From contig NZ_JAGFMD010000001.1 of NCBI RefSeq assembly GCF_017592825.1, forward strand, positions 1-64,000: a stretch of DNA of 64,000 bases. Direction: 5' to 3'. Position 1 is the first letter of the stretch. Every line of letters starts with the position of its first letter. Source of the stretch: Roseivirga sp. E12 (lineage in GTDB: Bacteria; Bacteroidota; Bacteroidia; Cytophagales; Cyclobacteriaceae). The translations under genes were made by a program, and so were the position numbers. Positions 1 to 64,000 of this stretch are shown piece after piece. The notes beneath the pieces are model-generated. The model was not told the origin of the DNA, ran no database searches, and was given only the letters and a program-made list of their open reading frames with translations.

Positions 1-95
1 AATCACCTAATCACCTAATCACCTAATCACCTAATCACCTAATCACCTAATCACCTAATCACCTAATCACCTAATCACCTAATCACCTAATCACC
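1..95. repeat. Tandem octamer repeat (AATCACCT)n
   Basis: About twelve uninterrupted copies of the 8-bp unit AATCACCT run from the window edge to about position 95, so the array may continue outside. The last unit supplies the stop codon of the minus-strand mini-gene at 91-282. On the other strand the unit reads AGGTGATT. An 8-bp unit is not a multiple of three, so copy-number change would shift any frame read through it. Perfect conservation suggests recent slippage. Confidence 0.95.
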
Positions 96-282
96 CAGCC
101 ACACCATCACCGTCAATGTCTTGACCCAGGTGCTTTTCCAAGGCCTTCAAAGTCTTGATGAGTAATACCTGTGTATCGTGCAGTTCATTTTCCAAATGAG
201 CAACTCTTTCCTCAAGCGTACTTGCTCTGTCCTTTTGTTCTTCAATTTGACTTTGTTGGATAAGGTCCCAGAATAATCCCAT
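91..282 (-). CDS. Small coiled-coil protein with DxDGDG tail
   Basis: A 63-residue protein of unknown function. Residues about 10-53 are a charged amphipathic helix with heptad-like Leu/Val spacing (EERVAHLENELHDTQVLLIK), so a coiled-coil oligomer is likely. The C-terminus carries DIDGDGVAG, which resembles a calcium-binding EF-hand or dockerin loop but is a single loop without a partner. No signal peptide or membrane segment is visible. Its stop codon lies in the end of the octamer array. The coding call rests on clean heptads and the motif; the family is not recognised. Confidence 0.6.
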   Translation of the reverse strand: MGLFWDLIQQSQIEEQKDRASTLEERVAHLENELHDTQVLLIKTLKALEKHLGQDIDGDGVAG

Positions 283-389
283 GTTCTATTTGTTTGATGT
301 CTACTGTCATACGTAAGATAGGGAATGCAGACAATAAATTAGACCCATCGGATTTCGGTTAGTTTGAATGGCTAAAAGCATTCAGTCAT

Positions 390-689
390 TTAAAGAATCA
401 CCTCATAATGCTGAACAGTTTTATCAAAGGAGACCATCATTAGCTGAGCTTCTTCAGGCACCATGGCCTTTTCGATATCCTCTCCTGCAAATGCTTTAAT
501 GGCATCGAGATCTTCCCACAAAGTGATCACTAAAAACTCAAGGCCCTTCGAAGTCTTTCTTTTCAAAATATCAGCATGGACAAAGCCTGGTAGTTTGCCT
601 GCACTTTTAAAAACTACACCATTCAGAAAAGCAATGTACTGATCGTGCGCTTCTTCTTTAAGTATGCATTTCCACTGTCGAGATATCAT
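390..689 (-). CDS. Antibiotic biosynthesis monooxygenase (ABM)-domain protein
   Basis: The predicted 99-residue protein has the ABM ferredoxin-like pattern: an N-terminal strand (MISRQWKCIL), a helix with HDQYIAFLNG, LPGFVHADILKR, then EFLVITLWEDLDAIKAFAG and a C-terminal strand with VSFDKTVQHYEVIL. This fold occurs in small heme-degrading or quinol monooxygenases and in many proteins of unknown substrate, so no reaction is assigned. The open frame extends 43 codons further upstream, but that part lacks homologous character; the internal Met at 689 matches the usual family start. It is divergent from the lectin gene at 821 and shares its promoter region. Confidence 0.75.
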   Translation of the reverse strand: MISRQWKCILKEEAHDQYIAFLNGVVFKSAGKLPGFVHADILKRKTSKGLEFLVITLWEDLDAIKAFAGEDIEKAMVPEEAQLMMVSFDKTVQHYEVIL

Positions 690-747
690 AATAGGGGCGT
701 TTTGGGGATATGGGCTAGTAGTCAATAGTATATACTTTCCAATATGG

Positions 748-775
748 TTGTATTCATTGATAGACTTGTACTTTG
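748..775 (+). promoter_or_regulatory. Candidate Bacteroidota-type promoter of the lectin gene
   Basis: TTG at 748-750 is followed 18 bases later by TACTTTG at 769-775, close to the Bacteroidota -33 TTG and -7 TAnnTTTG elements. Initiation would fall near 782, about 40 bases upstream of the lectin ATG. Recognised by eye only. Confidence 0.35.
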
Positions 776-820
776 TAGTGCTGAAATTGCCTTGGTAATT
801 AACAATAAACACACACAATT

Positions 821-1627
821 ATGGCAATTTACAAAGTTCAAAACCAATGGGGTGGAAACTCTGCTCCTTGGAACGATGGTGGCATCTGGGTTATGGGATG
901 TCGAGACAATCAAAATGTAGTAGCTGTTGAGGCTAAATCTTCAGACAATGGAGATAACCTTACAGGTACTATGACCTATGCAGGTGAAGGCCCAATTGGC
1001 CTAAAGGCAGCAAGAAATGTTGGTAACAGCTATGCTGCCGAAAACCAGTGGGGAGGTAATAGTGCTCCTTGGCATGATGGAGGTGCATGGCTAGTTGGCT
1101 GCAGAGACGGTCAATTCGTTGTTGCATTGGATGTTAAGTCTGCTGATGGAGGCAAAACCTTCGAAGGTACCATGACTTATGCAGGTGAGGGACCAATCGG
1201 TTTCAAAGCTGAATTAGTAGAAGGTAGTGCTTACACTACGGAAAACCAATGGGGGGGCGATAGCGCACCTTGGCACCCAGGTGGTGTGATGGTTTTAGGT
1301 AGAAGAGGCGGTCAAAACCCTAACGGCTATGACATCAATTCTGGTGACGGTGGTAAATCATTTGATGGTACAATGAATTATGAGGGTGAAGGCCCAATTG
1401 GATTCATTGGTCAGCGAACTGGTTGCTGGAACACCTATGATGTGCAAAACACTTGGGGTGGAACTGGACAGAAGCATCCTGCTGGTGATTTTGTAGTTGG
1501 TGCCCGCAATGGTCAGGCGACTGTAGCTTTAAACCTTTCTTCCAAAGATGGAGGTAAGAGCCTTCAAGGGACTATGACCTATGCAGGTGAAGGCCCAATT
1601 GGTTTCAAGGGAACCTTGTTGGCATAA
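821..1627 (+). CDS. OAA/MBHA-family lectin, four tandem repeats
   Basis: The 268-residue protein is four tandem repeats of about 67 residues. Each has an N-terminal NQWGG-type loop and a C-terminal GTMTYAGEGPIGF block. These are signatures of the Oscillatoria agardhii agglutinin family, whose members bind the mannose core of high-mannose glycans. Four repeats and 268 residues match the Myxococcus haemagglutinin MBHA layout rather than two-repeat OAA. Repeats 1-3 have WGGxSAPW; repeat 4 has WGGTGQKHPAG instead, losing the PW part. There is no signal peptide or anchor, as in MBHA. A terminator follows, then a GH18 gene in the same direction, suggesting a glycan-related pair. Family assignment is strong; biological role is inference. 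Confidence 0.93.
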   Translation: MAIYKVQNQWGGNSAPWNDGGIWVMGCRDNQNVVAVEAKSSDNGDNLTGTMTYAGEGPIGLKAARNVGNSYAAENQWGGNSAPWHDGGAWLVGCRDGQFVVALDVKSADGGKTFEGTMTYAGEGPIGFKAELVEGSAYTTENQWGGDSAPWHPGGVMVLGRRGGQNPNGYDINSGDGGKSFDGTMNYEGEGPIGFIGQRTGCWNTYDVQNTWGGTGQKHPAGDFVVGARNGQATVALNLSSKDGGKSLQGTMTYAGEGPIGFKGTLLA

Positions 1628-1644
1628 GCCTAACAATCAGTAAT

Positions 1645-1675
1645 AAAGCCGCTATGTTAACGATAGCGGCTTTTA
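1645..1675 (+). terminator. Intrinsic terminator after the lectin gene
   Basis: An 11-bp perfect stem (AAAGCCGCTAT / ATAGCGGCTTT) with a 7-base loop followed by a short T-rich stretch lies 18 bases after the lectin stop. It may be leaky, allowing lower expression of the downstream GH18 gene. Confidence 0.8.
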
Positions 1676-1701
1676 AATTTTAAACCTTAACAAGATTAAA
1701 A

Positions 1702-2625
1702 ATGGCAAATGATAAAATGGTAAACGCATGGCTTTTTCTGAATGAAGATGAGCCAAAAGTAAATGGTAAACCAGTGGCTTATAGCAACCCTCTTAGTTGC
1801 TTTCAGACTTTAATCAGCAATAATGTATATCAATCTGTTGATGTTTTGTTTCTCTGTTTCCTGACGACAGTAATACCTGAGGGTAGCCAATACGCGACTA
1901 TTGAAATCGGTCAGGGCAGTCACCCAGATAATAAGACCAATGCCGATTATATGGCAATGATTAATGCTGACTCGAGAGCAAATAACCCTGACATTAAGGT
2001 CTGTGTTACTATGGGATACAATGGAGGTACTTATTCCAGAATATTTCAGAACTCCGGAAAGCCTAACCCTAATAATCCTGGCTCTAATATCACAGATACT
2101 GACTGCGCTAGTGCTTTTGCAGTTGGGGTAGTGGAGTATTTGAAAGCAAATAATCTCGATGGCCTTGATCTCGACTGGGAATCTCCGGTAGATAGCGAGT
2201 TGACAACTGATCGAGTAGGACTATTGATCTCAGAGATAAGAGCAGCCATGAATGCTTCAGGAGATAATTATCTGTTTACAGTTTCTCCAGCCTCTCCTGG
2301 TACGCTCGATGGTGATGCGGTGAATAAACACATTGACTTCTTAAACCTACAGCTATACTCTGGTTTTACTTTCCCGAGTGACTATACCAGCGCTCCGTAT
2401 AATATTGAACAATCATTACTCGCATACGGTGCCAAGTTTGAAAACAATGGGCAGGGTACAAATGGAGATCCTACTTATTGGGCGGGTTATCAAACTGCTC
2501 AAAATGCCTATGACGGCTACCAAAGTGGGGGTTATAAAATAGCTACTCAGTGGAGACTCAACTCTGAAAACTTCGGTACAGAGCAAAACAGTCAAGTGGA
2601 GCTTTATAAACTCATTAAGGGTTAG
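1702..2625 (+). CDS. GH18 family glycoside hydrolase, no signal peptide
   Basis: The 307-residue protein contains the GH18 active-site signature DGLDLDWE at about residues 153-160, with the catalytic acid Glu160 and preceding aspartates intact. The other conserved GH18 strand appears as VTMGYNGG near residue 105, and FLNLQLYSG resembles the late strand bearing the substrate-binding Tyr. GH18 enzymes cleave beta-1,4 GlcNAc linkages in chitin or the N-glycan core. The protein begins MANDKMVNAW, with no secretion signal, so it is cytoplasmic, released by lysis, or exported unconventionally. It lies 74 bases behind the high-mannose lectin gene on the same strand, making an endo-GlcNAcase-type activity on glycoproteins possible. 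Chitinase versus endoglycosidase cannot be settled from the motif. Confidence 0.85.
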   Translation: MANDKMVNAWLFLNEDEPKVNGKPVAYSNPLSCFQTLISNNVYQSVDVLFLCFLTTVIPEGSQYATIEIGQGSHPDNKTNADYMAMINADSRANNPDIKVCVTMGYNGGTYSRIFQNSGKPNPNNPGSNITDTDCASAFAVGVVEYLKANNLDGLDLDWESPVDSELTTDRVGLLISEIRAAMNASGDNYLFTVSPASPGTLDGDAVNKHIDFLNLQLYSGFTFPSDYTSAPYNIEQSLLAYGAKFENNGQGTNGDPTYWAGYQTAQNAYDGYQSGGYKIATQWRLNSENFGTEQNSQVELYKLIKG

Positions 2626-2650
2626 TCTCCTTAATTTAGTTGAAGAAGGA

Positions 2651-2684
2651 AGTCGCGGATATTGCATCTGCGGCTCTTTCATTT
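2651..2684 (+). terminator. Probable terminator after the GH18 gene
   Basis: AGTCGCGGAT and ATCTGCGGCT form an imperfect 10-bp stem (two G-T pairs) around a 5-base loop, followed by a T-rich run. It is 25 bases after the GH18 stop. Confidence 0.5.
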
Positions 2685-2873
2685 TACTCCTTATCCATCT
2701 GGCCTGGTTTATTTTTCCTAGGTGAGGCCTAATTATTAAAAGAGGCCCCCTGATCACTCAAGTCACTCAATTCCCGAATTCTTCATAAAAACCTCACATT
2801 TTTAATGCTCGATTTAGGGCAGATATTACTTCTTTGGCTGAACAAAAAGGTCATAAAAGTCAAATATCTCTAT

Positions 2874-4757
2874 ATGCGGTTATCAAAAGGATTACTTCTA
2901 TTTATTATTCTCAATACCGGCTGCTTAAGCATGAGCCAGGAGTCACAGGTAGCGGCTAATGGAGATATTGTAGCAGCCAAGAAGGCATACAATCAGACGG
3001 ATGCCGACAAAGCCTATCGGCTTTTCAATGCATTGTGGCAAAGTGAATCTGCTCCTCAGGTTGACAGACTGGAAGCAGGTAGACATTTGGCCAAATTGAA
3101 TTTCAGGCAGTTTGACGAACCTGAGAAGGCAATTGAAATCCTTGATGATTTGATCGCAGAAGAACAGGAAGTCGGCTTAGCTTATACCCTAAAGGCAAGA
3201 GTACTATCAGAACAAGGAGAATATGAGACAGCTGTCGAATGGGCGGAGAGAGCAGTTGAGGCCAGTAATTCTGAAATACAGCATATAAAAGCAGCATTCG
3301 TCTATGGTCATAACGTGCTCATGCAGGCCAGAGAAGATGTTTTTACAATAGGAAGGGTTTCGGATAAAGTCATGGCTACTTTAGCCATTTCTCATCAAAA
3401 GCTGGGTGGGTGGCTTGAGGGAAGAAAGGATAACAGTGATTTAGCAAGGCTTTACTTAGGGCATTCCATATTACTAGACAATGGAGCCGAAGCGTTGAGG
3501 GCCTGGAGGTTATTCTTTCGCCTAAAGGAAGGAGATGAAATTCACAAGACCCTTTTAAAAGATTACGAAGCCTTTGAGAGGGAATTAAATTCCTCGATCA
3601 AAACTGATAAGACAATCATCAAGTCCTTGGCAGAATCCGGCTTTGTAGAGTATGCCTGGGTGTTGTCAAATCTGCAATCAAATAAAGGTCTTCTTCAGGA
3701 TGAAGAGGTTAAGGAGATCGGCAAATATTATGAGTATTTAAGACGACTTGAAAAAACGCTAACCACCTTCTACAGAAGTACGGTTGATGGGAATAGCAAG
3801 CCTCAAGACTTACGCGATGAGTTCAATAGAGATAGTCGTTGGCTGTGGGATCAATTGACTTGGCCGACTGGTAAACCCAGTTATTCTCAATCTCAATTTA
3901 TTAAAACTGTAGCTGAGCGGTTCAAAGGGAGAATTCTATTCAATACCGTCAGTGGCTTTTATGGGCTCCATGTTGGACAAATTATATTGGATGATAGGAG
4001 AACAATCAACCAATATGATCAGTCTGCCGAATTCAGATATATTTTGTTAGATCACATGCTGTCGAATGGGTATACCACCTGGTTTGCTGATGGAGAGAAT
4101 TCTGTCGGAGGCTGGGCTACAACGCAAGGCTACTTTGTTCAGGTCCGTTCGGACTTAAATCGGGAGATTACAGGTGTATGGTCGATATTAAATGACCCTT
4201 CTGAAAAACGGAAGATGGAAGATCGAATGGAGAGACTGTCCCAGAATGAAGAGAGTATGTTGAGAACTCAGCCGGTGAGATATTTGCCAGGACTCCGACT
4301 CCGAATATTGCTTAGGGAATGCCAAAACATAGTCGATTCATTAGAACATGCGGGCTTGAAGGGAGATGCATTAAGATATTCGTTTATCACCCATATGGAA
4401 CGGATTGGTCAAGATTCGAAAATTTACGCCCATGAAGGTCGCCATTCAATAGACATGAAGTATGGACTGGTTTCGGGGTCAACGAACCTGGAGTTTACCG
4501 CAAAGCTTTCGGAGGTGTACTTTTCGGAGAAGCCTCTGCTCTTTTTAGCTTCCATACTGAATTCAAGTATGGGTAACGGTACTTCTCATGGGGATGCTAA
4601 TCAAAGAGTTTTTGAAGAGTTGGTTCAATGGATGGAAACTAATGCTGCGGCTATTCCTGACTTTGACTCATCCAAGCCAACCATGCTGCAAATTGAGATT
4701 CTAACAGATAAACAACTAAAAATGGCCATCAGATCATTTGATCCAATGGCCAATTAA
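2874..4757 (+). CDS. Lipoprotein-like TPR protein with C-terminal HExxH site
   Basis: A protein of about 627 residues starting at MRLSKGLLLFIILNTGC, a hydrophobic signal followed by Cys that could be a relaxed lipobox; 23 upstream codons in frame are not signal-like, so this Met is preferred. Residues about 30-150 look like TPR helices (DADKAYRLFNALW; EQGEYETAVEWAERAV). The C-terminal region has AHEGRHSIDMKYG near residue 520, matching a zinc metallopeptidase HExxH site, with a later Glu (EFTAKLSEVYF) as possible third ligand. The protein is likely exported and tethered. The substrate is unknown and the family is not recognised by name. The gene ends tail-to-tail with the amidohydrolase gene, 18 bases apart. 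Confidence 0.75.
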   Translation: MRLSKGLLLFIILNTGCLSMSQESQVAANGDIVAAKKAYNQTDADKAYRLFNALWQSESAPQVDRLEAGRHLAKLNFRQFDEPEKAIEILDDLIAEEQEVGLAYTLKARVLSEQGEYETAVEWAERAVEASNSEIQHIKAAFVYGHNVLMQAREDVFTIGRVSDKVMATLAISHQKLGGWLEGRKDNSDLARLYLGHSILLDNGAEALRAWRLFFRLKEGDEIHKTLLKDYEAFERELNSSIKTDKTIIKSLAESGFVEYAWVLSNLQSNKGLLQDEEVKEIGKYYEYLRRLEKTLTTFYRSTVDGNSKPQDLRDEFNRDSRWLWDQLTWPTGKPSYSQSQFIKTVAERFKGRILFNTVSGFYGLHVGQIILDDRRTINQYDQSAEFRYILLDHMLSNGYTTWFADGENSVGGWATTQGYFVQVRSDLNREITGVWSILNDPSEKRKMEDRMERLSQNEESMLRTQPVRYLPGLRLRILLRECQNIVDSLEHAGLKGDALRYSFITHMERIGQDSKIYAHEGRHSIDMKYGLVSGSTNLEFTAKLSEVYFSEKPLLFLASILNSSMGNGTSHGDANQRVFEELVQWMETNAAAIPDFDSSKPTMLQIEILTDKQLKMAIRSFDPMAN

Positions 4758-4775
4758 TGGAATGATTTTCTATGA

Positions 4776-7700
4776 CTACTTCTTAATGCCTGGTACGCCC
4801 TTTGGTGCATACTCTTGCCACCATAGCTTTGGCATCTTCTTTTGTGCTGGATGAACTTCGTCTAGCGTATTTCCTTCATATAGTCTGCCATTGAACATTA
4901 CATGACTGATGTCCTTAGAGTTCTTGATGTTGTCTAAAGGATTACTATTGAGAATCACTAGATCAGCGAGTTTACCAACTTCCAGAGTACCAAGATCTTG
5001 GTCTAGGCCGATCGCTTCAGCTCCGATGATTGTCGCTACTCTTAACGCATCATATTCCTTCATGCCACCAGACTGCACAGCCCATAGTTCCCAGTGATAA
5101 CCTAAGCCTTGCAATTGTCCATGACTACCAACACCTGCACGACCACCAGCCTCTACTAGATCTTTAGCAAAGCCAGACTGCTCCACATGCACATATTCCT
5201 CTTCCATAAACCAACCAGCATTTCTTCTTCTCGTGCGAGAATCAAGGTTAGAGTGTGGCATAAAGTGAGTCAGTTTTGCATCGCCATGAGGATTCTCAGT
5301 AGCATAGAAATAGTTCTCTGTCCAAGGACCTCCATAGGCCACCAAAAGTGTGGGTGTATATACCGTTCTAGAAAATGCCACTAGATCGATCACGTCTTTG
5401 TATAGTGGGAAAATAGGGAAAGAGTGTTCATGTCCCGGATATCCATCAATGACTTGAGTGAGGTTGTTTTTGAAGTCAAGTCCACCCTCAGTAGTTGGCA
5501 TAATGTTCTGCTCGTGAGCAGCCTGAATGATCCATTGACGTTGCTGTCTGTTTCCTGCACCATACATCTTAATGGTTTTGGTATTGTAATAAGCACTATA
5601 TCGCTTCATTACTTTGCGCGCATGTTCCAGGCTACTGACATTTTCACTACTGAAAATACCAGGGCCAGTGGAGTAAATACGAGGGCCAATCAATTTACCA
5701 GCATCTACAAGGTCTCCGTACGTAAGCACGTCAGTAGTTGCAGTCTGAGGATCTCGTGTTGAAGTAACTCCAAATGCCAGATTGGTCAGATATGGCCAGA
5801 ACTGTCCACGATGCAGGTTTACAGGATGACGGAAGTGGGAGTGAGTGTCTACAAAACCCGGTACAATGGTTTTGCCCGTCATATCCATTACTTTCACTCT
5901 TCTGCCAGCTTGGATATTCTTCCCGATTTGCTTAATACGGTTGTTTTCAATTAGAATGTCAGTATCCTCGAGCACTTCATTATTTTTCATTGTCAGTAGA
6001 CGTGCATTTTTCAAAAGGATAGTTCCTTTCGGAATATCACGATCAGCCTTTACTTCAATTCTGCGCTCCGTTGGCTCATAATTTTTTGGCTTATCTTCTT
6101 TCTTCTCTTCTCCCTTATCGTCATCCTTCTTGTCTTTTGGAGCATCTTTCTTTGCCTTATCATCAGCTGCTTTTTGCTCATCAAATGCCTTAGCATCTGT
6201 CAGGCTGTACATAACATGTGCATTGCCGACTGCCCAGTGAACAGTATTGTTATCCCAACTCCATGCAGGGAATTGACCACCAATATCTGTTAACTCTCTT
6301 GAAGGGAAGGCTGCATTTTTGGCATTAGCCACAGAAATAGTAGGAGCTTCAGCACTTACTTGAGGCACCGTTACCACATATAAGTTGGTCCCAACCGCGG
6401 CCAGGGCCTGATCTCCTTCACGGGCCATTTGAATCCATGAAGCTCTTGGTGCATTGGAAGATCCAGCCGCTGCTTTTCCTCTCACTTGAACATGCGCTTT
6501 TTCATCTGTACCATCCCATCGGATAGATGTCAAGCCTCTGAAGCTTGATAGGTAGATGCGGTCAGAACTTTTGACGAAGTGAGGGTTGCTGCGCCCATTC
6601 GTATAGCTTATGAAGTTATTCTTTGAGCCGTCAGCCGAAATCCAAATTAGATCGCTGGTGCCTCTAAATGCTGTTCTTTGTAGGGCTTCACGAAAGTCCT
6701 TGGTATTACCTTTGATGGCTACAATTCTACTGCCATCGTTGTTCCAGACTGGGCTTTGAAATACTCCATCTTCCTGATTCAGTTGTATAAGGTTTCTTCC
6801 ATTGGGTCTCACCTTATAGATTTTTCCTCCTTCGGGCTGCCATGTTACAAAGGCTAGCCATTCTCCATCGGGTGACCACGCGGGTTCGGCTTGCGTTTCG
6901 TCTAAGTCTATCAATTTCTTTGGCGTTCCGTCAGGCAGGTCCATTAGGTATACCTCGTTCAGGGCCGTGAAGGCCATCTGCTTACCATCAGGAGATGGTG
7001 CAATGTCTCTGATTTGAGTGACTGTGAATTGCAGGTCGTCAGAGATTGGATAGTCAAAGTCTAATTCAGGACCCAGTTCAATTTTGCTATTTACTCGAAA
7101 GGGAATTTCAACCGCTGTCTTGTTACTCACATTGATCTTATGAATCTTTCCTCCGTAAGAAATAACGATGTGCTGATTGTCAGGGGTCCATGAAAAACCA
7201 GGGAGTACATCTCTTGAAGCTCTCGATTCCTGATCATCATGTTGGATAGGGTAGGCCAACCAACTCTCATCTCCAGTGGTCAAATCCCTGAGAATTAATC
7301 CTGTTTCGGCATCATGTCGTGTAGCGTAAGCCAACCATTTGCCATCGCTGCTTGGTGTTGGACGAAAGGCGGAACCATAACGTGAAGTTTGTGTGATTTG
7401 CTCACCAGTAACACGGTCGTAACGTGATATTTGATACTGAGGCATTGGCGCATTATAAGTCCAAGAGCCATTTCTGCGTGAATACCAGACATATCGATCG
7501 TTATCGCCAAATGCTCCTTCGAGCATTCTTAACTGGTTCGGTTCTTTGACAAGTGCCGTACCAGAACCTCCATCGACATGGTAGAGCCATATTTTATGAG
7601 AGCTCCTTGCTTGCTTAGAAGCTATCATGTATTTGCCATCAGGAGACCACTCAGGGCCTTGGTAAGCATTGGTGTTTCCTTTGGTAATCTGTTTTTTCTC

Positions 7701-8084
7701 TTTGGAATCAACTTCAACAGTCCATACGTTTTCTCCCCCTGATTCGTCAGAAATGTAGATGACTTTAGTGCCATCAGGACTAAAGCGGGGCTGTGAATCA
7801 AATTGCATGCCCTCAGTCAACTGAGTGGCGGTGCCACCAGAAATAGGCATTGTGTAGAGGTCGCCCAGAAAGTCGAAGACGATAGACTGTCCATCAGGAC
7901 TAACATCCAGTGCAATCCACGAGCCTTCAGTCAGGTCGAACTCAAAGGTTCTTCCAACTTCTAGAGGCAGGCCTTTATTCTTCTTCTTTTCTGATTTGGT
8001 GGTGTCTTTCTTGGCAGGGGCATCTTGTGCTACTGCGGTAAAAGTGAAGGTCAAGGCCAGTAGGGCCATGAATAGCTTTTTCAT
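4776..8084 (-). CDS. Secreted beta-propeller/amidohydrolase fusion
   Basis: The 1102-residue protein starts with signal peptide MKKLFMALLALTFTFTAVAQ; an in-frame start 20 codons upstream would bury it and is rejected. Residues about 45-640 are TolB/PD40-type propeller blades with repeated SPDG or WSPDGKW motifs. A charged Lys/Asp/Glu linker near 650-690 leads to an amidohydrolase domain: GTILLKNARLLTM, then GKTIVPGFVDTHSHF with the metal-binding HxH, and the C-terminal GKLADLVILNSNPL block typical of imidazolonepropionase-like members. The combination is a known periplasmic type in Bacteroidota, usually annotated as an amidohydrolase of unknown substrate. It probably hydrolyses cyclic amides or peptides; this is inference. 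It is monocistronic. Confidence 0.9.
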   Translation of the reverse strand: MKKLFMALLALTFTFTAVAQDAPAKKDTTKSEKKKNKGLPLEVGRTFEFDLTEGSWIALDVSPDGQSIVFDFLGDLYTMPISGGTATQLTEGMQFDSQPRFSPDGTKVIYISDESGGENVWTVEVDSKEKKQITKGNTNAYQGPEWSPDGKYMIASKQARSSHKIWLYHVDGGSGTALVKEPNQLRMLEGAFGDNDRYVWYSRRNGSWTYNAPMPQYQISRYDRVTGEQITQTSRYGSAFRPTPSSDGKWLAYATRHDAETGLILRDLTTGDESWLAYPIQHDDQESRASRDVLPGFSWTPDNQHIVISYGGKIHKINVSNKTAVEIPFRVNSKIELGPELDFDYPISDDLQFTVTQIRDIAPSPDGKQMAFTALNEVYLMDLPDGTPKKLIDLDETQAEPAWSPDGEWLAFVTWQPEGGKIYKVRPNGRNLIQLNQEDGVFQSPVWNNDGSRIVAIKGNTKDFREALQRTAFRGTSDLIWISADGSKNNFISYTNGRSNPHFVKSSDRIYLSSFRGLTSIRWDGTDEKAHVQVRGKAAAGSSNAPRASWIQMAREGDQALAAVGTNLYVVTVPQVSAEAPTISVANAKNAAFPSRELTDIGGQFPAWSWDNNTVHWAVGNAHVMYSLTDAKAFDEQKAADDKAKKDAPKDKKDDDKGEEKKEDKPKNYEPTERRIEVKADRDIPKGTILLKNARLLTMKNNEVLEDTDILIENNRIKQIGKNIQAGRRVKVMDMTGKTIVPGFVDTHSHFRHPVNLHRGQFWPYLTNLAFGVTSTRDPQTATTDVLTYGDLVDAGKLIGPRIYSTGPGIFSSENVSSLEHARKVMKRYSAYYNTKTIKMYGAGNRQQRQWIIQAAHEQNIMPTTEGGLDFKNNLTQVIDGYPGHEHSFPIFPLYKDVIDLVAFSRTVYTPTLLVAYGGPWTENYFYATENPHGDAKLTHFMPHSNLDSRTRRRNAGWFMEEEYVHVEQSGFAKDLVEAGGRAGVGSHGQLQGLGYHWELWAVQSGGMKEYDALRVATIIGAEAIGLDQDLGTLEVGKLADLVILNSNPLDNIKNSKDISHVMFNGRLYEGNTLDEVHPAQKKMPKLWWQEYAPKGVPGIKK

Positions 8085-8167
8085 TGTTGATTGGTTGGTT
8101 AAAAAAAGTCTCTCCAATGTAATTGTATTCAAACTAGAAGCCAAAGGGCTTTGGGATGAGAGGCGTG

Positions 8168-8213
8168 TTGGGTATTGGTTAGTGAGTATTGCGTAGTAAG
8201 TAGTGAGTAGAGC
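8168..8213. repeat. Low-complexity GTAGTGAGTATTGCGTAGT repeat tract
   Basis: A degenerate tandem tract built from GCGTAGT, GTAGTGAGTA and related words lies between the amidohydrolase gene and the hairpin cluster. Related tracts occur at about 27718, 29311 and 32129, always intergenic. No gene is visible in it. Confidence 0.7.
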
Positions 8214-8221
8214 GTACTTAC

Positions 8222-8393
8222 CATCAGAGTCTTCCGATCGTCAGCCTTTCTCCATCAGCGTCTTTTCACTATCAGAGTCTTCCGGTCGCGAGCCTTTCAC
8301 CATTTTCACCATCAGAGTCTTCCGTAGGAGACTCTGATGAATAATCTTCCACAGCATACTCTGATGAATAATCTTCGGAAGGAGACTCTGATG
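8222..8393. repeat. Cluster of ATCAGAGTC/GACTCTGAT hairpin repeats
   Basis: The gap between 8085 and 8451 holds no gene but several copies of a palindromic element. The best copy, 8311-8338, reads ATCAGAGTC, ten bases (TTCCGTAGGA), GACTCTGAT. Half or degenerate copies start at 8223, 8270, 8350 and 8370. Related elements recur at 8651, 8704, 9377 and 11110. The elements resemble REP-type hairpins; spacing is irregular and no transposase is nearby. Confidence 0.85.
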
Positions 8394-8451
8394 AAAAGGT
8401 TGTTTAGGCTTAATTATTATTAATGCCTTTTAGTCCTTTTTAGGGCAGGTA

Positions 8452-8610
8452 ATGAATAACTTCAATCAAGTAAAAGGAGTAAATGATATGATCAATTTCT
8501 ATAATAAGTTCAAGAAAAGCCTGGCCAAGGGAACGGGCTGCAATTTTAAAATCATGATGCTGGTGGTCATGGGGTGGCTTGCTTACCAAGTTGTAGAGCC
8601 ACTTGTGTAA
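8452..8610 (+). CDS. Small single-pass membrane protein (52 aa)
   Basis: A short open frame of 52 residues, between two hairpin clusters. It starts MNNFNQVKGVNDMINFYNKF, becomes basic (KFKKSLAKG), then has a hydrophobic segment KIMMLVVMGWLAYQVV near the C-terminus. An internal Met at 8488 is preceded by AAAGGAG (8474-8480) at good spacing, so the product may instead be 40 residues. Charge distribution (basic before the helix) fits a membrane-inserted miniprotein. No family is recognised; coding status is inferred from composition and the ribosome-binding site. Confidence 0.5.
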   Translation: MNNFNQVKGVNDMINFYNKFKKSLAKGTGCNFKIMMLVVMGWLAYQVVEPLV

Positions 8611-8650
8611 TTCGAGGAGCTTAGGAGACCATCTCAATCGGTCACAAGCC

Positions 8651-8733
8651 ATCAGAGTCTTCCACAGGCGACTCTGATGAAATACTCTTCCACCATTTCC
8701 CACTATCAGAGTCTTCCGCAGGCTACCCTGATG
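8651..8733. repeat. Two more ATCAGAGTC hairpin repeats
   Basis: Copies at 8651-8678 (perfect 9-bp arms, loop TTCCACAGGC) and about 8704-8731 (right arm altered to TACCCTGAT) fill the gap between the mini-protein gene and the 3' end of the DUF1697 gene. They could serve as terminators for the converging genes. Confidence 0.85.
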
Positions 8734-8749
8734 AACGCCTTTGGATAGC

Positions 8750-9268
8750 TTATCCTATCATCCCAATCAGTTTGTTGATGGTGTTGAGGTTTCTAGCAGT
8801 TATGGTTACATCCTTGAAGGTCCGCCCCATTTTTTCCGCAAGCTTAGACCTTCCAATACCATCAGGCGCATATAGGTAAAATACTTTGTCAATAAGTTGA
8901 TATTCCTCCGAAGGAGCCTTCAGTCCATCTAAGAACTCATAATCGACAGATTGGGGTATTTGATCGCAAAAGAAGAAATGGAGTGCCTTGCCAACTTCAG
9001 TTTGGAAAGGGGAGTTTGCAGCTGCAGCCTTTAATTCATCCTCGCTTAGCACAAATACTGAAGGCTTAAAGCCAAACTTGCCATCAATTAAGTCTGCAAT
9101 TTGATCTCCAGCTCTAGTCTCGTTTTTAAAAACCACATTCCCGCTTTGGATATATGTCTTAACATCCGAAAAGCCATTGACTTCCATAAGAGCAACAAGC
9201 TCTTTCATCGGGACGATGTTATTGCCTCCAACGTTTATTCCTCTAAGTAATGCGATCCAGGTTTTCAT
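8750..9268 (-). CDS. DUF1697 family protein
   Basis: The 172-residue protein begins MKTWIALLRGINVGGNN and continues with VKTYIQSGNVVF, the two hallmark blocks of DUF1697, which define a compact alpha/beta fold of unknown biochemical role. The end RTFKDVTITARNLNTINKL also matches the usual family C-terminus (region with TxRNxxTxxKL). Length is typical. No signal peptide or membrane helix is seen, so it is cytoplasmic. It stands alone between repeat clusters on both sides, with no obvious operon partner. Confidence 0.9.
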   Translation of the reverse strand: MKTWIALLRGINVGGNNIVPMKELVALMEVNGFSDVKTYIQSGNVVFKNETRAGDQIADLIDGKFGFKPSVFVLSEDELKAAAANSPFQTEVGKALHFFFCDQIPQSVDYEFLDGLKAPSEEYQLIDKVFYLYAPDGIGRSKLAEKMGRTFKDVTITARNLNTINKLIGMIG

Positions 9269-9376
9269 GTTGGAAGTTCAATAGTTTTGATCGATTTCAG
9301 CAAGTTTCTTGCTTGATATTTATTTCTCCCTAAGGTAAACCTCCGGAAGACAAGGGGGAAAGTGGTGTTTCTCACC

Positions 9377-9470
9377 ATCAGAGTCTTCCGCAGGCGACTC
9401 TGATGCATGAGGTATAGTCTTCCTTAGGAGATTCTGAGTAGGGTTTTTCGTGAATATTTATTGTTGGTGG
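9377..9470. repeat. ATCAGAGTC hairpin with conserved flank
   Basis: A copy with perfect arms at 9377-9404, followed by a second, shorter TAGTCTTCCTTAGGAGA motif and then GAGTAGGGTTTTTCGTG and TTTATTGTTGGTGG. The same flank follows the copy at 11110, so the mobile or duplicated unit is longer than the hairpin, about 70-100 bases. Confidence 0.8.
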
Positions 9471-9492
9471 TTACATCAGTAATGGCTGGAAT

Positions 9493-9542
9493 TGTCAAAC
9501 GACTCACTTCAGAGATCGCAAGCCGTTTGACAGATTTATCCA
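9493..9542. terminator. Inverted repeat downstream of the hydrolase gene
   Basis: TGTCAAACG and CGTTTGACA form a perfect 9-bp stem around 32 bases, just after the stop of the minus-strand alpha/beta hydrolase gene. There is no clear U-tract, so termination or mRNA 3' protection is only possible. Confidence 0.35.
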
Positions 9543-9545
9543 ATA

Positions 9546-10322
9546 TTAATGGGCTAATAGGTGAGCTTCCATGAGTTGAACTGTGTAAATCGGAACTTGC
9601 TGCATGGGATAGTGGCCAGCATTTGAGACACCGCTAAAACTCACGTTTTCAAATTGTTGGAAAGCTTCTCGTTGTCCCTTTTCTCGCCATTGTTCTAAAT
9701 CATCTTCGCCATAGATGATCAATATTGGTTTAGTTGTTCCTTTCATTTCCTCAGAGAAGTCTTTAGTCAACCATTCGTCCATGTAGCTTTTCATCGCAGC
9801 CTGATTTGTTTGTGCATGTAATCTTTCCGCCCTTTTAAGGTTCCATATTTTAGGCAGTTTATCTGAGACAAGCATGCCATAACCTGTGGCAGCTACATCG
9901 GGATTCGTGATAATTTGACTGAAAAAGGCTTTTGTGTCGTCATCAACCTTAAAACCAGCAGAAGATACCGGAGTAATACCAACCATCGCTTTTATACGGT
10001 TTGTCTTGTCTTGGAGGATGGCTTTCTGAGCGGCCATGCCTGTCATAGAATGCCCTACTAAATAGAATTCGTGCCAGTCCAACGCATCCGCGACTTTGAA
10101 GATGTCGGAAGCGATTTCATCAATCGTAAAATCGCCATTGATGTCTTTCGAATGGCCATAACCTCTAACATCTACAAAGGCGTATGTAAATTCTGATGTG
10201 TTGAGATAGTTGACAGCAAGGGCCCAGTTCCCCTCAATATCACCCATCCAGTCATTAGTAATAATTACTTTTTTCGCACCGTAACCTTTTAGGGCGTAGG
10301 AGGGAATCATTGTTTTTTTCAT
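9546..10322 (-). CDS. Alpha/beta hydrolase under TetR control
   Basis: The 258-residue protein has an alpha/beta hydrolase core: FVDVRGYGHSKD after strand 4, the nucleophile elbow GHSMTGMA (GxSxG), an acidic residue region PILIIYGEDDLEQW, and the late His in NAGHYPMQQ. Size fits small carboxylesterases or epoxide-hydrolase-like members; the substrate is unknown. No signal peptide. It is directly downstream of a TetR gene on the same strand, and a near-perfect palindrome at 10361-10384 in the 74-base gap matches the one before the TetR gene. The enzyme is therefore likely induced when the regulator binds its ligand, possibly the enzyme's substrate. Confidence 0.88.
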   Translation of the reverse strand: MKKTMIPSYALKGYGAKKVIITNDWMGDIEGNWALAVNYLNTSEFTYAFVDVRGYGHSKDINGDFTIDEIASDIFKVADALDWHEFYLVGHSMTGMAAQKAILQDKTNRIKAMVGITPVSSAGFKVDDDTKAFFSQIITNPDVAATGYGMLVSDKLPKIWNLKRAERLHAQTNQAAMKSYMDEWLTKDFSEEMKGTTKPILIIYGEDDLEQWREKGQREAFQQFENVSFSGVSNAGHYPMQQVPIYTVQLMEAHLLAH

Positions 10323-10360
10323 GATGATTTGGTTTAAATGAGTATTAAAAGTTTGTTTAT

Positions 10361-10384
10361 ATAAGTAAGCAATCGCTTACTTAT
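10361..10384. promoter_or_regulatory. TetR operator upstream of the hydrolase
   Basis: A 24-base palindrome with arms ATAAGTAAGC and GCTTACTTAT and one central mismatch lies 39 bases upstream of the hydrolase start codon. Its core GTAAGC...GCTTAC is shared with the site at 10988-11003 before the TetR gene, which identifies both as probable binding sites of that regulator. Confidence 0.75.
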
Positions 10385-10396
10385 TGAGTAAAAAAA

Positions 10397-10975
10397 TTAT
10401 TTGATAGAGTTCATGGTAAAGTCTACAAAGTCGAGCAGTGCTTTTTCATCTCGAACTTTAACAGTAACTGTAAGTCCTTCGGTGCAGCCTATCAGATAAT
10501 TAGATAGCTTGACGAGATCTGTATTTTTGGCTAGTTTACCTTTGGATTTGGCTTTAGTAAGCAAGTCGAAAAAGGCCATATAAATCAAGTCAAAATAGCT
10601 ATCGAGCCTCTCCTTAACCTCTGGACTGGTTGTGCCAAATTCCATCGCAGTGTTTGCAAACAGGCAGCCATTTGGAGATTGTTTTGATTTGACAGCGACA
10701 ATGAAATCTGTGAAGAAGGTTCTGATGTCTTCCAAATCTCCATCTGAGGCGAGTAAGGGTTTTAGAATTACCTCTTTGTTCAGTTGCTCGTATTGCTGTA
10801 AGGATTCGATGAATAATTGGTCCTTGCTTTTAAATTCGGCATACAAGGTTCTCTGGTTGATCCCCATTTTGTCTTCCAGCATTCTGGCTGAGGTGTTTAT
10901 AAACCCATTATCCCAGAAAGCCTTCATGGCTTTTTCTAACACTTCTTGACGCTTGTATTTTTTTGATCGCCCCAT
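10397..10975 (-). CDS. TetR/AcrR family transcriptional regulator
   Basis: The 192-residue protein opens with a TetR-type DNA-binding domain (about residues 8-55): RQEVLEKAMKAFWDNGFINTSARMLEDKMGINQRTLYAEFKSKDQLF, in which GINQRTLYAEF is the recognition helix. The remainder is an all-helical ligand domain, with CLFANTAMEF in the position common to the TetR_C subgroup near YxAF/NemR-like repressors. It presumably represses itself and the downstream hydrolase through the two palindromes. The inducer is unknown. Confidence 0.92.
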   Translation of the reverse strand: MGRSKKYKRQEVLEKAMKAFWDNGFINTSARMLEDKMGINQRTLYAEFKSKDQLFIESLQQYEQLNKEVILKPLLASDGDLEDIRTFFTDFIVAVKSKQSPNGCLFANTAMEFGTTSPEVKERLDSYFDLIYMAFFDLLTKAKSKGKLAKNTDLVKLSNYLIGCTEGLTVTVKVRDEKALLDFVDFTMNSIK

Positions 10976-10987
10976 ACGTATATAAAT

Positions 10988-11003
10988 GTAAGCGATCGCT
11001 TAC
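10988..11003. promoter_or_regulatory. TetR auto-operator
   Basis: Perfect 16-bp palindrome GTAAGCGATCGCTTAC, 13 bases upstream of the TetR start codon on the minus strand. It shares its core with the 24-base site before the hydrolase, indicating autoregulation. Confidence 0.78.
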
Positions 11004-11109
11004 TTAATTACAATCAAAATGAAGCTTGATGTGAATTATGTTTGGAATAGGTAATTGGGAAGTTGGGTAATTAGGGAAATGGTGTTTAGGGATTTACTAC
11101 CATCTCACC

Positions 11110-11172
11110 ATCAGAGTCTTCTTTAGGAGACTCTGAGTAGGTTTTTTCGTGGGTGTTTATTGTTGGTGATAA
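11110..11172. repeat. ATCAGAGTC hairpin with conserved flank, second long copy
   Basis: ATCAGAGTC, TTCTTTAGGA, GACTCTGAG is followed by TAGGTTTTTTCGTG and TTTATTGTTGGTG, matching the flank of the copy at 9377. Relative to that copy about 35 internal bases are missing, consistent with deletion between the two hairpin halves. Confidence 0.8.
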
Positions 11173-11189
11173 GACCAACAATGGCAGGG

Positions 11190-11621
11190 TTATAATTTAT
11201 CATCCTTAGTTTCAAGGCTAATAAAATTGCTTTTATTCATACTAAGAATAATAATCAGTAAGACTGGAATTCCACTCATGGCCAACCAACCCCAGAAATA
11301 ATCGTCTCCACCATTAAGTATACCTGAAACAAAAACTATTAAAGCTTGCCCTGAGAACATTATCAAAAATGTCGAAAAATATAACTTCCATGGTTTGAGT
11401 GAGAAATAAAAAGCTAAACACCCAATAACAATTAGCAGGGTATTCAAAACGATCGCTGCATTTTCAACAACTTCAGAATTTGTATTAGCGCCAAACGGCA
11501 AGGCTAGCAAATATGATAATCCACCATTTAGGTATAATAGAATTATTTGAGTGACCGGAAAAATGGTTAACCCAACAGTAATTGAGATACCTAAAAATGG
11601 GCTTCTTAATAATAGCTTCAT
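11190..11621 (-). CDS. Hypothetical membrane protein, four helices
   Basis: A 143-residue hydrophobic protein with four likely transmembrane segments: FLGISITVGLTIFPVTQIIL, AAIVLNTLLIVIGCLAFYFS, LYFSTFLIMFSGQALIVFV and WLAMSGIPVLLIIILSM. The C-terminus is short and charged. No family is recognised. Twenty-one bases separate it from the rluF start-to-stop region upstream on the same strand (rluF ends at 11643), so it may be the last gene of a two-gene transcript. Confidence 0.65.
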   Translation of the reverse strand: MKLLLRSPFLGISITVGLTIFPVTQIILLYLNGGLSYLLALPFGANTNSEVVENAAIVLNTLLIVIGCLAFYFSLKPWKLYFSTFLIMFSGQALIVFVSGILNGGDDYFWGWLAMSGIPVLLIIILSMNKSNFISLETKDDKL

Positions 11622-11642
11622 ATTACAATCAAAAGCCTAATC

Positions 11643-12377
11643 TTAATCATGCGTTTTAGCCGAGTCAGAAACCAGTCGATTGATTTCTTTCAATTCTTTC
11701 TCAGTGAGGTCACGCCATTTACCTACGGGCACATCAAGGCCCACATTCATAATGCGGGTTCTCTTTAGTTTGGTTACCCGATAGCCGAGGTACTCACACA
11801 TTCTTCTGATTTGACGGTTAAGGCCTTGTGTTAATACAATTCGGAATCTGAAGTCACTCAATACTTCGACTTCACATTTTCTTGTGACAGTTTCGAGGAT
11901 AGGAATGCCATTGCTCATCTTTTTGGCAAAGTCTGGACGGATGCGCTTGTTCAACGTTACCATGTATTCCTTCTCGTGATGATTTCGTGCACGGAGAATC
12001 TTGTTGACAATGTCACCGTCATCGGTTAAGAAGATTAGCCCTTCACTTGGTTTGTCTAGTCGCCCAATAGGGAAGATGCGCGAAGGGTAGTTGATAAAAT
12101 CAATGATATTATCTTTTTCAACACCCACATCTGTAGTACATACAATGCCAACAGGCTTATTGAAAGCAATGTAAACATTCTTCTTGGCCTTTGGCCCAGA
12201 GATCAATTCACCATTAACATGAACTTCATCTCCCTCAATTATTTTCGTCCCCATTTCAGGAACCTTACCATTGATGGTGACCTTACCTTGTTCTATTAGC
12301 TTGTCTGCTGCTCTTCGAGAGCAATAACCAACTTCGCTAAGGTATTTATTGATACGGGTGGACTTGATTTCTGACAT
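11643..12377 (-). CDS. rluF: 23S rRNA pseudouridine synthase RluF
   Basis: The 244-residue protein has an N-terminal S4 RNA-binding domain (about 1-60, [25 protein letters not shown]) and a RsuA/RluE/RluF catalytic domain. The catalytic Asp lies in [18 protein letters not shown], and [20 protein letters not shown] is characteristic of RluF rather than RluB or Rsu[17 protein letters not shown] and [12 protein letters not shown] complete the family signature. It would isomerise the uridine equivalent to E. coli 23S U2604 (and, in E. coli, a tRNA-Tyr position). Start and length fit the family. Confidence 0.9.
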
Positions 12378-12502
12378 TTCAAAAGTGTAGCGTCAAAATT
12401 AATTGATTATCTCTGAAATCTATGTTGACCGCTTATAGTGAAGTCTATTGTTTATCAAAAGAATAGACATACTTTGAAGATTGAACCAACCAATATAGAA
12501 TA

Positions 12503-12844
12503 ATGACCACCGAAGAAGTATTGAACCATCATCTTGAAGCCTTCTCTGAAGGGAGTGCGGATAAGGTAATGGAAGATTTTACAGATGAATCTGTACTTAT
12601 TATTCCAGAAGCAACATTGACTGGAAAAGAAATCATCCATGGAGCTTTCACAGAGTTTTTTGATAGTATTTTCAAACCTGGAACCTATGAATTTACCATG
12701 GACCGTGTGGAGATTTCGGGAGATATAGCCTACATCGTTTGGCATGCCACGACATCCGCGGGAGAGGTAAAAATGGGAACGGACACATTATATGTGAAGG
12801 ACGGAAAAATTGCTGTACAGACATTTGCTATGTACGTAGAGTAA
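12503..12844 (+). CDS. SnoaL-like (NTF2-fold) protein
   Basis: A 113-residue protein with a SnoaL/NTF2-like cone fold pattern: MTTEEVLNHHLEAFSEGSADKVMEDFTDESVLIIPE at the N-terminus, a middle helix IIHGAFTEFFDSIF, and strands DRVEISGDIAYIVWHATT and GTDTLYVKDGKIAVQTFA. Such proteins include cyclases, isomerases and binding proteins; the substrate cannot be inferred. It is a single gene in opposite direction to rluF and upstream of the SBF transporter, with 175 bases between. Confidence 0.85.
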   Translation: MTTEEVLNHHLEAFSEGSADKVMEDFTDESVLIIPEATLTGKEIIHGAFTEFFDSIFKPGTYEFTMDRVEISGDIAYIVWHATTSAGEVKMGTDTLYVKDGKIAVQTFAMYVE

Positions 12845-13019
12845 ATGATAGTCTGAGATTATGGAATATAATAGTGAAGGTTGGGTTTTACCGTATTGGT
12901 AAACCTGCCTTTTGAGAATGGATTCATAACCTTGAGGCTCATAGCTTGAAGCTTTCGGAAGATTGACTAAGTTTTATATCTTGAGACTTTGAATCAATAC
13001 TTATAGACACTTCTAGGAC

Positions 13020-13889
13020 ATGGATCAACTATCAACCATTATTCTCGGTGCTTCTCTGTTTATCATCATGTTGGGCATGGGGCTTTCTCTTGTGACGGAT
13101 GATTTTAAGCGAGTGCTGGTTTACCCCAAGGCAGTTATCGTAGGCCTGGTAAGTCAGTTAATCTTATTGCCGATTATTGGGTATGGCGTGGCGTCCCTCT
13201 TCGATGTTCGACCAGAGATTGCAGTGGGAATTATGATCCTTGCAGCCTGTCCTGGTGGGCCTACTTCGAATCTAATTGCCCATATGGCGAAGGGAAATAC
13301 AGCCCTATCGGTTACGTTAACGGCTTTTAGTAGCTTCATTACTATTCTCACCATTCCTTTTATCGTCAACTTTGCATTAGAAAAGTTTATGGGGCAGAGT
13401 GAATTCATCAAGCTCGATGTTATTCAAACAATCCTTCAGGTAATGGTCATCATCATTATCCCGATTGTCATTGGTATGATGATCCGTAAGTACAAAACTG
13501 CCTTTGCCATGAAAATGGAGAAACCAGTACGAATTGCTTCTGGTGTGGTGATTATGCTGGTGATTGTAGGATTGTGTGTTAAGGAAAAGGACAATATGAT
13601 TCCTTACCTGCAAGAAGCCGGACTTGTGTCACTTGTGCTTAATGTAGTGACCATGTTTGTGGGTTACCGCATAGCGAAACTCTTCAGTTTGAATGATAAA
13701 TCTGCCGTTTCCATTGCAATAGAGTCAGGTATTCAGAATGGCACTTTGGCGATATCGATTGCCATCGTACTGCTTAACAATTCAGAGTTTGCGATAGCAC
13801 CAGCCGTTTACGGCTTGTTAATGTTCTTAACAGGGGGCGTTGTCATTTACTGGTCGAGTAGGAAGTTTGCCAGGTACAAAAGCAACTAG
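13020..13889 (+). CDS. Bile acid:sodium symporter (SBF) family transporter
   Basis: The 289-residue integral membrane protein has eight to ten hydrophobic segments and SBF/ACR3-type motifs: an early MLGMGLSLVTDDFKRVLVYPK, the cross-over region AACPGGPTSNLIAHMAKGNTALS, and the second one IAIESGIQNGTLAISIAI. These match Na+-coupled transporters of the BASS type; cargo in bacteria ranges from bile acids to pantoate or 2-keto acids and is unknown here. Its last four bases overlap the stop of the convergent DUF2589-type gene. A decayed copy of its 3' end lies at about 16583-16790, beyond the DUF2589 operon. Confidence 0.9.
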   Translation: MDQLSTIILGASLFIIMLGMGLSLVTDDFKRVLVYPKAVIVGLVSQLILLPIIGYGVASLFDVRPEIAVGIMILAACPGGPTSNLIAHMAKGNTALSVTLTAFSSFITILTIPFIVNFALEKFMGQSEFIKLDVIQTILQVMVIIIIPIVIGMMIRKYKTAFAMKMEKPVRIASGVVIMLVIVGLCVKEKDNMIPYLQEAGLVSLVLNVVTMFVGYRIAKLFSLNDKSAVSIAIESGIQNGTLAISIAIVLLNNSEFAIAPAVYGLLMFLTGGVVIYWSSRKFARYKSN

Positions 13890-14380
13890 CTAATCTGCCT
13901 CTTTAGGATAGATTCGTAACCTTCTACCAATACCTTAAGGCCTTCAGAAGTTTCCTGAGGAGTGATGGTAATTTCTAGCTTGGCACTGTTCTTCTTAGGC
14001 TTCTTTAGAAAGCTAAGACCGCTACTTTTCTTAGGAAAGTTGAGTTCAATTTCGCCATCAACAATTTCCATCTCAAAGTCAGCGGTCACAACTGCTTTTT
14101 CGACCTGAGACATCTGAAGAGGTACCAAGGTGATTAGGGGTACGTGTACCTCACTTGTAATTTCATTGCCAGCCGAATCGACACTGGGGTATTCAAGGAT
14201 TACGGTTTTAGGGTCTAGTATTGTCTTTTTTGTTACCTCGTCAGTTTCTGGATCTTTTATTTCTCTGGTGTTCTCTTCAAAGTATTTGTCCAGTAGACCT
14301 ACATTTTTATCCATCAACGAGTCACTCGCATTGATGATGGCATCATGTATGGCGTTTACGAATGATTTAAAACTGATCAT
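13886..14380 (-). CDS. DUF2589-type protein, last gene of the operon
   Basis: This 164-residue protein shares the central signature of the operon's two larger DUF2589 proteins: VHVPLITLVPLQMSQVEKAV followed by TADFEMEIVDGE, corresponding to the VPLNSLA...FDMEI block. An N-terminal amphipathic helix (FVNAIHDAIINASDSLMDKN) replaces their PLxAAxKAN helix. A basic KKPKKNSAKLEITI strand and terminal helix LKVLVEGYESIL follow. There is no signal peptide. It begins inside the stop of the upstream gene (ATGA overlap at 14377-14380), so translation is coupled. Biochemical role unknown. It converges on the SBF gene with a 4-base overlap. Confidence 0.7.
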   Translation of the reverse strand: MISFKSFVNAIHDAIINASDSLMDKNVGLLDKYFEENTREIKDPETDEVTKKTILDPKTVILEYPSVDSAGNEITSEVHVPLITLVPLQMSQVEKAVVTADFEMEIVDGEIELNFPKKSSGLSFLKKPKKNSAKLEITITPQETSEGLKVLVEGYESILKRQIS

Positions 14381-14727
14381 ATTTTTTGGGCTGACGTTTG
14401 AGGTATTGAAGTATAGGCATCCAGTATTTTGACAATACCCGGAGAAATACTCAAGGATTTTGGCTGGTGCTTGACGGTAGAACGCTGCAATTCTCCTGTA
14501 CGAATCTTCGCGGTGTTCATTTGGTTCTTAATCAAGGGTGCTTCGGTCATGAGCATATATTCCAGTGAAGACAATGCTGTACCCACTTTGGGCTTCGACT
14601 GGAGTGTACCTTTTTTGTTAAAGGAAGACTTGACTGAGCTCGATTGAATGGACTCAGTAGCGGCTTTAATGCCTTTTTTCAGGAGCTTGTCCCGAATAGA
14701 CTTGAACAAAGATTTGAATTTGTTCAT
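14377..14727 (-). CDS. Small basic protein sharing the DUF2589 C-terminal helix
   Basis: A 116-residue basic protein. The N-terminal part (MNKFKSLFKSIRDKLLKKG) is a cationic amphipathic helix. Residues about 52-80 (LSSLEYMLMTEAPLIKNQMN) resemble the PLxAAxKAN helix of the neighbouring DUF2589 proteins by position. The tail LSISPGIVKILDAYTSIPQ matches LPLPVGVLAILDLYTKNIQ of the gene at 14946, so I read it as a reduced family member lacking the central beta domain. It lies 9 bases after the zinc-ribbon gene and overlaps the next gene by 4 bases. Function unknown. Confidence 0.65.
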   Translation of the reverse strand: MNKFKSLFKSIRDKLLKKGIKAATESIQSSSVKSSFNKKGTLQSKPKVGTALSSLEYMLMTEAPLIKNQMNTAKIRTGELQRSTVKHQPKSLSISPGIVKILDAYTSIPQTSAQKI

Positions 14728-14736
14728 TGGCTTGTT

Positions 14737-14934
14737 CTACTTGGCAACATTCTTTTTTAACTCCTCAAACTTTTCCATCGTTTCTTGAACAAGAGGCTTG
14801 CTCTGGTCAGATAGTCCAATAGCGGCTTGACAGTTTGGGCAAGAAAACTGAACTCCCATCAAGAGCTGTTTGGTATCAAAAGGTATCTTAGTCTGGCAGA
14901 CAGGGCAAGGGATACTTTGGTCTAAATTAATCAT
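14737..14934 (-). CDS. Small zinc-ribbon protein
   Basis: A 65-residue protein with two CxxC knuckles, CPVC at about residues 9-12 and CPNC at about 32-35, spaced as in a zinc ribbon that binds one Zn2+. A C-terminal charged helix (VQETMEKFEELKKNVAK) could be an interaction segment. It sits 11 bases after the DUF2589 gene at 14946 and 9 bases before the small basic protein gene, within the operon. Such ribbons can be nucleic-acid or protein adaptors; which one is unknown. Confidence 0.78.
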   Translation of the reverse strand: MINLDQSIPCPVCQTKIPFDTKQLLMGVQFSCPNCQAAIGLSDQSKPLVQETMEKFEELKKNVAK

Positions 14935-14945
14935 GCTATTGTCTT

Positions 14946-15554
14946 TTATTCTTCAATTGATTCGGGTTTCTTTTCCTCAGGTAAGGGTTGAATATTTTTA
15001 GTGTAAAGGTCTAGAATGGCCAAAACTCCAACAGGTAGAGGTAGAGGTCCGGCATTGATTCCAACCTTTAATTTACTGGTAGATTGGGTGTTGTTTTTGT
15101 CACCGCTAGGGCCGCCACTGATCTTACCGTTCAGCTGAGCCTTTTTATCCATTATATTGTTTTCCCCAACTTTTTTTGTGGACTCCTTTGAGGTAACCGA
15201 GGTAATCTCCATATCAAAGTCTACGGTTACTTTGTCAATGGCCAGGGAGTTTAACGGCACTAGACATAGTAAAGGGATATTGAAGGTCAACTGCGCTTTT
15301 TGAATATAGCCTGGGTCAGTCGGCTTCTTTGAATCATCAATCACACCTCTAACCATTGACATTTCTATCATCACTGGCTCATAAGTCTTACCGTCTTCTT
15401 TGGTAAAACAGTATTCCAACAAAAAGCGTGTTTGTCCAGTGACCATCATTACGTTGGCCTTGGAGGCTGCCACAAGAGGAGCGCTAATGATGGATTCAAT
15501 GTTCAGCTCCTTGCCGAAGCTGGGTTTGAAAGACTGATTTTGAGATTCAGGCAT
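14946..15554 (-). CDS. DUF2589 domain-containing protein
   Basis: A 202-residue protein with the DUF2589 layout: helix SIISAPLVAASKANVMMVTGQTRFLLEYCF (about 20-50), strands EPVMIEMSMVRGVIDD, central FNIPLLCLVPLNSLAIDKV then VDFDMEITSV, a Gly/Ser/Asn-rich loop (about 140-160), and a C-terminal NAGPLPLPVGVLAILDLYTK helix. No signal peptide or transmembrane helix is seen. The family's function is not known to me. It is the second gene of the operon, 85 bases after the first, in a gap that holds a hairpin. Confidence 0.85.
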   Translation of the reverse strand: MPESQNQSFKPSFGKELNIESIISAPLVAASKANVMMVTGQTRFLLEYCFTKEDGKTYEPVMIEMSMVRGVIDDSKKPTDPGYIQKAQLTFNIPLLCLVPLNSLAIDKVTVDFDMEITSVTSKESTKKVGENNIMDKKAQLNGKISGGPSGDKNNTQSTSKLKVGINAGPLPLPVGVLAILDLYTKNIQPLPEEKKPESIEE

Positions 15555-15632
15555 ATATATATGCTAAATGATTTAATCGAATAGAAAGCTGATGATCACC
15601 ACCAACTTCCTATTTCGACTCACCTATTGTCG

Positions 15633-15648
15633 TCTGCTTTTAAGCAGA
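15633..15648. other. 16-bp palindrome at the end of the first DUF2589 gene
   Basis: TCTGCTTTTAAGCAGA is a perfect palindrome that overlaps the last codons and the stop of the gene at 15640. It has no T-run on the minus strand, so a processing hairpin between the first and second genes is more likely than a full terminator. It could set unequal expression of the two. Confidence 0.35.
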
Positions 15649-16407
15649 TAATGTTATTGGCTGAATGGATTGCGTAAAGGCTTCAATAATAGTGTTGACT
15701 CCTTTAGGCAATGGTAATTGACCAGCATGGACATTTACCGTGTACTTGGCCGAGTTACTTTTTTGATAATGTGTGCTATGCGTGGAAGAATCCTTGGAAT
15801 CATAACTCGCACTACCTTTTACAGTTACAGAGAAAGGTCCCCAGCCGGCCTTGGCCTCGAAGCTACCCTCAGTTTTTACCTGCTTTTCAGAGGTTTGAGA
15901 TGCCTCTTCCGCAAAACTGGATTTTACCTCCATTTCGAAATTAATGTCGACCGTCTCCACAGCTAATGAGTTAAGTGGCACCACTGTCAGCATTGGAAGG
16001 TTAAATTCCGTTTTAACGTTTTGAATAATAGCTGCGCTTGCCGGAGTAGGCGGTACTGGCGGAGTCGCAGTCGGGTCTCCAGCAGATGCAGGTGTTCCTG
16101 GAGTAATAACCCCGCGGGTTAGTGTCATGACAATCATAACAGGAGCATAGTTGTTATGTGCTGGTATAGCGGGTGTTCCAATCACTTCTGCTACAGGTGG
16201 TGTGGCGGTTGGATCTCCTGCTACCGGAGCAACGGCAGGTGTATCTCCTACGGGAGTAACTGTAAAACAGGTGTCCAGCATAAACTTGGTTTGGGTAACA
16301 GCCATTGCTGCATTGGCCTTGGCAGCGGCAGTTAAAGGACCTCCGATAAGAGACTCCATGGGCAGCCCTGAAAACTGTTGGGCCATTGATAATAAAGCGG
16401 TTTCCAT
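15640..16407 (-). CDS. DUF2589 domain-containing protein with Pro-rich insertion
   Basis: The 255-residue first gene of the operon starts METALLSMAQQFSGLPMESL and has the DUF2589 helix IGGPLTAAAKANAAMAVTQT, strands YAPVMIVMTLTRGVI, the core FNLPMLTVVPLNSLAVETV then INFEMEVKSS, and the C-terminal helix LPLPKGVNTIIEAFTQSIQ. It differs by two Ala/Pro/Thr-rich insertions (about residues 55-85 and 100-125), both containing GDPTATPPV, which look like flexible, slippage-prone loops. A Lys/Gly/Ser segment (WGPFSVTVKGSASYDSKDSS) follows. No signal peptide. Function unknown. Confidence 0.85.
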   Translation of the reverse strand: METALLSMAQQFSGLPMESLIGGPLTAAAKANAAMAVTQTKFMLDTCFTVTPVGDTPAVAPVAGDPTATPPVAEVIGTPAIPAHNNYAPVMIVMTLTRGVITPGTPASAGDPTATPPVPPTPASAAIIQNVKTEFNLPMLTVVPLNSLAVETVDINFEMEVKSSFAEEASQTSEKQVKTEGSFEAKAGWGPFSVTVKGSASYDSKDSSTHSTHYQKSNSAKYTVNVHAGQLPLPKGVNTIIEAFTQSIQPITLSA

Positions 16408-16582
16408 AATTTTTTGGTTTTGGTATTGATTCGTGTTTATTAAAATCCTCCTGATCGTTCAAGAGTTGTGTGTAAGGAAATGTATGGATTTATATGGACT
16501 TATCAAATACAAAAATGATTGGCTGCCCTGTTTTGGACGATTTTGGCTGAAATCAGCTAGACGACATAAGGAGGCCTTTCCT

Positions 16583-16790
16583 TATATAAATGCGGTAGAT
16601 ATACTGATCGGCATTCAGTATCTCTTACGAATTCAATATCTCCTCAATTGTAATGATTGGGTCCTACAATAATTCGGAGTTTGCGATAGAAACTGCTGTT
16701 TACGACTTATGGATGTTATTAACGGAAGGAGTAGTGGTGCAATGTGCGAATCGAAAGTTTACCAAGTGTGTAGAAAATAGGCCACCTTAA
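16583..16790 (+). pseudogene. Decayed 3' fragment of an SBF transporter gene
   Basis: From 16668 to the TAA at 16788-16790, the forward frame reads NNSEFAIETAVYDLWMLLTE then GVVVQCANRKFTKCVENRPP. This aligns with the C-terminus of the intact SBF protein (NNSEFAIAPAVYGLLMFLTG...SSRKFARYKSN). Upstream, INAVDILIGIQ at about 16590-16620 parallels KSAVSIAIESGIQ, but a frame change and about 10 extra bases intervene. No complete gene is present, so this is a relic of a second SBF copy. The DUF2589 operon lies between the relic and the intact gene. The rest of the 410-base gap (16408-16817) shows nothing else. Confidence 0.75.
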
Positions 16791-16817
16791 CTAGGAAAGC
16801 CTATTCCTTATGGATTC

Positions 16818-17786
16818 TTATTTGTTCTTTATCTTTTCACCTCGGACTGGAGAATAGTCTTTCTTCAATTCGCCATTGACCATAATCTCTGCGAAGAAAC
16901 TTTTTGCTCCAGTGGCATTGACCATATTTTCGACATTTTGGATATGGAAATGCAAATGTGGCTCTGAAGAATTCCCTGAGTTACCACAAAGTCCAAGAAG
17001 CTCACCTTGTTTTACTTTTTGCCCCTGCTTGACCACGATAGACTGTTGCTTGAAGTGTGCAAAAAATAGATATTCATCATTGGCAGTTTTAATGATTACT
17101 GTGTTACCAGGAACATAAATTGAATTCATTTGCCCTGGTACATTGTCTTTGACCCCATCAACTACCAAAACTACCTCTCCATCCGCAGGGGCAATGATGT
17201 CCTTGCCGAATACGTAATAATCTTCGTTAGTTCTACCATCGGTTTTGTAAGACCTTCCATTTTCATCTCTGATTACCAAATCAAAGGCTCCTTTCTGAGA
17301 TTCAGTTGTTACGTGATAATTTTGTGCCTCAGTATCTCCACCCCAGAAAACACTCCATTCCTCTTTGAATGGAAGGATTAAGGGTGTCGTATTTCGCTCC
17401 AGTATCGGAAATTCTTCATCATTGAAAGGAACAACTTGTAACCCATTGATTTGAGATTCACTGTCAATCGAGAGGTTGATTCCAAAGAGCCCACGTTCAA
17501 AAGTTGTTTTGTACAAGGCTACCGTCCCATTCGAATATCTAACGAATTCTAACTGCTCCATTTTGCCCGCCTGTGAGTTCAATCCAGTTAAGAAGTTAGA
17601 TAGAGCATCTTGTGGTACGGCTTGCTTCATTTGGGGGTTGAACATGGTGAAAATGGCCTCGTACGCATTGCCATTGTAATTCTCTTTGAATAGGTCGGCT
17701 ACTTTTTTCAGCTTATCCGATTCATTTTGTGCTAAAGCGATGTGTGCTGCAAGTAGAAGTGCAAAGCACATTAATATAGTTCTCAT
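16818..17786 (-). CDS. Secreted M23 family metallopeptidase with DUF3887-like domain
   Basis: The 322-residue protein starts with signal peptide MRTILMCFALLLAAHIALAQ. Residues about 25-120 look like a DUF3887-type domain (LKKVADLFKENYNG...TFERGLFGINLSIDSESQI). The C-terminal LytM/M23 domain has a conserved GNTVIIKT strand, FFAHFKQQSIVVKQGQKVKQ, and the zinc site SSEPHLHFHIQN with HxH. Intact ligands suggest an active endopeptidase on peptidoglycan cross-links or another peptide in the periplasm. It is 29 bases downstream of the membrane protein gene that overlaps the sigma factor gene, so it may belong to that envelope-response operon. Confidence 0.9.
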   Translation of the reverse strand: MRTILMCFALLLAAHIALAQNESDKLKKVADLFKENYNGNAYEAIFTMFNPQMKQAVPQDALSNFLTGLNSQAGKMEQLEFVRYSNGTVALYKTTFERGLFGINLSIDSESQINGLQVVPFNDEEFPILERNTTPLILPFKEEWSVFWGGDTEAQNYHVTTESQKGAFDLVIRDENGRSYKTDGRTNEDYYVFGKDIIAPADGEVVLVVDGVKDNVPGQMNSIYVPGNTVIIKTANDEYLFFAHFKQQSIVVKQGQKVKQGELLGLCGNSGNSSEPHLHFHIQNVENMVNATGAKSFFAEIMVNGELKKDYSPVRGEKIKNK

Positions 17787-17815
17787 GGGTTTTGTTTTTA
17801 ATTGATAATATGACC

Positions 17816-18478
17816 TTAGTTTTCTAGTTGTTTTTGTAGCCGATCTATGTCATCAATAATCGGCTTTAATGTCTTTTTAACTGCTCTTTTGTTGATCCAT
17901 ACTATCAGGACATTGAATAGGGCAATAAATCCAATCATTCGAAGCTTAGATTCCATGGTAACTGGAAGGTACTCTAATAGACCTGACTCCCAGTTAGAGA
18001 TGGATGGGTCCCCGATGCCTAAAATGAAGACAACATTGGCAATGAAAGGAGGGAGGACATACCAGTACAGAACACTGTTTAGCAGCTTCGCTTCCTGTTC
18101 CATATTTTGACGTTGGTTTTCTAATTGCTGCCTGAATGACTGGGTTAGATCAATAGGCCTCTTTAGGCTTCTATTGTTCCTTAATTTGTACACCAAGTAG
18201 ACGAACCAAGTGATGGTCAAGAGGCAACCTATTCTAGCAATGATAAAGGGAACCTCGTAGGCAAAGTACATAAACAGTATGGCTCCGAGGGCGGAAGCAA
18301 TTATCTCTCTTCTGTCTCTGTTCTTAATTACATTATTAAGGCGCTTTGCCCTCTTGTTAAGGTCAGTAAGTAAGTTTGACAAATCAATCTTAATCTTTTC
18401 CACTTGAGAGGAATTCCTCCATATGTCTTTCAGCTCTTGCTCTACCATGTCATGATAATTTTGGGGTGATACACTCAA
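17816..18478 (-). CDS. Membrane protein overlapping the sigma gene, candidate anti-sigma
   Basis: A 220-residue protein with a cytoplasmic N-terminus (MSVSPQNYHDMVEQELKDIW...LTDLNKRAKRLNNVIKNRDR) and about four hydrophobic stretches: EIIASALGAILFMYFAYEVPF, CLLTITWFVYLVYKL, YWYVLPPFIANVVFILGIG and MIGFIALFNVLIVWI. A helical segment (RQQLENQRQNMEQEAK) lies between the pairs. The start overlaps the sigma-factor gene by 29 bases, so the two are translationally coupled, the usual layout for an anti-sigma factor. It lacks a recognisable zinc anti-sigma motif (HxxxCxxC), so the role is inferred from context only. Confidence 0.7.
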   Translation of the reverse strand: MSVSPQNYHDMVEQELKDIWRNSSQVEKIKIDLSNLLTDLNKRAKRLNNVIKNRDRREIIASALGAILFMYFAYEVPFIIARIGCLLTITWFVYLVYKLRNNRSLKRPIDLTQSFRQQLENQRQNMEQEAKLLNSVLYWYVLPPFIANVVFILGIGDPSISNWESGLLEYLPVTMESKLRMIGFIALFNVLIVWINKRAVKKTLKPIIDDIDRLQKQLEN

Positions 18479-18968
18479 AAAGTAATTTTCTAATTCTCTT
18501 CATTTTAACAGCTACATGATTCTCTGTCAGCCCAGTGATAATTGCAATTTCTTTATAGGGCAGGTCTTCCAGATAAAGCACCATAAGTGACTGATCGCTT
18601 TCATTTAAAATGTCAATACAATCGCGCAATGCCTGGTACTTTTCCTCTTGACTTCGATCGTCAGTCTCGATTGGTGTAAATAGAATTGACTCCAACCGAA
18701 CCGTCTTACCATTCTGCTTTTCTAGTTTCAACTTGGACCTTTGTCCTACATTCAGGGCAATTCTATAGATCCAGGTGTCGACATTCGAGTTTCCCTTGAA
18801 ACTCGGTAGTGATTTCCATATCTGGTAAACCACTTCTTGGAAAAGGTCTTGAGGCTCGATAGGAGAGACGGCATAGACCTTACAGATTCTATAAACCTTC
18901 TCTTTATTGTTTTCTAATATTTCCTCGAAAGTCTGTTTAGCCAATTTTTCTGTTTCAGAGTTTTTCAC
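18450..18968 (-). CDS. ECF-type RNA polymerase sigma factor
   Basis: The 172-residue protein has sigma-70 region 2 (about 15-85), with DLFQEVVYQIWKSLPSFKG and TWIYRIALNVGQRSKLK, and region 4 (about 110-165), with LNESDQSLMVLYLEDLPYKEIAIITGLTENHVAVKMKRIRKLL, which contains the helix-turn-helix. Its length and two-domain form fit group IV/ECF factors. It heads a likely operon with an overlapping membrane protein and an M23 peptidase, suggesting a role in an envelope or growth response. The target promoter is unknown; the promoter region (18969-19138) is shared with the divergent nitrilase gene. Confidence 0.9.
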   Translation of the reverse strand: MKNSETEKLAKQTFEEILENNKEKVYRICKVYAVSPIEPQDLFQEVVYQIWKSLPSFKGNSNVDTWIYRIALNVGQRSKLKLEKQNGKTVRLESILFTPIETDDRSQEEKYQALRDCIDILNESDQSLMVLYLEDLPYKEIAIITGLTENHVAVKMKRIRKLLFECITPKLS

Positions 18969-19138
18969 TGTCTACTAATCTTAGTGACAGGGTGGATAGA
19001 AATATGACAAGAAATTTGAAATTTATTTTCCTTCTGTCAAACTGTCCTGATTTTCAGTGTATTGCGAATTGATAATTTTTTGCGGCAGCTTGTATAATAT
19101 CAACATTCCTGCTTCTTATTAATTCCTATCTTCCCACT

Positions 19139-20074
19139 ATGTCAAAGTACAAGGTATCGGTGGTGCAGGCGGCACCTGTTTTGTTCGATTTGGAGGGTAC
19201 GCTCAATAAGGTGGAAAGCTTTGTGAATGATGCTAAAAAACAAGGTGCTAAGCTTATTCTCTTTCCAGAAGCTTTTGTCTCTGCCTATCCGCGTGGTCTA
19301 AGCTTTGGAACGGTAGTAGGAAGCAGAAAAGAGGAGGGTAGATTGCTATGGCAAAGGTATTGGGAGTCTTCGATAGCTGAAGGTGACACCTCTTGTCATC
19401 GACTGGGACAAATGGCCAAGGAGGCCGAGAGCTTTCTGGTGATCGGAGTCAATGAAAAGGACAATGTTTCGGGAACGCTGTATTGTAGCATGTTCTATTT
19501 CGGGCCGGATGGATCGTTTCTTGGAAAGCATAGAAAGGTTAAACCCACGGCTCAGGAACGCCTGATCTGGGGCGAAGATGACGGTAGTACGTTATCGACT
19601 TTTGATACAAGTTTAGGTAAGATTGGTGGACTCATTTGTTGGGAAAACTATATGCCCTTGGCTAGAATGGCCATGTATCAAAAGGGTGTTCAACTCTATT
19701 TGGCACCAACTGCTGATAACCGAGAAGGCTGGCAACAGACCATGCGGCATATTGCCTTGGAGGGGAGATGCTTTGTCTTGGGGAGCAATCAGTTTGTTAC
19801 CAAGGATATGTACCCTAATGACCTGCCGGGGATTGCTGACTTAGAAGATCAGCCAGAGGTAATGGCCAATGGAGGATCTATTATTGTCGATCCACTGGGT
19901 AATGTGCTGGCCGGACCGCTTTGGGGTGAGGAAGGAATCCTTACCGCTGAAATCGACCTAGACCAGATCATACAAAGTAAACTGGACTTTGATCCGATAG
20001 GTCACTATCATAGACCTGATATATTTGAATTTAAAGTAAATCGTCAACCACCGATTAGGGTAGTTGATCAGTAA
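19139..20074 (+). CDS. Nitrilase/carbon-nitrogen hydrolase
   Basis: The 311-residue protein has the catalytic triad of the nitrilase superfamily: Glu in LFPEAFVSAYP (near residue 45), Lys in HRKVKPTAQERL, and the nucleophilic Cys in GGLICWENYMPLAR. The ENYMP motif and the HRKVKPT block are those of true nitrilases and cyanide-degrading enzymes rather than aliphatic amidases. It would convert a nitrile to the carboxylate and ammonia; the substrate is unknown. The upstream region is shared with the sigma factor gene, and a repeat of the CGTCATTGCGA type follows. Confidence 0.92.
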   Translation: MSKYKVSVVQAAPVLFDLEGTLNKVESFVNDAKKQGAKLILFPEAFVSAYPRGLSFGTVVGSRKEEGRLLWQRYWESSIAEGDTSCHRLGQMAKEAESFLVIGVNEKDNVSGTLYCSMFYFGPDGSFLGKHRKVKPTAQERLIWGEDDGSTLSTFDTSLGKIGGLICWENYMPLARMAMYQKGVQLYLAPTADNREGWQQTMRHIALEGRCFVLGSNQFVTKDMYPNDLPGIADLEDQPEVMANGGSIIVDPLGNVLAGPLWGEEGILTAEIDLDQIIQSKLDFDPIGHYHRPDIFEFKVNRQPPIRVVDQ

Positions 20075-20081
20075 ATATACT

Positions 20082-20181
20082 CGTCACTGCGATCCTGATA
20101 ATAAATCAGGAGAAGCAGTCTCCTGAAATGACAAGGAGATTGCTTCGTGCTCTGTCTGTCGACAGGCAACTCGCAATGACG
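20082..20181. repeat. Intergenic CGTCA-TGCGA/TCGCAATGACG repeat
   Basis: CGTCACTGCGA at 20082 and TCGCAATGACG at 20171-20181 bracket a 100-base element with internal AGGAGA/TCTCCT and GGAGATTGCTTC words, a widespread intergenic repeat type in many bacterial genomes. It occupies most of the gap between nitrilase and the M14 peptidase gene. It is a dispersed element and does not encode a protein. Confidence 0.8.
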
Positions 20182-20217
20182 TTCGAATTGCATTTGATGC
20201 ATTGATAACTCGCTATT

Positions 20218-22773
20218 ATGAAAAACAGACGCCTGCTTACCCTCTTAGGATTGATTTTGTGCCTCGGTCTTAATACGGCCATCGCCCAAAGCGACTATTT
20301 CTTCCCGCCTAATGCTCGATTCGATGAGAGCATCCCTACGCCTGAAGAGTATCTAGGTTATCCGATCGGTACGCTGCATACGCGTCACGATGCGATAGTA
20401 GGTTATATGAGGGAGTTAGCTAGGATATCCGATAGGGCCGAACTCGATACCATTGGCGAGACGTATGAGCATAGACTATTGGTGGTATTAAAAGTCACGT
20501 CTCCAGAAAACCATGGCAACCTGGAGCAAATCAGATCAGAACATTTGAAATTGGTTGATCCATCGCAGGCGATTGAGAGCTATGATGGTCAAAAATCTAT
20601 TGTACTCTTGGGTTACAATGTTCACGGCAATGAACCATCGAGTTCTGAGGCAGCCTTGCTAACGGCTTATTACTATGTTGCCGGACGCCATGCTGAGGTG
20701 ACAGACGCTCTAGACGATGCAGTCCTACTGATTGACCCCGCTTTCAATCCTGACGGTAGAGATCGGCATAGCACCTGGGCCAATAGCTTCAAAGGAGACC
20801 CAATGGTTTCCGATCCCATCGATGCTGAGCATAATGAAATGTGGCCTCGAGGTCGTACCAACCACTACTGGTTCGACCTGAACAGAGACTGGTTGCCTTT
20901 GGCACATGTGGAATCTCAAGCGAGAATCAACTTCTATCACAAATGGTATCCTAATGTGGTCACGGACTTTCACGAAATGGGAACCAACTCTACCTACTTC
21001 TTCGAGCCTACGAAACCTTTCGGTTCTGAGAACCCTGTAGTGCCACGCGATAATTATGATGGATTGAATAATCTCTTCGCGGGATACTTCCACGAGGCGC
21101 TAGACGAGATTGGATCGCTTTATTTCACCAAAGAACAATACGACAATAGTTATCCTGGCTATGGGTCGACTTATCCGGATATCCATGGCGCGCTAGGTTT
21201 GGTCTTTGAGCAAGCCAGTTCCAGAGGGCACTTGCAAGACTCTCGTATGGGGAAAGTGGCTTTCGCTTTTACCATTAAGAATCACCTCACTTCCAGTATG
21301 GCCACCGTGCGTGCTTCTGTCGGAGAGAAGGAAACGCTGCTCAAGCATATGGAGAACAACTTTAATACGGCTGTTGAGGAAGGTAAGAAAGCTGGCGGAG
21401 GCTGGGTGTTTGGTGACCAAACGGATGAAGGTCGAAATGGTGAGTTTATCGACTTGTTGAATCGCCATCAAATTGAAATGGTTCAGTTGAATGAGGATAT
21501 CACCTTAAATGGCAGAGCATTTAAGGCTGGCAATGCCTTCTATGTGCCGAACGAGCAAAAGCAGTATCGCATGGTAAGAACGATGTTCGAGCAGGTGACC
21601 ACTTTCTACGACAGTATCTTCTATGACGCTTCCTCGTGGACCACTGCGCTGACCTATAATATGCCTTATGAAAGATATACTGGTAAAGCTTCGCTGAGGG
21701 GTATGGCTATTGACGATGATTTCAATGGTTCTACTTACGCCAGCGTGCCGAAATCCAATTATGCATACCTGATCGAATGGGATGAGTATTACTCCCCGAA
21801 AGCATTGAATTATCTTTTAGAAAAGGGACTCTATGTCAATACTGCCTTTAAACCTTTTAGTATCGAAACGAACGATGGGATCAAAGACTTTGGCTATGGT
21901 ACGCTGATGATTCCAGTCAACCGTCAGGAAATGAATTCAAATCTTGTCCACGGCTTTGTGGAAGAAGCCACCGACCTGGCAGGCATTCGGGCGTACTCCG
22001 TGAAGTCAGGCTTTAGTGCTAAAGGCATTGACTTGGGCAGTGGCAATTTCAGAACCATCCGCCAACCGAAAGCGGTGATGCTGATTGGTGGTAATGTCAG
22101 CAGTACCGAAGCGGGCGAAATCTGGCACTTGCTAGATACCAAAGTGGGCATGCCAGTGACGAAGGTGATGACTACCAGTGCTGGCCGTATCGACTGGGCC
22201 AAGTACAATACTTTGATTTTGCCATCTGCCAACTATAGTGGTTTGGGTAAGAATACGATCGATCGCATTAAGCAGTGGGTGAGAGAGGGCGGAACCGTAA
22301 TTACCCTCCGTAGCGCGACCAGCTGGGCGATCAGCTCCAAGTTTGTCAACGAGAAGTTTGGCGAAAGACCAGAAAGAGATACGCCTGAGCGTATGGATTA
22401 TGTGACATCCAGAGAGTTTAGAGGTTCTAATTCCATTGGTGGCTCTATGTATATGACAGATGTGGATATTACGCATCCACTAGCTTTTGGCTATACACAA
22501 CGCGACTTACCGGTATATAGAAATCACTCCATCTTTATGGCACCAAGTGAAGATCCATTTAGTACGGTGGTGAAGTACAAAGAAAATCCGTTACTCAGTG
22601 GCTATGTGAACAAGACCAACCTCGAAAAACTAGGAGGGACTGCTTCCTTGATCGTGAGTGGTATTGGTAGGGGCAACGTCATTATGTTTGCCGATAACCC
22701 CAACTTTAGAGGCATGTGGTATGGTACCAATAAGCTCTTCTTTAATGCGCTGTTTTTAGGGAATCAGTTTTAG
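20218..22773 (+). CDS. Secreted M14 family zinc carboxypeptidase
   Basis: The 851-residue protein begins with signal peptide MKNRRLLTLLGLILCLGLNTAIAQ. The M14 domain occupies residues about 35-380: HGNEPSSSEA supplies the first two zinc ligands, INPDGR-like FNPDGRDRH follows, VTDFHEMGTNS gives the third ligand His, and GLVFEQASSRG contains the catalytic Glu. A second half (about 600-850) carries a GATase1-like or DUF-type domain with LILPSANYSGLG and GIGRGNVIMFADNPNFRG, seen in other Bacteroidota M14 enzymes. It would release C-terminal residues of peptides in the periplasm or outside. Complete and active-looking. Confidence 0.9.
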   Translation: MKNRRLLTLLGLILCLGLNTAIAQSDYFFPPNARFDESIPTPEEYLGYPIGTLHTRHDAIVGYMRELARISDRAELDTIGETYEHRLLVVLKVTSPENHGNLEQIRSEHLKLVDPSQAIESYDGQKSIVLLGYNVHGNEPSSSEAALLTAYYYVAGRHAEVTDALDDAVLLIDPAFNPDGRDRHSTWANSFKGDPMVSDPIDAEHNEMWPRGRTNHYWFDLNRDWLPLAHVESQARINFYHKWYPNVVTDFHEMGTNSTYFFEPTKPFGSENPVVPRDNYDGLNNLFAGYFHEALDEIGSLYFTKEQYDNSYPGYGSTYPDIHGALGLVFEQASSRGHLQDSRMGKVAFAFTIKNHLTSSMATVRASVGEKETLLKHMENNFNTAVEEGKKAGGGWVFGDQTDEGRNGEFIDLLNRHQIEMVQLNEDITLNGRAFKAGNAFYVPNEQKQYRMVRTMFEQVTTFYDSIFYDASSWTTALTYNMPYERYTGKASLRGMAIDDDFNGSTYASVPKSNYAYLIEWDEYYSPKALNYLLEKGLYVNTAFKPFSIETNDGIKDFGYGTLMIPVNRQEMNSNLVHGFVEEATDLAGIRAYSVKSGFSAKGIDLGSGNFRTIRQPKAVMLIGGNVSSTEAGEIWHLLDTKVGMPVTKVMTTSAGRIDWAKYNTLILPSANYSGLGKNTIDRIKQWVREGGTVITLRSATSWAISSKFVNEKFGERPERDTPERMDYVTSREFRGSNSIGGSMYMTDVDITHPLAFGYTQRDLPVYRNHSIFMAPSEDPFSTVVKYKENPLLSGYVNKTNLEKLGGTASLIVSGIGRGNVIMFADNPNFRGMWYGTNKLFFNALFLGNQF

Positions 22774-22839
22774 AGGGATGGTCTCGGACATGAGTAGTAG
22801 GGTCCCGAAGGGCACTATTGCTTATAGGTTTTGTTAGCT

Positions 22840-23664
22840 CTAGTTATTTTCTAAAATTTTGATATACTTCTTAATGAAAATAGTTAGTTCATCTTGATAC
22901 TCCTTTGGTATTGTACTGGCATTGTGTGCAATAGCATTTCTAACTTTCGCTAATGAATTTAGGTGAGCAAGGATTTCACTTGCTTCCTTGGGTTTTGAGA
23001 AAACTTGTGGATACTCTACTATGATTTTCGCATAGTCATCCCACATGCAATAGAAAAGAATGTTATCGCCTCTAATTGGCAACATTTCGGAAAGGTTTAC
23101 TTCAGCTTTAATAGATTGAGCTTTCCCTAGCTCAACTTTCGCACAAATCTCAACTTCCCAATTAGAACCGATAATTGCAGTGAGTCTATTAATTAGAAAT
23201 TTCCTTATGCTATTTTCAAGATGATAGAGCAGAAAATATAGAGTGGTGAAAAATTTTGCGTTTTTTCTAATTTTAGTATTTATGAAAGGAATATCACTAG
23301 GTTTCCAATCTAATTTATCTTGGTTGATGTCGAAGTCAATAAAAGGTGCTTCTTCTTCTATATTGATTGATTTCCTTAGTTCATCTTCAAAATTAGATTC
23401 AAGATGATATCCTTCTTTTCCCTTTAAATATTTGATTGTTTTTTTCTTTTTTTTTGCCTTGTTAGAATTGTCAATTAAATATTTTGGTATGTTAGAATAG
23501 GGACTTAATCGAAGATGTTCAAACGCTTTTTGTATTTGGGATGGGGAAAAGTAGTTCTCGTTCAATACGATTGAAAAGTAATAAGTAAAAAAGTCAACTT
23601 GCTCAGAACTTTTCAAAGATTTGAAGTCTTTGATTTTCTCAATATATTCTGTTAGTCCGGTCAT
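22840..23664 (-). CDS. HEPN-like protein with RxxxxH motif
   Basis: A 274-residue protein. Its C-terminal part is helical with a HEPN-type motif RNAIAHN (Arg242...His247), after a DYAKIIVEYPQVF segment and LNSLAKV, an arrangement seen in Swt1-type HEPN domains. The N-terminal half is Lys-rich (NKAKKKKKTIKYLKG) and has no recognised domain. HEPN domains with this motif are commonly RNases or, in defence systems, toxins. It ends an AT-rich minus-strand cassette, 8 bases after the unknown gene at 23672. The identification as Swt1-HEPN is tentative; RNase activity is not shown. Confidence 0.65.
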   Translation of the reverse strand: MTGLTEYIEKIKDFKSLKSSEQVDFFTYYFSIVLNENYFSPSQIQKAFEHLRLSPYSNIPKYLIDNSNKAKKKKKTIKYLKGKEGYHLESNFEDELRKSINIEEEAPFIDFDINQDKLDWKPSDIPFINTKIRKNAKFFTTLYFLLYHLENSIRKFLINRLTAIIGSNWEVEICAKVELGKAQSIKAEVNLSEMLPIRGDNILFYCMWDDYAKIIVEYPQVFSKPKEASEILAHLNSLAKVRNAIAHNASTIPKEYQDELTIFIKKYIKILENN

Positions 23665-23671
23665 GAATTAG

Positions 23672-24244
23672 CTAGTCTTCACCGTTGTTTTTGGCTCTTT
23701 TACTCCTTTTCCTTGTAGAACCACTTGAGTTTCCTTGCAATATTTCCTTGCAGTATTCTCTACCTGCTTCTAGGAATATATATTCTTTTGTGTTTAAAGA
23801 TTTTATCCAATCCTTTTTTACACCTGTTGAAATACTTTGAGACAGATTCTTAATTCTTGTATCAGTTCTACGGTTGCTTTTTTCATACTCGCTTAATAAG
23901 TCATCTCTAGTAAACGAATCTTCTCCATATTTTGAAGAATAGAAAGCATAAACTAGTACCCATTCGGGTTCATTCTTCGGATAGTCTTTAATAACTAAAT
24001 CCCTTAAGCTTGGATAGTCCATCTCGTCACTTTCAACATAGTTGGTCTCAGAGGTGTCTTCTTGATGGTGGTTGTTAGCCCCCTGAATTTGATTTGATAC
24101 TGGATTATTAGGTTGCTGATACTTGGGCATTCCAATTCCAAATCTCTCAATGAGGTATTTCAGTACTCGAACCTTAGAATCATCATCAAGATCCTTGATT
24201 AATTCGGTGCACTTGGCAATTGCTTCAATTTCTTTATCGAACAT
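23672..24244 (-). CDS. Unknown protein paired with the HEPN gene
   Basis: A 190-residue protein without recognised family. The N-terminal segment (IAKCTELIKDLDDDSKVRVLKYLIERFGI) looks like a short helical domain, followed by a Gln/Asn-rich linker. The middle and C-terminal part (WVLVYAFYSSKYGEDSFTRDDLLSEYEKS, NRRTDTRIKNLSQSISTGVKK, LTAGREYC-like end) resembles a winged helix with a basic tail (GSTRKRSKRAKNNGED). Its stop and the HEPN gene start are 8 bases apart, so they are probably co-expressed. A DNA-binding or adaptor role is only a guess. Confidence 0.6.
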   Translation of the reverse strand: MFDKEIEAIAKCTELIKDLDDDSKVRVLKYLIERFGIGMPKYQQPNNPVSNQIQGANNHHQEDTSETNYVESDEMDYPSLRDLVIKDYPKNEPEWVLVYAFYSSKYGEDSFTRDDLLSEYEKSNRRTDTRIKNLSQSISTGVKKDWIKSLNTKEYIFLEAGREYCKEILQGNSSGSTRKRSKRAKNNGED

Positions 24245-24382
24245 ATTTTCTTTATTTATTAGAACTAACGATCAACTATCATCCGTAAGCTGGTCTATTC
24301 AAATATCTACTAAAGTATCTTATCCCATTAGCCTTTGCAAATAGCTTAGTTAGCTTATGGATGGTAGTATTTGTTAGCCACA

Positions 24383-25015
24383 TTACGCGAGGAATGTTTT
24401 TGTTTCAAAACCCTTTTCAATGCGTTCACAAACCTCTGACATTAGATCGTTGACAAGCTCGCAGAACTTTTCAATATCTTTTGCCGTAACAGGTATTGAG
24501 TTGTCACCATGTGAAACCGAGTTACGAAAGCGTAAGAGTTTATTCAATGGTGTTTTGAAATTCTTTATTGGAAGTGGTTCAAGATTAAACCGTTCTAGAA
24601 TATCATTCAATACCTCAAAGTTTATATTAGAGTTCGTTGGTGTTTTATTGGGTATTTCTATTCTCTGGCTTAGAAATGACATCAGTGATTCGGTAAATTC
24701 TGTTTTTGTTTTAAAATGAATTCTTGAGTTTTGAAGTGTCAGCTTACTATCCGAATCAATTGCATGAGCAAGTAGTCTGTAGTTTATTTTGTCAGACTCA
24801 ATATTCAGGTTGTTGAGCTCTCGAACATAAATCTCAAAAACTGATTTAACGTACCCCTCCCAAATGGAGTAAATCACCGGAACGGAGTATTTGATTAAAA
24901 ATTGATGATGGTCAGTGGATAATTTGTACCTGAACGGGAGAGTTCTTAGAACAGAGAGTTCAGAGTATCTCCAATCGATGTCAGCTAAAATCTCTTTGTA
25001 AAAAGAAGGTGTCAT
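24383..25015 (-). CDS. MAE_28990/MAE_18760-like HEPN protein
   Basis: A 210-residue protein with a HEPN-like fold: an N-terminal helix containing RYSELSVLRTLPF, then IKYSVPVIYSIWEGYVKSVFEIYVREL, and the C-terminal motif FRNSVSHGD (RNSVSH: Arg164, His169), the RxxxxH signature. This pattern is that of the MAE_28990/MAE_18760 HEPN family, which often lies beside DUF262 proteins in suspected toxin-antitoxin or defence loci. Its start overlaps the DUF262 stop by 4 bases (25012-25015), so the two are translationally coupled. RNase activity is inferred from the motif. Confidence 0.8.
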   Translation of the reverse strand: MTPSFYKEILADIDWRYSELSVLRTLPFRYKLSTDHHQFLIKYSVPVIYSIWEGYVKSVFEIYVRELNNLNIESDKINYRLLAHAIDSDSKLTLQNSRIHFKTKTEFTESLMSFLSQRIEIPNKTPTNSNINFEVLNDILERFNLEPLPIKNFKTPLNKLLRFRNSVSHGDNSIPVTAKDIEKFCELVNDLMSEVCERIEKGFETKTFLA

Positions 25016-26082
25016 ATGGTGCCAAAAATTCTATTTGCTGCTTTAATTCGGTTACGAACTCTTTGAATAGAGTTGTTACCTCCCGATCGAGAAATTTTTC
25101 TAATCACTGAATCATGCTTGACCTCCTTCATCACTTTTGATTTAATTTTTTCAGGGGTTACTTCGCCATATAAATGAAGGTTTTCACCGACACCAATCAT
25201 AATTGTGTCATAGAACCCTGTTGCAAAGGCATTATTCTTACTTCGGAAAATGGACTTCCCGCAGGGAGACAATATATCAACTGTTCTGTTGAAAATTGAC
25301 TCATATTTATCATAATTGAAATCCTTGTCGCTTACAGCAATTCGCATAAACTCTGTCATGTGCTGCCCCATGCTCAATTTCACGTTTTTAATGTTTTTAT
25401 GTAGTGAAATGAATCTCAATGCCAATTCCTCCAAATAAAGTTCTGACACCTGTTTGTCTGATGCGTCTATCATATTTATAAACTTAGGATTGTCCGCGAT
25501 CCTCTTTAGAAAATCATTAAAAGAGGATGAAACACCTCGATAGATACAGTTTCGAATTTCTTGGTCAGTTAATGGGGTTCCGCCAGTATTTAACCTATTG
25601 AAAAGTTCGAATCTCATATCATATTCACTATCCCATTTTATTATTTCAACTCGGCAAGTTGCCCTTTTGATATTCAGTTGAATTTTCATTGGAAGCTCTT
25701 CACATGAATATCCTTCTAGTGACTTCACTATTTCTCCATCCTCTAGCAGCCAGTTGTTCTTTTCAGGCATTGTTCTAAGAATACCAAAAAATGACATAAT
25801 TGTAGATAATCTCTGCAGACCATCGACTAGTTCCCATCTACCGTTCGTGTCTTCAGCCACAAAGATTGGAGGGACTGGTATACCTAAAATTACTGATTCA
25901 ATGAATCTTGTTTTTTGATAATCTTCCCATCGATAGAATCTTTGAAATTCAGGGTTAATTATGATTTCATCCCTCTCATACATACTTATGATCTCACCAA
26001 AGGACATGTCCAACCTATCAGTTTTGAGGTTGTTTCTGGCAGCTTCTATGTCTCCTAATAGATTATCTATGTTCTTTTTCAT
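25012..26082 (-). CDS. DUF262 domain-containing protein
   Basis: The 356-residue protein has the DUF262 (ParB/GmrSD-like) signature: IINPEFQRFYRW near residues 41-52 and LVDGLQRLST at about 85-94, with DGxQR. These residues bind nucleotide and hydrolyse it in GmrSD-type enzymes. No DUF1524 HNH nuclease domain follows, so this is the single-domain type; the neighbouring HEPN protein may supply the nuclease. The remaining two thirds are helical and not assigned. It is the first gene of the AT-rich cassette. Its upstream region (26103-26160) contains a large inverted repeat that could control transcription. Confidence 0.88.
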   Translation of the reverse strand: MKKNIDNLLGDIEAARNNLKTDRLDMSFGEIISMYERDEIIINPEFQRFYRWEDYQKTRFIESVILGIPVPPIFVAEDTNGRWELVDGLQRLSTIMSFFGILRTMPEKNNWLLEDGEIVKSLEGYSCEELPMKIQLNIKRATCRVEIIKWDSEYDMRFELFNRLNTGGTPLTDQEIRNCIYRGVSSSFNDFLKRIADNPKFINMIDASDKQVSELYLEELALRFISLHKNIKNVKLSMGQHMTEFMRIAVSDKDFNYDKYESIFNRTVDILSPCGKSIFRSKNNAFATGFYDTIMIGVGENLHLYGEVTPEKIKSKVMKEVKHDSVIRKISRSGGNNSIQRVRNRIKAANRIFGTI

Positions 26083-26102
26083 CTGTGTAGTAATTGTTGT
26101 GG

Positions 26103-26160
26103 CTAACGCTCACTTTTATGAGCGTTATTTCTCTAATAGTTTACAAAAAGTGAGCGTTAG
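26103..26160. promoter_or_regulatory. Inverted repeat upstream of the DUF262 gene
   Basis: CTAACGCTCACTTTT (26103-26117) and AAAAGTGAGCGTTAG (26146-26160) are perfect 15-bp arms around 28 bases; an internal TGAGCGTTA (about 26119-26127) gives an alternative shorter hairpin. It begins 20 bases from the DUF262 start codon. It may be an operator or the end of the repeat element that starts at 26140; function not shown. Confidence 0.55.
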
Positions 26161-26282
26161 TCAACACCTTGCGGTATGCTATACGCACCTTTTTCTTCTG
26201 AAAAGCACAGCTTGTAAAAAAGGGTAGGCCGTGCGTGTTTATCTCTAATGAAGTAAAGAAAATATAAGTATAATCACAAGTT
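26140..26282. repeat. Composite intergenic repeat, copy 1
   Basis: From 26140 on, the words CAAAAAGTGAG, ACGCACCT, GCACAGCTTGTAAAAAAGG, GTTTATCTCTAATGAAG and a terminal TCACAAG match the element at 27569. The CACAGC...GGCCGTG segment is a small hairpin. No reading frame is visible. This part of the 396-base gap is followed by a gene relic (26317-26460). Confidence 0.75.
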
Positions 26283-26316
26283 GATTATATGGGTGGAGCT
26301 TAGAAGGTATGAGGTC

Positions 26317-26460
26317 CTACATTTTGATTAAATGATCCATGCCATTATCTCTCAATATTTAGTCTAGGTACTTTCCTCTGTTGCTGGTTGCTCGCTGATA
26401 GAGTGTAAAGAGGTTGAATACCTCATTGTACTGCTCAATAAGTGTCTGAAGGGTGCTTTC
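26317..26460 (-). pseudogene. Relic of the C-terminus of the gene intact at 36059
   Basis: On the minus strand this reads STLQTLIEQYNEVFNLFTLY, QRATSNRGKYLD, stop, ILRDNGMDHLIKM, matching STLEDLSKQYNEVSNLFAPY, QRETSSRGKYLD, KILRENGMAHLIKK at the end of the intact protein encoded at 36059-36742. An internal TAA replaces the Lys codon, and the N-terminal 170 codons are absent. It is a decayed 3' fragment, directly behind the unknown membrane protein gene and in its reading frame. Confidence 0.85.
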
Positions 26461-26478
26461 GCCCAGTCTAGGTTTTGG

Positions 26479-27507
26479 CTATATGCCTTTTATTATTGTT
26501 GTAAGAATACTGGCTATAATGGGAGATAAAATTTTCAATGAGGTTTTTGTTCCATCCCATGCGTTTCCAGCTATATCTAAAGTATTTAAATATGCTTCAT
26601 TTCTTTTGTTCCAGGCTTCAATGTCTTCATAATCAATGGGGTTCAATCTATATACCAATTGAGTTCCAATTTCCCTAACCTTCAAATACACTGGGACATA
26701 AACTATCAAAATGGCTCCAGTAAATGCCAAGCCATAAAGATAAACGAACTCATCTGGGACAAACTTAAAAGATGAATTGCTTACGATGAAATTGTTAATC
26801 GTATCCGCTAATGCAGATGCAAGGATAATTGACCCTGAGGCAACAAAAACCCCAAATATCAAGATATACTCATCCAATAAGGTTTTGTATCTGCGAAAAG
26901 ACTTAAATGATGTTTCTTTGTCTTCAATTGAAAAGTCGCTCTTTTTGATTTCAGATGAAACTCCGAAAATTCCAAATAGACAAATTGCCGCAAGTATCAA
27001 TAATGGGAATAAAAAAATCATCAAAGTCTCTACAGGATACTTTAATAGAATCCCAAGGTGTTTCATAATGGATTGTGGGTGCCAAGCATGAGGGATATAA
27101 TTACATACTCCGAAGACACCTATTGTTATTAAAAGAGAAACTATAGCATAGAGTATGACTTCTTTTCTTGTGAGCATCCTTAATTTTTTTCTCATCCTGA
27201 AAATCAATGGGAATATTAAGCTTAAGGAAACTGATGAGAAAAAAGTCAGAAAGAATAAGTACAGTAGAAAGTTCGGATTTTGATTGAATAGCAGTTCTGA
27301 GGGAGTTATTTCTTGACCATTTTTCTTAACTTCTTTTAGTTTAAAAGGAATGTTATAACGTAGGGTATCTACAAAATCGTTTTGATCATTGGATACAAAA
27401 ACGGTAGCAGGAGCAGGCTGAGGGGCTAATCCGAAGTGAAGGGTCAACTGATAGAAAAGTATGAAGCTAAATATTGCAAAAAGGACTATTCGATTCGTTT
27501 TGTTCAT
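26479..27507 (-). CDS. Unknown multi-pass membrane protein
   Basis: A 342-residue membrane protein with a hydrophobic N-terminus (VLFAIFSFILFYQLTLHFGL) that may act as signal anchor, then about five more helices: FLLYLFFLTFFSSVSLSLIFPLIF, VILYAIVSLLITIGVFGVC, TLMIFLFPLLILAAICLFGI, YILIFGVFVASGSIILASAL and LYGLAFTGAILIVYVPVYL. Loops are charged and the end is Thr/Ile-rich (ISTIIASILTTIIKGI-like). No family is recognised. Its stop is followed in frame by a relic of the gene intact at 36059, so a rearrangement may have fused or replaced the original downstream part. Composite repeats flank it on both sides. Confidence 0.7.
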   Translation of the reverse strand: MNKTNRIVLFAIFSFILFYQLTLHFGLAPQPAPATVFVSNDQNDFVDTLRYNIPFKLKEVKKNGQEITPSELLFNQNPNFLLYLFFLTFFSSVSLSLIFPLIFRMRKKLRMLTRKEVILYAIVSLLITIGVFGVCNYIPHAWHPQSIMKHLGILLKYPVETLMIFLFPLLILAAICLFGIFGVSSEIKKSDFSIEDKETSFKSFRRYKTLLDEYILIFGVFVASGSIILASALADTINNFIVSNSSFKFVPDEFVYLYGLAFTGAILIVYVPVYLKVREIGTQLVYRLNPIDYEDIEAWNKRNEAYLNTLDIAGNAWDGTKTSLKILSPIIASILTTIIKGI

Positions 27508-27568
27508 TGATTCCTGTTTCCTAACTACTTGGACTTTTAAGATATGTTTTTTTCATTGCCTCATTTAG

Positions 27569-27845
27569 TTAACAAAAGTGAGTCTTAACTGACCAACAAA
27601 AAGGTGTGCTAACCGCACCTATATCATTTCCAGAAATGCACAGCTTGTAAAAAAGGAAGGCTGTGTGTGTTTATCTCTAATGAAGGAAAGAAATTATTGG
27701 GATAGTTACAAGGGGGGATTGCGTAGTGGGTAATGCGTATTGCGTAGTACGTAATACGTATGGCGTAGTAAGTATTGCGTAGTGTGTACTGTTGTCTTCC
27801 CTTGAGGAGGTGCCTGCCGATAAAAGCAAGCCCTCCCAAATATTC
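27569..27845. repeat. Composite intergenic repeat, copy 2 with tandem tract
   Basis: The element begins GTTAACAAAAGTGAG, then GCACAGCTTGTAAAAAAGG (hairpin with GGCTGTGTGTG), TTTATCTCTAATGAAG, GGGATAGTTACAAGG, and continues directly into a GCGTAGTACGTAAT-type tandem tract (about 27718-27788) and a CTTCCCTTGAGGAGG block. The same order occurs at 29216 and, partly, at 26140 and 32095. The peptide YYAIRI seen in one frame is an artefact of the tract. It fills most of the 27508-27884 gap; no gene is visible. Confidence 0.8.
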
Positions 27846-27884
27846 AGACAGAAGCTTTCGCCACCTGATAAGACAATACCCGCG

Positions 27885-29195
27885 TTAGTGGATTTCCGCC
27901 CAGGCATAGCCAAAGACCGTGTCCAGATGAAAATCATCTACATGAATTGATCCCGTAACCTTGTAAACACCTTCATATTTATGGACTAATGTTACCTCCT
28001 GATTAGGGCGAACAGCCTCGCCTTTCAATATCGCATAGCCGTTCTCATCACCGGGTTTACCCAGGGTTAAGGTAAACTTTAATGGAAACTGATGATCACC
28101 TTCTTTTGGCCAAAGGTCACTTGATTCGAAAGAGATGTCTTGGATATCCCAATCGTGCCATGCTTTTAGGGCTGTGTTTGGTTCTTGGGCTGAGTGACTA
28201 TGATAGAAGCGAGCTGTTGGTAAAGTAGATGTGCCAGTTGAACCTGGAATAGGCATTTCAACCTGTGAAAACATTAAGGCACCAGAAAAGTCATTTAGGC
28301 TTAGTTGTGGCGGAAACTGAATGGCAAGAAACTGCCATGTTGCATCATTCTTCAATACCGGATAAGATGCTTCTGAAAAACTCTGTGTTACATAATCTAC
28401 CCACAAGTGTCCTTGTGAGCCTGAAGAGAATGGTTTGCCGTCTTTTGTGATGTTAAAACTGGTGACCTGAAGTATTGGTAGAGAATAGTAATAAGAACCT
28501 TCTCCACTCATGTTATCTTGTCCGTCCTGTAGATAAGTTTCCACATTACCACCAAATTCATTCATTACAGCTTGGTGCTGCCCTGCATTTAACCATTGCG
28601 GTAAAAAGCTTGATGGACCATAGCCTATGGCAACAGTTCCCATACTATCGGTAAGTTCAACTTCGTATACCCAATTCGCTAAATCAAAAGCGATGGCATT
28701 ACCCGTTAACTTATATTTAGCACCTGGCTGCCCCATTTTACCTGAAACAAGAGCAATGGTGATTTTTTCATCCTCGATTAACAGGTTTAAGTTCGCTGTT
28801 TCCGAAAACGGGTTGGATTGAAAAGTGACTTTGTCTTTGTCCAATAGAAACGGAGCTACCACAACACCGTCAGTTTCATTATTGCATATGGAGAATTCAG
28901 CAAGGTAGGGCGCTGAGCCTGGAAGCCCGAATTGCTGTTGTATCATGGAACTGAACCCTACTATATCACCATTGTCAGGGATTAGGTGACCGTAAAAGTC
29001 AAGTGACGCCATGTTATAACCGGGATGAGGTTGCGAAAGCCATGAGGCAAGCCCTTCAGCGCTTTTACTATGTGGAAGTGTCGTTGTATTTGAGTAAGAA
29101 CAGGAAGTGCCGGGCTCAAGTGAAGTAGGTGCTTTCGATTGATTAGCGGCTTTTTTTGACTCTGTTAGTTGTGAGTTGTTTAATAAACGTGACAT
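27885..29195 (-). CDS. CrtC/AttH-like lipocalin-fold protein
   Basis: A 436-residue protein whose middle and C-terminal parts resemble the CrtC/AttH-type double beta-barrel: YYYSLPILQVTSFNITKDGK, SQGHLWVDYVTQSF (position of the G-x-x-W-x-D-H motif in CrtC-like hydratases), FLAIQFPPQLSLND, and the repeated AWHDWDIQDISFES end. The N-terminal 45 residues are Ser/Thr-rich and have no signal peptide. Related proteins add water to carotenoid-type polyenes or act on lipids. Here the catalytic residues cannot be verified, so a carbohydrate/lipid binding or hydratase role is only possible. Confidence 0.6.
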   Translation of the reverse strand: MSRLLNNSQLTESKKAANQSKAPTSLEPGTSCSYSNTTTLPHSKSAEGLASWLSQPHPGYNMASLDFYGHLIPDNGDIVGFSSMIQQQFGLPGSAPYLAEFSICNNETDGVVVAPFLLDKDKVTFQSNPFSETANLNLLIEDEKITIALVSGKMGQPGAKYKLTGNAIAFDLANWVYEVELTDSMGTVAIGYGPSSFLPQWLNAGQHQAVMNEFGGNVETYLQDGQDNMSGEGSYYYSLPILQVTSFNITKDGKPFSSGSQGHLWVDYVTQSFSEASYPVLKNDATWQFLAIQFPPQLSLNDFSGALMFSQVEMPIPGSTGTSTLPTARFYHSHSAQEPNTALKAWHDWDIQDISFESSDLWPKEGDHQFPLKFTLTLGKPGDENGYAILKGEAVRPNQEVTLVHKYEGVYKVTGSIHVDDFHLDTVFGYAWAEIH

Positions 29196-29215
29196 AATTT
29201 TGTGTTTTGGTGTGT

Positions 29216-29425
29216 TATCTTTTTTCTAGAAAAGCACAGCTTACTCAAAGTTGGGCTGTGTGTGTTTCTACTATTAAGAAGTGAAATTATTGGGATAGTT
29301 ACAAGGGGAGGCGTAGTACGTATATCGTAATGCGTAGTGCGTAATACGGTTCTGCTGTCCTCCCTTGAGGGAGCCTGTCTGCCGACAAAGGCAGGGTGCC
29401 CACGGGCGGAGGGAGAGAATACTTG
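29216..29425. repeat. Composite intergenic repeat, copy 3
   Basis: AAGCACAGCTTAC...GGGCTGTGTGTGTTTCTA, then GGGATAGTTACAAGGGGAG, then a tandem GCGTAGTACGTA tract (29311-29347), then TCTGCTGTCCTCCCTTGAGGG and a GGCAGG-rich tail. It follows the order of copy 2. No gene is visible in this gap other than the hairpin at 29441. Confidence 0.75.
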
Positions 29426-29440
29426 TTAGTGAGTAAAATC

Positions 29441-29480
29441 GATCCGACCGATATGTAAGGAGGCATAGACCGGTCGGATC
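29441..29480. repeat. ATCCGACCGAT-type hairpin repeat, copy A
   Basis: GATCCGACCG (29441-29450) and CGGTCGGATC (29471-29480) are perfect inverted arms around ATATGTAAGGAGGCATAGAC. Two similar elements lie at 32207 and 38927, with the same TGTAnnG...CA loop. It sits 26 bases downstream of the DinB-like gene's stop (minus strand), so termination is possible. Confidence 0.8.
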
Positions 29481-29505
29481 AGTTTAGTAATAGCCAATTC
29501 AGGCT

Positions 29506-30027
29506 TTATTGATCTAGTGGCAAATACCTTTCTTTTATAACATTGAAATGATGGATTTGATGTGCTCTTATCGTCAATCCAATCGTATACAAAGGCATCT
29601 CATATTCAAAAAACACACAATTGGTTTCGAGTATCGCTTTGTTAAAAGACTCAAACATCATTATGGTTGATTGACGTACCACTCGAAGCTCATGGACCAG
29701 TTGTTCAATAGACAACTCGTTTGCATTTGAATTTGCACCCATGATTTCCTGGTCATGTGCATCTGGAATGCTCCCTTCTCCACGAGCAAATATGATAGCT
29801 CTAAAGCACCAAATCCTTTCCCAATCAATCAGATGTTGAAGGATTGTATGAATCGTCCATTTGTCCTTTTTGTAAGTTTTCAGGCCAATGCGGGTCAATT
29901 GGGCAATGTCTAATGCATCGATTTCATTTACGCTGAGTTGCAGTGCCTCATGGACTGCCATGTCTCCGTTTAATTCGAAAACGTATTCTAAAAATTCGGG
30001 GTTCTTGTTAGCTTCTTGATTTTTCAT
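29506..30027 (-). CDS. DinB family protein
   Basis: A 173-residue protein, a four-helix DinB-type bundle. KDKWTIHTILQHLIDWERIWCFRAIIFARG gives the early metal-binding His, and TIGLTIRAHQIHHFNVIKERYL gives the HxxxH pair near the end. These residues form a nickel or zinc site in DinB/YfiT proteins, some of which are bacillithiol- or mycothiol-dependent transferases. The open frame begins 8 codons upstream (30051); I prefer the internal Met (MKNQEANKN) because the extension has no family character. Another DinB-like gene follows upstream at 30372 in the same direction. Confidence 0.85.
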   Translation of the reverse strand: MKNQEANKNPEFLEYVFELNGDMAVHEALQLSVNEIDALDIAQLTRIGLKTYKKDKWTIHTILQHLIDWERIWCFRAIIFARGEGSIPDAHDQEIMGANSNANELSIEQLVHELRVVRQSTIMMFESFNKAILETNCVFFEYEMPLYTIGLTIRAHQIHHFNVIKERYLPLDQ

Positions 30028-30371
30028 AAATAGTAGTAATTGATGTGACATCCGTGTGTGGGAGATAGCATCATCCCTAGAACTAAAGCACAGGAATAGC
30101 CTTAAGAGCTATGGCAAGCGCTAACAGCAATACACGAATAGTGAATTAAATATTGCGTTCGGAAGAACATCCGAACGGAGAATTACCAGCCTTTAGATTA
30201 ATGGCTAGTAATTATGCTACTATGAATTTCAGAATTACTCTCAAGACAGAAATTATTTGTGTTGAATAAATATATGGATTTTCCTCCGACCAGCTTATGA
30301 GCGAAACAGAATAGGTTAACACATCCATACCATTCTCATCAAGGTCCTTAGCCTGAGGCTTGTCGCAAGAT
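30028..30371. other. Gene-free gap with one small hairpin
   Basis: Nothing coding or repeat-like is recognised except CGTTCGGA (30156-30163) and TCCGAACG (30170-30177), an 8-bp stem with a 6-base loop. It might be a 3' structure of the upstream gene at 30372, but is 200 bases away. A short frame near 30200-30350 (KDLDENGMDVLT) looks non-coding. Confidence 0.5.
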
Positions 30372-30896
30372 TCAATAGTTGGACCTCAAATTATTATAAT
30401 GATGCTCGGTATGATAAGCCGTCCAGATTACTATTTCTCTTACAGTCATTCTACCCATAAGGGGGTGAGGCAGTAGGTAAGTATCTAAATCATGCTCGGT
30501 CCAATTTTGGAACTTCTTAATCAGTCTCTTTTTCTCCTTGTCCAATTCGGAGAGGTATGATGCTTTATTGGAGACCGTAATGGGTGGCATATTCTTAGAA
30601 GTATTGGCTACTACACCGGGATTATCAGCTAGCCTTTCTTGATATCTTTTGACAATTTGATCATAAGTGCGATTGTCTCTATTATTGGTTCCAAGCTTAT
30701 ATTTCAAGTAAAACTTAGGCAACCGCAGTGCTTTGTTTAAGGCTTTTTCACTTTGAATCAAGTGCACAATGTGTTCACCAGTATTCCATTTGCCTTCAGG
30801 GCCTTTTATCCAATTTTCATCTGGATGATCCACGAGCCATTCATATAGTGTTTGGTGTTTTTGCTCCAGAATGTCGATGACTTCTGCCTTTGTCAT
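30372..30896 (-). CDS. DinB-like protein, second copy
   Basis: A 174-residue DinB_2-type protein. Conserved features are the N-terminal helix with WLVDHPDENWIKGPEGKWNTGEHIVHLIQSE, which contains the first His, and the C-terminal MTVREIVIWTAYHTEHHYNNL with the HTEHH pair. The middle region (YQERLADNPGVVANTSKNMPP) is a family-like loop. It is a different subfamily from the DinB protein at 29506. No signal peptide. The function is unknown; related proteins bind a divalent metal. Confidence 0.85.
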   Translation of the reverse strand: MTKAEVIDILEQKHQTLYEWLVDHPDENWIKGPEGKWNTGEHIVHLIQSEKALNKALRLPKFYLKYKLGTNNRDNRTYDQIVKRYQERLADNPGVVANTSKNMPPITVSNKASYLSELDKEKKRLIKKFQNWTEHDLDTYLLPHPLMGRMTVREIVIWTAYHTEHHYNNLRSNY

Positions 30897-30945
30897 ATGG
30901 TTGAAATTTGAGTTTTAAACCTAAAGAACCTGCCCTTATGAATGT

Positions 30946-31236
30946 CTAATTGTTTCTCAACTGGAACATGATATCCATGATTTCTACAGCTGGCACTTCC
31001 TTAATGGCATAGGCCGAAGGTATGCTTTTGGCTAAATCAGATGCCTGGTAATCTTTTAGAGATTGTGCAGAATCCCAGACATATACTCCTCCGTATTCTC
31101 CTTCTTCGCTTAATTTGACATAGTATTTTTGTAAGAGCCCAGGGATGGATTTAAAATTTGGCTCTCTTTCTTTTGCTCTCTTTAATAATTCTTCTTCTGG
31201 TAAGTCTGATTTCAACTTGATGATTTGCAATATCAT
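30946..31236 (-). CDS. YdhR/ABM-like small protein
   Basis: A 96-residue protein with a dimeric alpha/beta-barrel pattern: a strand MILQIIKLKSDL, a helix EEELLKRAKEREPNF, then SIPGLLQKYYVKLSEEGEYGGVYVWDSAQSLKDYQASDLAKSI. GGVYVWDS is shared with YdhR-type putative monooxygenases. No cofactor site can be read from sequence. It follows the DinB-like gene at 30372 upstream on the same strand and is followed by an AraC regulator gene, also in the same direction, forming a possible co-transcribed set (AraC, YdhR, DinB). Confidence 0.8.
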   Translation of the reverse strand: MILQIIKLKSDLPEEELLKRAKEREPNFKSIPGLLQKYYVKLSEEGEYGGVYVWDSAQSLKDYQASDLAKSIPSAYAIKEVPAVEIMDIMFQLRNN

Positions 31237-31268
31237 ATGACCTAGGTTTTTATTTCTAAAAATGAAAC

Positions 31269-32018
31269 TTATTCATTTTTGATGATTGAAAATTGTAAAA
31301 ATCGGCCATCCTCATTTTTCGACAATGCCTTTGGTGTAAACCCAGTGATCTTCTTTATTCCCTTTATGTAATGTGGTTGATCAAAATAACCTTGCGGAGG
31401 GTAGAGCTGTCCTTTGCTTATCTGACTAAATGTGGCAGCACCTTTCCGGATATTACAATAGCCCTTTAAAGAAAGCCCAAAAGTTGATTGAAAGTACCGA
31501 TTGATTTGTCGTTTGGATAATGAAGCTTTTTGCGAGTAATACTCAACTGTCTGATTTCCTCTTGTTTGATTAATCGACTTCAAAAGAATCGATTTTCCGG
31601 AGTTAATCGGATCATGCTTTTCAATACATGCTAACAGACACTGGTCCAAGTATTCGAAGAAGGAAGCATCAGTACTCCTTTTAAACTCGTCAAGGCCCAA
31701 ATAAGAGTTCTCTAAGCTCTTTATATCATTGAGCAATAGGTTGATGTCTTCTTGAACTACACTTTCGGCTGCAAGCAATCTGAACTGTACCCCATAGATG
31801 GTAGTTTCTGGTGGGATGACCACATTCGTTTTCTGATCCCATAAACCACTTAAAAGCACTCCTTCCAGACGGTCATTTTGGTAGCAAATCAATAAATCGA
31901 AGAAGCCGTCAGGAAATATGGTGTAGGAGTGAGCGTCTTCATTCTTATTTTCAAGCTTCCAGTAGCACCTTACATAATCCCTAAGGTTGTGGTGGGCTTG
32001 CTGTTGAAAGTAAATCAT
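31269..32018 (-). CDS. AraC family transcriptional regulator
   Basis: The 249-residue protein has an N-terminal cupin-like sensor (about 1-140; RCYWKLENKNEDAHSYTIFPDGFFDLLICY, in the DUF6597 style) and a C-terminal AraC DNA-binding domain (about 150-245): SLSKRQINRYFQSTFGLSLKGYCNIRKGAA and QGYFDQPHYIKGIKKITGFTPKALSK. These are the two helix-turn-helix segments. It is the first gene of the set with the YdhR-like and DinB-like genes downstream, which are likely targets. The inducer is unknown. Confidence 0.88.
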   Translation of the reverse strand: MIYFQQQAHHNLRDYVRCYWKLENKNEDAHSYTIFPDGFFDLLICYQNDRLEGVLLSGLWDQKTNVVIPPETTIYGVQFRLLAAESVVQEDINLLLNDIKSLENSYLGLDEFKRSTDASFFEYLDQCLLACIEKHDPINSGKSILLKSINQTRGNQTVEYYSQKASLSKRQINRYFQSTFGLSLKGYCNIRKGAATFSQISKGQLYPPQGYFDQPHYIKGIKKITGFTPKALSKNEDGRFLQFSIIKNE

Positions 32019-32094
32019 CTGAAATGCCTATTGAGTATTTTGTTGCTTCCTCTTTATACTTATCAATTTATTCATTTGAGCTATCAAATACATT

Positions 32095-32180
32095 ACAAAA
32101 ATGGGCATAATCACAAGGGAAGGAATTGGGAGTAATGCGTATTGGGTATTGCGTAGTACGTAGTGAGTATGGAGTAGGTG
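32095..32180. repeat. Partial composite repeat and tandem tract
   Basis: ATAATCACAAGGGAAGG matches the end of the composite element at 26270 and is followed by a degenerate GTAATGCGTATTGGGTATTGCG tract. It has no hairpin head. It lies upstream of the AraC start codon. Confidence 0.65.
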
Positions 32181-32206
32181 AAGATCGGTGGATTATAAAT
32201 GAATCA

Positions 32207-32244
32207 ATCCCACCGATGTGTAGTGGGACACGGATCGGTGGGAT
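32207..32244. repeat. ATCCCACCGAT-type hairpin repeat, copy B
   Basis: ATCCCACCGAT (32207-32217) and ATCGGTGGGAT (32234-32244) are perfect 11-bp arms around 16 bases (TGTAGTGGGACA start). A solo right-arm-like GATCGGTGGAT lies at 32183. It is related to copies at 29441 and 38927. The rest of the gap 32245-32330 shows nothing. Confidence 0.8.
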
Positions 32245-32330
32245 CGATAATTAGCCCGAGTCATATGGTATGAAGAAGATACCGTGTAAGACTTTGCTCG
32301 CGGAGGCTTGTTAGATCTTAATAAGTCAGA

Positions 32331-32717
32331 TTAGAGATAGGTATACAACAAGCCGAAGAGATTTGCTCCACCTAAGACAAGTTCAAAGGCAATTCCTTGA
32401 TTGATCTGCTTGTTGGGCTTGCCATCCTTAGCGATACTCATAAATCTTCCTATAGCGAAACCGAGAAAAATCAAGGCCCCAATAAGAAATGATGAGAAGG
32501 TCATGCCAGGAAGGAATGTTCCTAAGCCAATGAGTAGACCCGCACATAACATTACAGCACTGACACCCCTCATTTCATTTAAGAGGTCGACATCCTTTGC
32601 AATAGTAATTCCTGAATTCTTGAGATAAGTTTTGATTGGATCGAGTAACCTCATTAATCCAACAAAGACTAACAGTAGAGTTGATAAAGCGAGGATGATG
32701 ATTTTGATAGTTTCCAT
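32331..32717 (-). CDS. DUF4345 family membrane protein
   Basis: A 128-residue membrane protein with four helices: IKIIILALSTLLLVFVGLMRLL, AVMLCAGLLIGLGTFL, FLIGALIFLGFAIGRFMSI and ELVLGGANLFGLLYTYL. EMRGVSAVMLCAGL and GFAIGRFMSIAKDGKP are DUF4345 signatures. Function unknown. It follows the WYL regulator gene by 62 bases on the same strand, a typical regulator-target pair. Confidence 0.85.
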   Translation of the reverse strand: METIKIIILALSTLLLVFVGLMRLLDPIKTYLKNSGITIAKDVDLLNEMRGVSAVMLCAGLLIGLGTFLPGMTFSSFLIGALIFLGFAIGRFMSIAKDGKPNKQINQGIAFELVLGGANLFGLLYTYL

Positions 32718-32779
32718 TTTAAATTCCTTTTGTTATTGATTCTAAAGCAAAGGTAAAATGGGGTAGTGACAGCCCTGTG

Positions 32780-33493
32780 TCAGGGGTACTTCTGATTCTT
32801 TATATATTTTTCAAAATACTCTTGAATGGTCATTTTATGGGGCGTAAAGGTTTCCTCGAGTGTCTCAAGATTGGCAATGTAATCTATCCTAAAGGCTCTG
32901 AATTCATTTCTAAGCCTGCAATAGGCGATGAGTAGAAAATTTCCATGAATGCTATAAATAGCAAAGGGTTCTATTTGCCGAGTGGTCTCTTTCCTTTCAG
33001 AAGATAGATAGTCAATTTTCAAAAGCTGAAATCGAATGATAGCCGATTGTATCTCCATCAAGTTGTCGCTTGTCCTGTCATCTTTATGTTCGGCAAAGTA
33101 GATTCTGTCCGTGAGCAAATCTGTATTTCCCTTTTGAGAATACTTTAAGATGGATTTAATCTTTTCAATGGCACTAGAAACACTTTGTCTCAGGGAAAGG
33201 TCTTTATTCTTGCTTACTAACTGCTCTGCAGTGATTAACGCGTTGGCTTCATCTTCAGTGAATACAACTGGAGGAAGGTGGTAACCTTCCATGATGGAGT
33301 AACCCTTACCTTCTTCGGTTATGATTGGAATTCCTGATTGTTCAAGCGTGCGAATGTCTCTATAAATGGTCCGAATACTTACATTATGACGTTCGGCCAG
33401 ATAACTTGCCGTTACAATCTTCTTAGACTGTAGTTGCGTCATAATGGCGGTAAGTCTCGAGAGTCTTGGCTTTTCTGTCTCTTCCATTATCAA
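32780..33493 (-). CDS. YafY-type transcriptional regulator with WYL domain
   Basis: The 237-residue protein has an N-terminal HTH (about 10-65; LSRLTAIMTQLQSKKIVTASYLAERHNVSIRTIYRDIRTLEQSGIPI) and a C-terminal WYL domain (about 130-235; QIEPFAIYSIHGNFLLIAYCRLRNEFRAFRIDYIANL). WYL domains bind nucleic acids or ligands; the DNA targets are unknown. The start is MIMEETEK; the Met two codons on is an alternative. The DUF4345 gene downstream is the likely target. Confidence 0.9.
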   Translation of the reverse strand: MIMEETEKPRLSRLTAIMTQLQSKKIVTASYLAERHNVSIRTIYRDIRTLEQSGIPIITEEGKGYSIMEGYHLPPVVFTEDEANALITAEQLVSKNKDLSLRQSVSSAIEKIKSILKYSQKGNTDLLTDRIYFAEHKDDRTSDNLMEIQSAIIRFQLLKIDYLSSERKETTRQIEPFAIYSIHGNFLLIAYCRLRNEFRAFRIDYIANLETLEETFTPHKMTIQEYFEKYIKNQKYP

Positions 33494-33596
33494 CCAATTT
33501 AATGATCTGATCGGTTTTCAGAGAAAATATGATGGAAACTTCAGCAAAGGCCTTCTTCAGGTCAAGATGAATCTTGCTGGTTGCCTGCACTGATTA

Positions 33597-34139
33597 TCAT
33601 TGTCTGGTCCAGCGGATCATATGTGGGTAAGGGAGTACCTTGTTTTCAACCAATTCATCGTCATGTGCTGCCATTCCCATCCACTGCAGTAGTGGGAGGC
33701 CTATGTATGTCTTAGCGGTATACTGTTCAAGCAGCCAAGTAGCATCACCTTTATAACTCTCAGGGTGAAATATTTCAGAAAGGGGGATGCCTAAATATAG
33801 CGCTGCTGCTACCGACCAGGCGATCACACCTAGCTCAAAAGTATTTTCTTCTCCTAATGTTTTGCCAATGTCACCATGTGCCTTTCTTCTAAGGTCTGGA
33901 GTGAGACAGGCGAGATGACCAGCCTCATGAAGAATGTCGCCATGGCATAACAGATTGTCAAGATTTATTTTGAGTCTGCCGTGCTCAATTTCTATTCCTA
34001 CCAAGAAGGAGTCAAACGCATCTCCGGTAAAGAAGTATTCTATCCCTATTTCCTCAAGGAAACTTGTTATTGAGTGCAATTGAGAGTCTTGAAGGTTGAA
34101 TTTTTCAGTGCTCTTGGTTGCGGTATTTTGTGCGCTCAT
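33597..34139 (-). CDS. HEAGH-motif zinc-peptidase-like protein
   Basis: A 180-residue cytoplasmic protein. HGDILHEAGHLACLTPDLRRK has the HExxH zinc motif, preceded by KINLDNLLCHGD. A later WSVAAALYLGI and EQYTAKTYIGLPLLQWMGM form helices. The Met at 34139 (MSAQNTATKS) is chosen; the upstream 32 codons resemble a non-coding or weak signal and are not family-like. No substrate is known; the family is not recognised with confidence. It stands alone next to an orphan TrpF-like gene. Confidence 0.7.
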   Translation of the reverse strand: MSAQNTATKSTEKFNLQDSQLHSITSFLEEIGIEYFFTGDAFDSFLVGIEIEHGRLKINLDNLLCHGDILHEAGHLACLTPDLRRKAHGDIGKTLGEENTFELGVIAWSVAAALYLGIPLSEIFHPESYKGDATWLLEQYTAKTYIGLPLLQWMGMAAHDDELVENKVLPYPHMIRWTRQ

Positions 34140-34246
34140 CGGCTTGTTCTTCGTAAATGAGTCGAAATTTTGGGACTCGTTTAAGTCTGAAAGTTGAGTA
34201 AAAAAAATGGCAAAGACTACTAGGGATTGTGTCAAGAAAAGGATGC

Positions 34247-34954
34247 TTATTCTCGATTCGAGCCATATAAGTCCGCATCTGTTTTTCGAACGTTATCGAT
34301 AAAGACCTTGAGTTTATCAGGGTCGAGACGGCCATCTGTACGCACACCTGAGCATAAGTCAACTCCAAAGGGGCGGACTCGTCTAATGGCTTCGATAACA
34401 TTTTCGGGTGTCAATCCTCCAGCAAGAAAGACTGGGCGAGGACTCCTCTTTACAAACTCAGCACTTATCGACCAATCATGGGTTCTGCCTGTGCCGCCAA
34501 ACTCTGGTACTTTGAGATTAGGTCGGCCAGAGTCAAGCTGGAAGAAGTCAACATAGGACGCATATTGATCGATTAAACCTAGTGACGCCTTGGATTCAAT
34601 ATGTATGATCTGCACTCTTTGGATATCAGGTATAAGTTCAGACAGACGTTTTGACTCTGTTGAAGTGATATGAGATAATATCTGCACTCTCGATGTGCCA
34701 GTCAGCCTGACGTTTTCGGCAATGCTTGATGCAGTGAGCTCAGAGGTTAACACGGAAGTCGCTACTTGGGATGGAATGTGGGGAGTTATCTCAGCAACCT
34801 TTTGTTTGTCAATGGTTCGTGAAGAAGTGGGTATAGCACATACAAAACCCAGTGCATCCGCTCCGGCATTTATGGCCATTAGTGCTTCTTCCAAGGAAGC
34901 TATACAACAGATTTTGATTTTGGTTCGTGAAATTGGGTGCAAATCGAAAGACAT
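34247..34954 (-). CDS. Orphan phosphoribosylanthranilate isomerase-like protein (TrpF)
   Basis: A 235-residue TIM barrel with PRAI hallmarks: KIKICCIASLEEALMAINAGADALGF (canonical KICGI changed to KICCI), FQLDSGRPNLKVPEFGGTGRTHDW, FLAGGLTPENVIEAI, and GVDLCSGVRTDGRLD. The catalytic Cys and Asp of PRAI are at expected positions (first Cys in KIC, Asp near VDFFQLDS). The gene is far from any trp operon and follows an unrelated gene, so the true substrate may differ. The start is the Met at 34954 (MSFDLHPISRTK); the longer frame adds non-family residues. Confidence 0.8.
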   Translation of the reverse strand: MSFDLHPISRTKIKICCIASLEEALMAINAGADALGFVCAIPTSSRTIDKQKVAEITPHIPSQVATSVLTSELTASSIAENVRLTGTSRVQILSHITSTESKRLSELIPDIQRVQIIHIESKASLGLIDQYASYVDFFQLDSGRPNLKVPEFGGTGRTHDWSISAEFVKRSPRPVFLAGGLTPENVIEAIRRVRPFGVDLCSGVRTDGRLDPDKLKVFIDNVRKTDADLYGSNRE

Positions 34955-35034
34955 ACTCAGACTTGAAAGTTCTAGAAAAGTTTTGGCATAATCTACCAGC
35001 ATTCACCAAAAATGGTTTGTACAGATTGCCTCGA

Positions 35035-36054
35035 TCAATTGTCTACGATCACATTGTTCAATGCATTTTTAAAATCCTCTGGCTCGTCAATATGAAGAGC
35101 CAACACTTTGAATTGTCTTTTTATACCATAGAGGCTTATAAGTGTCTGCTCATGCTTCAAGTGGAGGATAAGGTTATGGCTTTCCATTTCGCCAAGAGGA
35201 GAGAGTGTTCTGGTCAATGTACCTTCTTCATCCAGAGATCTTCCTGATAGCTCAATGGTCTCTATGTTTTCAAGAGGGATTTCCACCTCGCTTAGGATGC
35301 CATATTTCAGCGTCAAGTAATCTTCGTTAATGCATATAGGTCTTTTGGACAGCGACTTGGCAAAACCAAAGATTTGAATACCTGAGTAAATACTTAGGGC
35401 TGTTAGAACCCAGGCGGCTATTGAACTCCAAGAGATAAGTAAATAGTGAAAAACAACCGTTTCTATGATGATGATAAATATCAATGCGCCTAATAGCGCT
35501 GGGGTTCCACTTTTCTTGTGATAAGAAAACTCATTTTTTGAGAGAGGGATGGTTCTCCAGTGGATAAAGCCATAATAGAATACGGCTACCTCGGTGGCTA
35601 TCGAGAACACTGCTTTCCTTGGGAAAATCTGAGAGCAAGTGTCTTTCAAAGCATGGAAGAAATCCGGTGTTGCGTCTTTCCTGGCTTTGTAGGCCTTAAT
35701 AACTCCACGGACTTTGAACACCACAAATGTCAATACTGAAAGCTCAATGATGGGTAAGGCCCAGGTTTTAAAGAGCATTAGATAAGTCTGGTTCTCCTTG
35801 GGTAGAAAGTAAGTGCCAACTAAGAGCCCAATGACCATTACGGGTACCACGGTTGTTTTAGGGATGTCCGTCTTACGAATCAGTAAGAGGTAGATGAGAG
35901 GAACGGTGAGCAATAAGTCAGCTGTAATGGCTAAGTCTATAGTATTTCCACCTGTGAAGGTGGAAGACTTGATGAAAATGACCAGAATGGCTAGCAGGCT
36001 CAAAGGGATTCCAAAAGTGATCAGGTGTCTGCTGATATGGAATGCTCTATTCAT
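35035..36054 (-). CDS. Membrane protein of unknown function
   Basis: A 339-residue protein with a hydrophobic N-terminal half: HLITFGIPLSLLAILVIFI, TADLLLTVPLIYLLLI, VVPVMVIGLLVGTYFL, TWALPIIELSVLTFVVFKV, and later ALLGALIFIIIIETVVFHYLLI. The C-terminal part (about 240-339) is soluble and PH-domain-like, with YLTLKYGILSEVEIPLENIETIELSG and RQFKVLALHIDEPEDF. No enzyme family is recognised. It starts 4 bases after the stop of the gene at 36059, so the two are almost certainly co-transcribed. Confidence 0.75.
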   Translation of the reverse strand: MNRAFHISRHLITFGIPLSLLAILVIFIKSSTFTGGNTIDLAITADLLLTVPLIYLLLIRKTDIPKTTVVPVMVIGLLVGTYFLPKENQTYLMLFKTWALPIIELSVLTFVVFKVRGVIKAYKARKDATPDFFHALKDTCSQIFPRKAVFSIATEVAVFYYGFIHWRTIPLSKNEFSYHKKSGTPALLGALIFIIIIETVVFHYLLISWSSIAAWVLTALSIYSGIQIFGFAKSLSKRPICINEDYLTLKYGILSEVEIPLENIETIELSGRSLDEEGTLTRTLSPLGEMESHNLILHLKHEQTLISLYGIKRQFKVLALHIDEPEDFKNALNNVIVDN

Positions 36055-36058
36055 GTTT

Positions 36059-36742
36059 TTACTTTTTGATTAGATGGGCCATGCCATTCTCTCTCAATAT
36101 CTTGTCTAGGTACTTGCCTCTGCTGCTAGTTTCACGTTGATAGGGGGCAAAGAGGTTTGATACTTCATTATACTGTTTACTTAGGTCCTCAAGGGTGCTC
36201 TTATCATCTTCGCTTAATTCACACTCAGAATGCTTCTGGTTGAACTCAATCAACTTTTTCACAGCTATTTCCTTTTTGATAATGTCAGAGCCTGTGGCGT
36301 TTAAGGTGCATATGCCGTAAATGCCTTTGCAGTAGTAATCCCACTCAATCTCGAAGGCATTGTCCATTTTAGCTTTGTCAATCTTGCCCGCTTTATCAAT
36401 GATATTGCCATAAGCGTACCTTTTGTCTTCATCGCTCTCGAAGGAGGTTAAGAATTCCTGTTTTATCAGTGCCTTAAAGCTGGTGGGGCTTCCTGTTAAG
36501 CCTTTGTTCTTTTCGATCAGTGCTGGAGTATTCTGGGGGAAGTACTCTTTGGGATCGTTGATCACAATTTTGTCACCCAGTGGGGAACTGATTTCATGCC
36601 TAGAGTCAATGCTATAGGAGGCACTTGGAATCAACTCCATTGTAATCAAGATGTCCAATTCTTCTGAGGATATATTGGTGGCCTCACATAGCGCCTTTTT
36701 CTCAATGTAGTTTTCCTGAATGTATTTGAGGTTGATGTCCAT
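36059..36742 (-). CDS. DUF6058-like protein
   Basis: A 227-residue soluble protein. Its start MDINLKYIQENYIEKKALCE and the mid segment FEIEWDYYCKGIYGICTLNATGSDIIKKE resemble the DUF6058 family, which has been linked by annotation to natural product clusters; this identification is moderate. Three Cys in CKGIYGIC are notable. The end, SRGKYLDKILRENGMAHLIKK, is duplicated as a relic at 26317. It is the first gene of a pair with the membrane protein at 35035. Function unknown. Confidence 0.7.
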   Translation of the reverse strand: MDINLKYIQENYIEKKALCEATNISSEELDILITMELIPSASYSIDSRHEISSPLGDKIVINDPKEYFPQNTPALIEKNKGLTGSPTSFKALIKQEFLTSFESDEDKRYAYGNIIDKAGKIDKAKMDNAFEIEWDYYCKGIYGICTLNATGSDIIKKEIAVKKLIEFNQKHSECELSEDDKSTLEDLSKQYNEVSNLFAPYQRETSSRGKYLDKILRENGMAHLIKK

Positions 36743-36835
36743 AGTTTTTGAAATGACCCTTGCACTTATATACGTGGAAGTTCTTCCAAAAAATTGTGAA
36801 TTGCTAACTCAACTTGATAAGGATTATAAGAGATT

Positions 36836-37996
36836 TTATTTATGCTTGGGCGGAGCCAAATGCATGTAATCACCTTTGATGTTATCGAGTGTTTCTGATA
36901 TAAGCTTGAAGTTATTTTCAGTAGGCGAGAGTTCGATAAACTTGGCTACTACATTACTATGCTTGTAGATAATGAAGGTGTTGCGAGCCGAGGGGTTGAT
37001 TTCGTTTAAGTAGATTTCGGATGCCCGATCTGAATAGGAGGCTACAGTCGTAAGCGACACTTTGCGGAGGCCAAGTGATCTACCTATTTGTACTAGCTTG
37101 GCATTTACTCCTTCTTGTCTCTCGGTAGTACAAGTGAAGAAGACCTTGAGGTATTGTTCTCGCTTAAAACTTTCTCTTTCGAGGAATTGCAGCCAGGCTT
37201 TTACTTCGGCCGAGTCCGTGTTGTCACCAGCGAAGTATAAAACCCCCTGATAGCGGCCATACTTACAGATGGGGCAGGTGGTAGTCCCTTGGTCTGGCCC
37301 CCAAGCATGATAAGGCGTAAAGGAGAAGACATCTTCACCAATCGCTCTGCCTGATTTTATGCTGTCGCTCTTGGTTGTAGGGTAGTTGGGGATATTGAGT
37401 CCAAGGATAAAGTTATGCTCGGCTATTTGGATGTTACCTTTCATTAAAACCCTCAATATGCCACTACCTGCACGGTTGTCCATGGCCTTTCGCTTAGCAG
37501 TGGTCAATAGGATGTCATCATCAAATACTAGGGCATCGGTATAGTATGGTGTGTTAATCTGAGGTTCGAGAATTGTGGGGTGGATATGCGCGGGATCTGA
37601 TCTCTTCGGGTAGGCCGCAGGTCTTACGGTATAAATAGAGTAATTACCATCAGCATCGGATTTTACCCAGCCTCTTAAATGTCCATGCCTTGCGGCACGT
37701 TGGTCCATGTCTGTGCGGCTGCTATAATACCCTTCTGTGTCCGTGTGGTAGTAATACACGATTACATTAGGGGCAGGTGTTCTGCCATCTGCCTTAAGGA
37801 TTTTTCCAGTGATCACTAGCTTTTGACCCTCACCAAACCAGCCAAGTGTAGTGTCGCTTGATGCTATGTTTTCTGGCATGCCGAAATACATGAACTCTGC
37901 ATTTTCGAATGGCCCACCCACTTGTGAGGATTGAAATGCCATGCAACTGAGTGTTGAAAAGAAGACTAGAAATGATAGAATAACTGATTTAACCAT
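36836..37996 (-). CDS. Intradiol dioxygenase-like protein with C-terminal thioredoxin-like region
   Basis: The 386-residue protein has a signal peptide (MVKSVILSFLVFFSTLSCMA), so it is exported. Residues about 55-205 form an intradiol ring-cleavage dioxygenase domain: LVITGKILKADGRTPAPNVIVYYYHTDTEG, RHGHLRGWVKSDADGNYSIYTVRPAAYP, DPAHIHPTI. The HIH and Tyr residues match the Fe(III) ligands of the family. The rest (about 235-380) contains CPICKYGRYQGVLYFAG followed by a Trx-like alpha/beta order. A single polypeptide with both is unusual. Whether catechol is the substrate is uncertain. Confidence 0.7.
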   Translation of the reverse strand: MVKSVILSFLVFFSTLSCMAFQSSQVGGPFENAEFMYFGMPENIASSDTTLGWFGEGQKLVITGKILKADGRTPAPNVIVYYYHTDTEGYYSSRTDMDQRAARHGHLRGWVKSDADGNYSIYTVRPAAYPKRSDPAHIHPTILEPQINTPYYTDALVFDDDILLTTAKRKAMDNRAGSGILRVLMKGNIQIAEHNFILGLNIPNYPTTKSDSIKSGRAIGEDVFSFTPYHAWGPDQGTTTCPICKYGRYQGVLYFAGDNTDSAEVKAWLQFLERESFKREQYLKVFFTCTTERQEGVNAKLVQIGRSLGLRKVSLTTVASYSDRASEIYLNEINPSARNTFIIYKHSNVVAKFIELSPTENNFKLISETLDNIKGDYMHLAPPKHK

Positions 37997-38085
37997 GCTT
38001 TTGCTTTTCTTTTGAAATACGCAAAGCAGATTGACATGGTGCGTCTAAATATGGTGAAGCGAGTAGTTAATAGTTTGAGTCGTGG

Positions 38086-38892
38086 CTAGCTAAATTGGGC
38101 CTTAAATTGAGCGCTGAAGCTTCGGCTCATCCTAACTGTTGATCCATTCTTCAACTCAATATCATAGTCGCCATTTAGCCTGGATGTAAAAGACTGAACC
38201 ATGTCCCCATTGATGATGGTTGATTTGTGTACCCTGATAAATTGATTGCTGTCTAAGCCTGTAAGAATAGATTTAAGCGTTTGTTGTTTTAAGTAGTTGC
38301 CATGTGTCGCGACAAACTTGATATATGGGCTTTCGGCCTGAATGCAATAGATATCTGAGGTAGCCAGTACAATCTTCTCAGTCCCTTTGTTGATCAAGAT
38401 ATTCTGAAGTGAGTTTTTTGTTTGAGCCTGCTGTGGCTTCTTCATATAACTAAGCGTCAGTTGAATCAAGCCATATCCGATCAAGGTGATAAATACATAC
38501 TTAGAGAGAGCATAAGACAGCACCTTTGTGAAGGTGTATGGCTGGTAAAAGAACAGGCTTGAAAGAGTGAAAACCAGTAAAGGGTAGGCGAGTAGGTGGA
38601 GAGCTGATGCGGCAATAGCATCTGTCGCTATCCGATATCTATTCGAATGGCTCTTAAGCCTCTTGCTTAATACAGCGATAGGTATAAATAGCACCCAAAA
38701 GGTGTTGAAGAGTAATGACTCGCTCCAGTAAAAGCTGTAGCCCTGCACATAGGAATGGAGGTAGTCTTGGAAGAGGGCCAAAAATAAGGCAAGGGTAAGA
38801 AGTACCGCCCCAACATGAATAGTATTAACCCTTTGACTTTTTATATATGCCAGAAAACTCACTGGATTTAATAACGGACTTTGCTTTTTCAA
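38086..38892 (-). CDS. Membrane-bound LytTR family regulator
   Basis: The 268-residue protein has four transmembrane helices in the first 160 residues (VNTIHVGAVLLTLALFLALF, SLLFNTFWVLFIPIAVLS, LLAYPLLVFTLSSLFF, YVFITLIGYGLIQLTL) and a C-terminal LytTR DNA-binding domain (about 165-268): QNILINKGTEKIVLATSDIYCIQAESPYIKF, FIRVHKSTIINGDMVQSF and LKNGSTVRMSRSF. The membrane part could sense a lipid or envelope signal. No kinase partner is adjacent. It is followed upstream by two hairpin elements. Confidence 0.9.
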   Translation of the reverse strand: MKKQSPLLNPVSFLAYIKSQRVNTIHVGAVLLTLALFLALFQDYLHSYVQGYSFYWSESLLFNTFWVLFIPIAVLSKRLKSHSNRYRIATDAIAASALHLLAYPLLVFTLSSLFFYQPYTFTKVLSYALSKYVFITLIGYGLIQLTLSYMKKPQQAQTKNSLQNILINKGTEKIVLATSDIYCIQAESPYIKFVATHGNYLKQQTLKSILTGLDSNQFIRVHKSTIINGDMVQSFTSRLNGDYDIELKNGSTVRMSRSFSAQFKAQFS

Positions 38893-38926
38893 GGTTGAAT
38901 CTTTTAGGCTGTTCCAATAAACAACA

Positions 38927-38964
38927 ATCCGACCGATCTGTAAGGAAGCACAGATCGGTCGGAT
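38927..38964. repeat. ATCCGACCGAT-type hairpin repeat, copy C
   Basis: ATCCGACCGATCTG (38927-38940) and CAGATCGGTCGGAT (38951-38964) are perfect 14-bp arms around TAAGGAAGCA. It is the strongest of the three members of the family (others at 29441 and 32207). It lies upstream of the LytTR gene on the minus strand. Confidence 0.9.
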
Positions 38965-39018
38965 CGATGGTTAATGAGAAACCAGAGTTTGAGAGTTAAT
39001 CTTTAACTCAAATATAAA

Positions 39019-39054
39019 CGTCACCCTGCCCCGAAGCTTCGGGGCAGAATGACG
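39019..39054. repeat. Palindromic CGTCA...GCCCCGAAGCTTCGGGGC...TGACG element
   Basis: A 36-base near-perfect palindrome with CTGCCCCGAAG and CTTCGGGGCAG arms and outer CGTCA and TGACG. It is in the gap between the LytTR gene and the permease gene's stop and could serve as a terminator for the permease operon. Confidence 0.8.
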
Positions 39055-39083
39055 GTTTAATATAAGTCATGGTTACCGACTAT

Positions 39084-41717
39084 TTAATCATCCCGCAATG
39101 TAGCAGCTGGGTTGGCCCTTGTAGCTCGCCAGGCTTGCCATCCGATGGTAGCTATTCCAATGCCGACCATGGCTAGGGCAGTCATCAGGAATACGTCAAA
39201 GCCGAAGGAGGTTCTATAAGCAAACTGATTGAGCCAGACATTATTGGCCATATAGGCAAGTGAGAAACCGATGATAAAAGCAATCATAAGCATAATGCTG
39301 AGGCTTTTTGATAGTAAGAATATCAAGCCCTTAACACTTGCGCCCAGCACCTTGCGGATGCTTACTTCCTTCATTCTGATTTGGATGGCATAGGTAGAAA
39401 TACCTAGCAAGCCCATTCCAGCAATACTAATACTGAGAATCGCTATCAATCCCACTATATAAAGGATGTCAAAGAAGAAGGCGTTGAATTCATCAATTTC
39501 TCCCTGAAAAGTTTTGAGAATGATCTCATGGTTAGGGTCAAACTCATCCCAGACCGCTTCGATAGCCGAGATTTCTTTGACAATATCAAAACCAGCCACT
39601 TTGATTTGTGCTATTCTAAAGCCACTAGGGTCATAACGAAGCATCATAGGGTCTATGCCCATGATCAGCATCATGTGATTGTAATCCTTTACCACGCCTA
39701 CCACATTGAGGGCAAGGGAGTCATTTTCAATATAAAACTGCTTTCCAACAGCCTCTAAAGGACTTTCAAAGCCAAATTGTTTCACAGCAGTCTCATTCAG
39801 GATGGCGGCTCGCTTGTTTACCGAAGGAGCGCCTTTGATAAAGTCACTGCCGGCAATAAGTTCGAGTTGAAGGCTACTGATATAGTCCTCATCGACATCG
39901 AAGTAGTTCATAGAGAATGTCTCATCTCCGTCACTGAGCTTCACATCATCAGAGTATTCCGTGCCCATACTGGGAATGTTATTCGTTGCCGTAACACTTT
40001 CAACAAAGGGAAGTTTTTCGAGCTCATTCTCGAACTTGGCAAAGTCCTGACCTTGCATATGGACATTCAGAATATTCTCTTTACTGAAGCCATAATCCTT
40101 TTCGACAATAAACTTGATCTGCTTATAGACTAAAACAGAGGAGACGATCAGTACAATGGAAATCACGAATTGGGTCACAATCAATGCTTTTCGCAAACTC
40201 AGCTTAGAAAGTTTAGAATTCGAAACAGAATTTTTCATGGCCTGGATCGGCTTGAAGGAAGCCAAATAGAGGGAAGGGAAGATGCCGGTGATCAAACCAA
40301 GCAATACACTGAAGCCGAAGAATTGAAGATAGGCTTTCAGATCAGGTTTCAACTCCCACTCTAAGAGAGAGCTCATCTGCAGGCTTTGAAAGGCCGGGAT
40401 TAAAAATTGCAATAGGCCGATCGCTACGATCAGAGAAAGTATGGACACCAGTATGGATTCCACAATAAACTGGATAGTGAGTTGCCCTTTTCTTGCGCCC
40501 ATTACCTTTCTTACCCCCACTTCCTTGGTACGAGTCAATGCTCGAGCTGCCGATAGGTTGGTGTAATTGAAAGTCGCACACACAATGATCAGTATGGCTA
40601 AAACGCCCAAGCCAATCACAAAGAAGTTCGGCATGCCAGCACCAATTTGATTGCCATGAAGCGGGCCTGGGGTGATTTTGGACATCTTCTGTAGTGTAAA
40701 CTCTTTGCCTTCGTCTGATTCTGGTTCATAATGTTCCTTTTCTGCCTCAGTCAAATAACCCTTAAGGGTTTCAATAGAATAGCCATCCCTAAGCTTAAAA
40801 TATATCCAGGTCTCACTTCCATTTCCCCAGTTTCCAATAGATGAACCGAGTACCTTGTTTTTTTCCAGCTTATCTAAGCTCGACAGAGAGACTAGTGATT
40901 CGAACTTGATATGTGTTTTACCTGGAAACTCCTTTAGGACACCTGTTACCTGGTATACCCCTTTGTTACCAACTTCAAGGGTTTGCCCGATAGGATCTTG
41001 ATCTTTAAAGAGCTTCTCGGCAATGTCTTTTTTCAAGACAATGGCGTTAGGTGTGCTCAGGGCAGTTTCTGGGTTTCCGCGTTCCAGCTCAAAACTAAAG
41101 AGTTCAAAAAACGAGGGCTCTGTGAAGTAACCCTGTAAGGCAATGGCCTTTCCGTTTTGAATAACATCTCCACCAAAACCCCTTCTGAATGTGACCATAT
41201 GCTCAAAACCGGCAAACTTATCTTGCATGGCTTCACCCAAGGGCATAGGCACGGTGGCCATAGGTATATTAACTTCATTTTGATCATAGTGAGTAAATCG
41301 ATAAGTCTCTTCACTATTGGCTTGCCATTTGTCATAGCTGAGTTGATCGTTGATCATTAAAATGATGACTAGGCATACCGCCATGGATACCGAGAGCCCC
41401 AAGATATTTATGGCAGTGAATGACCGATTCTTCATGAGGTTTCTAAAACCCACTTTGAAGTAATTACTGAGTATTGACATGTTGTTGTTATAAAATTTAG
41501 ATTGACCTTTTCTCTTGAGTGTGTGCCTGTTCATAAACCGTAGGACATCAAAACAGAATTTGCGATTGGCTTTTCGTTGACCATACTGTTCGACATTGTC
41601 ATCAAAGCGTTCATAGAGATCTCCTATGATGGAATCATAAAGAGGAGGGTAGCAGTACCATTCAAAGAATCGTTCTGCCCACTTAGGAGGATCTATATGT
41701 TGATGCGCTTGTTTCAT
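39084..41717 (-). CDS. FtsX-type ABC transporter permease with permease prefix
   Basis: The 877-residue protein has an N-terminal permease prefix domain (about 5-75: PPKWAERFFEWYCYPPLYDSIIGDLYERF), a first helix NILGLSVSMAVCLVIILMI, a MacB periplasmic core, an FtsX domain (LGVLAILIIVCATFNYTNLSAARALTRTKEVGVRKVMGARKG), a second periplasmic domain and a second FtsX domain near the end (MKEVSIRKVLGASVKGL). This is the MacB-type permease common in Bacteroidota; the ATPase partner is not in the window. The ATG at 41717 shares a base with the PadR stop (TAATG), so translation is coupled; the longer start at 41756 is within the PadR gene and is rejected. Confidence 0.9.
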   Translation of the reverse strand: MKQAHQHIDPPKWAERFFEWYCYPPLYDSIIGDLYERFDDNVEQYGQRKANRKFCFDVLRFMNRHTLKRKGQSKFYNNNMSILSNYFKVGFRNLMKNRSFTAINILGLSVSMAVCLVIILMINDQLSYDKWQANSEETYRFTHYDQNEVNIPMATVPMPLGEAMQDKFAGFEHMVTFRRGFGGDVIQNGKAIALQGYFTEPSFFELFSFELERGNPETALSTPNAIVLKKDIAEKLFKDQDPIGQTLEVGNKGVYQVTGVLKEFPGKTHIKFESLVSLSSLDKLEKNKVLGSSIGNWGNGSETWIYFKLRDGYSIETLKGYLTEAEKEHYEPESDEGKEFTLQKMSKITPGPLHGNQIGAGMPNFFVIGLGVLAILIIVCATFNYTNLSAARALTRTKEVGVRKVMGARKGQLTIQFIVESILVSILSLIVAIGLLQFLIPAFQSLQMSSLLEWELKPDLKAYLQFFGFSVLLGLITGIFPSLYLASFKPIQAMKNSVSNSKLSKLSLRKALIVTQFVISIVLIVSSVLVYKQIKFIVEKDYGFSKENILNVHMQGQDFAKFENELEKLPFVESVTATNNIPSMGTEYSDDVKLSDGDETFSMNYFDVDEDYISSLQLELIAGSDFIKGAPSVNKRAAILNETAVKQFGFESPLEAVGKQFYIENDSLALNVVGVVKDYNHMMLIMGIDPMMLRYDPSGFRIAQIKVAGFDIVKEISAIEAVWDEFDPNHEIILKTFQGEIDEFNAFFFDILYIVGLIAILSISIAGMGLLGISTYAIQIRMKEVSIRKVLGASVKGLIFLLSKSLSIMLMIAFIIGFSLAYMANNVWLNQFAYRTSFGFDVFLMTALAMVGIGIATIGWQAWRATRANPAATLRDD

Positions 41718-42046
41718 TAAGCGATGTCGAAAATGAATTTTGGAATCATATCCCAAATGTGATTCCTGGCTTCACGCGTTTCTTTTAATGCTATTTTGCC
41801 CTGAGAGGTGATGATAAAGACTCGTTTTCTGCGGCCCCTACGATTGCCCTCGGCATCTCCAATTTTAGAAGTAACAAATCCCTTTTCTTCCAATCGATAC
41901 AGTGCCGTATGTACACTGCTCATGGTTACGGATCGCTTGAGTTCCTTTTCAATGGCCTTAGTTACGGATAGACCGTAAGCCTGCTCATGTTGGGCTGCAA
42001 CCAGCATAAGGACTATTTCTTCGAATTCTCCGAGTTTACTGTTCAT
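41717..42046 (-). CDS. PadR family transcriptional regulator
   Basis: A 109-residue protein with a PadR-type winged helix: GEFEEIVLMLVAAQHEQAYGLSVTKAIEKELKRSVTMSSVHTALYRLEEKGFVTSK, then a GNRRGRRKRVFIITSQGKIALKE wing. The motif is the classic PadR one. Its stop overlaps the start of the permease gene (TAATG), so the regulator and its likely target are coexpressed. Two similar repeats upstream (42053 and 42118) are plausible binding sites. Confidence 0.92.
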   Translation of the reverse strand: MNSKLGEFEEIVLMLVAAQHEQAYGLSVTKAIEKELKRSVTMSSVHTALYRLEEKGFVTSKIGDAEGNRRGRRKRVFIITSQGKIALKETREARNHIWDMIPKFIFDIA

Positions 42047-42052
42047 TTTATT

Positions 42053-42139
42053 TTACCCTTTTGTAAAACAATTATCGCGGATAAAACCGAAGTGTACAAG
42101 GCTTCGGTGTTTAATTATTACCCAATTGTAAAACAATTA
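42053..42139. promoter_or_regulatory. Direct repeat upstream of padR, likely operator
   Basis: TTACCC, two bases, TTGTAAAACAATTA occurs at 42053-42074 and again at 42118-42139, differing only in the two inner bases. The repeats are 65 bases apart and lie immediately upstream of the PadR gene. The sites contain an inner AATTGT/ACAATT or TTTTAC/GTAAAA dyad. Confidence 0.65.
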
Positions 42140-42193
42140 CTATTGGTTAGATGGGGCAAGTGCAAAAAATGTTGCAGGGGAGGTGAGAAATTC

Positions 42194-42223
42194 TTAAAAA
42201 AGCCCCGACTTTCGTCAGGGCTT
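42194..42223 (-). terminator. Terminator of the SnoaL/membrane protein operon
   Basis: AAGCCCTGAC / GTCGGGGCTT on the minus strand, with a loop of GAAA and a following run of six T. It lies 3 bases after the stop of the membrane protein gene at 42227. Confidence 0.85.
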
Positions 42224-42226
42224 GGT

Positions 42227-42634
42227 TTAGTTTTTTATGAATTTCCCTAATAAGACACCGAATATGGTAAACTGAACTAAGCCAGCGGACCCTTCGACCA
42301 GAATCCATTCAAATACATTTATAACATTGTATTTATCAGGTTCTACAAGGGCTAAATAGCTAACAAAAAACAAACCAACGAGCAAAGAGAATTTCAAGCC
42401 TTGGTTTACATTGAAGGTATTATTTGCCCATTTCAAATACAGAAGTGTTAATACAATGCCTTGAATTATCATGGTGAGCAGCCCGAAGTACATTAAAGGT
42501 TCTGGCCTCATAAAAGATATAGAGGCATAGTGCTGAGTATTAATTACAAAATGCGACAGCGCCTGGACGAAGAAGGAAGCGACAAGATAGCTTGCCGTTC
42601 CAATCATCAAGTTTCTAACTTTCATATGATGCAC
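42227..42634 (-). CDS. Small membrane protein in HxlR-linked operon
   Basis: A 135-residue protein with four hydrophobic segments: LMIGTASYLVASFFVQALSHFV, LMYFGLLTMIIQGIVLTLLYL, FSLLVGLFFVSYLALVE and LVQFTIFGVLLGKFI. No known family is recognised. It starts 2 bases after the SnoaL-like gene stop, so both are in one transcript regulated by the divergent HxlR protein. Start at MHHMKVR; the Met three codons on is an alternative. Confidence 0.75.
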   Translation of the reverse strand: MHHMKVRNLMIGTASYLVASFFVQALSHFVINTQHYASISFMRPEPLMYFGLLTMIIQGIVLTLLYLKWANNTFNVNQGLKFSLLVGLFFVSYLALVEPDKYNVINVFEWILVEGSAGLVQFTIFGVLLGKFIKN

Positions 42635-42636
42635 AA

Positions 42637-43011
42637 TTAGGCGTTTGGCTGTGGCATTTTAGCCATAAACTCATTAAATGTAGCCGTGTCAAACGAAATG
42701 AGAATGTGATTGATTTTTTCATCTCGTACTGTATAGACCTCCATGGTTTTTAAAGAATGTGTGTCACCAGTGGGTAAGGTCATATTGTAGGTAGCTGTTA
42801 AGGCTACTTTGTCGTTTTCCGTTATCGTTGAGTCTAGTGACGAACTAGTAACACCCATGGTGAATTGTTGTGTCATTTCAACCCATTGTTGTTTTCCAAC
42901 CACTTTGGGCATTGGGCCTTCGAAAACTATGTTTTGGTCAGCAAATTTTTCCCAACCTTCTTTCTTGCCGAAGGCACTGAAGTACGCTTGAACTGTTTCT
43001 TTTGAATTCAT
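42637..43011 (-). CDS. SnoaL-like protein under HxlR control
   Basis: A 124-residue NTF2-like protein: SKETVQAYFSAFGKKEGWEKFADQNIVFEGPMPKVVGKQQWVEMTQQF, followed by TITENDKVALTATYNMTLPTGDTHSLKTMEVYTVRDEKINHILISFDT. The pattern of helix, strand and late DEKINHILISFD is typical of the SnoaL/ketosteroid-isomerase group. It could bind a small hydrophobic molecule. It is divergent from the HxlR gene, and two palindromes are in the shared promoter. Confidence 0.85.
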   Translation of the reverse strand: MNSKETVQAYFSAFGKKEGWEKFADQNIVFEGPMPKVVGKQQWVEMTQQFTMGVTSSSLDSTITENDKVALTATYNMTLPTGDTHSLKTMEVYTVRDEKINHILISFDTATFNEFMAKMPQPNA

Positions 43012-43040
43012 TTTTCTATGGTTTAATAGTGAAGAATAGG

Positions 43041-43097
43041 TAACTTGTAAAAAACAAGTTATTCAAATCTAAAAACTAACTTGCAAAAAACAAGTTA
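43041..43097. promoter_or_regulatory. Two HxlR operators
   Basis: TAACTTGT, five A, ACAAGTTA lies at 43041-43061. TAACTTGC, five A, ACAAGTTA lies at 43077-43097. They are spaced 36 bases apart, i.e. on a similar helical face to within half a turn, between the divergent SnoaL and HxlR genes. The second ends just before the HxlR start ATG at 43102, implying autorepression. Confidence 0.8.
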
Positions 43098-43101
43098 TGA
43101 A

Positions 43102-43506
43102 ATGAAAAAGTTGAAAACGCGTACACATTGTCCCATTAGCTTTGGCCTGGATTTCTTTGGTGATAAGTGGTCCTTCTTGATTATAAGAGACCTAGCATTC
43201 AAGGGGAAGAATTTCTATAACGACTTTTTGGATGGCGGGGAAGGCATCTCTACAAATATCCTATCTGACAGACTGAAGCAGTTAGAGTTAATTGGAATTA
43301 TTACTTCTGAAAAAATAAAGCAGAAGCAGCTTCGAAAGAAATATACACTCACGGAGAAAGGAAAAGACTTAATACCGATCCTTATCGAATATATAGTTTG
43401 GTCTTTTAAATATGACCCAGAAACAGAAGCGGGAGAGGATTTCGTAAACCAAGCAATTAATGATCGCGCGAGCCTATTAAAGGGGATTCTAGATTCACTG
43501 GAGTGA
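43102..43506 (+). CDS. HxlR family transcriptional regulator
   Basis: A 134-residue winged-helix protein: THCPISFGLDFFGDKWSFLIIRDLAFKGKNFYNDFLDGGEGISTNILSDRLKQLELIGIITSEK, with a conserved Cys in the first helix and a C-terminal KYTLTEKGKDLIPILIEYIVWSFKY. This is the HxlR pattern; the Cys sometimes senses electrophiles. A TTG codon 7 codons upstream is inside the operator and is not used in my reading. The probable target is the SnoaL-membrane protein operon. Confidence 0.92.
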   Translation: MKKLKTRTHCPISFGLDFFGDKWSFLIIRDLAFKGKNFYNDFLDGGEGISTNILSDRLKQLELIGIITSEKIKQKQLRKKYTLTEKGKDLIPILIEYIVWSFKYDPETEAGEDFVNQAINDRASLLKGILDSLE

Positions 43507-43581
43507 TTCTAAAAGGTGCAGTATTTACCAGCCTATAGTTCGGTGATGGGGGGCTAGGTTTTGTTGACTTCTAAACCTAAA

Positions 43582-43612
43582 AAAGCCCCAACTCTCGTCA
43601 GGGCTTTCAATG
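43582..43612 (-). terminator. Terminator after trxA
   Basis: On the minus strand GAAAGCCCTGACGAGAGTTGGGGCTTTTTT forms a 7-bp stem AAAGCCC / GGGCTTT with flanking T run. It is 25 bases after the trxA stop and also faces the end of the HxlR gene. Confidence 0.8.
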
Positions 43613-43636
43613 TTTTGAATTAGATAATGCTATTGC

Positions 43637-43972
43637 TTAAGCTTCTGCTCCGATAGCCTCGTCTAATTTATTTGTCAATACGTTCTTCGGTACAGCACCG
43701 ATTACGCTATCTACAACCTCGCCACCTTTGAAGTAAAGCAGGGCAGGGATAGATCTGATTCCGTATTTGATAGAGATGTCTTGGTTGGCATCAACATCAA
43801 CTTTTCCAACTACTGCTGTTTCGCTATACTCACCAGCTATTTCTTCCACTACAGGACCCACCATTCTACAAGGACCACACCAAGCTGCCCAAAAGTCAAC
43901 TAATACTGGTTTATCAGAGTTCAACACTAATTCTTCGAAGTTGCTCTCGTTAATTTCTAATGCGTTCGCCAT
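43637..43972 (-). CDS. trxA: Thioredoxin
   Basis: A 111-residue thioredoxin. VLVDFWAAWCGPCRMVGPV contains the active-site WCGPC, followed by GKVDVDANQDISIKYGIRSIPALLYFKGGEVV with the cis-Pro (SIPA). It is cytoplasmic and reduces disulfides using NADPH via thioredoxin reductase (not in window). It is downstream of dnaE on the same strand by 103 bases, and the pairing may be transcriptionally linked. Confidence 0.97.
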   Translation of the reverse strand: MANALEINESNFEELVLNSDKPVLVDFWAAWCGPCRMVGPVVEEIAGEYSETAVVGKVDVDANQDISIKYGIRSIPALLYFKGGEVVDSVIGAVPKNVLTNKLDEAIGAEA

Positions 43973-44075
43973 TATCTCTATTATTTATGCTTTGTTATTT
44001 TTTCTAATTCACTGCAATGACATCAAAAGTAATTAAAAAGTTCCGAACGAATAACGGAACAAATTACAATCTGAT

Positions 44076-47000
44076 TTATGCCGTAATCAAATGTGCACCA
44101 TCGGTGTATTGCTTCAACCCTTTGATCAATTCATTGTTTGGATCGATCTTCATTTTTCTTGCAAAAAGCTCAACAGTAAGGTTTTCGGACCTGTCTACAA
44201 GCTCGACTTTTAGGTCAGTAGTTCCTTGATGTTCATCTGTCAGCTTCATGATGTTTTCAATCAATTCTTGATCGACCATCTTAGCATCTAACTTAATGTG
44301 GATGCCCTTTCCACGCTTCTCCCTCAACTCGCTCAGAAGCGAAATGGCAAAAGTCTGTAGTTCCCAGTCTTCTGGCGTTGGGTTGATGCTTGGGTTTTCC
44401 CTAATCTCTTTTTGCTTGCGCCAGTTAATCTCAACACGACCAGTAATAAATAGGAATTCGCCAGGCCTTAAGTATTGCGCATGGTTGATGTACTTTTCGC
44501 CCATCAGGAATAGCTCAACAGAACCATTGTAGTCTTCAACACTGACCACTCCATAGGGCTTGCCATTTTTGGTTTGACCATTCCTAATGCTGTTGACAAT
44601 ACCGCCAATGGAGATCTCCTGATTCGGGAATTTATTGATGTCATTGATTGGTTTGCAGAAGCTTTCCAGTTCTATTTCAAATTGATCCAATGGGTGCCCT
44701 GAAATGTAGAAACCGACAATTTCCTTCTCTCGCTTCAACTTTTCCATCTGGCTAAAAGGCTCCATGTCAGCTACACTTGGTAGAGGTGTTGCTACATTGC
44801 TGTCTCCACCAAAAAGCGACACTTGGGCAGCATCCTTTTCAGCCTGTTTGGCATTGGCATAGCGAATCACCTTTTCAATTAGTGTTTGCTCACCTTCAGG
44901 AGCCCAGAGGTATTGCTTGCGGTGATACTGTTCAAAACAATCGAAGCCTCCTGCCTGTGCCAGGGATTCGAAGTTTCTCTTATTTACCGTTCTCAAGTTG
45001 ATGCGCTCAGCGAACTCGAATACGTTCGGATAAGGGCCTTCTTCTTTTCTAATATTAATAATCTCTTCGATTGCGGCTTCACCTGCACCTTTTACAGCAC
45101 CCATACCAAAACGGATTTCCCCCTTGGCATTTACTGTAAACTTGTAATTAGATTCATTGACATCTGGTCCAAGGACTGGAACACCCATGCGCTGGCATTC
45201 TTCCATAAAGAAGGTTACCTGCTTAATGTCGTTCATGTTGTTACTCAATACAGAGGCCATATACTCTGCAGGGTAATGAGCTTTTAAGTAAGCAGTTTGG
45301 AAGGCAATGTATGCATAGCAAGTCGAGTGTGACTTGTTAAAGGCATAGGATGCGAAGGCTTCCCAGTCACGCCAAATCTTTTCGAGTTTGTCTTCGGCAT
45401 GCCCTTTGGCTTTGGCCTGGTCGACAAACTTCGGCTTCATCTTATCTAGCACCTGACGCTGTTTCTTACCCATGGCCTTACGCAGGACATCAGCTTCACC
45501 CTTGGTAAAGTCAGCGAGCTTTTGTGAGAGCAGCATCACTTGCTCTTGGTACACAGTGATACCATAAGTCTCTGCCAGGTACTCTTCCATATCCTCCAAG
45601 TCATAGGAGATAGGCTCGTCACCATGTTTCCTGCGGATAAATGAAGGAATGTATTCCAATGGTCCTGGGCGGTAGAGAGCGTTCATAGCAATGAGGTCTG
45701 CAAACTCTGTAGGTTTGAGTTCCTTCATATACTTCTGCATACCAGCAGATTCATATTGGAAAATACCTACAGTCTCACCACGCTGGAATAATTCGTAGGT
45801 CTTGGTGTCATCTAGTGGAAAGTCATCTGGAACAAGATCAACATCATGCTTTTCTTTGACATTCTTGACAGCGTCCTTGATTAAGGTCAAGGTCTTCAGT
45901 CCCAAGAAGTCCATTTTCAACAGACCTGCATCTTCAACAACGGCATTGTCAAACTGTGTGCACCACATGTCTGAGTCTTTTGCCGTTGCAACAGGTGCAA
46001 AGTTGGTAATGTCATCTGGCGTGATGATTACTCCACAGGCATGAATTCCTGTATTACGAACAGAGCCTTCCAAAACTCTCGCTTGGTTTACTACTCTTCC
46101 TTCGGCAGTATTTCCTTTGGCAATGTTCTTTAATTCATTGGCGAGCGGAATTTGTTCAGATCTGATTTTTGCCTTGAGCTCTGGTTCGCTTAGTGAGAAT
46201 AACTTGGCAAGTTTGATGTCCGGAACGAGTTTGGCGACACGATCGGCATCCGGAAGTGGTAATTCCATAACCCTAGCCGTATCCCTGATGGATGACTTAG
46301 CGGCCATAGTACCATAGGTAATGATCTGGGCTACCTGATTTTTGCCGTATTTCTCGATTACATAGTCAATCACCTTTTGACGACCTTCATCATCAAAGTC
46401 AATATCAATATCGGGAAGTGATACCCTATCTGGATTCAGGAAACGCTCAAAAAGGAGGTCGTACTTGATAGGGTCTACATTAGTAATGTTAATACAGTAG
46501 GCCACAACTGATCCAGCGGCAGAGCCCCGTCCCGGACCAACAGAGACACCCATTTCGGTTGCTTTGTTGGTAAAATCCTGGACAATCAGGAAGTAACCGG
46601 GATACCCAGTGTTTTCAATTGTAGCTAACTCAAAGTCTAGTCTCTCGGTGATTTCATCAGTGATCTCACCATAACGTCTTTTGGCACCTTCATAAGTGAG
46701 GTGTCTCAGGTAAGCATTCTCACCTCGTTTTCCTCCGTCCTGGTCGTCTTCCGGATGAATAAACTCATCAGGAATTTCAAATTTTGGTAGTAAAACCTCT
46801 CTCGCTAGTTTGTAGGCTTCTACTTTCTCAACAACCTCATTGGTATTGGCAATGGCTTCCGGAATATCAGAGAAGAGCTTTTTCATCTCTTCAGAAGATT
46901 TCATATAGAATTCATCATTCGGGAAGCCATACCTGAATTCCCTACCACGCTTACCAATGTATTTCTTGGGCTTGTTTATTGACTCGGCATCTTTAACACA

Positions 47001-48368
47001 TAGGAGAACATCATGTGCTTCTGACTGCTCTTTCCTTGTGTAATAGGTGTTATTGGCAGCAATCGGTTTGACATTATACTTCTCGCAGTATTGCAGAAGG
47101 ATTTTGTTGACATGTTCCTCTTCTGGAAGGCCATGGCGGTTTATTTCGGCATAGAAGTCATCTCCAAACTGCTCTTTCCACCAGACAAAGGCTTCTTCTG
47201 CTTGCGTTTCGCCAACATTCAGGAGTTTAAATGGCACTTCTCCCCACAAGCCACCTGTTGTTACTATTAGGTCTTCTTTGTATTTGATCAGGTCATTCCT
47301 ATCAATTCTAGGGACGTAATAGAATCCTTCGGTAAAGGCAATGGAAGAAAGCTTGACGAGGTTGTGATAACCATTCTTGTTTTTGGCCAGAATCACGGTC
47401 TGAGCCCCATTGTCTTGAACTTTCTTATTTGTTCGGTCAGCACATATGTTGAATTCGCAACCAACTATGGGCTTAATGTCATTGGCTAAGGCAGCACTTA
47501 CAAACTGGAAGGCGCCCATCATATTACCATGGTCTGTCAATGCCACAGCTGGCATGCCCAGTTCTTTGGCAGTATTGACTATTCCGTTGATCTCAGATAC
47601 AGCTTGAAGTATGGAGAACTGCGAGTGTACATGTAGGTGAGAGAAGGGGACATCTTCTAATGCGGAAAGTGCCTGTGTATCAACTTTTGACTTACCAGTA
47701 TCTGAACCCTTTTCTTTCTCTTGCGCGAAATTAGCGGCATCCAGTTTTGGTGCTTCATAGACAACCTCGTTTAGTTTTAAAGAGGGGTCATGCGGAACAA
47801 CACTCTCCTTAATCAAGCCAAAGAAGCACCTTGCAGTAGCATCTACATCATATGCCGCATCGTGCGCATCTGCAAAGGGTACACCAAAGAGTTTGGTGTG
47901 TAACTCGGTAAGGGTGGGCCACTTAAACTGACCACCACGTCCGCCAGGAATCGCACAAAAATCAGTGGATACTAACTTGGTGTCGAGTGGTTCAAGCTCT
48001 TCTAATTCATTTTCGAGTTCAGCTCTTAGGTATTCTGAGCCTACGATGTTGTAATCAAACTCAATATTATGACCAATCCCCGATGTGGCTCTTTGAATGT
48101 CTTCCTTGAATAGGGCTAAAACTTCCTTAAGATCATGTCCTTCAGCAAGTGCTCTTTCGGTACTAATACCATGTATTTGTGCTGAGTTATAGGGGATAGT
48201 AAAGCCTTCTGGTTTTACAATCAGGTTCTGTGCAGTGACTAACTTACCGTTAGGTTCATGCAGTTGCCAGGCCAGTTGAACCAATCGAGGCCAATTATCA
48301 AAATCAGTAAGGGGGGCATTGTAATTCTGGGGTAAACCGGTGGTTTCAGTATCAAATATCAGATACAT
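44076..48368 (-). CDS. dnaE: DNA polymerase III alpha subunit with fused exonuclease
   Basis: The 1430-residue replicative polymerase starts with a DEDDh proofreading domain (1-190): FDTETTGLP, IGHNIEFDYNIVG and HDAAYDVDATARC. This fused layout is common in Bacteroidota DnaE. A PHP domain follows (HLHVHSQFSILQ, near 240), then the polymerase core with PGRGSAAGSVV, the catalytic DIDIDFDDEGR, CGVIITPDD and the finger TGIHACGVII. The C-terminus contains an OB fold (IGGIVNSIRNGQTKNGKPYGVVSVED). All catalytic acids seen are intact. It is followed by trxA. Confidence 0.97.
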   Translation of the reverse strand: MYLIFDTETTGLPQNYNAPLTDFDNWPRLVQLAWQLHEPNGKLVTAQNLIVKPEGFTIPYNSAQIHGISTERALAEGHDLKEVLALFKEDIQRATSGIGHNIEFDYNIVGSEYLRAELENELEELEPLDTKLVSTDFCAIPGGRGGQFKWPTLTELHTKLFGVPFADAHDAAYDVDATARCFFGLIKESVVPHDPSLKLNEVVYEAPKLDAANFAQEKEKGSDTGKSKVDTQALSALEDVPFSHLHVHSQFSILQAVSEINGIVNTAKELGMPAVALTDHGNMMGAFQFVSAALANDIKPIVGCEFNICADRTNKKVQDNGAQTVILAKNKNGYHNLVKLSSIAFTEGFYYVPRIDRNDLIKYKEDLIVTTGGLWGEVPFKLLNVGETQAEEAFVWWKEQFGDDFYAEINRHGLPEEEHVNKILLQYCEKYNVKPIAANNTYYTRKEQSEAHDVLLCVKDAESINKPKKYIGKRGREFRYGFPNDEFYMKSSEEMKKLFSDIPEAIANTNEVVEKVEAYKLAREVLLPKFEIPDEFIHPEDDQDGGKRGENAYLRHLTYEGAKRRYGEITDEITERLDFELATIENTGYPGYFLIVQDFTNKATEMGVSVGPGRGSAAGSVVAYCINITNVDPIKYDLLFERFLNPDRVSLPDIDIDFDDEGRQKVIDYVIEKYGKNQVAQIITYGTMAAKSSIRDTARVMELPLPDADRVAKLVPDIKLAKLFSLSEPELKAKIRSEQIPLANELKNIAKGNTAEGRVVNQARVLEGSVRNTGIHACGVIITPDDITNFAPVATAKDSDMWCTQFDNAVVEDAGLLKMDFLGLKTLTLIKDAVKNVKEKHDVDLVPDDFPLDDTKTYELFQRGETVGIFQYESAGMQKYMKELKPTEFADLIAMNALYRPGPLEYIPSFIRRKHGDEPISYDLEDMEEYLAETYGITVYQEQVMLLSQKLADFTKGEADVLRKAMGKKQRQVLDKMKPKFVDQAKAKGHAEDKLEKIWRDWEAFASYAFNKSHSTCYAYIAFQTAYLKAHYPAEYMASVLSNNMNDIKQVTFFMEECQRMGVPVLGPDVNESNYKFTVNAKGEIRFGMGAVKGAGEAAIEEIINIRKEEGPYPNVFEFAERINLRTVNKRNFESLAQAGGFDCFEQYHRKQYLWAPEGEQTLIEKVIRYANAKQAEKDAAQVSLFGGDSNVATPLPSVADMEPFSQMEKLKREKEIVGFYISGHPLDQFEIELESFCKPINDINKFPNQEISIGGIVNSIRNGQTKNGKPYGVVSVEDYNGSVELFLMGEKYINHAQYLRPGEFLFITGRVEINWRKQKEIRENPSINPTPEDWELQTFAISLLSELREKRGKGIHIKLDAKMVDQELIENIMKLTDEHQGTTDLKVELVDRSENLTVELFARKMKIDPNNELIKGLKQYTDGAHLITA

Positions 48369-48532
48369 AAGTACTTAGATAGATTTGTTGATTTTGGGCC
48401 TGAATTAGTTGACTAAAGTAAAGAAAACCCACCAAAATCACCCGCTTGTTTTAACAATTATCAGGCTGTATAAAAACAGTCGTCAAAGCTTCTTCTTAAT
48501 CCTTATATTCAGGCAAACCTGATTTAACAAAG

Positions 48533-51103
48533 ATGAAATATTCAATCCGACTATTGGTGGTTCTTTTCTTAGTGATAGGCTTTAATGCTTACGCTCAAAT
48601 ACCACACCCTCGAGAAACTTTCGGTCATGAAGTAGGTGCTGACTATAAGTTGGCCGATTATGATCAAATGCTAGCGTATTACGATAAGCTGGCGGCCTCA
48701 ACAGATCGTGTTCAAATGATCGAAATTGGAAAATCCTCCATGGGCCGGCCGATCAAACTTGTTTTCATATCCAGTAAGGAAAACATGAAGCAACTGGATA
48801 AATGGAAAGAGATTTCTGAAAAGCTTTCCCGTGCCGAAATTACAGAAGAGGAGGCCAGAAGGCTTTCCAAAGAGGGAAAGGCCATTGTCTGGTTTGATGG
48901 TGGTATGCACGCTACTGAGCGTGCTCACGCTCAAATGACATCTGAGTTGATGTGGAAGATAGCTTCCGAAGAGTCGGATGAAATGAAAAAGATTAGAGAC
49001 GAGGTCATCAGCTTAGTCGTGCCAGTAATTAATCCTGATGGTGTAGACATTGTAGTTGATTGGTATAGAAAGACCTTGGGAACTCCATTCGAGAGTTCAG
49101 GGCCTCCGGTGTTATACCAGAAATATGTCGGTCATGATAATAACCGTGACTGGTTTATGAATAACATGCAGGAAACTAAAGTAATCACCAATGTCCTGTA
49201 CAATGAGTGGTATCCTCAGATCGTACACAATCATCACCAAACAGCACCAAGATGGGCGATGATTTTCTTGCCTCCTTTCCGTAGTCCTGTTAATCCTCAG
49301 ATACACCCAGGAATAACTACTTCGGTAAATCTTGTTGGAACCGCCATGGCACAACGATTTGCAATGGAGAAGAAACCAGGTGTGATCGCCAATGTAGGTT
49401 TTAGTATGTTCTGGAACGGAGGAATGAGAACAGCTCCCTATTATCACAATCAGATCGGTATTTTAACTGAGGTAGCGCAGCCAACACCTACTCCAACAAA
49501 TTATGATCCTGAGAGGAAGCCAGAAAACATAAGAGGTTTGCCTTCTGATGGTTCCGAGATTTTCTATCCTTATCCGTTCGAAGGCGGAGAGGTTAAATTC
49601 AGAGATGCCGTTGAATATATGATAACCGCTTCAATGGCGATTCTTGACTTGGCGGCTGATAAAAAGGATGAATTTTTATACAACATCTATAGCATGGGTC
49701 GAGATGCAATTACCAATGCTAATGGAAAAGGAGCTTTCGCCTATGTGATTCCAAAAGATCAGTACAATCCTTCTGAGGCGATCAACTTAACGAATGTTTT
49801 GATGCAGGGTGGACTGAAGGCTCATAGGGCAACAGAGACTTTTAGCGTCAATGGCAAAAACTATGAGGCCGGTTCAATCATATTTTATGGTGCTCAATCA
49901 TTCAGGCCTTTCTTGGCGGATTTAATGGAGGTTCAGGAATACCCTGACCAGTTTTTGTATCCAGGTGGGCCACCGCAGCCTCCTTATGATTTAGCGGGTT
50001 GGACACTTCCAATTCAGATGGGTGTTTCCGTTGATAGAATCGAGGAGGATTTTGTAGCGAAGGTTGATCCAATAAATGAGAAGATGACTCCTGACGCAGG
50101 CACTGTATCAGGTAACGCCCGCTATGGTTATGTGCTTTCTAACAAGGATAATCAAAGTGCAACTGCGATAAACAGACTTCAAAAAGCAGGGTATACTGTA
50201 AGTCAGTTCACCACCGATCAAGATGGTATTGAAGCGGGTTCGTTTTTAATTAGGTCAAAGCGCGGTTTGAACGATAAGGTGAAGGAATTGAGTAATGACT
50301 TGGGACTAGATTTTTCTGGTATTACGAAAAGGCCTACGGCAAATTATAACGAGTTGAGAAAGGTTAAAATTGGAATCTATAAATCTTGGCAAGCCAATAT
50401 GGATGAAGGTTGGAGTCGATGGATGCTCGAGCAATTTGAGTTTGACCTAGATACACTTCATAATGAGGATATTCAAAGCGGAAACTTGAGTCAGTATACG
50501 GCTATCCTTTTCCCTGATCAGAGACCAGCTGGAATCATGAACGGTAATTCGGCCAGAAGAGCTCCTGAAAAGTTTGTGGGAGGAATTGGTAAAGAAGGTG
50601 TTGCTGCCTTAGACGCCTATGCGACTGCGGGCGGGACTATTATCTTTTATGATAAAGCCAGTGATTTTGCGATCCAGCAGTTCAAATTGCCAGTAAAGAA
50701 TGTAACTGCAGGTATCAAGCCGAATGACTTCTTCATCCCTGGTTCTCTGGTACGAATGGATGTAGACAACAAGAACAGACTTGGGTTAGGAATGCCATCT
50801 CAGGTATCTGCTTCATTTAACCAAAGCCGCGCTTTTAAGATTGATGAGAATGCTGCTGGAGTTATGGAGGTGTCCAAATACGCAGGAGAAGATATTTTAA
50901 TGAGTGGATGGGCACTAGGAGAGGAGACTCACTTGGCCAATACATCCGCTATGGTTCATGTAAAGCGTGGCTCTGGAGATTTAGTAATGTTTGCCTTTAG
51001 ACCACAATTTAGAGGACAATCGAGAGGAACTTATCGAATGATATTTAATTCGATATTCATGGGTGCTGAGAAGAATAAAAACCCATTGTCAGATAAGAAA
51101 TAA
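48533..51103 (+). CDS. Secreted M14 family metallopeptidase, second copy
   Basis: An 856-residue protein with signal peptide MKYSIRLLVVLFLVIGFNAYA and a M14 domain (about 25-370): FDGGMHATERAHAQM (ligands His and Glu), VINPDGVDIV, QIVHNHHQTAPRW (ligand His) and IGILTEVAQPTPTP (catalytic Glu region). The substitution of HGxE by HATE is typical of the Bacteroidota subgroup. The C-terminal half (about 440-850) includes a GATase1-like region with LFPDQRPAGIM and AGGTIIFYD. The substrate is unknown. It converges with the gene at 51171 and the two share a strong terminator. Confidence 0.9.
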   Translation: MKYSIRLLVVLFLVIGFNAYAQIPHPRETFGHEVGADYKLADYDQMLAYYDKLAASTDRVQMIEIGKSSMGRPIKLVFISSKENMKQLDKWKEISEKLSRAEITEEEARRLSKEGKAIVWFDGGMHATERAHAQMTSELMWKIASEESDEMKKIRDEVISLVVPVINPDGVDIVVDWYRKTLGTPFESSGPPVLYQKYVGHDNNRDWFMNNMQETKVITNVLYNEWYPQIVHNHHQTAPRWAMIFLPPFRSPVNPQIHPGITTSVNLVGTAMAQRFAMEKKPGVIANVGFSMFWNGGMRTAPYYHNQIGILTEVAQPTPTPTNYDPERKPENIRGLPSDGSEIFYPYPFEGGEVKFRDAVEYMITASMAILDLAADKKDEFLYNIYSMGRDAITNANGKGAFAYVIPKDQYNPSEAINLTNVLMQGGLKAHRATETFSVNGKNYEAGSIIFYGAQSFRPFLADLMEVQEYPDQFLYPGGPPQPPYDLAGWTLPIQMGVSVDRIEEDFVAKVDPINEKMTPDAGTVSGNARYGYVLSNKDNQSATAINRLQKAGYTVSQFTTDQDGIEAGSFLIRSKRGLNDKVKELSNDLGLDFSGITKRPTANYNELRKVKIGIYKSWQANMDEGWSRWMLEQFEFDLDTLHNEDIQSGNLSQYTAILFPDQRPAGIMNGNSARRAPEKFVGGIGKEGVAALDAYATAGGTIIFYDKASDFAIQQFKLPVKNVTAGIKPNDFFIPGSLVRMDVDNKNRLGLGMPSQVSASFNQSRAFKIDENAAGVMEVSKYAGEDILMSGWALGEETHLANTSAMVHVKRGSGDLVMFAFRPQFRGQSRGTYRMIFNSIFMGAEKNKNPLSDKK

Positions 51104-51122
51104 CATTCAGAACATAATAAGC

Positions 51123-51162
51123 AAACAGAAAAGGCCCACCATTTGGTGGGCCTTTTCTGTTT
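51123..51162. terminator. Strong bidirectional terminator
   Basis: An 18-bp perfect stem, AAACAGAAAAGGCCCACC and its complement, surrounds a four-base ATTT loop. It separates the converging M14 and HTH/LamG-like genes. Confidence 0.95.
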
Positions 51163-51170
51163 AAGACCCT

Positions 51171-52409
51171 TCAATTAAAGTCTTCAAAGAAGATAGTTTT
51201 CTGGTTATTCGAGAGCTTGGCGTAATCGAGCTCTCCGGCACCTTCAAAGCGAAATTTGAAGCCAACTATATCTCCAATGTTGGTTTCATATGGTTGGGTA
51301 AAGATCAGCTCTTGATTAAGTAAGTAATGAGCCATTCCCTTAGATACTTCAAGCCGGAAGTCATTCCATTGAGTAGCTTCTATTCCAAAAGAAGAGAGGT
51401 CGTTTTCTTTTCCCGAGTGAGATTCACCCGAGGTAATAAGATATAAGTCGCTAGTGCAGCCGGGAATGGAAAATGGCGTCAGAAACACGCCATCTTTTGC
51501 ATGGACAAGCACTTGTACGCGTTGGCAGATGCCATTACTCTTTTTGTACGTGTTTCTAAAGCGTGTTTCAAAAACAAAGTCATCGCTAGCTGTGCTTTCG
51601 AAATCATCAAAAAAGTGATAGGTCAATAAGTCAACAGATTCACTGTCTTCATCATGAATTTCTTTTAATAAGCCCTCGGTAAGACGAATACGACCATTTG
51701 TCGATAACTCATGGTTGTATAAATACCTAGGGGAGTCAGAATGGTTAATTGTTGCCATCCAACCATCAGTGCGAATGTGTAGGTCTTGCTCTTTGAGAAT
51801 ACGATTGTTTGCAAGGAGCTTGGCTTTGAAGTAACCAGGGTAATAGTATATGCCTGTGGCAGCTTCTTTATTGGGGTCTATGCTAAAAGTTAGCTTTTCG
51901 TTCCATGATTGTTGGATTGTAGCCTCTTCGACTTCATTGTCTCCAAAGTCATAGGTAAAAACTACTGAGTTGGGTAATCCCAAAGTCACTGGTTCAGCTC
52001 CGAATTTCACTTGTGATAAATCAATAGGCTTAGAGCGTTGTGAAAAACTGACAATGGCTACTGTAGTCAAAGCAAGTGCTATAAGAATGACAACGGGTCT
52101 TAAGTTGATCGATGGTTTAGATTTCGGTTTAGGAGCTGCCGAAAACTGTTCACTATTTTTCAGGTCGCTCCAATTATCATAGCCTATGAATTTGGCTAGA
52201 GCATTAAGAGTAGAAATACTCGGTTCACTCGAATAGTTGACTTTTCCCCACACCCGCTTTAAGGTAGTGACACTTAATTTGACTCCGGTCTCATCAAAGA
52301 TTCGATCGCTCAGTAGATCAAAGTCTTGGTTTTGCCATAAATCATTGGAAATCCAGCCTAACTTCTTCTCAATCCTTCTTAGACAATATTTGAGTAACTC
52401 TCTATTCAT
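51171..52409 (-). CDS. Transmembrane protein with N-terminal HTH-like and LamG-like C-terminal domain
   Basis: A 412-residue protein. The N-terminal domain (about 1-85; LLSDRIFDETGVKLSVTTLKRVWGKV, SISTLNALAKFIGYDNWSDLK) is a DNA-binding-like fold found in several Bacteroidota regulators. A single helix LRPVVILIALALTTVAIVSF (near 105-125) anchors it. The rest is extracellular: a PKD-like region (NSVVFTYDFGDNEVEEATI) and a LamG-like C-terminus (DFRLEVSKGMAHYLLNQELIF, EFAKLSNNQKTIFF-type end). It may sense a carbohydrate outside and regulate transcription. It is divergent from a LamG-like secreted protein at 52538. Confidence 0.75.
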   Translation of the reverse strand: MNRELLKYCLRRIEKKLGWISNDLWQNQDFDLLSDRIFDETGVKLSVTTLKRVWGKVNYSSEPSISTLNALAKFIGYDNWSDLKNSEQFSAAPKPKSKPSINLRPVVILIALALTTVAIVSFSQRSKPIDLSQVKFGAEPVTLGLPNSVVFTYDFGDNEVEEATIQQSWNEKLTFSIDPNKEAATGIYYYPGYFKAKLLANNRILKEQDLHIRTDGWMATINHSDSPRYLYNHELSTNGRIRLTEGLLKEIHDEDSESVDLLTYHFFDDFESTASDDFVFETRFRNTYKKSNGICQRVQVLVHAKDGVFLTPFSIPGCTSDLYLITSGESHSGKENDLSSFGIEATQWNDFRLEVSKGMAHYLLNQELIFTQPYETNIGDIVGFKFRFEGAGELDYAKLSNNQKTIFFEDFN

Positions 52410-52537
52410 AGATGATAACAAATGTAAGTACTGAAGATACGTGAATTAGGTTGCACAGCTTTGAACAGAGTTGCACGGAGATTTTTTAGTCGATGGAGAG
52501 TGATACTCGTCTAGAGAGAGAAACCATTAATAAGATT

Positions 52538-53647
52538 ATGCAACAACGTTTTCAAATTACGCTTTTAATATGCTTGACTCTTTCATCACTTTCAGTCGCA
52601 CAAGAATATAAAATGAGCCCCGAATTATGGGATGTGACAGGAGCAGGTCATGTGTTCGAGACATTCGAGGGAAAGCAAAGTCTCTATCTGTTTAGAAGCA
52701 GGGCTAACCTTAAGACAGAGGTTGAATTTTTAAATGGAATTATCGAGTATGATATTTTTGTTACCGAAAGAAGAGGCTTCCCAGGGGTAAGGTTCAGGAT
52801 TCAAGATGCTGGGAACTTCGAGGAGTTCTATATTCGTCCACACCAATCAGGAAACCCAGATGCAAATCAGTATACTCCGGTTTTCAATGGACTAACGGGT
52901 TGGCAGCTGTACTATGGCTCAAGATATGCAGCGCCAGTGACTTACAAGATGAATGCTTGGAATCATATCAAACTGGTGATTGTAAATAGCGAGGCTGAGG
53001 TTTATATCAATGATATGGAGCAACCCGCACTTTATATAGCAGAGCTTAAAAGAGATCCCGCTTCCGGAAGTATCGGGTTTAACGGTGGAGGGCCTTCTCC
53101 ATTTCATGTTGCTGACCTTAAAATCACTAAGGTTGGCAATCCGGTGCTCAAAAGTAAGCGAACGCCCATGCCAGATTTAGAAGAAGGTGTTATAAGGTCT
53201 TGGCAAGTTTCAAATAGTTTTCCGGAAAAGAAGGTTGATGGTGTTTTTCAACTTGGGAGAGATCAAAAGCAAGGACTGACTTGGGAGAACATTGATTCAG
53301 AATTTCCTGGATACGCCAATTTGGCTCGCTTTGCAAAAATCAATGCTCAAAACAATACAACCTTTGCCAAGGTGATTATCACCTCTGACAAAGAGCAAGT
53401 GAGGAAGCTGACTTACGGTTTTAGTGACCGTGTTAGAGTTTACCTGAACGACAAAATACTGGCTGGAGGTAATGATAGGTTCACTTCTAGAGATTATCGC
53501 TTTTTAGGTACTATGGGGTATTTCGATGAGGTCTATTTGCCTCTGAAAAAGGGTAAAAATGAATTGTGGGTTGCTGTTACAGAGAATTTCGGAGGATGGG
53601 CCGTAATGGCCAGATTTGATAATCAAGAGGGGATTAAAGTAGATTAG
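52538..53647 (+). CDS. Secreted LamG/DUF1080-like protein
   Basis: A 369-residue secreted protein (signal MQQRFQITLLICLTLSSLSVAQ, start at 52538; the upstream in-frame start at 52493 adds a non-signal segment). The first half (about 30-200) has a LamG/DUF1080-like jelly roll: VTGAGHVFETFEGKQSLYLF, NGIIEYDIFVTERRGFPGVRFRI and AWNHIKLVIVNSEAEVYIND. The second half may be another beta domain (FSDRVRVYLNDKIL). It could bind or hydrolyse a glycan; no catalytic residue is identified. Probably regulated by the divergent transmembrane protein at 51171. Confidence 0.75.
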   Translation: MQQRFQITLLICLTLSSLSVAQEYKMSPELWDVTGAGHVFETFEGKQSLYLFRSRANLKTEVEFLNGIIEYDIFVTERRGFPGVRFRIQDAGNFEEFYIRPHQSGNPDANQYTPVFNGLTGWQLYYGSRYAAPVTYKMNAWNHIKLVIVNSEAEVYINDMEQPALYIAELKRDPASGSIGFNGGGPSPFHVADLKITKVGNPVLKSKRTPMPDLEEGVIRSWQVSNSFPEKKVDGVFQLGRDQKQGLTWENIDSEFPGYANLARFAKINAQNNTTFAKVIITSDKEQVRKLTYGFSDRVRVYLNDKILAGGNDRFTSRDYRFLGTMGYFDEVYLPLKKGKNELWVAVTENFGGWAVMARFDNQEGIKVD

Positions 53648-53662
53648 GTTCCCGATTCAAAG

Positions 53663-53685
53663 AAGGGAGGCTTTTGGCCTCCCTT
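53663..53685. terminator. Terminator between converging genes
   Basis: AAGGGAGGC and GCCTCCCTT form a perfect 9-bp stem around TTTTG, followed by TTAT. It lies 16 bases after the LamG-like gene stop and faces the small gene at 53714. Confidence 0.85.
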
Positions 53686-53713
53686 TATATCTAATAGAAT
53701 TTTGATTAATCCA

Positions 53714-53989
53714 CTATGCGATGGCCATGAGGCCTATCTTTACTATTAGCACTGATACTATTAAAATCAGTATATCTATTTTTCTTTCTTGAGCTATATC
53801 CTTTCTTAACCAAGCTTTGAACTTTGCCGCTCTTGACGGTGAAATATTTGATTGCTTCAACTCCAAATTTGAGTGTTCAAAGCGCTTCACAGACCCTTTG
53901 TGCAAAAACGATTTATTCCTTCTCGTATTGAGAAGAGATTGGTTCGAATTGTGAGTACTAAATGCCCCTGTTGACGTAATTGCTCCCAT
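53714..53989 (-). CDS. Small tail-anchored basic protein, paralogue 1
   Basis: A 91-residue protein: basic soluble part (MGAITSTGAFSTHNSNQSLL, NTRRNKSFLHKGSVKRF, RAAKFKAWLRKDIAQERK) followed by a C-terminal helix IDILILIVSVLIVKIGLMAI, so tail-anchored with the N-terminus inside. It shares design with the gene at 54107, including the K/R-rich stretch before the helix. No family is recognised. The two genes lie in tandem, both minus-strand, 117 bases apart. Confidence 0.65.
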   Translation of the reverse strand: MGAITSTGAFSTHNSNQSLLNTRRNKSFLHKGSVKRFEHSNLELKQSNISPSRAAKFKAWLRKDIAQERKIDILILIVSVLIVKIGLMAIA

Positions 53990-54106
53990 AACTTTAAATT
54001 TAATTTCTATTTGTTTTTACGCAATAGAGAGCGATTTGTTGCCATTTTTAAAGTAAAACTTACTGATATAATAGTAAAACTATCAATTAGCCATTTTGAC
54101 CCACTT

Positions 54107-54388
54107 TTAAAGAAGAAAAAGAAGGCTAATCACAAGGGTAATTGAGAACATAAATGCCACTGTCATTTTGATCTTTCGGGCCTTTCGCTCGGCACGTAGT
54201 TTGGCTCTGAGCTTTCTCATATAAGCCGGTGTCGCTTTTTTGAAACTATACTTCCGATAAGCACTGATCGGCTTGCCTTTGAATGCATTGTGCTCTTTGA
54301 TGTTAAAGGCACCAGTGCTTTTTCTCAATAATGCGCGATTAGAACGAAGGCTCTTGATCGCAGCTAACATAAATCCTGCTCCATTCAT
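54107..54388 (-). CDS. Small tail-anchored basic protein, paralogue 2
   Basis: A 93-residue protein with a Lys/Arg-rich body (LRSNRALLRKSTGAFNIKEH, FKGKPISAYRKYSFKKATPA, MRKLRAKLRAERKARKIK) and a C-terminal hydrophobic segment MTVAFMFSITLVISLLFLL. NRALLRKSTGAFNIKEHNAF parallels NQSLLNTRRNKSFLHKGSVK of the neighbour, so they are probable duplicates. The function is unknown; tail-anchored basic proteins can bind nucleic acid or membrane surfaces. A 14-bp palindrome is 12 bases upstream. Confidence 0.65.
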   Translation of the reverse strand: MNGAGFMLAAIKSLRSNRALLRKSTGAFNIKEHNAFKGKPISAYRKYSFKKATPAYMRKLRAKLRAERKARKIKMTVAFMFSITLVISLLFLL

Positions 54389-54399
54389 AATTTTAATAT

Positions 54400-54413
54400 C
54401 TAGGTATACCTAG
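54400..54413. promoter_or_regulatory. Palindrome before the tail-anchored gene
   Basis: CTAGGTATACCTAG is a perfect 14-bp palindrome 12 bases upstream of the minus-strand start at 54388. It could be an operator or an mRNA 5' structure. No matching regulator is evident. Confidence 0.4.
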
Positions 54414-54626
54414 TTAATCGCGGAAATAGAGCCCTCTGTTCAAGATTCTGAATGAGAGGAATTAGACAAGGTTAATCGGGGTTGGTACTCCTCACTATAT
54501 TAAAGTTGAGTGACCTTGCTATTCTTACTAAGTAGTAATATCTACTATGCTAGAATATCCAGATGAGCAGAGTCGATTTTAGAAACGAATGATGGAGTGG
54601 TGTTTAGAAATTTCGAAAATTAAAGT

Positions 54627-55946
54627 CTAATGCGTTTCTAAAACCATTTCCGGTTCCTGAACATCCACAGTTCCATTTTCATTGATGGACCGCAGAGTCA
54701 CTTCTTTCAATTCATTAATCAGCAGTGGATCGTATTTTGCAGATACGCGCACATAGTTCTCAGTGAAGCCATGCATCATGTCGTCTTCGATGTCATTTTC
54801 AAACAGAACAGTTCTGGTGGTGCCTAATTGAGATTCATAAAACTGACGTCTTTTCTTTTCAGAAAGTATGCGAAGCATTTTCGAACGTTCTTGCCTTTCT
54901 TTCAAAGGAACTACATCACCCATTTCGGCAGCTGTAGTATTGGCTCTTTCGGAATAGCTAAACACATGAAGATAGGAGATAGGTAGCTCATTTAAGAAGT
55001 TATAAGTCTCCAAGAAGTCATCATGGCTCTCTCCTGGAAAACCAACAATTACATCGACACCAATGCAGCAATCAGGCATTAACTGCTTGATTTTGTTTAC
55101 TCTATCTTCGTAAAGCTCACGCAAATACCTTCTACGCATCACACGCAGGACTTTATTGCTACCTGACTGTAATGGTATATGGAAGTGAGGCACGAAACGA
55201 TTGGAGTGACTTGTATAATCAATGATTTCGTTTGTCAACAGGTTTGGTTCAATCGAGGAGATACGAATTCTGTCAATACCCTCAACTTGATCAATAGATT
55301 TCACCAAGTCAACGAAACGTTCTTCACGTTTGCCGTCTACGATCCCAAAATCTCCAATGTTGACTCCTGTTAGTACTACTTCTTTAACATCAGTGTTAGC
55401 AATCTCTTTAGCGGATTGAATGATGTTGTCAATGGTGTCACTTCGACTCTTGCCTCGAGCAAGAGGTATGGTACAGAATGCACAATGGTAGTTACATCCG
55501 TCTTGAACCTTGAGGAAGGTTCTTGTGCGATCATTGATAGAGTAAGCGTTGTTAAAGGCTTTGGCCTCTTTGACTTCCGATGCCAATACTTTGGCTTCAG
55601 GCGTTTTCACGAAGCCATCAAGTAATTCTAAAAGCCTAAATTTTTCGGCAGCACCCAAAACGGCATCCACTCCTTTTATCTCAGAGATTTCTTTCGGCTT
55701 TAACTGAGCATAGCATCCAATAATGGCTACATACCCGTCAGGGTTAATCTTTTGAGCTTCCTTGACAATTTTCTTACACTTCTTGTCGGCATTTTCGGTA
55801 ACGCTACACGTGTTGATGATGAAAATGTCTGGAGTATCTGAAAAAGGAACTTTTGCATAGCCCTTCTCCTCGAAACCTCTCGCAATGGTAGAGGTTTCAG
55901 AAAAATTCAGTTTACAACCGAGGGTATAGAAGGCTACTTTTTTCAT
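54627..55946 (-). CDS. mtaB: tRNA t6A37 methylthiotransferase MtaB
   Basis: A 439-residue radical-SAM enzyme. The N-terminal UPF0004 domain (KKVAFYTLGCKLNFSETSTIARGF, INTCSVTENADKKCKK, IIGCYAQLKP) supplies three Cys for one 4Fe-4S cluster, and the radical-SAM motif VQDGCNYHCAFCTIPLARGKSRS (CxxxCxxC) supplies the other. GVDVIVGFPGE and a TRAM-like C-terminus complete it. It converts t6A37 to ms2t6A37 in tRNAs reading ANN codons. Start at the Met for MKKVAFYTLGCK (55946) rather than 7 codons upstream. Confidence 0.93.
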   Translation of the reverse strand: MKKVAFYTLGCKLNFSETSTIARGFEEKGYAKVPFSDTPDIFIINTCSVTENADKKCKKIVKEAQKINPDGYVAIIGCYAQLKPKEISEIKGVDAVLGAAEKFRLLELLDGFVKTPEAKVLASEVKEAKAFNNAYSINDRTRTFLKVQDGCNYHCAFCTIPLARGKSRSDTIDNIIQSAKEIANTDVKEVVLTGVNIGDFGIVDGKREERFVDLVKSIDQVEGIDRIRISSIEPNLLTNEIIDYTSHSNRFVPHFHIPLQSGSNKVLRVMRRRYLRELYEDRVNKIKQLMPDCCIGVDVIVGFPGESHDDFLETYNFLNELPISYLHVFSYSERANTTAAEMGDVVPLKERQERSKMLRILSEKKRRQFYESQLGTTRTVLFENDIEDDMMHGFTENYVRVSAKYDPLLINELKEVTLRSINENGTVDVQEPEMVLETH

Positions 55947-56144
55947 TTCTGTTCTAACAAGGCGCAAAGCTAGTAAAAAACATGCTTTTACCCATGATCA
56001 GGTTCGAAACCCATTCTTATCCCAAATATTGAGTTTCTCAACGTATTGGATTTAAATGAGGGGTGTTTTGAGTGGATTTGTTGTAAAATCTTAATTTTCG
56101 GGAATAAAATTGAAGTGATTTCGATGTGAATTACGTAAAACTGT

Positions 56145-56152
56145 TAATTTTG
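56145..56152 (+). promoter_or_regulatory. Candidate -7 element of glnN
   Basis: TAATTTTG matches the TAnnTTTG -7 consensus of Bacteroidota and lies 32 bases upstream of the glnN ATG. The -33 element is not clear. Confidence 0.4.
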
Positions 56153-56184
56153 AACTCAAATTTAACCCAAATAATCAACAAGAC

Positions 56185-58347
56185 ATGTCGAATCAACGCC
56201 AACGCGCATTAAATGTAGTCCAAAATAGGACCACAGACAGAGTTATTGCGCCTTCGAACAAAATATCGGACTTCTATGCCGATGATGTTTTCAATAAGGA
56301 CAAGATGCGTTCTGCCCTTGCGCCAGATACTTTTAAAAAGGTACAAAGTGCAATAGATAAAGGCAGAAAAATTGATGTAGACACTGCTAATGAAATAGCA
56401 TCTGCAGTCAAAACTTGGGCTTTATCTAAAGGAGTTACTCACTATACGCACTGGTTTCAACCATTGACTGGTTCTACTGCTGAAAAGCACGATTCATTCT
56501 TTGATGCTCATAAAGGAGTAGAGGTTTTAAAAGGTTCAGCATTGATTCAACAAGAACCTGATGCATCTTCTTTTCCGAATGGTGGTATCCGTTCGACTTT
56601 TGAAGCACGTGGTTATACTGCTTGGGACCCAAGTTCGCCAATCTTCATTTGGGGACGTACCCTTTGTATCCCGACAATCTTCGTTTCATATACCGGAGAA
56701 GCACTTGATTACAAAGCGCCATTGTTGAAGGCTGTCGAGGCAGTTGACAAGGTAGCTACTAAGGTTTGCCAACTTTTCGATAGAAATGTTAATAGGGTAA
56801 GCGCATCTCTAGGTTGCGAGCAAGAATACTTTGTGGTAGACAGAGCTTTATACAATGCAAGACCTGATTTAGTTATGGCGGGTAGAACTGTCTTTGGTCA
56901 TCACCCAGCAAGAGGCCAGCAGTTAGACGATCACTATTTCGGTTCAATTCCGAGTAGGGTTTATAACTATATGAAAGATTTTGAGATTGAGTGTCTTAAA
57001 TTGGGTATTCCAGTTTCTACGCGTCACAATGAAGTGGCACCTTCTCAATTTGAGGTAGCACCACTTTTTGAAGACATCAACGTGGCTACAGATCACAACT
57101 CCCTGATGATGGATGTTATGGATCGTGTTGCCGAAAAGCACTCACTTAAGGTGCTCTTCCATGAAAAGCCATTTGCGGGTCTAAATGGTAGTGGAAAGCA
57201 TAACAACTGGTCTTTGATCACTTCTACAGGAGTGAATGTATTTCAGCCGAGTTCTAGTGCTAGAGAAAACCTTCAGTTTTTAACCTTCTTAGTAAATACT
57301 GTGAAGGCGATACATGACAATGCTGGCTTATTAAGAGCAAGTATTGCTTCTGCCGGTAATGATCACAGGTTAGGAGCAAATGAAGCACCTCCAGCCATCA
57401 TGTCTGTTTTTTTAGGTTCAGAATTAACGACTGTTTTAGACTCACTGGAAAGTAACGGTAATCTGAAAGTTGACAAGGGGGATAACATGTATATGAAATT
57501 GGGTATCGATAAGATTCCTGAAATTATCCTTGATAACACCGATAGGAACAGGACATCTCCATTTGCCTTTACTGGAAATAAATTCGAGTTCAGAGCTGTT
57601 GGATCGGATCAAAATGTAGCCGAGCCGATGACAGTCTTGAACCTGATCATGGCTAAGCAATTGAAAGAGTTTCATGCGGCTGTTAGTGCTCAGGTAGATA
57701 AAGGAGAGGACAAGAAGATTGCGATTGTTAATGTCTTAAGAGAATATATTAAGGCTTCTAAGGCTGTTCGATTTGAGGGTGATGGTTATTCTGATGGTTG
57801 GGCTCAAGAAGCTGAGAAAAGAGGCTTGCCTAATGTAAAGGATTCCGTTAGAGCATTGGACGCTTACGTGGCTGATGAGGCTAAAGCGACTTTTGAGGAG
57901 TTTGGTGTGATGACAGGTATTGAGCTTGATGCGCGTCATGAGATCCAGCTTGAGAATTACATTATGAAGATCCAAATTGAGGCAAGGTTAATTAGTGAGC
58001 TAGGTATGACTCAAGTTGTTCCTGCAGCATTGAAGTATCAGAACAAGCTAATGGATAATGCAAAAGGGTTGAAGGAATTTGGTTTGGATAACTCTCATGT
58101 GAAATCTGTATTGGATAAAGTGAATAAACATGTTGCAGTTATTCAGTCAAATATTTTGGCAATGAATGGCGAAAGAGGTGAGGTTAATCTAATTGAAGAA
58201 ACACATGAAAAAGCTCAGGCATACTGTGACAGAATCAAAGCGAAATATTTCGATGTGATTAGAGAATCGGTGGATAAGCTAGAGATTATTCTGGATGACG
58301 AAGATTGGCCACTCTTAAAGTATAGAGAAATGTTATTCTTGAGATAA
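56185..58347 (+). CDS. glnN: Glutamine synthetase type III
   Basis: A 720-residue GSIII. Family motifs include KGVTHYTHWFQPLTGSTAEKHDSF, SLGCEQEYFVVDRAL, RHNEVAPSQFEVAPLFED, FAGLNGSGKHNNWSL and RTSPFAFTGNKFEFRAVGS, which hold the Mg/ATP and ammonia-site residues. GSIII forms dodecamers and makes glutamine from glutamate and ammonia; this is the typical type in Bacteroidota. It is monocistronic with a clear terminator. Confidence 0.97.
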   Translation: MSNQRQRALNVVQNRTTDRVIAPSNKISDFYADDVFNKDKMRSALAPDTFKKVQSAIDKGRKIDVDTANEIASAVKTWALSKGVTHYTHWFQPLTGSTAEKHDSFFDAHKGVEVLKGSALIQQEPDASSFPNGGIRSTFEARGYTAWDPSSPIFIWGRTLCIPTIFVSYTGEALDYKAPLLKAVEAVDKVATKVCQLFDRNVNRVSASLGCEQEYFVVDRALYNARPDLVMAGRTVFGHHPARGQQLDDHYFGSIPSRVYNYMKDFEIECLKLGIPVSTRHNEVAPSQFEVAPLFEDINVATDHNSLMMDVMDRVAEKHSLKVLFHEKPFAGLNGSGKHNNWSLITSTGVNVFQPSSSARENLQFLTFLVNTVKAIHDNAGLLRASIASAGNDHRLGANEAPPAIMSVFLGSELTTVLDSLESNGNLKVDKGDNMYMKLGIDKIPEIILDNTDRNRTSPFAFTGNKFEFRAVGSDQNVAEPMTVLNLIMAKQLKEFHAAVSAQVDKGEDKKIAIVNVLREYIKASKAVRFEGDGYSDGWAQEAEKRGLPNVKDSVRALDAYVADEAKATFEEFGVMTGIELDARHEIQLENYIMKIQIEARLISELGMTQVVPAALKYQNKLMDNAKGLKEFGLDNSHVKSVLDKVNKHVAVIQSNILAMNGERGEVNLIEETHEKAQAYCDRIKAKYFDVIRESVDKLEIILDDEDWPLLKYREMLFLR

Positions 58348-58371
58348 TTTTCAAGAAAGACGATAGATTTG

Positions 58372-58405
58372 AAACCACCCTGATATCTCGGGGTGGTTTT
58401 TTTGT
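58372..58405 (+). terminator. glnN terminator
   Basis: AAACCACCC / GGGTGGTTT form a 9-bp stem with a 10-base loop, followed by seven or more T. It is 25 bases after the glnN stop. Confidence 0.95.
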
Positions 58406-58429
58406 TTAGTTTCATGAAAACTTCATTGA

Positions 58430-59317
58430 ATGGGAAAATGGCGTAAAAGAATCAGAGTAGGGTGTCTGTCTATGTTGGTGCTGTTTATTGTCTTAACTCA
58501 GGTGGTTAGCGGCTGTGTAAGTTTCAGTATGTCTGATAAGGAAGTAGAAGAATACTTCGAGGAGGAGCCTAATAAACCTGTTAGTAAATTCTATGATGTA
58601 GATGGCTATACCATGCACTATATGTATCAGGATATGGACAAAGAGGGGAGTCTGGTCTTTATACATGGGACTCCAGGATCATGGGATGCATTCATTTCTT
58701 ATTTTAAGTCAGACACTCTGATCGAAAGGGCGAACATTGTTTCTCCAGATAGACCTGGCTTTGGTAAGTCGAGCTATGGAAAACCTATTAAATCTCTAAA
58801 AGAGCAGTCAAGGTTATTGAAACCCATGCTTGAAGCAATACCTGCACCAAGGATATTGATTGGACATTCGTTAGGAGGGCCAATCGTAGCCAGAATGGCA
58901 ATGGATTACCCAGAATTGGTAGACGGTATCATTATGCTTGCTCCTGCTTTAGACCCAGCATTGGAACCGAACGAAGACTGGTTTAGAATTCCGATGAGGT
59001 GGCCAGTGATCGGAGCCATTGCACCTAAAATATTTAGGATTTCGAACGAAGAACTTGTCTTTCTGGATGAAGAACTAGAGTATATGTTGCCACTTTGGAA
59101 GGATATTACCATTCCAAGTGTTGTCGTTCAAGGAGCTAAAGACAAACTTGTGCACCCAGGAAATGCAGCCTTTGCCGATAGTATGCTAGTAAGTGCTCCT
59201 AAGGACATTGTCTTTCTTGAAGAGAGCAATCACTTTCTGCCTTGGAACAAGGGTGCGCTTATACGAAGAAAAATTGTTGAGATGCTCAATCAGATTAAGT
59301 CTGATTCGCTAAGGTAG
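58430..59317 (+). CDS. Alpha/beta hydrolase lipoprotein
   Basis: A 295-residue protein. The N-terminus MGKWRKRIRVGCLSMLVLFI...VVSGC has a signal-like helix ending in a lipobox (VSGC), so it may be a membrane-anchored lipoprotein. The catalytic core includes FIHGTPGSWDAF (oxyanion region), SPDRPGFGKSSY, GHSLGGPIVARM (nucleophile Ser), VVQGAKDKLVHPGN (Asp) and EESNHFLPWN (His). It fits the haloalkane dehalogenase/hydrolase-like group; the substrate is unknown. Its last 9 bases overlap the end of the convergent Lacal_2735 gene. Confidence 0.88.
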   Translation: MGKWRKRIRVGCLSMLVLFIVLTQVVSGCVSFSMSDKEVEEYFEEEPNKPVSKFYDVDGYTMHYMYQDMDKEGSLVFIHGTPGSWDAFISYFKSDTLIERANIVSPDRPGFGKSSYGKPIKSLKEQSRLLKPMLEAIPAPRILIGHSLGGPIVARMAMDYPELVDGIIMLAPALDPALEPNEDWFRIPMRWPVIGAIAPKIFRISNEELVFLDEELEYMLPLWKDITIPSVVVQGAKDKLVHPGNAAFADSMLVSAPKDIVFLEESNHFLPWNKGALIRRKIVEMLNQIKSDSLR

Positions 59318-59470
59318 CTTTTCGATCTGCTTGATTAAGGCATCTGCTTCAGCAGTTTTCAGATCACTGGCTTTTCTATCAGTATGAGAGAGTTTGTAGG
59401 CTTCGCCAACCAGCTTTTCGTACTTTTCTTGGAGTTTTTCTTTCTCTGTTTTTTTACTGAACCAACCCAT
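59309..59470 (-). CDS. Lacal_2735 family small protein
   Basis: A 53-residue protein, MGWFSKKTEKEKLQEKYEKL, VGEAYKLSHTDRKASDLKTA, EADALIKQIEKLP. This matches the Lacal_2735 type: hydrophobic aromatic start, EKEKLQxKYEKLxxEA, then TDRKASDxKxAEA. These are short helical, probably cytoplasmic proteins of unknown role in Bacteroidota. It is too short for the usual open-frame threshold. It overlaps the hydrolase gene end by 9 bases. Confidence 0.85.
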   Translation of the reverse strand: MGWFSKKTEKEKLQEKYEKLVGEAYKLSHTDRKASDLKTAEADALIKQIEKLP

Positions 59471-59514
59471 CTTTTTCCATTTTGATGCATTAACAGTATA
59501 CTAACCGAAAATGT

Positions 59515-61038
59515 TTATCTCCTTTCTTCTATAAGCTCACCGTTTTGGTAGACTTCAGTTTTAATGAGCCTTCCAGTTCCTGAGAACACTTTCCATTGGC
59601 CATTGCGAACCCCTTGGACAAGCTGGCCCTCAGTGAGTTTTTTGCCTCTTTCATCAAAGAATAGCCAATTGCCATTTGGATAGCCATTTTGATAAGGCCC
59701 TCTTGAAAAGAGTACTCCATTAGCATAATAATTGATGACTTGCCCATTCCCATTGTTCAAGTCACCGCTGTCTAGTGTTTTACCTCTTGATGAGGTGAAA
59801 CCTGAGATTTCGAGGAGTTTTCCCTTTCTCCATGTCTCTTCTTTCATTGGCTTACCAGATTGATGAAAGTAGCCCCAAAGACCGTCTTTTTCACCTGCCA
59901 TGTATGAACCTATAGACTCCAGTTTTCCATTGGAGTAATAAACAAACCACTGACCCACTTCTAAGTCGAATCGGTAGGTTCCTTCACTAATCAGTTTGCC
60001 TTGATCATTGAAAAACTTCCAGTTGCCCGTTCTTTTATCAATATCGAAAGAGCCAAACTGGGCGATCATGCCATTTCCATGATAGAACTTCCATGGTCCA
60101 GTCTTCAAACCAAGTTTGTATTCACCCTCCATCATGACCGCACCGTTTTCATAATACTGTCTAAAAGTGCTATCCATGAGCCCCAGCTTATAATAGGTTT
60201 TTGACTCAACCTGTCGATTGGCATACCAACTGGTGGCTTGGCCTACAGGTTTGTCATCAACGTAGTCGATTTCTGAAGCTTTTCTTCCATTCAAATGATA
60301 GCTCTGCCATTTGCCTGTTTTATTACCCTTGTCGTAGTACTCGATGGCGGATTTTCTTCTTGGTTCATGAAAGTATTCCCACTTGCCATCTCTGAGCCCA
60401 TTTACAAAAGCACCCCTTTCAATTATTAGTCCATCATAGTCGTACTTTTTCCAGTCACCATTCAGTAAGCCATTGGTGTAAGTGGCATCCAATGTCTTCG
60501 CTCCGTACTCATCAAAAACAGCATATGGTCCTTCCAGTTTCCCCGATTTATACTCCGACAAGATTTGCGTATCTCCACTCTCAAAGTATGAAATCCAAAC
60601 TCCATTTTTCAGACCCTTTTCAAAATTGCCTTGATCCAAAGGTGTTTTGTCATCACGATATGACTTCCATTCACTATTCAGGTAATTGTTCTCAAAATTG
60701 GCTCTAACAGCCATAGAGCCATTGGGGTGAAATAGGATATAAGGACCTTGGATGGTATCTGATTTGTAGGTCAGGCGAGCCCTCTCTAGTTTGTTGACAT
60801 ATATCAGCCAGACGCCATCTCTTTTACCATTAGTATATGGACCTGTTTGAAAATAAGAGCTGTCTTGATTGTAGGCAACCCATTTCCCAGACCGGAGCTC
60901 ATTCTCGTATTCTCCTTTTAGGGTCAAGGATTCCTCATCAACTGGGAAGATTAATTCGAAACCGGTTTCTTGTGCCTTTAAGGTATTCATGGCTAACAAG
61001 CCTAGCACTATGCAGAGCTGCAATTTGATGTTGTTCAT
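59515..61038 (-). CDS. Secreted MORN/YwqK-repeat protein
   Basis: A 507-residue secreted protein starting MNNIKLQLCIVLGLLAMNTLKAQ (61038); the extra 28 residues upstream belong to the neighbouring reading frame and lack signal character. The body is about 20 repeats of 21-24 residues with a pattern G.WK.Y...G...SEG.Y..G, for example GVWISYFESGDTQILSEYKSG and GPWKFYHGNGMIAQFGSF. These resemble MORN/YwqK-antitoxin-type beta-hairpin repeats. It may bind a partner at the outer membrane or be a structural protein. It is downstream of fabH and the gene at 61092. Confidence 0.85.
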   Translation of the reverse strand: MNNIKLQLCIVLGLLAMNTLKAQETGFELIFPVDEESLTLKGEYENELRSGKWVAYNQDSSYFQTGPYTNGKRDGVWLIYVNKLERARLTYKSDTIQGPYILFHPNGSMAVRANFENNYLNSEWKSYRDDKTPLDQGNFEKGLKNGVWISYFESGDTQILSEYKSGKLEGPYAVFDEYGAKTLDATYTNGLLNGDWKKYDYDGLIIERGAFVNGLRDGKWEYFHEPRRKSAIEYYDKGNKTGKWQSYHLNGRKASEIDYVDDKPVGQATSWYANRQVESKTYYKLGLMDSTFRQYYENGAVMMEGEYKLGLKTGPWKFYHGNGMIAQFGSFDIDKRTGNWKFFNDQGKLISEGTYRFDLEVGQWFVYYSNGKLESIGSYMAGEKDGLWGYFHQSGKPMKEETWRKGKLLEISGFTSSRGKTLDSGDLNNGNGQVINYYANGVLFSRGPYQNGYPNGNWLFFDERGKKLTEGQLVQGVRNGQWKVFSGTGRLIKTEVYQNGELIEERR

Positions 61039-61091
61039 ATCCAATTTGGTGTCTGGTTGAGACACTGGCAAAATATCAAATATTGAGCCAA

Positions 61092-61667
61092 CTAATCTTG
61101 ACCGAAGAAATCTTTGAAACATTCAACTCCTAAACGCTCAAAGTCATCAATTTGATTCAAATTATATGACTTGAAAATTTTTAAAGCCTCATTTGACTGA
61201 TAAATCCCTCTAGCTTTTTCTAAAGAAGAGACATTGATATCAATCGAATTGATAATTGAAATTTCGGTTTCCCAAATATTATCTGCCCAAGTCATGGTAT
61301 AGCCCTTACTTGTTAATCTCGATAAGTAACTTTCATAAATTGTCTTGGGCTCTCCTTTTAGCAGAAGACTAAATGAGAAGAAATTGCCATACCAAATCAC
61401 AGACCGGAAACTATAAGCATCCGTTTGCCCCAGTGAGGCAGGAAAGTCTATCACTTGAAAAGGGAAGCCTTTGTGGTTATTGCCTTTACTGACTTTGAAT
61501 GGAGTCTTGCCTAGTTTTGCGGGTAGGTGGAAAGGCTTTTCTTCAATGAGAGAGGATAGGCTTTCATGGAATGAATAGAGTAGACGGTTGACTTGTGTGT
61601 CTACTTCATTTTTAATGATAAAGCCTTCAGAATCGGTGATGAAATCTTTTTGCCTCTCTGTTAACAT
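61092..61667 (-). CDS. Conserved protein of unknown function
   Basis: A 191-residue protein. It begins MLTERQKDFITDSEGFIIKN, has KPFHLPAKLGKTPFKVSKGN, VIWYGNFFSFSLLLKGEPKTIYESYLSRL, and an acidic end with SYNLNQIDDFERLGVECFKDFF. No signal peptide or membrane segment and no family recognised. It starts 4 bases after the fabH stop and is followed by the MORN-repeat gene, so the three may be one transcript. Confidence 0.7.
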   Translation of the reverse strand: MLTERQKDFITDSEGFIIKNEVDTQVNRLLYSFHESLSSLIEEKPFHLPAKLGKTPFKVSKGNNHKGFPFQVIDFPASLGQTDAYSFRSVIWYGNFFSFSLLLKGEPKTIYESYLSRLTSKGYTMTWADNIWETEISIINSIDINVSSLEKARGIYQSNEALKIFKSYNLNQIDDFERLGVECFKDFFGQD

Positions 61668-61670
61668 GTC

Positions 61671-62666
61671 TTACCAGCGGATAAGAGAGGACGCCCATGT
61701 AAATCCACTCCCGAAGGCCGCAAGACAAATTAAGTCACCCTCCTTAATTTTTCCTTTTTCCCATGCTTCACTCATTGCAATCGGGATAGAGGCGGCTGTT
61801 GTGTTTCCGTAATGCATGATATTATTAAAGACCTTGTCATCAGGAAGTTTGAATTGTCTTTGCACAAAGTTGCTAATCCTCAAATTGGCTTGATGAGGGA
61901 TAAGTAGGTCAATGTCTTCGGTAACGTGACCGTTTTCTTGCAAGGCTTCATTTATCACTTCCGAGAACCTGACAACTGCATGCTTGAATACAGTATTACC
62001 ATTCATAGTCAGGTTGAAAGTCTTACCATCTAGCATATCTTTGGAGAGTCGCGTTTTTCTACTTGAGCCTGGATCGTGAACATAAAGCTCTTCTGCGTAG
62101 TCACCATCGGCATGCAGATGTGTTGAGAGTACACCACGGTCCTCATCAGTTGCCTGAAGAATAGCTGCACCAGCACCATCGGCAAAGATTACAGAACTAG
62201 AACGTCCTTCCGTAGACTTATCCAGAGCTGAGGATTGAATCTCTGCACCAACCACGAGAACAGTTTTGTACATCCCGGTCTTAATAAATTGATCAGCCAC
62301 AGAGAGTGCATATATAAAGCCAGAACAGGCATTTCTTATGTCTAGTGCTCCTATGCCTTGCAAGCCGAGTTCCCTTTGTAATAAGACGCCAGAACCAGGG
62401 AAGAAGTAGTCGGGAGTTATGGTAGCGAAAACAATGAATTCAATGTCCTTAATCTCTATACCTGCGCGGTCAGCAGCCATTTTTGTAGCTCTGGTTGCCA
62501 TGTTCGAGACGGTATCTTTATCTGGGTTAAACCACCTACGTGCTTCAATTCCTGTCCTTTCTACAATCCAATCATTGGTAGTATCCATGATCTTCTCTAG
62601 GTCGGCATTGGTTACCACATTTTCTGGGACATAGTGTCCAATTCCGGTTATCCTTGACTTTTTCAC
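61671..62666 (-). CDS. fabH: Beta-ketoacyl-ACP synthase III (FabH)
   Basis: A 331-residue enzyme using GTG at 62666, which gives the standard FabH start VKKSRITGIGHYVP. An ATG 21 codons upstream (62729) is possible. The catalytic triad is intact: Cys in DIRNACSGFIYAL, His in LIPHQANLRI, Asn in MHYGNTTAASIP. It condenses acetyl-CoA or branched acyl-CoA with malonyl-ACP to start fatty acid synthesis. Several fabH copies are usual in Bacteroidota. It heads the possible operon with the genes at 61092 and 59515. Confidence 0.9.
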   Translation of the reverse strand: MKKSRITGIGHYVPENVVTNADLEKIMDTTNDWIVERTGIEARRWFNPDKDTVSNMATRATKMAADRAGIEIKDIEFIVFATITPDYFFPGSGVLLQRELGLQGIGALDIRNACSGFIYALSVADQFIKTGMYKTVLVVGAEIQSSALDKSTEGRSSSVIFADGAGAAILQATDEDRGVLSTHLHADGDYAEELYVHDPGSSRKTRLSKDMLDGKTFNLTMNGNTVFKHAVVRFSEVINEALQENGHVTEDIDLLIPHQANLRISNFVQRQFKLPDDKVFNNIMHYGNTTAASIPIAMSEAWEKGKIKEGDLICLAAFGSGFTWASSLIRW

Positions 62667-62874
62667 TCCTTGGCTTTTAGGGTTCTCTTTGACTGGCTTA
62701 ATCCGATTCCATAGGTTTGGCCTGTACAAGTAGTATTGGAGTCGAAGTTAAAGAATTCTGATGAATTCGATTGCCAGTTTTTTGAACTCGATTTTGTGAA
62801 TTGATGAATTAAGAAAATCTATGTAACCTGTTTCCTATCTCTGCGTAACAGTGTGGATAGGGTTTTTTCAACGA

Positions 62875-63627
62875 ATGAAAAATTATAGTCTGTACTGTCT
62901 GATTTTTGTCGGACTGGTGTGTTTGGAGAGTTGTGGAGATGATGAGCAGAAGTTATCTGCAGATCAGATAATCCAGAAGGCAGTTGAACGCCATGGGGGA
63001 GAAAAGTACAACAATATGGAAGTTGAGTTTGACTTCCGAAAGCGTCATTTCAGAGCCAAAATCAGCAAAGGTCAGTATGTTTATGAACGCAGCTTTCGTA
63101 GTAAGGAAGGTTGGGTTACTGACGTTTGGTCGAACGACAAGTTCAAAAGAATGATCGATGAAAAAGAGATCAAACTTGACCAAGAAAACCTTAGAACCTA
63201 TCGAACCGCAACCAATTCTGTAATCTATTTTGCCTTATTGCCCTTTAATCTAGATGACCCTGTTGTCAACCGTCAACTAATGCGATCGGTTGAGATCAAT
63301 GATAAGGCCTATTATAAGGTTGAGATGACTTATGGCCAAAATGGCGGAGGAGAAGATTTTGAAGATGTCTATGTCTATTGGATCGATAAGGAGGATTTTA
63401 CAATTGATTACCTGGCCTATAGCTTCAATATCAATGGTGGAGGAGTACGATTTAGAGAAGCCTATAACCAACGGGAGGTAAATGGAATCCGCTTTCAGGA
63501 CTATCGAAACTATACGATCGACAAAGACTTTCCGGCTCAGGAGTTGGATTACGCTTTTCAGACCAAACAGCTGAGGTTACTCTCTGAAATTAAGCTTGAA
63601 AATATCAAGGTAGGCTTAGTTGAATAA
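62875..63627 (+). CDS. DUF6503-like outer-membrane lipoprotein
   Basis: A 250-residue lipoprotein: MKNYSLYCLIFVGLVCLESCGDD gives a signal with lipobox (ESCG). The mature part has DQIIQKAVERHGGEKYNNME, VEFDFRKRHFRAKISKGQYVYER, ALLPFNLDDP, and a late ITQKQL-type strand, matching the DUF6503 pattern. It is likely a beta-rich lipocalin-like or LolA-like carrier; function unknown. The Met at 62875 is chosen; the 8 codons before it precede the signal. It converges with the YedK-like gene, overlapping by 12 bases. Confidence 0.8.
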   Translation: MKNYSLYCLIFVGLVCLESCGDDEQKLSADQIIQKAVERHGGEKYNNMEVEFDFRKRHFRAKISKGQYVYERSFRSKEGWVTDVWSNDKFKRMIDEKEIKLDQENLRTYRTATNSVIYFALLPFNLDDPVVNRQLMRSVEINDKAYYKVEMTYGQNGGGEDFEDVYVYWIDKEDFTIDYLAYSFNINGGGVRFREAYNQREVNGIRFQDYRNYTIDKDFPAQELDYAFQTKQLRLLSEIKLENIKVGLVE

Positions 63628-64000
63628 AGTCAAATTGCCAAACTGATTGGCAGGAGGTACCTTTTCCCACAATGCTTTATTATTGAAATTAGGATCTGAC
63701 AGCTTCGGATTGATAGTATGTTGAAAGATATGCTCTTCACTATAAGGCTTGATGAAATCATGAATACTTTCAGAAGTATTTGATTCATTTAGCCATTCCA
63801 ACAACAAGTCATCATTTAAAATAGCAGGCATTCTTTCGCTAACCTTGATCACTTCGGAAGAAGCGGGTGTGGTAATCATCATAAAAGTGTGAACAGTGTC
63901 GCCAGCTTCAGTTTCAAAAGAGTCCCAAAGTCCCGCAATAGCAAAAACCGCATTGTTCTCTAGATGAAATCGATAAGGCACTCTTTCCTTTTTGGCTATC
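63616..64000 (-). CDS. SOS response-associated peptidase (YedK/SRAP), C-terminal part
   Basis: The frame is open to the window edge, so the N-terminus, including catalytic Cys2, is outside. The visible 127 codons read IAKKERVPYRFHLENNAVFA, IAGLWDSFETEAGDTVHTFM, MITTPASSEVIKVSERMPAIL. These match the SRAP/HMCES family, in which the GLW and RMPAIL blocks and an active-site His (in VHTFMMITTPAS) are conserved. The family covalently captures abasic sites in single-stranded DNA. Assignment is good, start unknown. Confidence 0.85.
   Translation of the reverse strand, partial: IAKKERVPYRFHLENNAVFAIAGLWDSFETEAGDTVHTFMMITTPASSEVIKVSERMPAILNDDLLLEWLNESNTSESIHDFIKPYSEEHIFQHTINPKLSDPNFNNKALWEKVPPANQFGNLTLFN

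Follow-up and report, generated by a model that had tools for sequence, protein, structure and literature searches.

What might a bacterium build from a short run of co-directional genes that encode several versions of one protein domain together with a small zinc ribbon? The question is raised by five genes in a stretch of 64,000 nucleotides from Roseivirga sp. E12 (contig NZ_JAGFMD010000001.1, positions 1 to 64,000), which we call the window. An earlier note on this DNA had read them as an operon for a multi-subunit particle or assembly. Several paralogues and a ribbon in a fixed, co-directional order do fit a multi-subunit assembly, and this suggestion is partly supported. Our preferred reading, to which we give a probability of about 0.36, is that the five products would assemble in the cytoplasm into a hetero-oligomer that works, or is released, alongside lysis enzymes and variable effectors. 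The genes and their immediate neighbour are as follows.

15640..16407, minus strand: gene A, 255 aa, DUF2589, first gene of the module (PF11655, E 1.4e-25, 90.9 bits)
14946..15554, minus strand: gene B, 202 aa, second DUF2589 paralogue (PF11655, E 9.6e-25, 88.2 bits)
14737..14934, minus strand: zinc-ribbon gene (Zn), 65 aa, CPxC-x18-CPxC with four cysteines, no signal peptide seen
14377..14727, minus strand: gene H, 116 aa, optional, basic N-terminus, weak match to the A profile
13886..14380, minus strand: gene C, 164 aa, third and more distant DUF2589 paralogue (PF11655, E 1.3e-10, 42.3 bits)
13020..13889, strand opposite to the module: BASS-transporter-like gene, overlapping the end of gene C by 4 bases

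Genes and proteins of the module

The five open reading frames are spaced by 85, 11, 9 and -4 bases, exactly as first claimed (genes H and C overlap by 4 bases), and the module is flanked in the window by the BASS-transporter-like gene and an M23 peptidase. The description as DUF2589-type proteins applies to three of the five: A, B and C exceed the Pfam gathering cut-off for PF11655 (23 bits), while H and the ribbon have no match to this model. Compared profile to profile, C matches A/B with an hhalign probability of 96.8 (E 2.2e-10). A VPLxSxA signature, said to be shared by all three, is present in A and B (VPLNSLA) but not in C, which reads VPLQMSQ; its second half, F(E/D)MEI, is found as FEMEV, FDMEI and FEMEI, and the claimed form is thus only partly exact. 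The conserved C-terminal helix is predicted in both of the proteins that were modelled (A, residues 235-248; C, residues 145-163). In Pfam, DUF2589 is annotated as a family of unknown function, to which A, B and C belong by curated cut-off, whereas the ribbon, the A-B-Zn-C order and the probably decayed H fall outside the family model.

The product of gene Zn is indeed a ribbon: it carries CPVC and CPNC, scores below every Pfam cut-off and has four cysteines that are invariant in its relatives (36 aligned proteins, a chosen subset of those found). It resembles the LysW-type and MJ0042-type zinc ribbons in being a small CxxC...CxxC protein, with weak matches below their cut-offs (17.9 and 20.1 bits), but aligns as a separate family with its own invariant residues and fixed DUF2589 neighbours.

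Gene H matches the A profile weakly (11.1 bits). A gene in this slot, or room for one, was seen in six of the 67 loci compared below, and only that of locus L085 matches DUF2589 clearly (38.7 bits). Against a sister genome, H is only 59.5% identical and is called fast-evolving for this reason, the other four genes being 95-99% identical (A 98.8%, B 95.5%, Zn 98.5%, C 95.7%). Judged from these comparisons, H is probably a decayed, fast-evolving DUF2589 copy that retains the C-terminal part. The module genes are under purifying selection (for A, dS 1.17 and dN/dS 0.006). For the flanking genes, identity to the sister genome is 94.1% (BASS), 92.2% (RluB) and 87.6% (nitrilase).

The earlier note had also seen no secretion signals, and none of the five proteins has a strongly hydrophobic N-terminal stretch in a simple Kyte-Doolittle window over the first 45 residues. 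The highest value, in B, is 1.68 (limit 1.8), compared to 2.63 in the M23 peptidase used as a control. Modelled as single chains, A (mean pLDDT 72.6) is predicted to have a long N-terminal helix, antiparallel strands and a C-terminal helix, and C reaches a pLDDT of 87.3. Neither model has a Foldseek match in the PDB at E <= 0.001. When sequence profiles were compared with solved structures, A had no match and the C-type protein matched only two haemolysins, at a non-significant E of 1.2. Within positions 10000-20000, no structured RNA was matched at the module at the Rfam gathering score. A Bacteroidota-type promoter pattern occurs 3 times in the window against 3.0 expected, and a sigma-70-type pattern 5 times in the region against 6.6 expected.

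Conservation and spread

One A/B-family pattern retrieved 72 loci, of which 67 were kept as non-redundant; the pattern was built on the A/B family, which guarantees A in all 67 and leaves out distant layouts. Before counting, five loci were excluded: L056 and L123 (one genome, with the module split across two contigs), L104 (truncated), L075 (a near copy of L074) and L122 (A protein identical to that of L120). The ribbon is present in 66 of the 67 loci, and in the sole miss, L109, the contig ends about 300 bases downstream. A C-type gene is found in 64 (missing from L070 and L109, where contigs end, and from L071), and two or more A/B-type genes occur in 48 loci. Within each locus the module genes, 254 in all, point the same way. 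Together, the constancy of the ribbon, of C and of strand lies far beyond chance, and a chance operon was rejected. The commonest gene order is A-B-Zn-C (35/67). A lack of conserved neighbours across genomes would have spoken against an assembly; instead, the DUF2589 set and the ribbon are kept across several phyla. Of the co-occurrence proposed for the ribbon and the small basic gene, the first part stands, but H is not constant.

The hosts belong to several phyla and include both isolates and metagenome bins, the latter so numerous that some hosts may be misassigned. The module occurs in 3 of 19 genomes of the genus and 28 of 395 sampled genomes of the phylum. Such a patchy distribution suggests transfer, and the module has probably moved horizontally. 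Another DUF2589 layout has a second protein of about 230 aa, which was considered as a C-type relative and rejected (hhalign probability 0.7%).

Wall hydrolases and other enzymes beside the module

Some relatives' modules adjoin hydrolases and other enzymes, a point absent from the earlier note, as are the probable decay of H and the patchy spread. In 11 of the 67 loci, a co-oriented peptidoglycan hydrolase lies within 1 kb. These are GH25 (L057, L058, L077, L083), M15 (L090, L097, L118 and, split into two ORFs, L115), a pesticin-like gene (L105; 24.5 bits, just below its cut-off of 25.8) and CHAP followed by a holin (L087, holin by Pfam, and L089, by similarity). Nine of the eleven are co-oriented at 15-210 bp from the module, and the families are unrelated. 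Ten hosts are Bacteroidota and one is Colwellia. A hydrophobic N-terminus is absent in eight of ten hydrolases tested and present in the GH25 of L077 and L083. Scanning of the adjacent genes revealed a holin in L087 and L089 only, and none flanks the window's module.

How tight is this linkage? In 32 module-bearing genomes, picked by us from the 72 loci and mostly isolates, 4 of 19 GH25 genes adjoin the module and 4 of 17 M15_4 genes lie within about 210 bp of it, with about 0.001 expected within 150 bp for either family; these odds are optimistic, since the choice of families followed inspection of the neighbours and all eight GH25/M15 cases fall among the 32 genomes. In the other 40 loci, no module is adjoined by another full GH25 or M15 gene. 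The eight cases perhaps reflect three evolutionary events (Pedobacter; Flavobacterium/Chryseobacterium; Myroides).

Other DUF2589 layouts have comparable neighbours: GH25-like in L024, M15 plus a patatin phospholipase in L135 and L138, CHAP in L141, peptidoglycan-binding proteins in L148 and L031, and a muramidase about 2 kb away in L129. Protease-type neighbours are C58 (L099 and L104, the latter outside the 67), trypsin (about 0.9 kb away, L082), S8 (L133) and OTU (L024). In L145, one DUF2589 protein bears Ig-like Big_1 domains, which are usual in extracellular proteins.

By the searches made, which tallied 83 of 88 adjacent genes and listed the 25 commonest of 72 families, no hydrolase was recognised adjoining the module in 56 of the 67 loci or in the window itself. 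The window's nearest candidate, the M23 peptidase 410 bp upstream, was rejected as a partner because its N-terminus is hydrophobic and, in the sister genome, it does not adjoin gene A.

The hydrolase linkage hints at a complex for killing or lytic release. In the mechanism that we propose, A, B and C (and H where present) would have diverged from one small alpha/beta domain, and the ribbon would serve as the adaptor or hub of their hetero-oligomeric cytoplasmic complex. Some cells would make the complex, which would be released when the cell is opened by a wall hydrolase, in most cases one that lacks a signal and in some accompanied by a holin. The freed complex may then act on a neighbouring cell, or help partner enzymes reach one. 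We infer assembly of the products, lysis-driven release and a cargo role for adjacent enzymes; for the window's copy, which has no adjoining partner enzyme, such an enzyme would need to be encoded elsewhere. Several findings count against a lytic role: the 56 loci with no hydrolase recognised, the bias to Bacteroidota, the two hydrophobic GH25 N-termini, and the adjacent enzymes' lack of a shared targeting or docking domain (none found beyond the peptidoglycan-binding domain).

A rival reading is a cytoplasmic scaffold or regulatory complex with no part in lysis. The DUF2589 paralogues would build a particle or filament inside the cell around the ribbon, and the enzymes would be neighbours because the module travels in exchangeable islands where lysis and toxin genes also gather. 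We regard this as possible, if somewhat doubtful. It agrees with the absence of a visible export signal on the five proteins and of a recognised hydrolase at most loci. Moreover, fewer Pfam families occur near the module than far from it, as island genes might show (72 among 83 near genes versus 150 among 83 distant ones, 83 of 88 genes having been taken on each side; the near families listed are the 25 commonest of the 72, and single-member families may be hidden). Up-regulation of DUF2589-related genes on lactate, reported for Archaeoglobus (PMC3949148), also favours it. On the other hand, nine co-oriented hydrolases of unrelated families at 15-210 bp are tighter than loose island membership predicts.

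Signal-less hydrolases require passage across the membrane, and the module could itself make the hole: DUF2589 proteins, in a holin-like or pore-forming role, would breach the membrane for them or insert a beta-hairpin into a target. In the A model, residues 181-200 do form an amphipathic hairpin within a disordered loop, with a value reached in fewer than 0.001 of 2000 shuffles; for the N-terminal helix of C, which is weakly amphipathic, the fraction is 0.03. However, the hairpin is predicted at low confidence (pLDDT about 42), no solved structure was matched, the amphipathicity of the A and B N-terminal helices does not exceed chance (fractions of 0.54 and 0.27), and the first 45 residues of all five proteins lack a strongly hydrophobic segment. 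A separate holin is also already present in L087 and L089. We consider a hole-forming module rather improbable.

Comparison with known systems

A close parallel to our preferred reading, a complex released or working with lysis enzymes, is Type 10 secretion. As described in PMC10847048, Tc toxin complexes assemble in the cytoplasm and are released by a holin/endolysin/spanin cassette, and the module shares signal-less multi-gene products and, at some loci, adjoining phage-type wall hydrolases, twice with a holin. It differs in that a holin was recognised at two loci only and in that its products, whose release is proposed, match no known released toxin.

Contractile injection systems and the T6SS resemble it in pairing a conserved module with variable adjacent effector-type enzymes. 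Their effectors include enzyme kinds like those adjoining the module. The window's proteins, however, have no tail or tube match in Pfam or PHROGs, and the A and C models none in the PDB. The T6SS was rejected in the organism's own genome, which has no match to PF05591 (VipA/TssB). An extracellular contractile injection system was also rejected, there being no linked sheath gene: the one sheath match, which scores below its cut-off, lies on the same contig at a distance of about 416 kb. Known anti-phage defence was set aside as well (PADLOC, five window proteins, no match at E 0.01).

Could the module be left over from, or serve, a phage or contractile injection system? Some loci have phage-type endolysins and a holin next to them, the ribbon matches phrog_4875, a PHROG of unknown function (2.9e-6), C resembles a single unnamed BFVD model at E 1.3e-4 and a TM of about 0.5, and a relative occurs on one viral-collection contig and in one 4-kb unannotated faecal phage record. 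Yet relatives are nearly absent from viral-contig scans (A2 and A10 none, A9 one contig), and PHROGs offer nothing for A, B or H at E 0.1 and for C only a match at 0.027; phage structural proteins were rejected on these grounds. Sheath genes are no commoner in genomes with DUF2589 (3/7) than in the rest (19/52), and VipA is lacking, as noted. A phage or contractile origin is largely refuted and very improbable.

The module appears new in kind, a view that rests on the lack of a match to known systems in the libraries searched, the mechanism itself being a proposal. The fullest form of the reading—an undescribed, non-phage, horizontally spread, small heteromeric particle, made of paralogous copies of one domain for which solved structures offered no counterpart, assembled in the cytoplasm, freed by dedicated wall hydrolases and carrying or enabling exchangeable effectors across many phyla—is tentative and, taken as a whole, unlikely. 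At the least, DUF2589 is the core of a fixed gene module, a family for which we found no solved fold and which is repeatedly linked to wall-cutting and effector-type enzymes. If the proposal is true, the module would encode a bacterial protein complex of a new kind that is released or delivered; otherwise its products are still cytoplasmic proteins, strongly conserved as a set, with a function yet to be assigned.

The five genes and their products

Five minus-strand genes, separated by 85, 11, 9 and -4 bases, make up the module, and their positions and strand agree with what the earlier note had reported:

15640-16407, minus strand: A, DUF2589 (PF11655) paralogue
14946-15554, minus strand: B, DUF2589 paralogue
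14737-14934, minus strand: CxxC...CxxC zinc ribbon (Zn)
14377-14727, minus strand: H, small basic gene, optional
13886-14380, minus strand: C, DUF2589 paralogue

The DUF2589 assignment stands, as three of the five genes score above the Pfam cut-off, and C is related to A/B also by profile-profile comparison (hhalign 96.8%, E 2.2e-10). The motif said to be shared by all three, VPLxSxA...F(E/D)MEI, is exact in A and B and inexact in C. In line with the reported lack of secretion signals, a strongly hydrophobic N-terminus is present in 0/5 proteins. All four ribbon cysteines are invariant across 36 aligned proteins, a chosen subset of relatives.

H matches the A profile weakly (11.1 bits), and the gene occupying the H slot in L085 (L-numbers denote relatives' loci) matches it clearly (38.7 bits); these two matches make a decayed copy of a DUF2589 gene the probable identity of H. 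Identity to the sister genome is 95.5-98.8% for A, B, the ribbon and C, with synonymous sites near or past saturation, and 59.5% for H. On this contrast, the first four genes are, at the sequence level, tightly held, and H is drifting or adapting fast.

AlphaFold2 models of A (pLDDT 72.6) and C (pLDDT 87.3) predict a helix, antiparallel strands and a helix, to which A adds a low-confidence hairpin. Neither model had a match reaching E 0.001 in a PDB fold search; the C model resembles one unnamed viral-library model (E 1.3e-4). Sequence profiles compared with solved structures gave no match for A and only two haemolysins, at E 1.2, for C. Amphipathicity, which bears on a possible pore-forming role, exceeds chance in the predicted hairpin of A; in the N-terminal helices it is not above chance for A and B, and weakly so for C.

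Distribution and gene order

DUF2589 occurs in 3/19 genomes of the window's genus (own genome counted), 7/59 of the whole set of relatives and 28/395 of a phylum sample. A/B-family searches of species genomes recovered 72 loci, and 67 were kept after five were removed. The co-occurrence of ribbon and DUF2589 genes, a check proposed in the earlier note, was found at 66/67 loci, the sole exception (L109) lying at a contig end. C is present in 64/67 and lacking from L070, L071 and L109, two of them contig-end loci; 48/67 have at least two A/B genes. Module genes are always co-directional (254/254, 67 loci). The order A-B-Zn-C is found in 35/67. Of the 19 loci from Gammaproteobacteria, 17 have C ahead of A, and 11 of these show the plain arrangement C-A-Zn. 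The module is real and conserved, and probably mobile.

Host labels were followed on a rapidly built tree with 71 A proteins. They change 12 times for Bacteroidota and seven for Pseudomonadota, with well-supported branches forcing at least two each. Both labels cluster more than in shuffles, yet neither forms a single clade, and a Cognaticolwellia A protein is placed among Bacteroidota. From these sequences, transfer is the likely cause of the scatter, subject to the caveats of paralogy, weakly supported branches and binning errors.

Wall hydrolases and other neighbours

A set of 83 adjacent co-oriented genes matched 72 Pfam families, against 150 for 83 distant genes of the same loci. Scanned one by one, 11/30 neighbours (two of the 30 from another layout) matched a Pfam family at E 0.01. 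At 11/67 loci, ten in Bacteroidota and one in Colwellia, a peptidoglycan hydrolase lies within 1 kb of the module, and these enzymes belong to unrelated families.

Table. Genes beside the module, and near DUF2589 in other layouts
Module, GH25: L057, L058, L077, L083
Module, M15: L090, L097, L118; L115 (gene split into two ORFs)
Module, pesticin-like lysozyme: L105 (score just below its cut-off)
Module, CHAP then holin: L087; L089 by similarity
Other layout, GH25-like gene and OTU: L024
Other layout, M15 and patatin phospholipase: L135, L138
Other layout, CHAP: L141
Other layout, PG-binding proteins: L148, L031
Other layout, S8: L133
Other layout, muramidase at ~2 kb: L129

Across 32 whole module-bearing genomes, which include all eight positives, 4/19 GH25 and 4/17 M15_4 genes adjoin the module against ~0.001 of each expected within 150 bp; these families were picked post hoc, and the eight positives may represent three events. 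The L115 M15_4 gene lies 208 bp away. Further GH25-like genes are more distant or opposite-strand (L085, L065, L116, L087).

A C58 protease domain occurs near the module in L099 and in L104 (outside the 67), with a match under its cut-off in L077. L082 has a trypsin domain at ~0.9 kb, and a ricin-type lectin adjoins A in L066. In four non-redundant loci of Gammaproteobacteria (L099, L103, L105, L120), a NusG-like regulator lies no more than 62 bp upstream. The window's own module has no such hydrolase, protease, lectin or NusG-like gene beside it.

On the same strand, the stretch just upstream of the window's module (16818-18968) encodes an M23 peptidase, which carries DUF3887 and has a hydrophobic N-terminus, as well as a probable membrane protein and an ECF-type sigma factor. 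The gene adjoining A in the sister genome (L019) is a nitrilase in place of the peptidase. Elsewhere, a four-repeat OAA-family lectin (821-1627; PF17882, 1.6e-78) precedes a putative family-18 glycosyl hydrolase, judged by eye (1702-2625), and a 436-aa protein (27885-29195) has no Pfam match at E 0.01.

Among other layouts, the patatin genes lie at L135:8729-9766 and L138:9634-10671, the former's protein strongly matching PADLOC phospholipase-effector models (1.7e-60). In a plasmid-borne layout (L128, L129, L131) a distant DUF2589 gene comes first, followed by an A-like gene and then by a member of a separate ~91-aa family. An 'IAHGN' motif marks a protein of ~120-142 aa, protease-like by eye, that adjoins DUF2589 genes in two layouts (L059, L145, L147); it had no Pfam match (L059 copy) and no PHROG or PADLOC match (L147 copy).

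Known systems and a reading of the module

In a PHROG search A, B and H had no match at E 0.1, C had one (E 0.027) and the ribbon matched a PHROG of unknown function (2.9e-6). PADLOC matched none of the five window proteins. In a viral-contig scan two of three queries had no relative and the third had one contig. For type VI secretion, the own genome has no VipA. Sheath genes are uncorrelated with DUF2589 (3/7 bearing genomes vs 19/52 others). Sheath matches occur in 22/59 relatives; one match to a contractile sheath, below the cut-off at 27.1 bits and in a 532-aa frame, lies in the own genome at G000:C11:432460-432753 (L150).

In a literature search that left bioRxiv preprints and most subscription journals outside its scope, PF11655 was not mentioned and DUF2589 was mentioned in only one paper, on Archaeoglobus, which reports AF0414-AF0417 as up-regulated in growth on lactate (PMC3949148).

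Because the parts are signal-less, the subunits paralogous and the partnership with wall hydrolases repeated, we suggest that the products form a cytoplasmic complex that works together with lysis and with variable effectors. An internal scaffold is nearly as likely, and a pore-forming role is a less likely alternative. As a complex used with lysis, the module proteins would assemble, be released and act on a target, a proposed manner of action like that of toxin complexes whose release depends on holin/endolysin cassettes, as described in PMC10847048.
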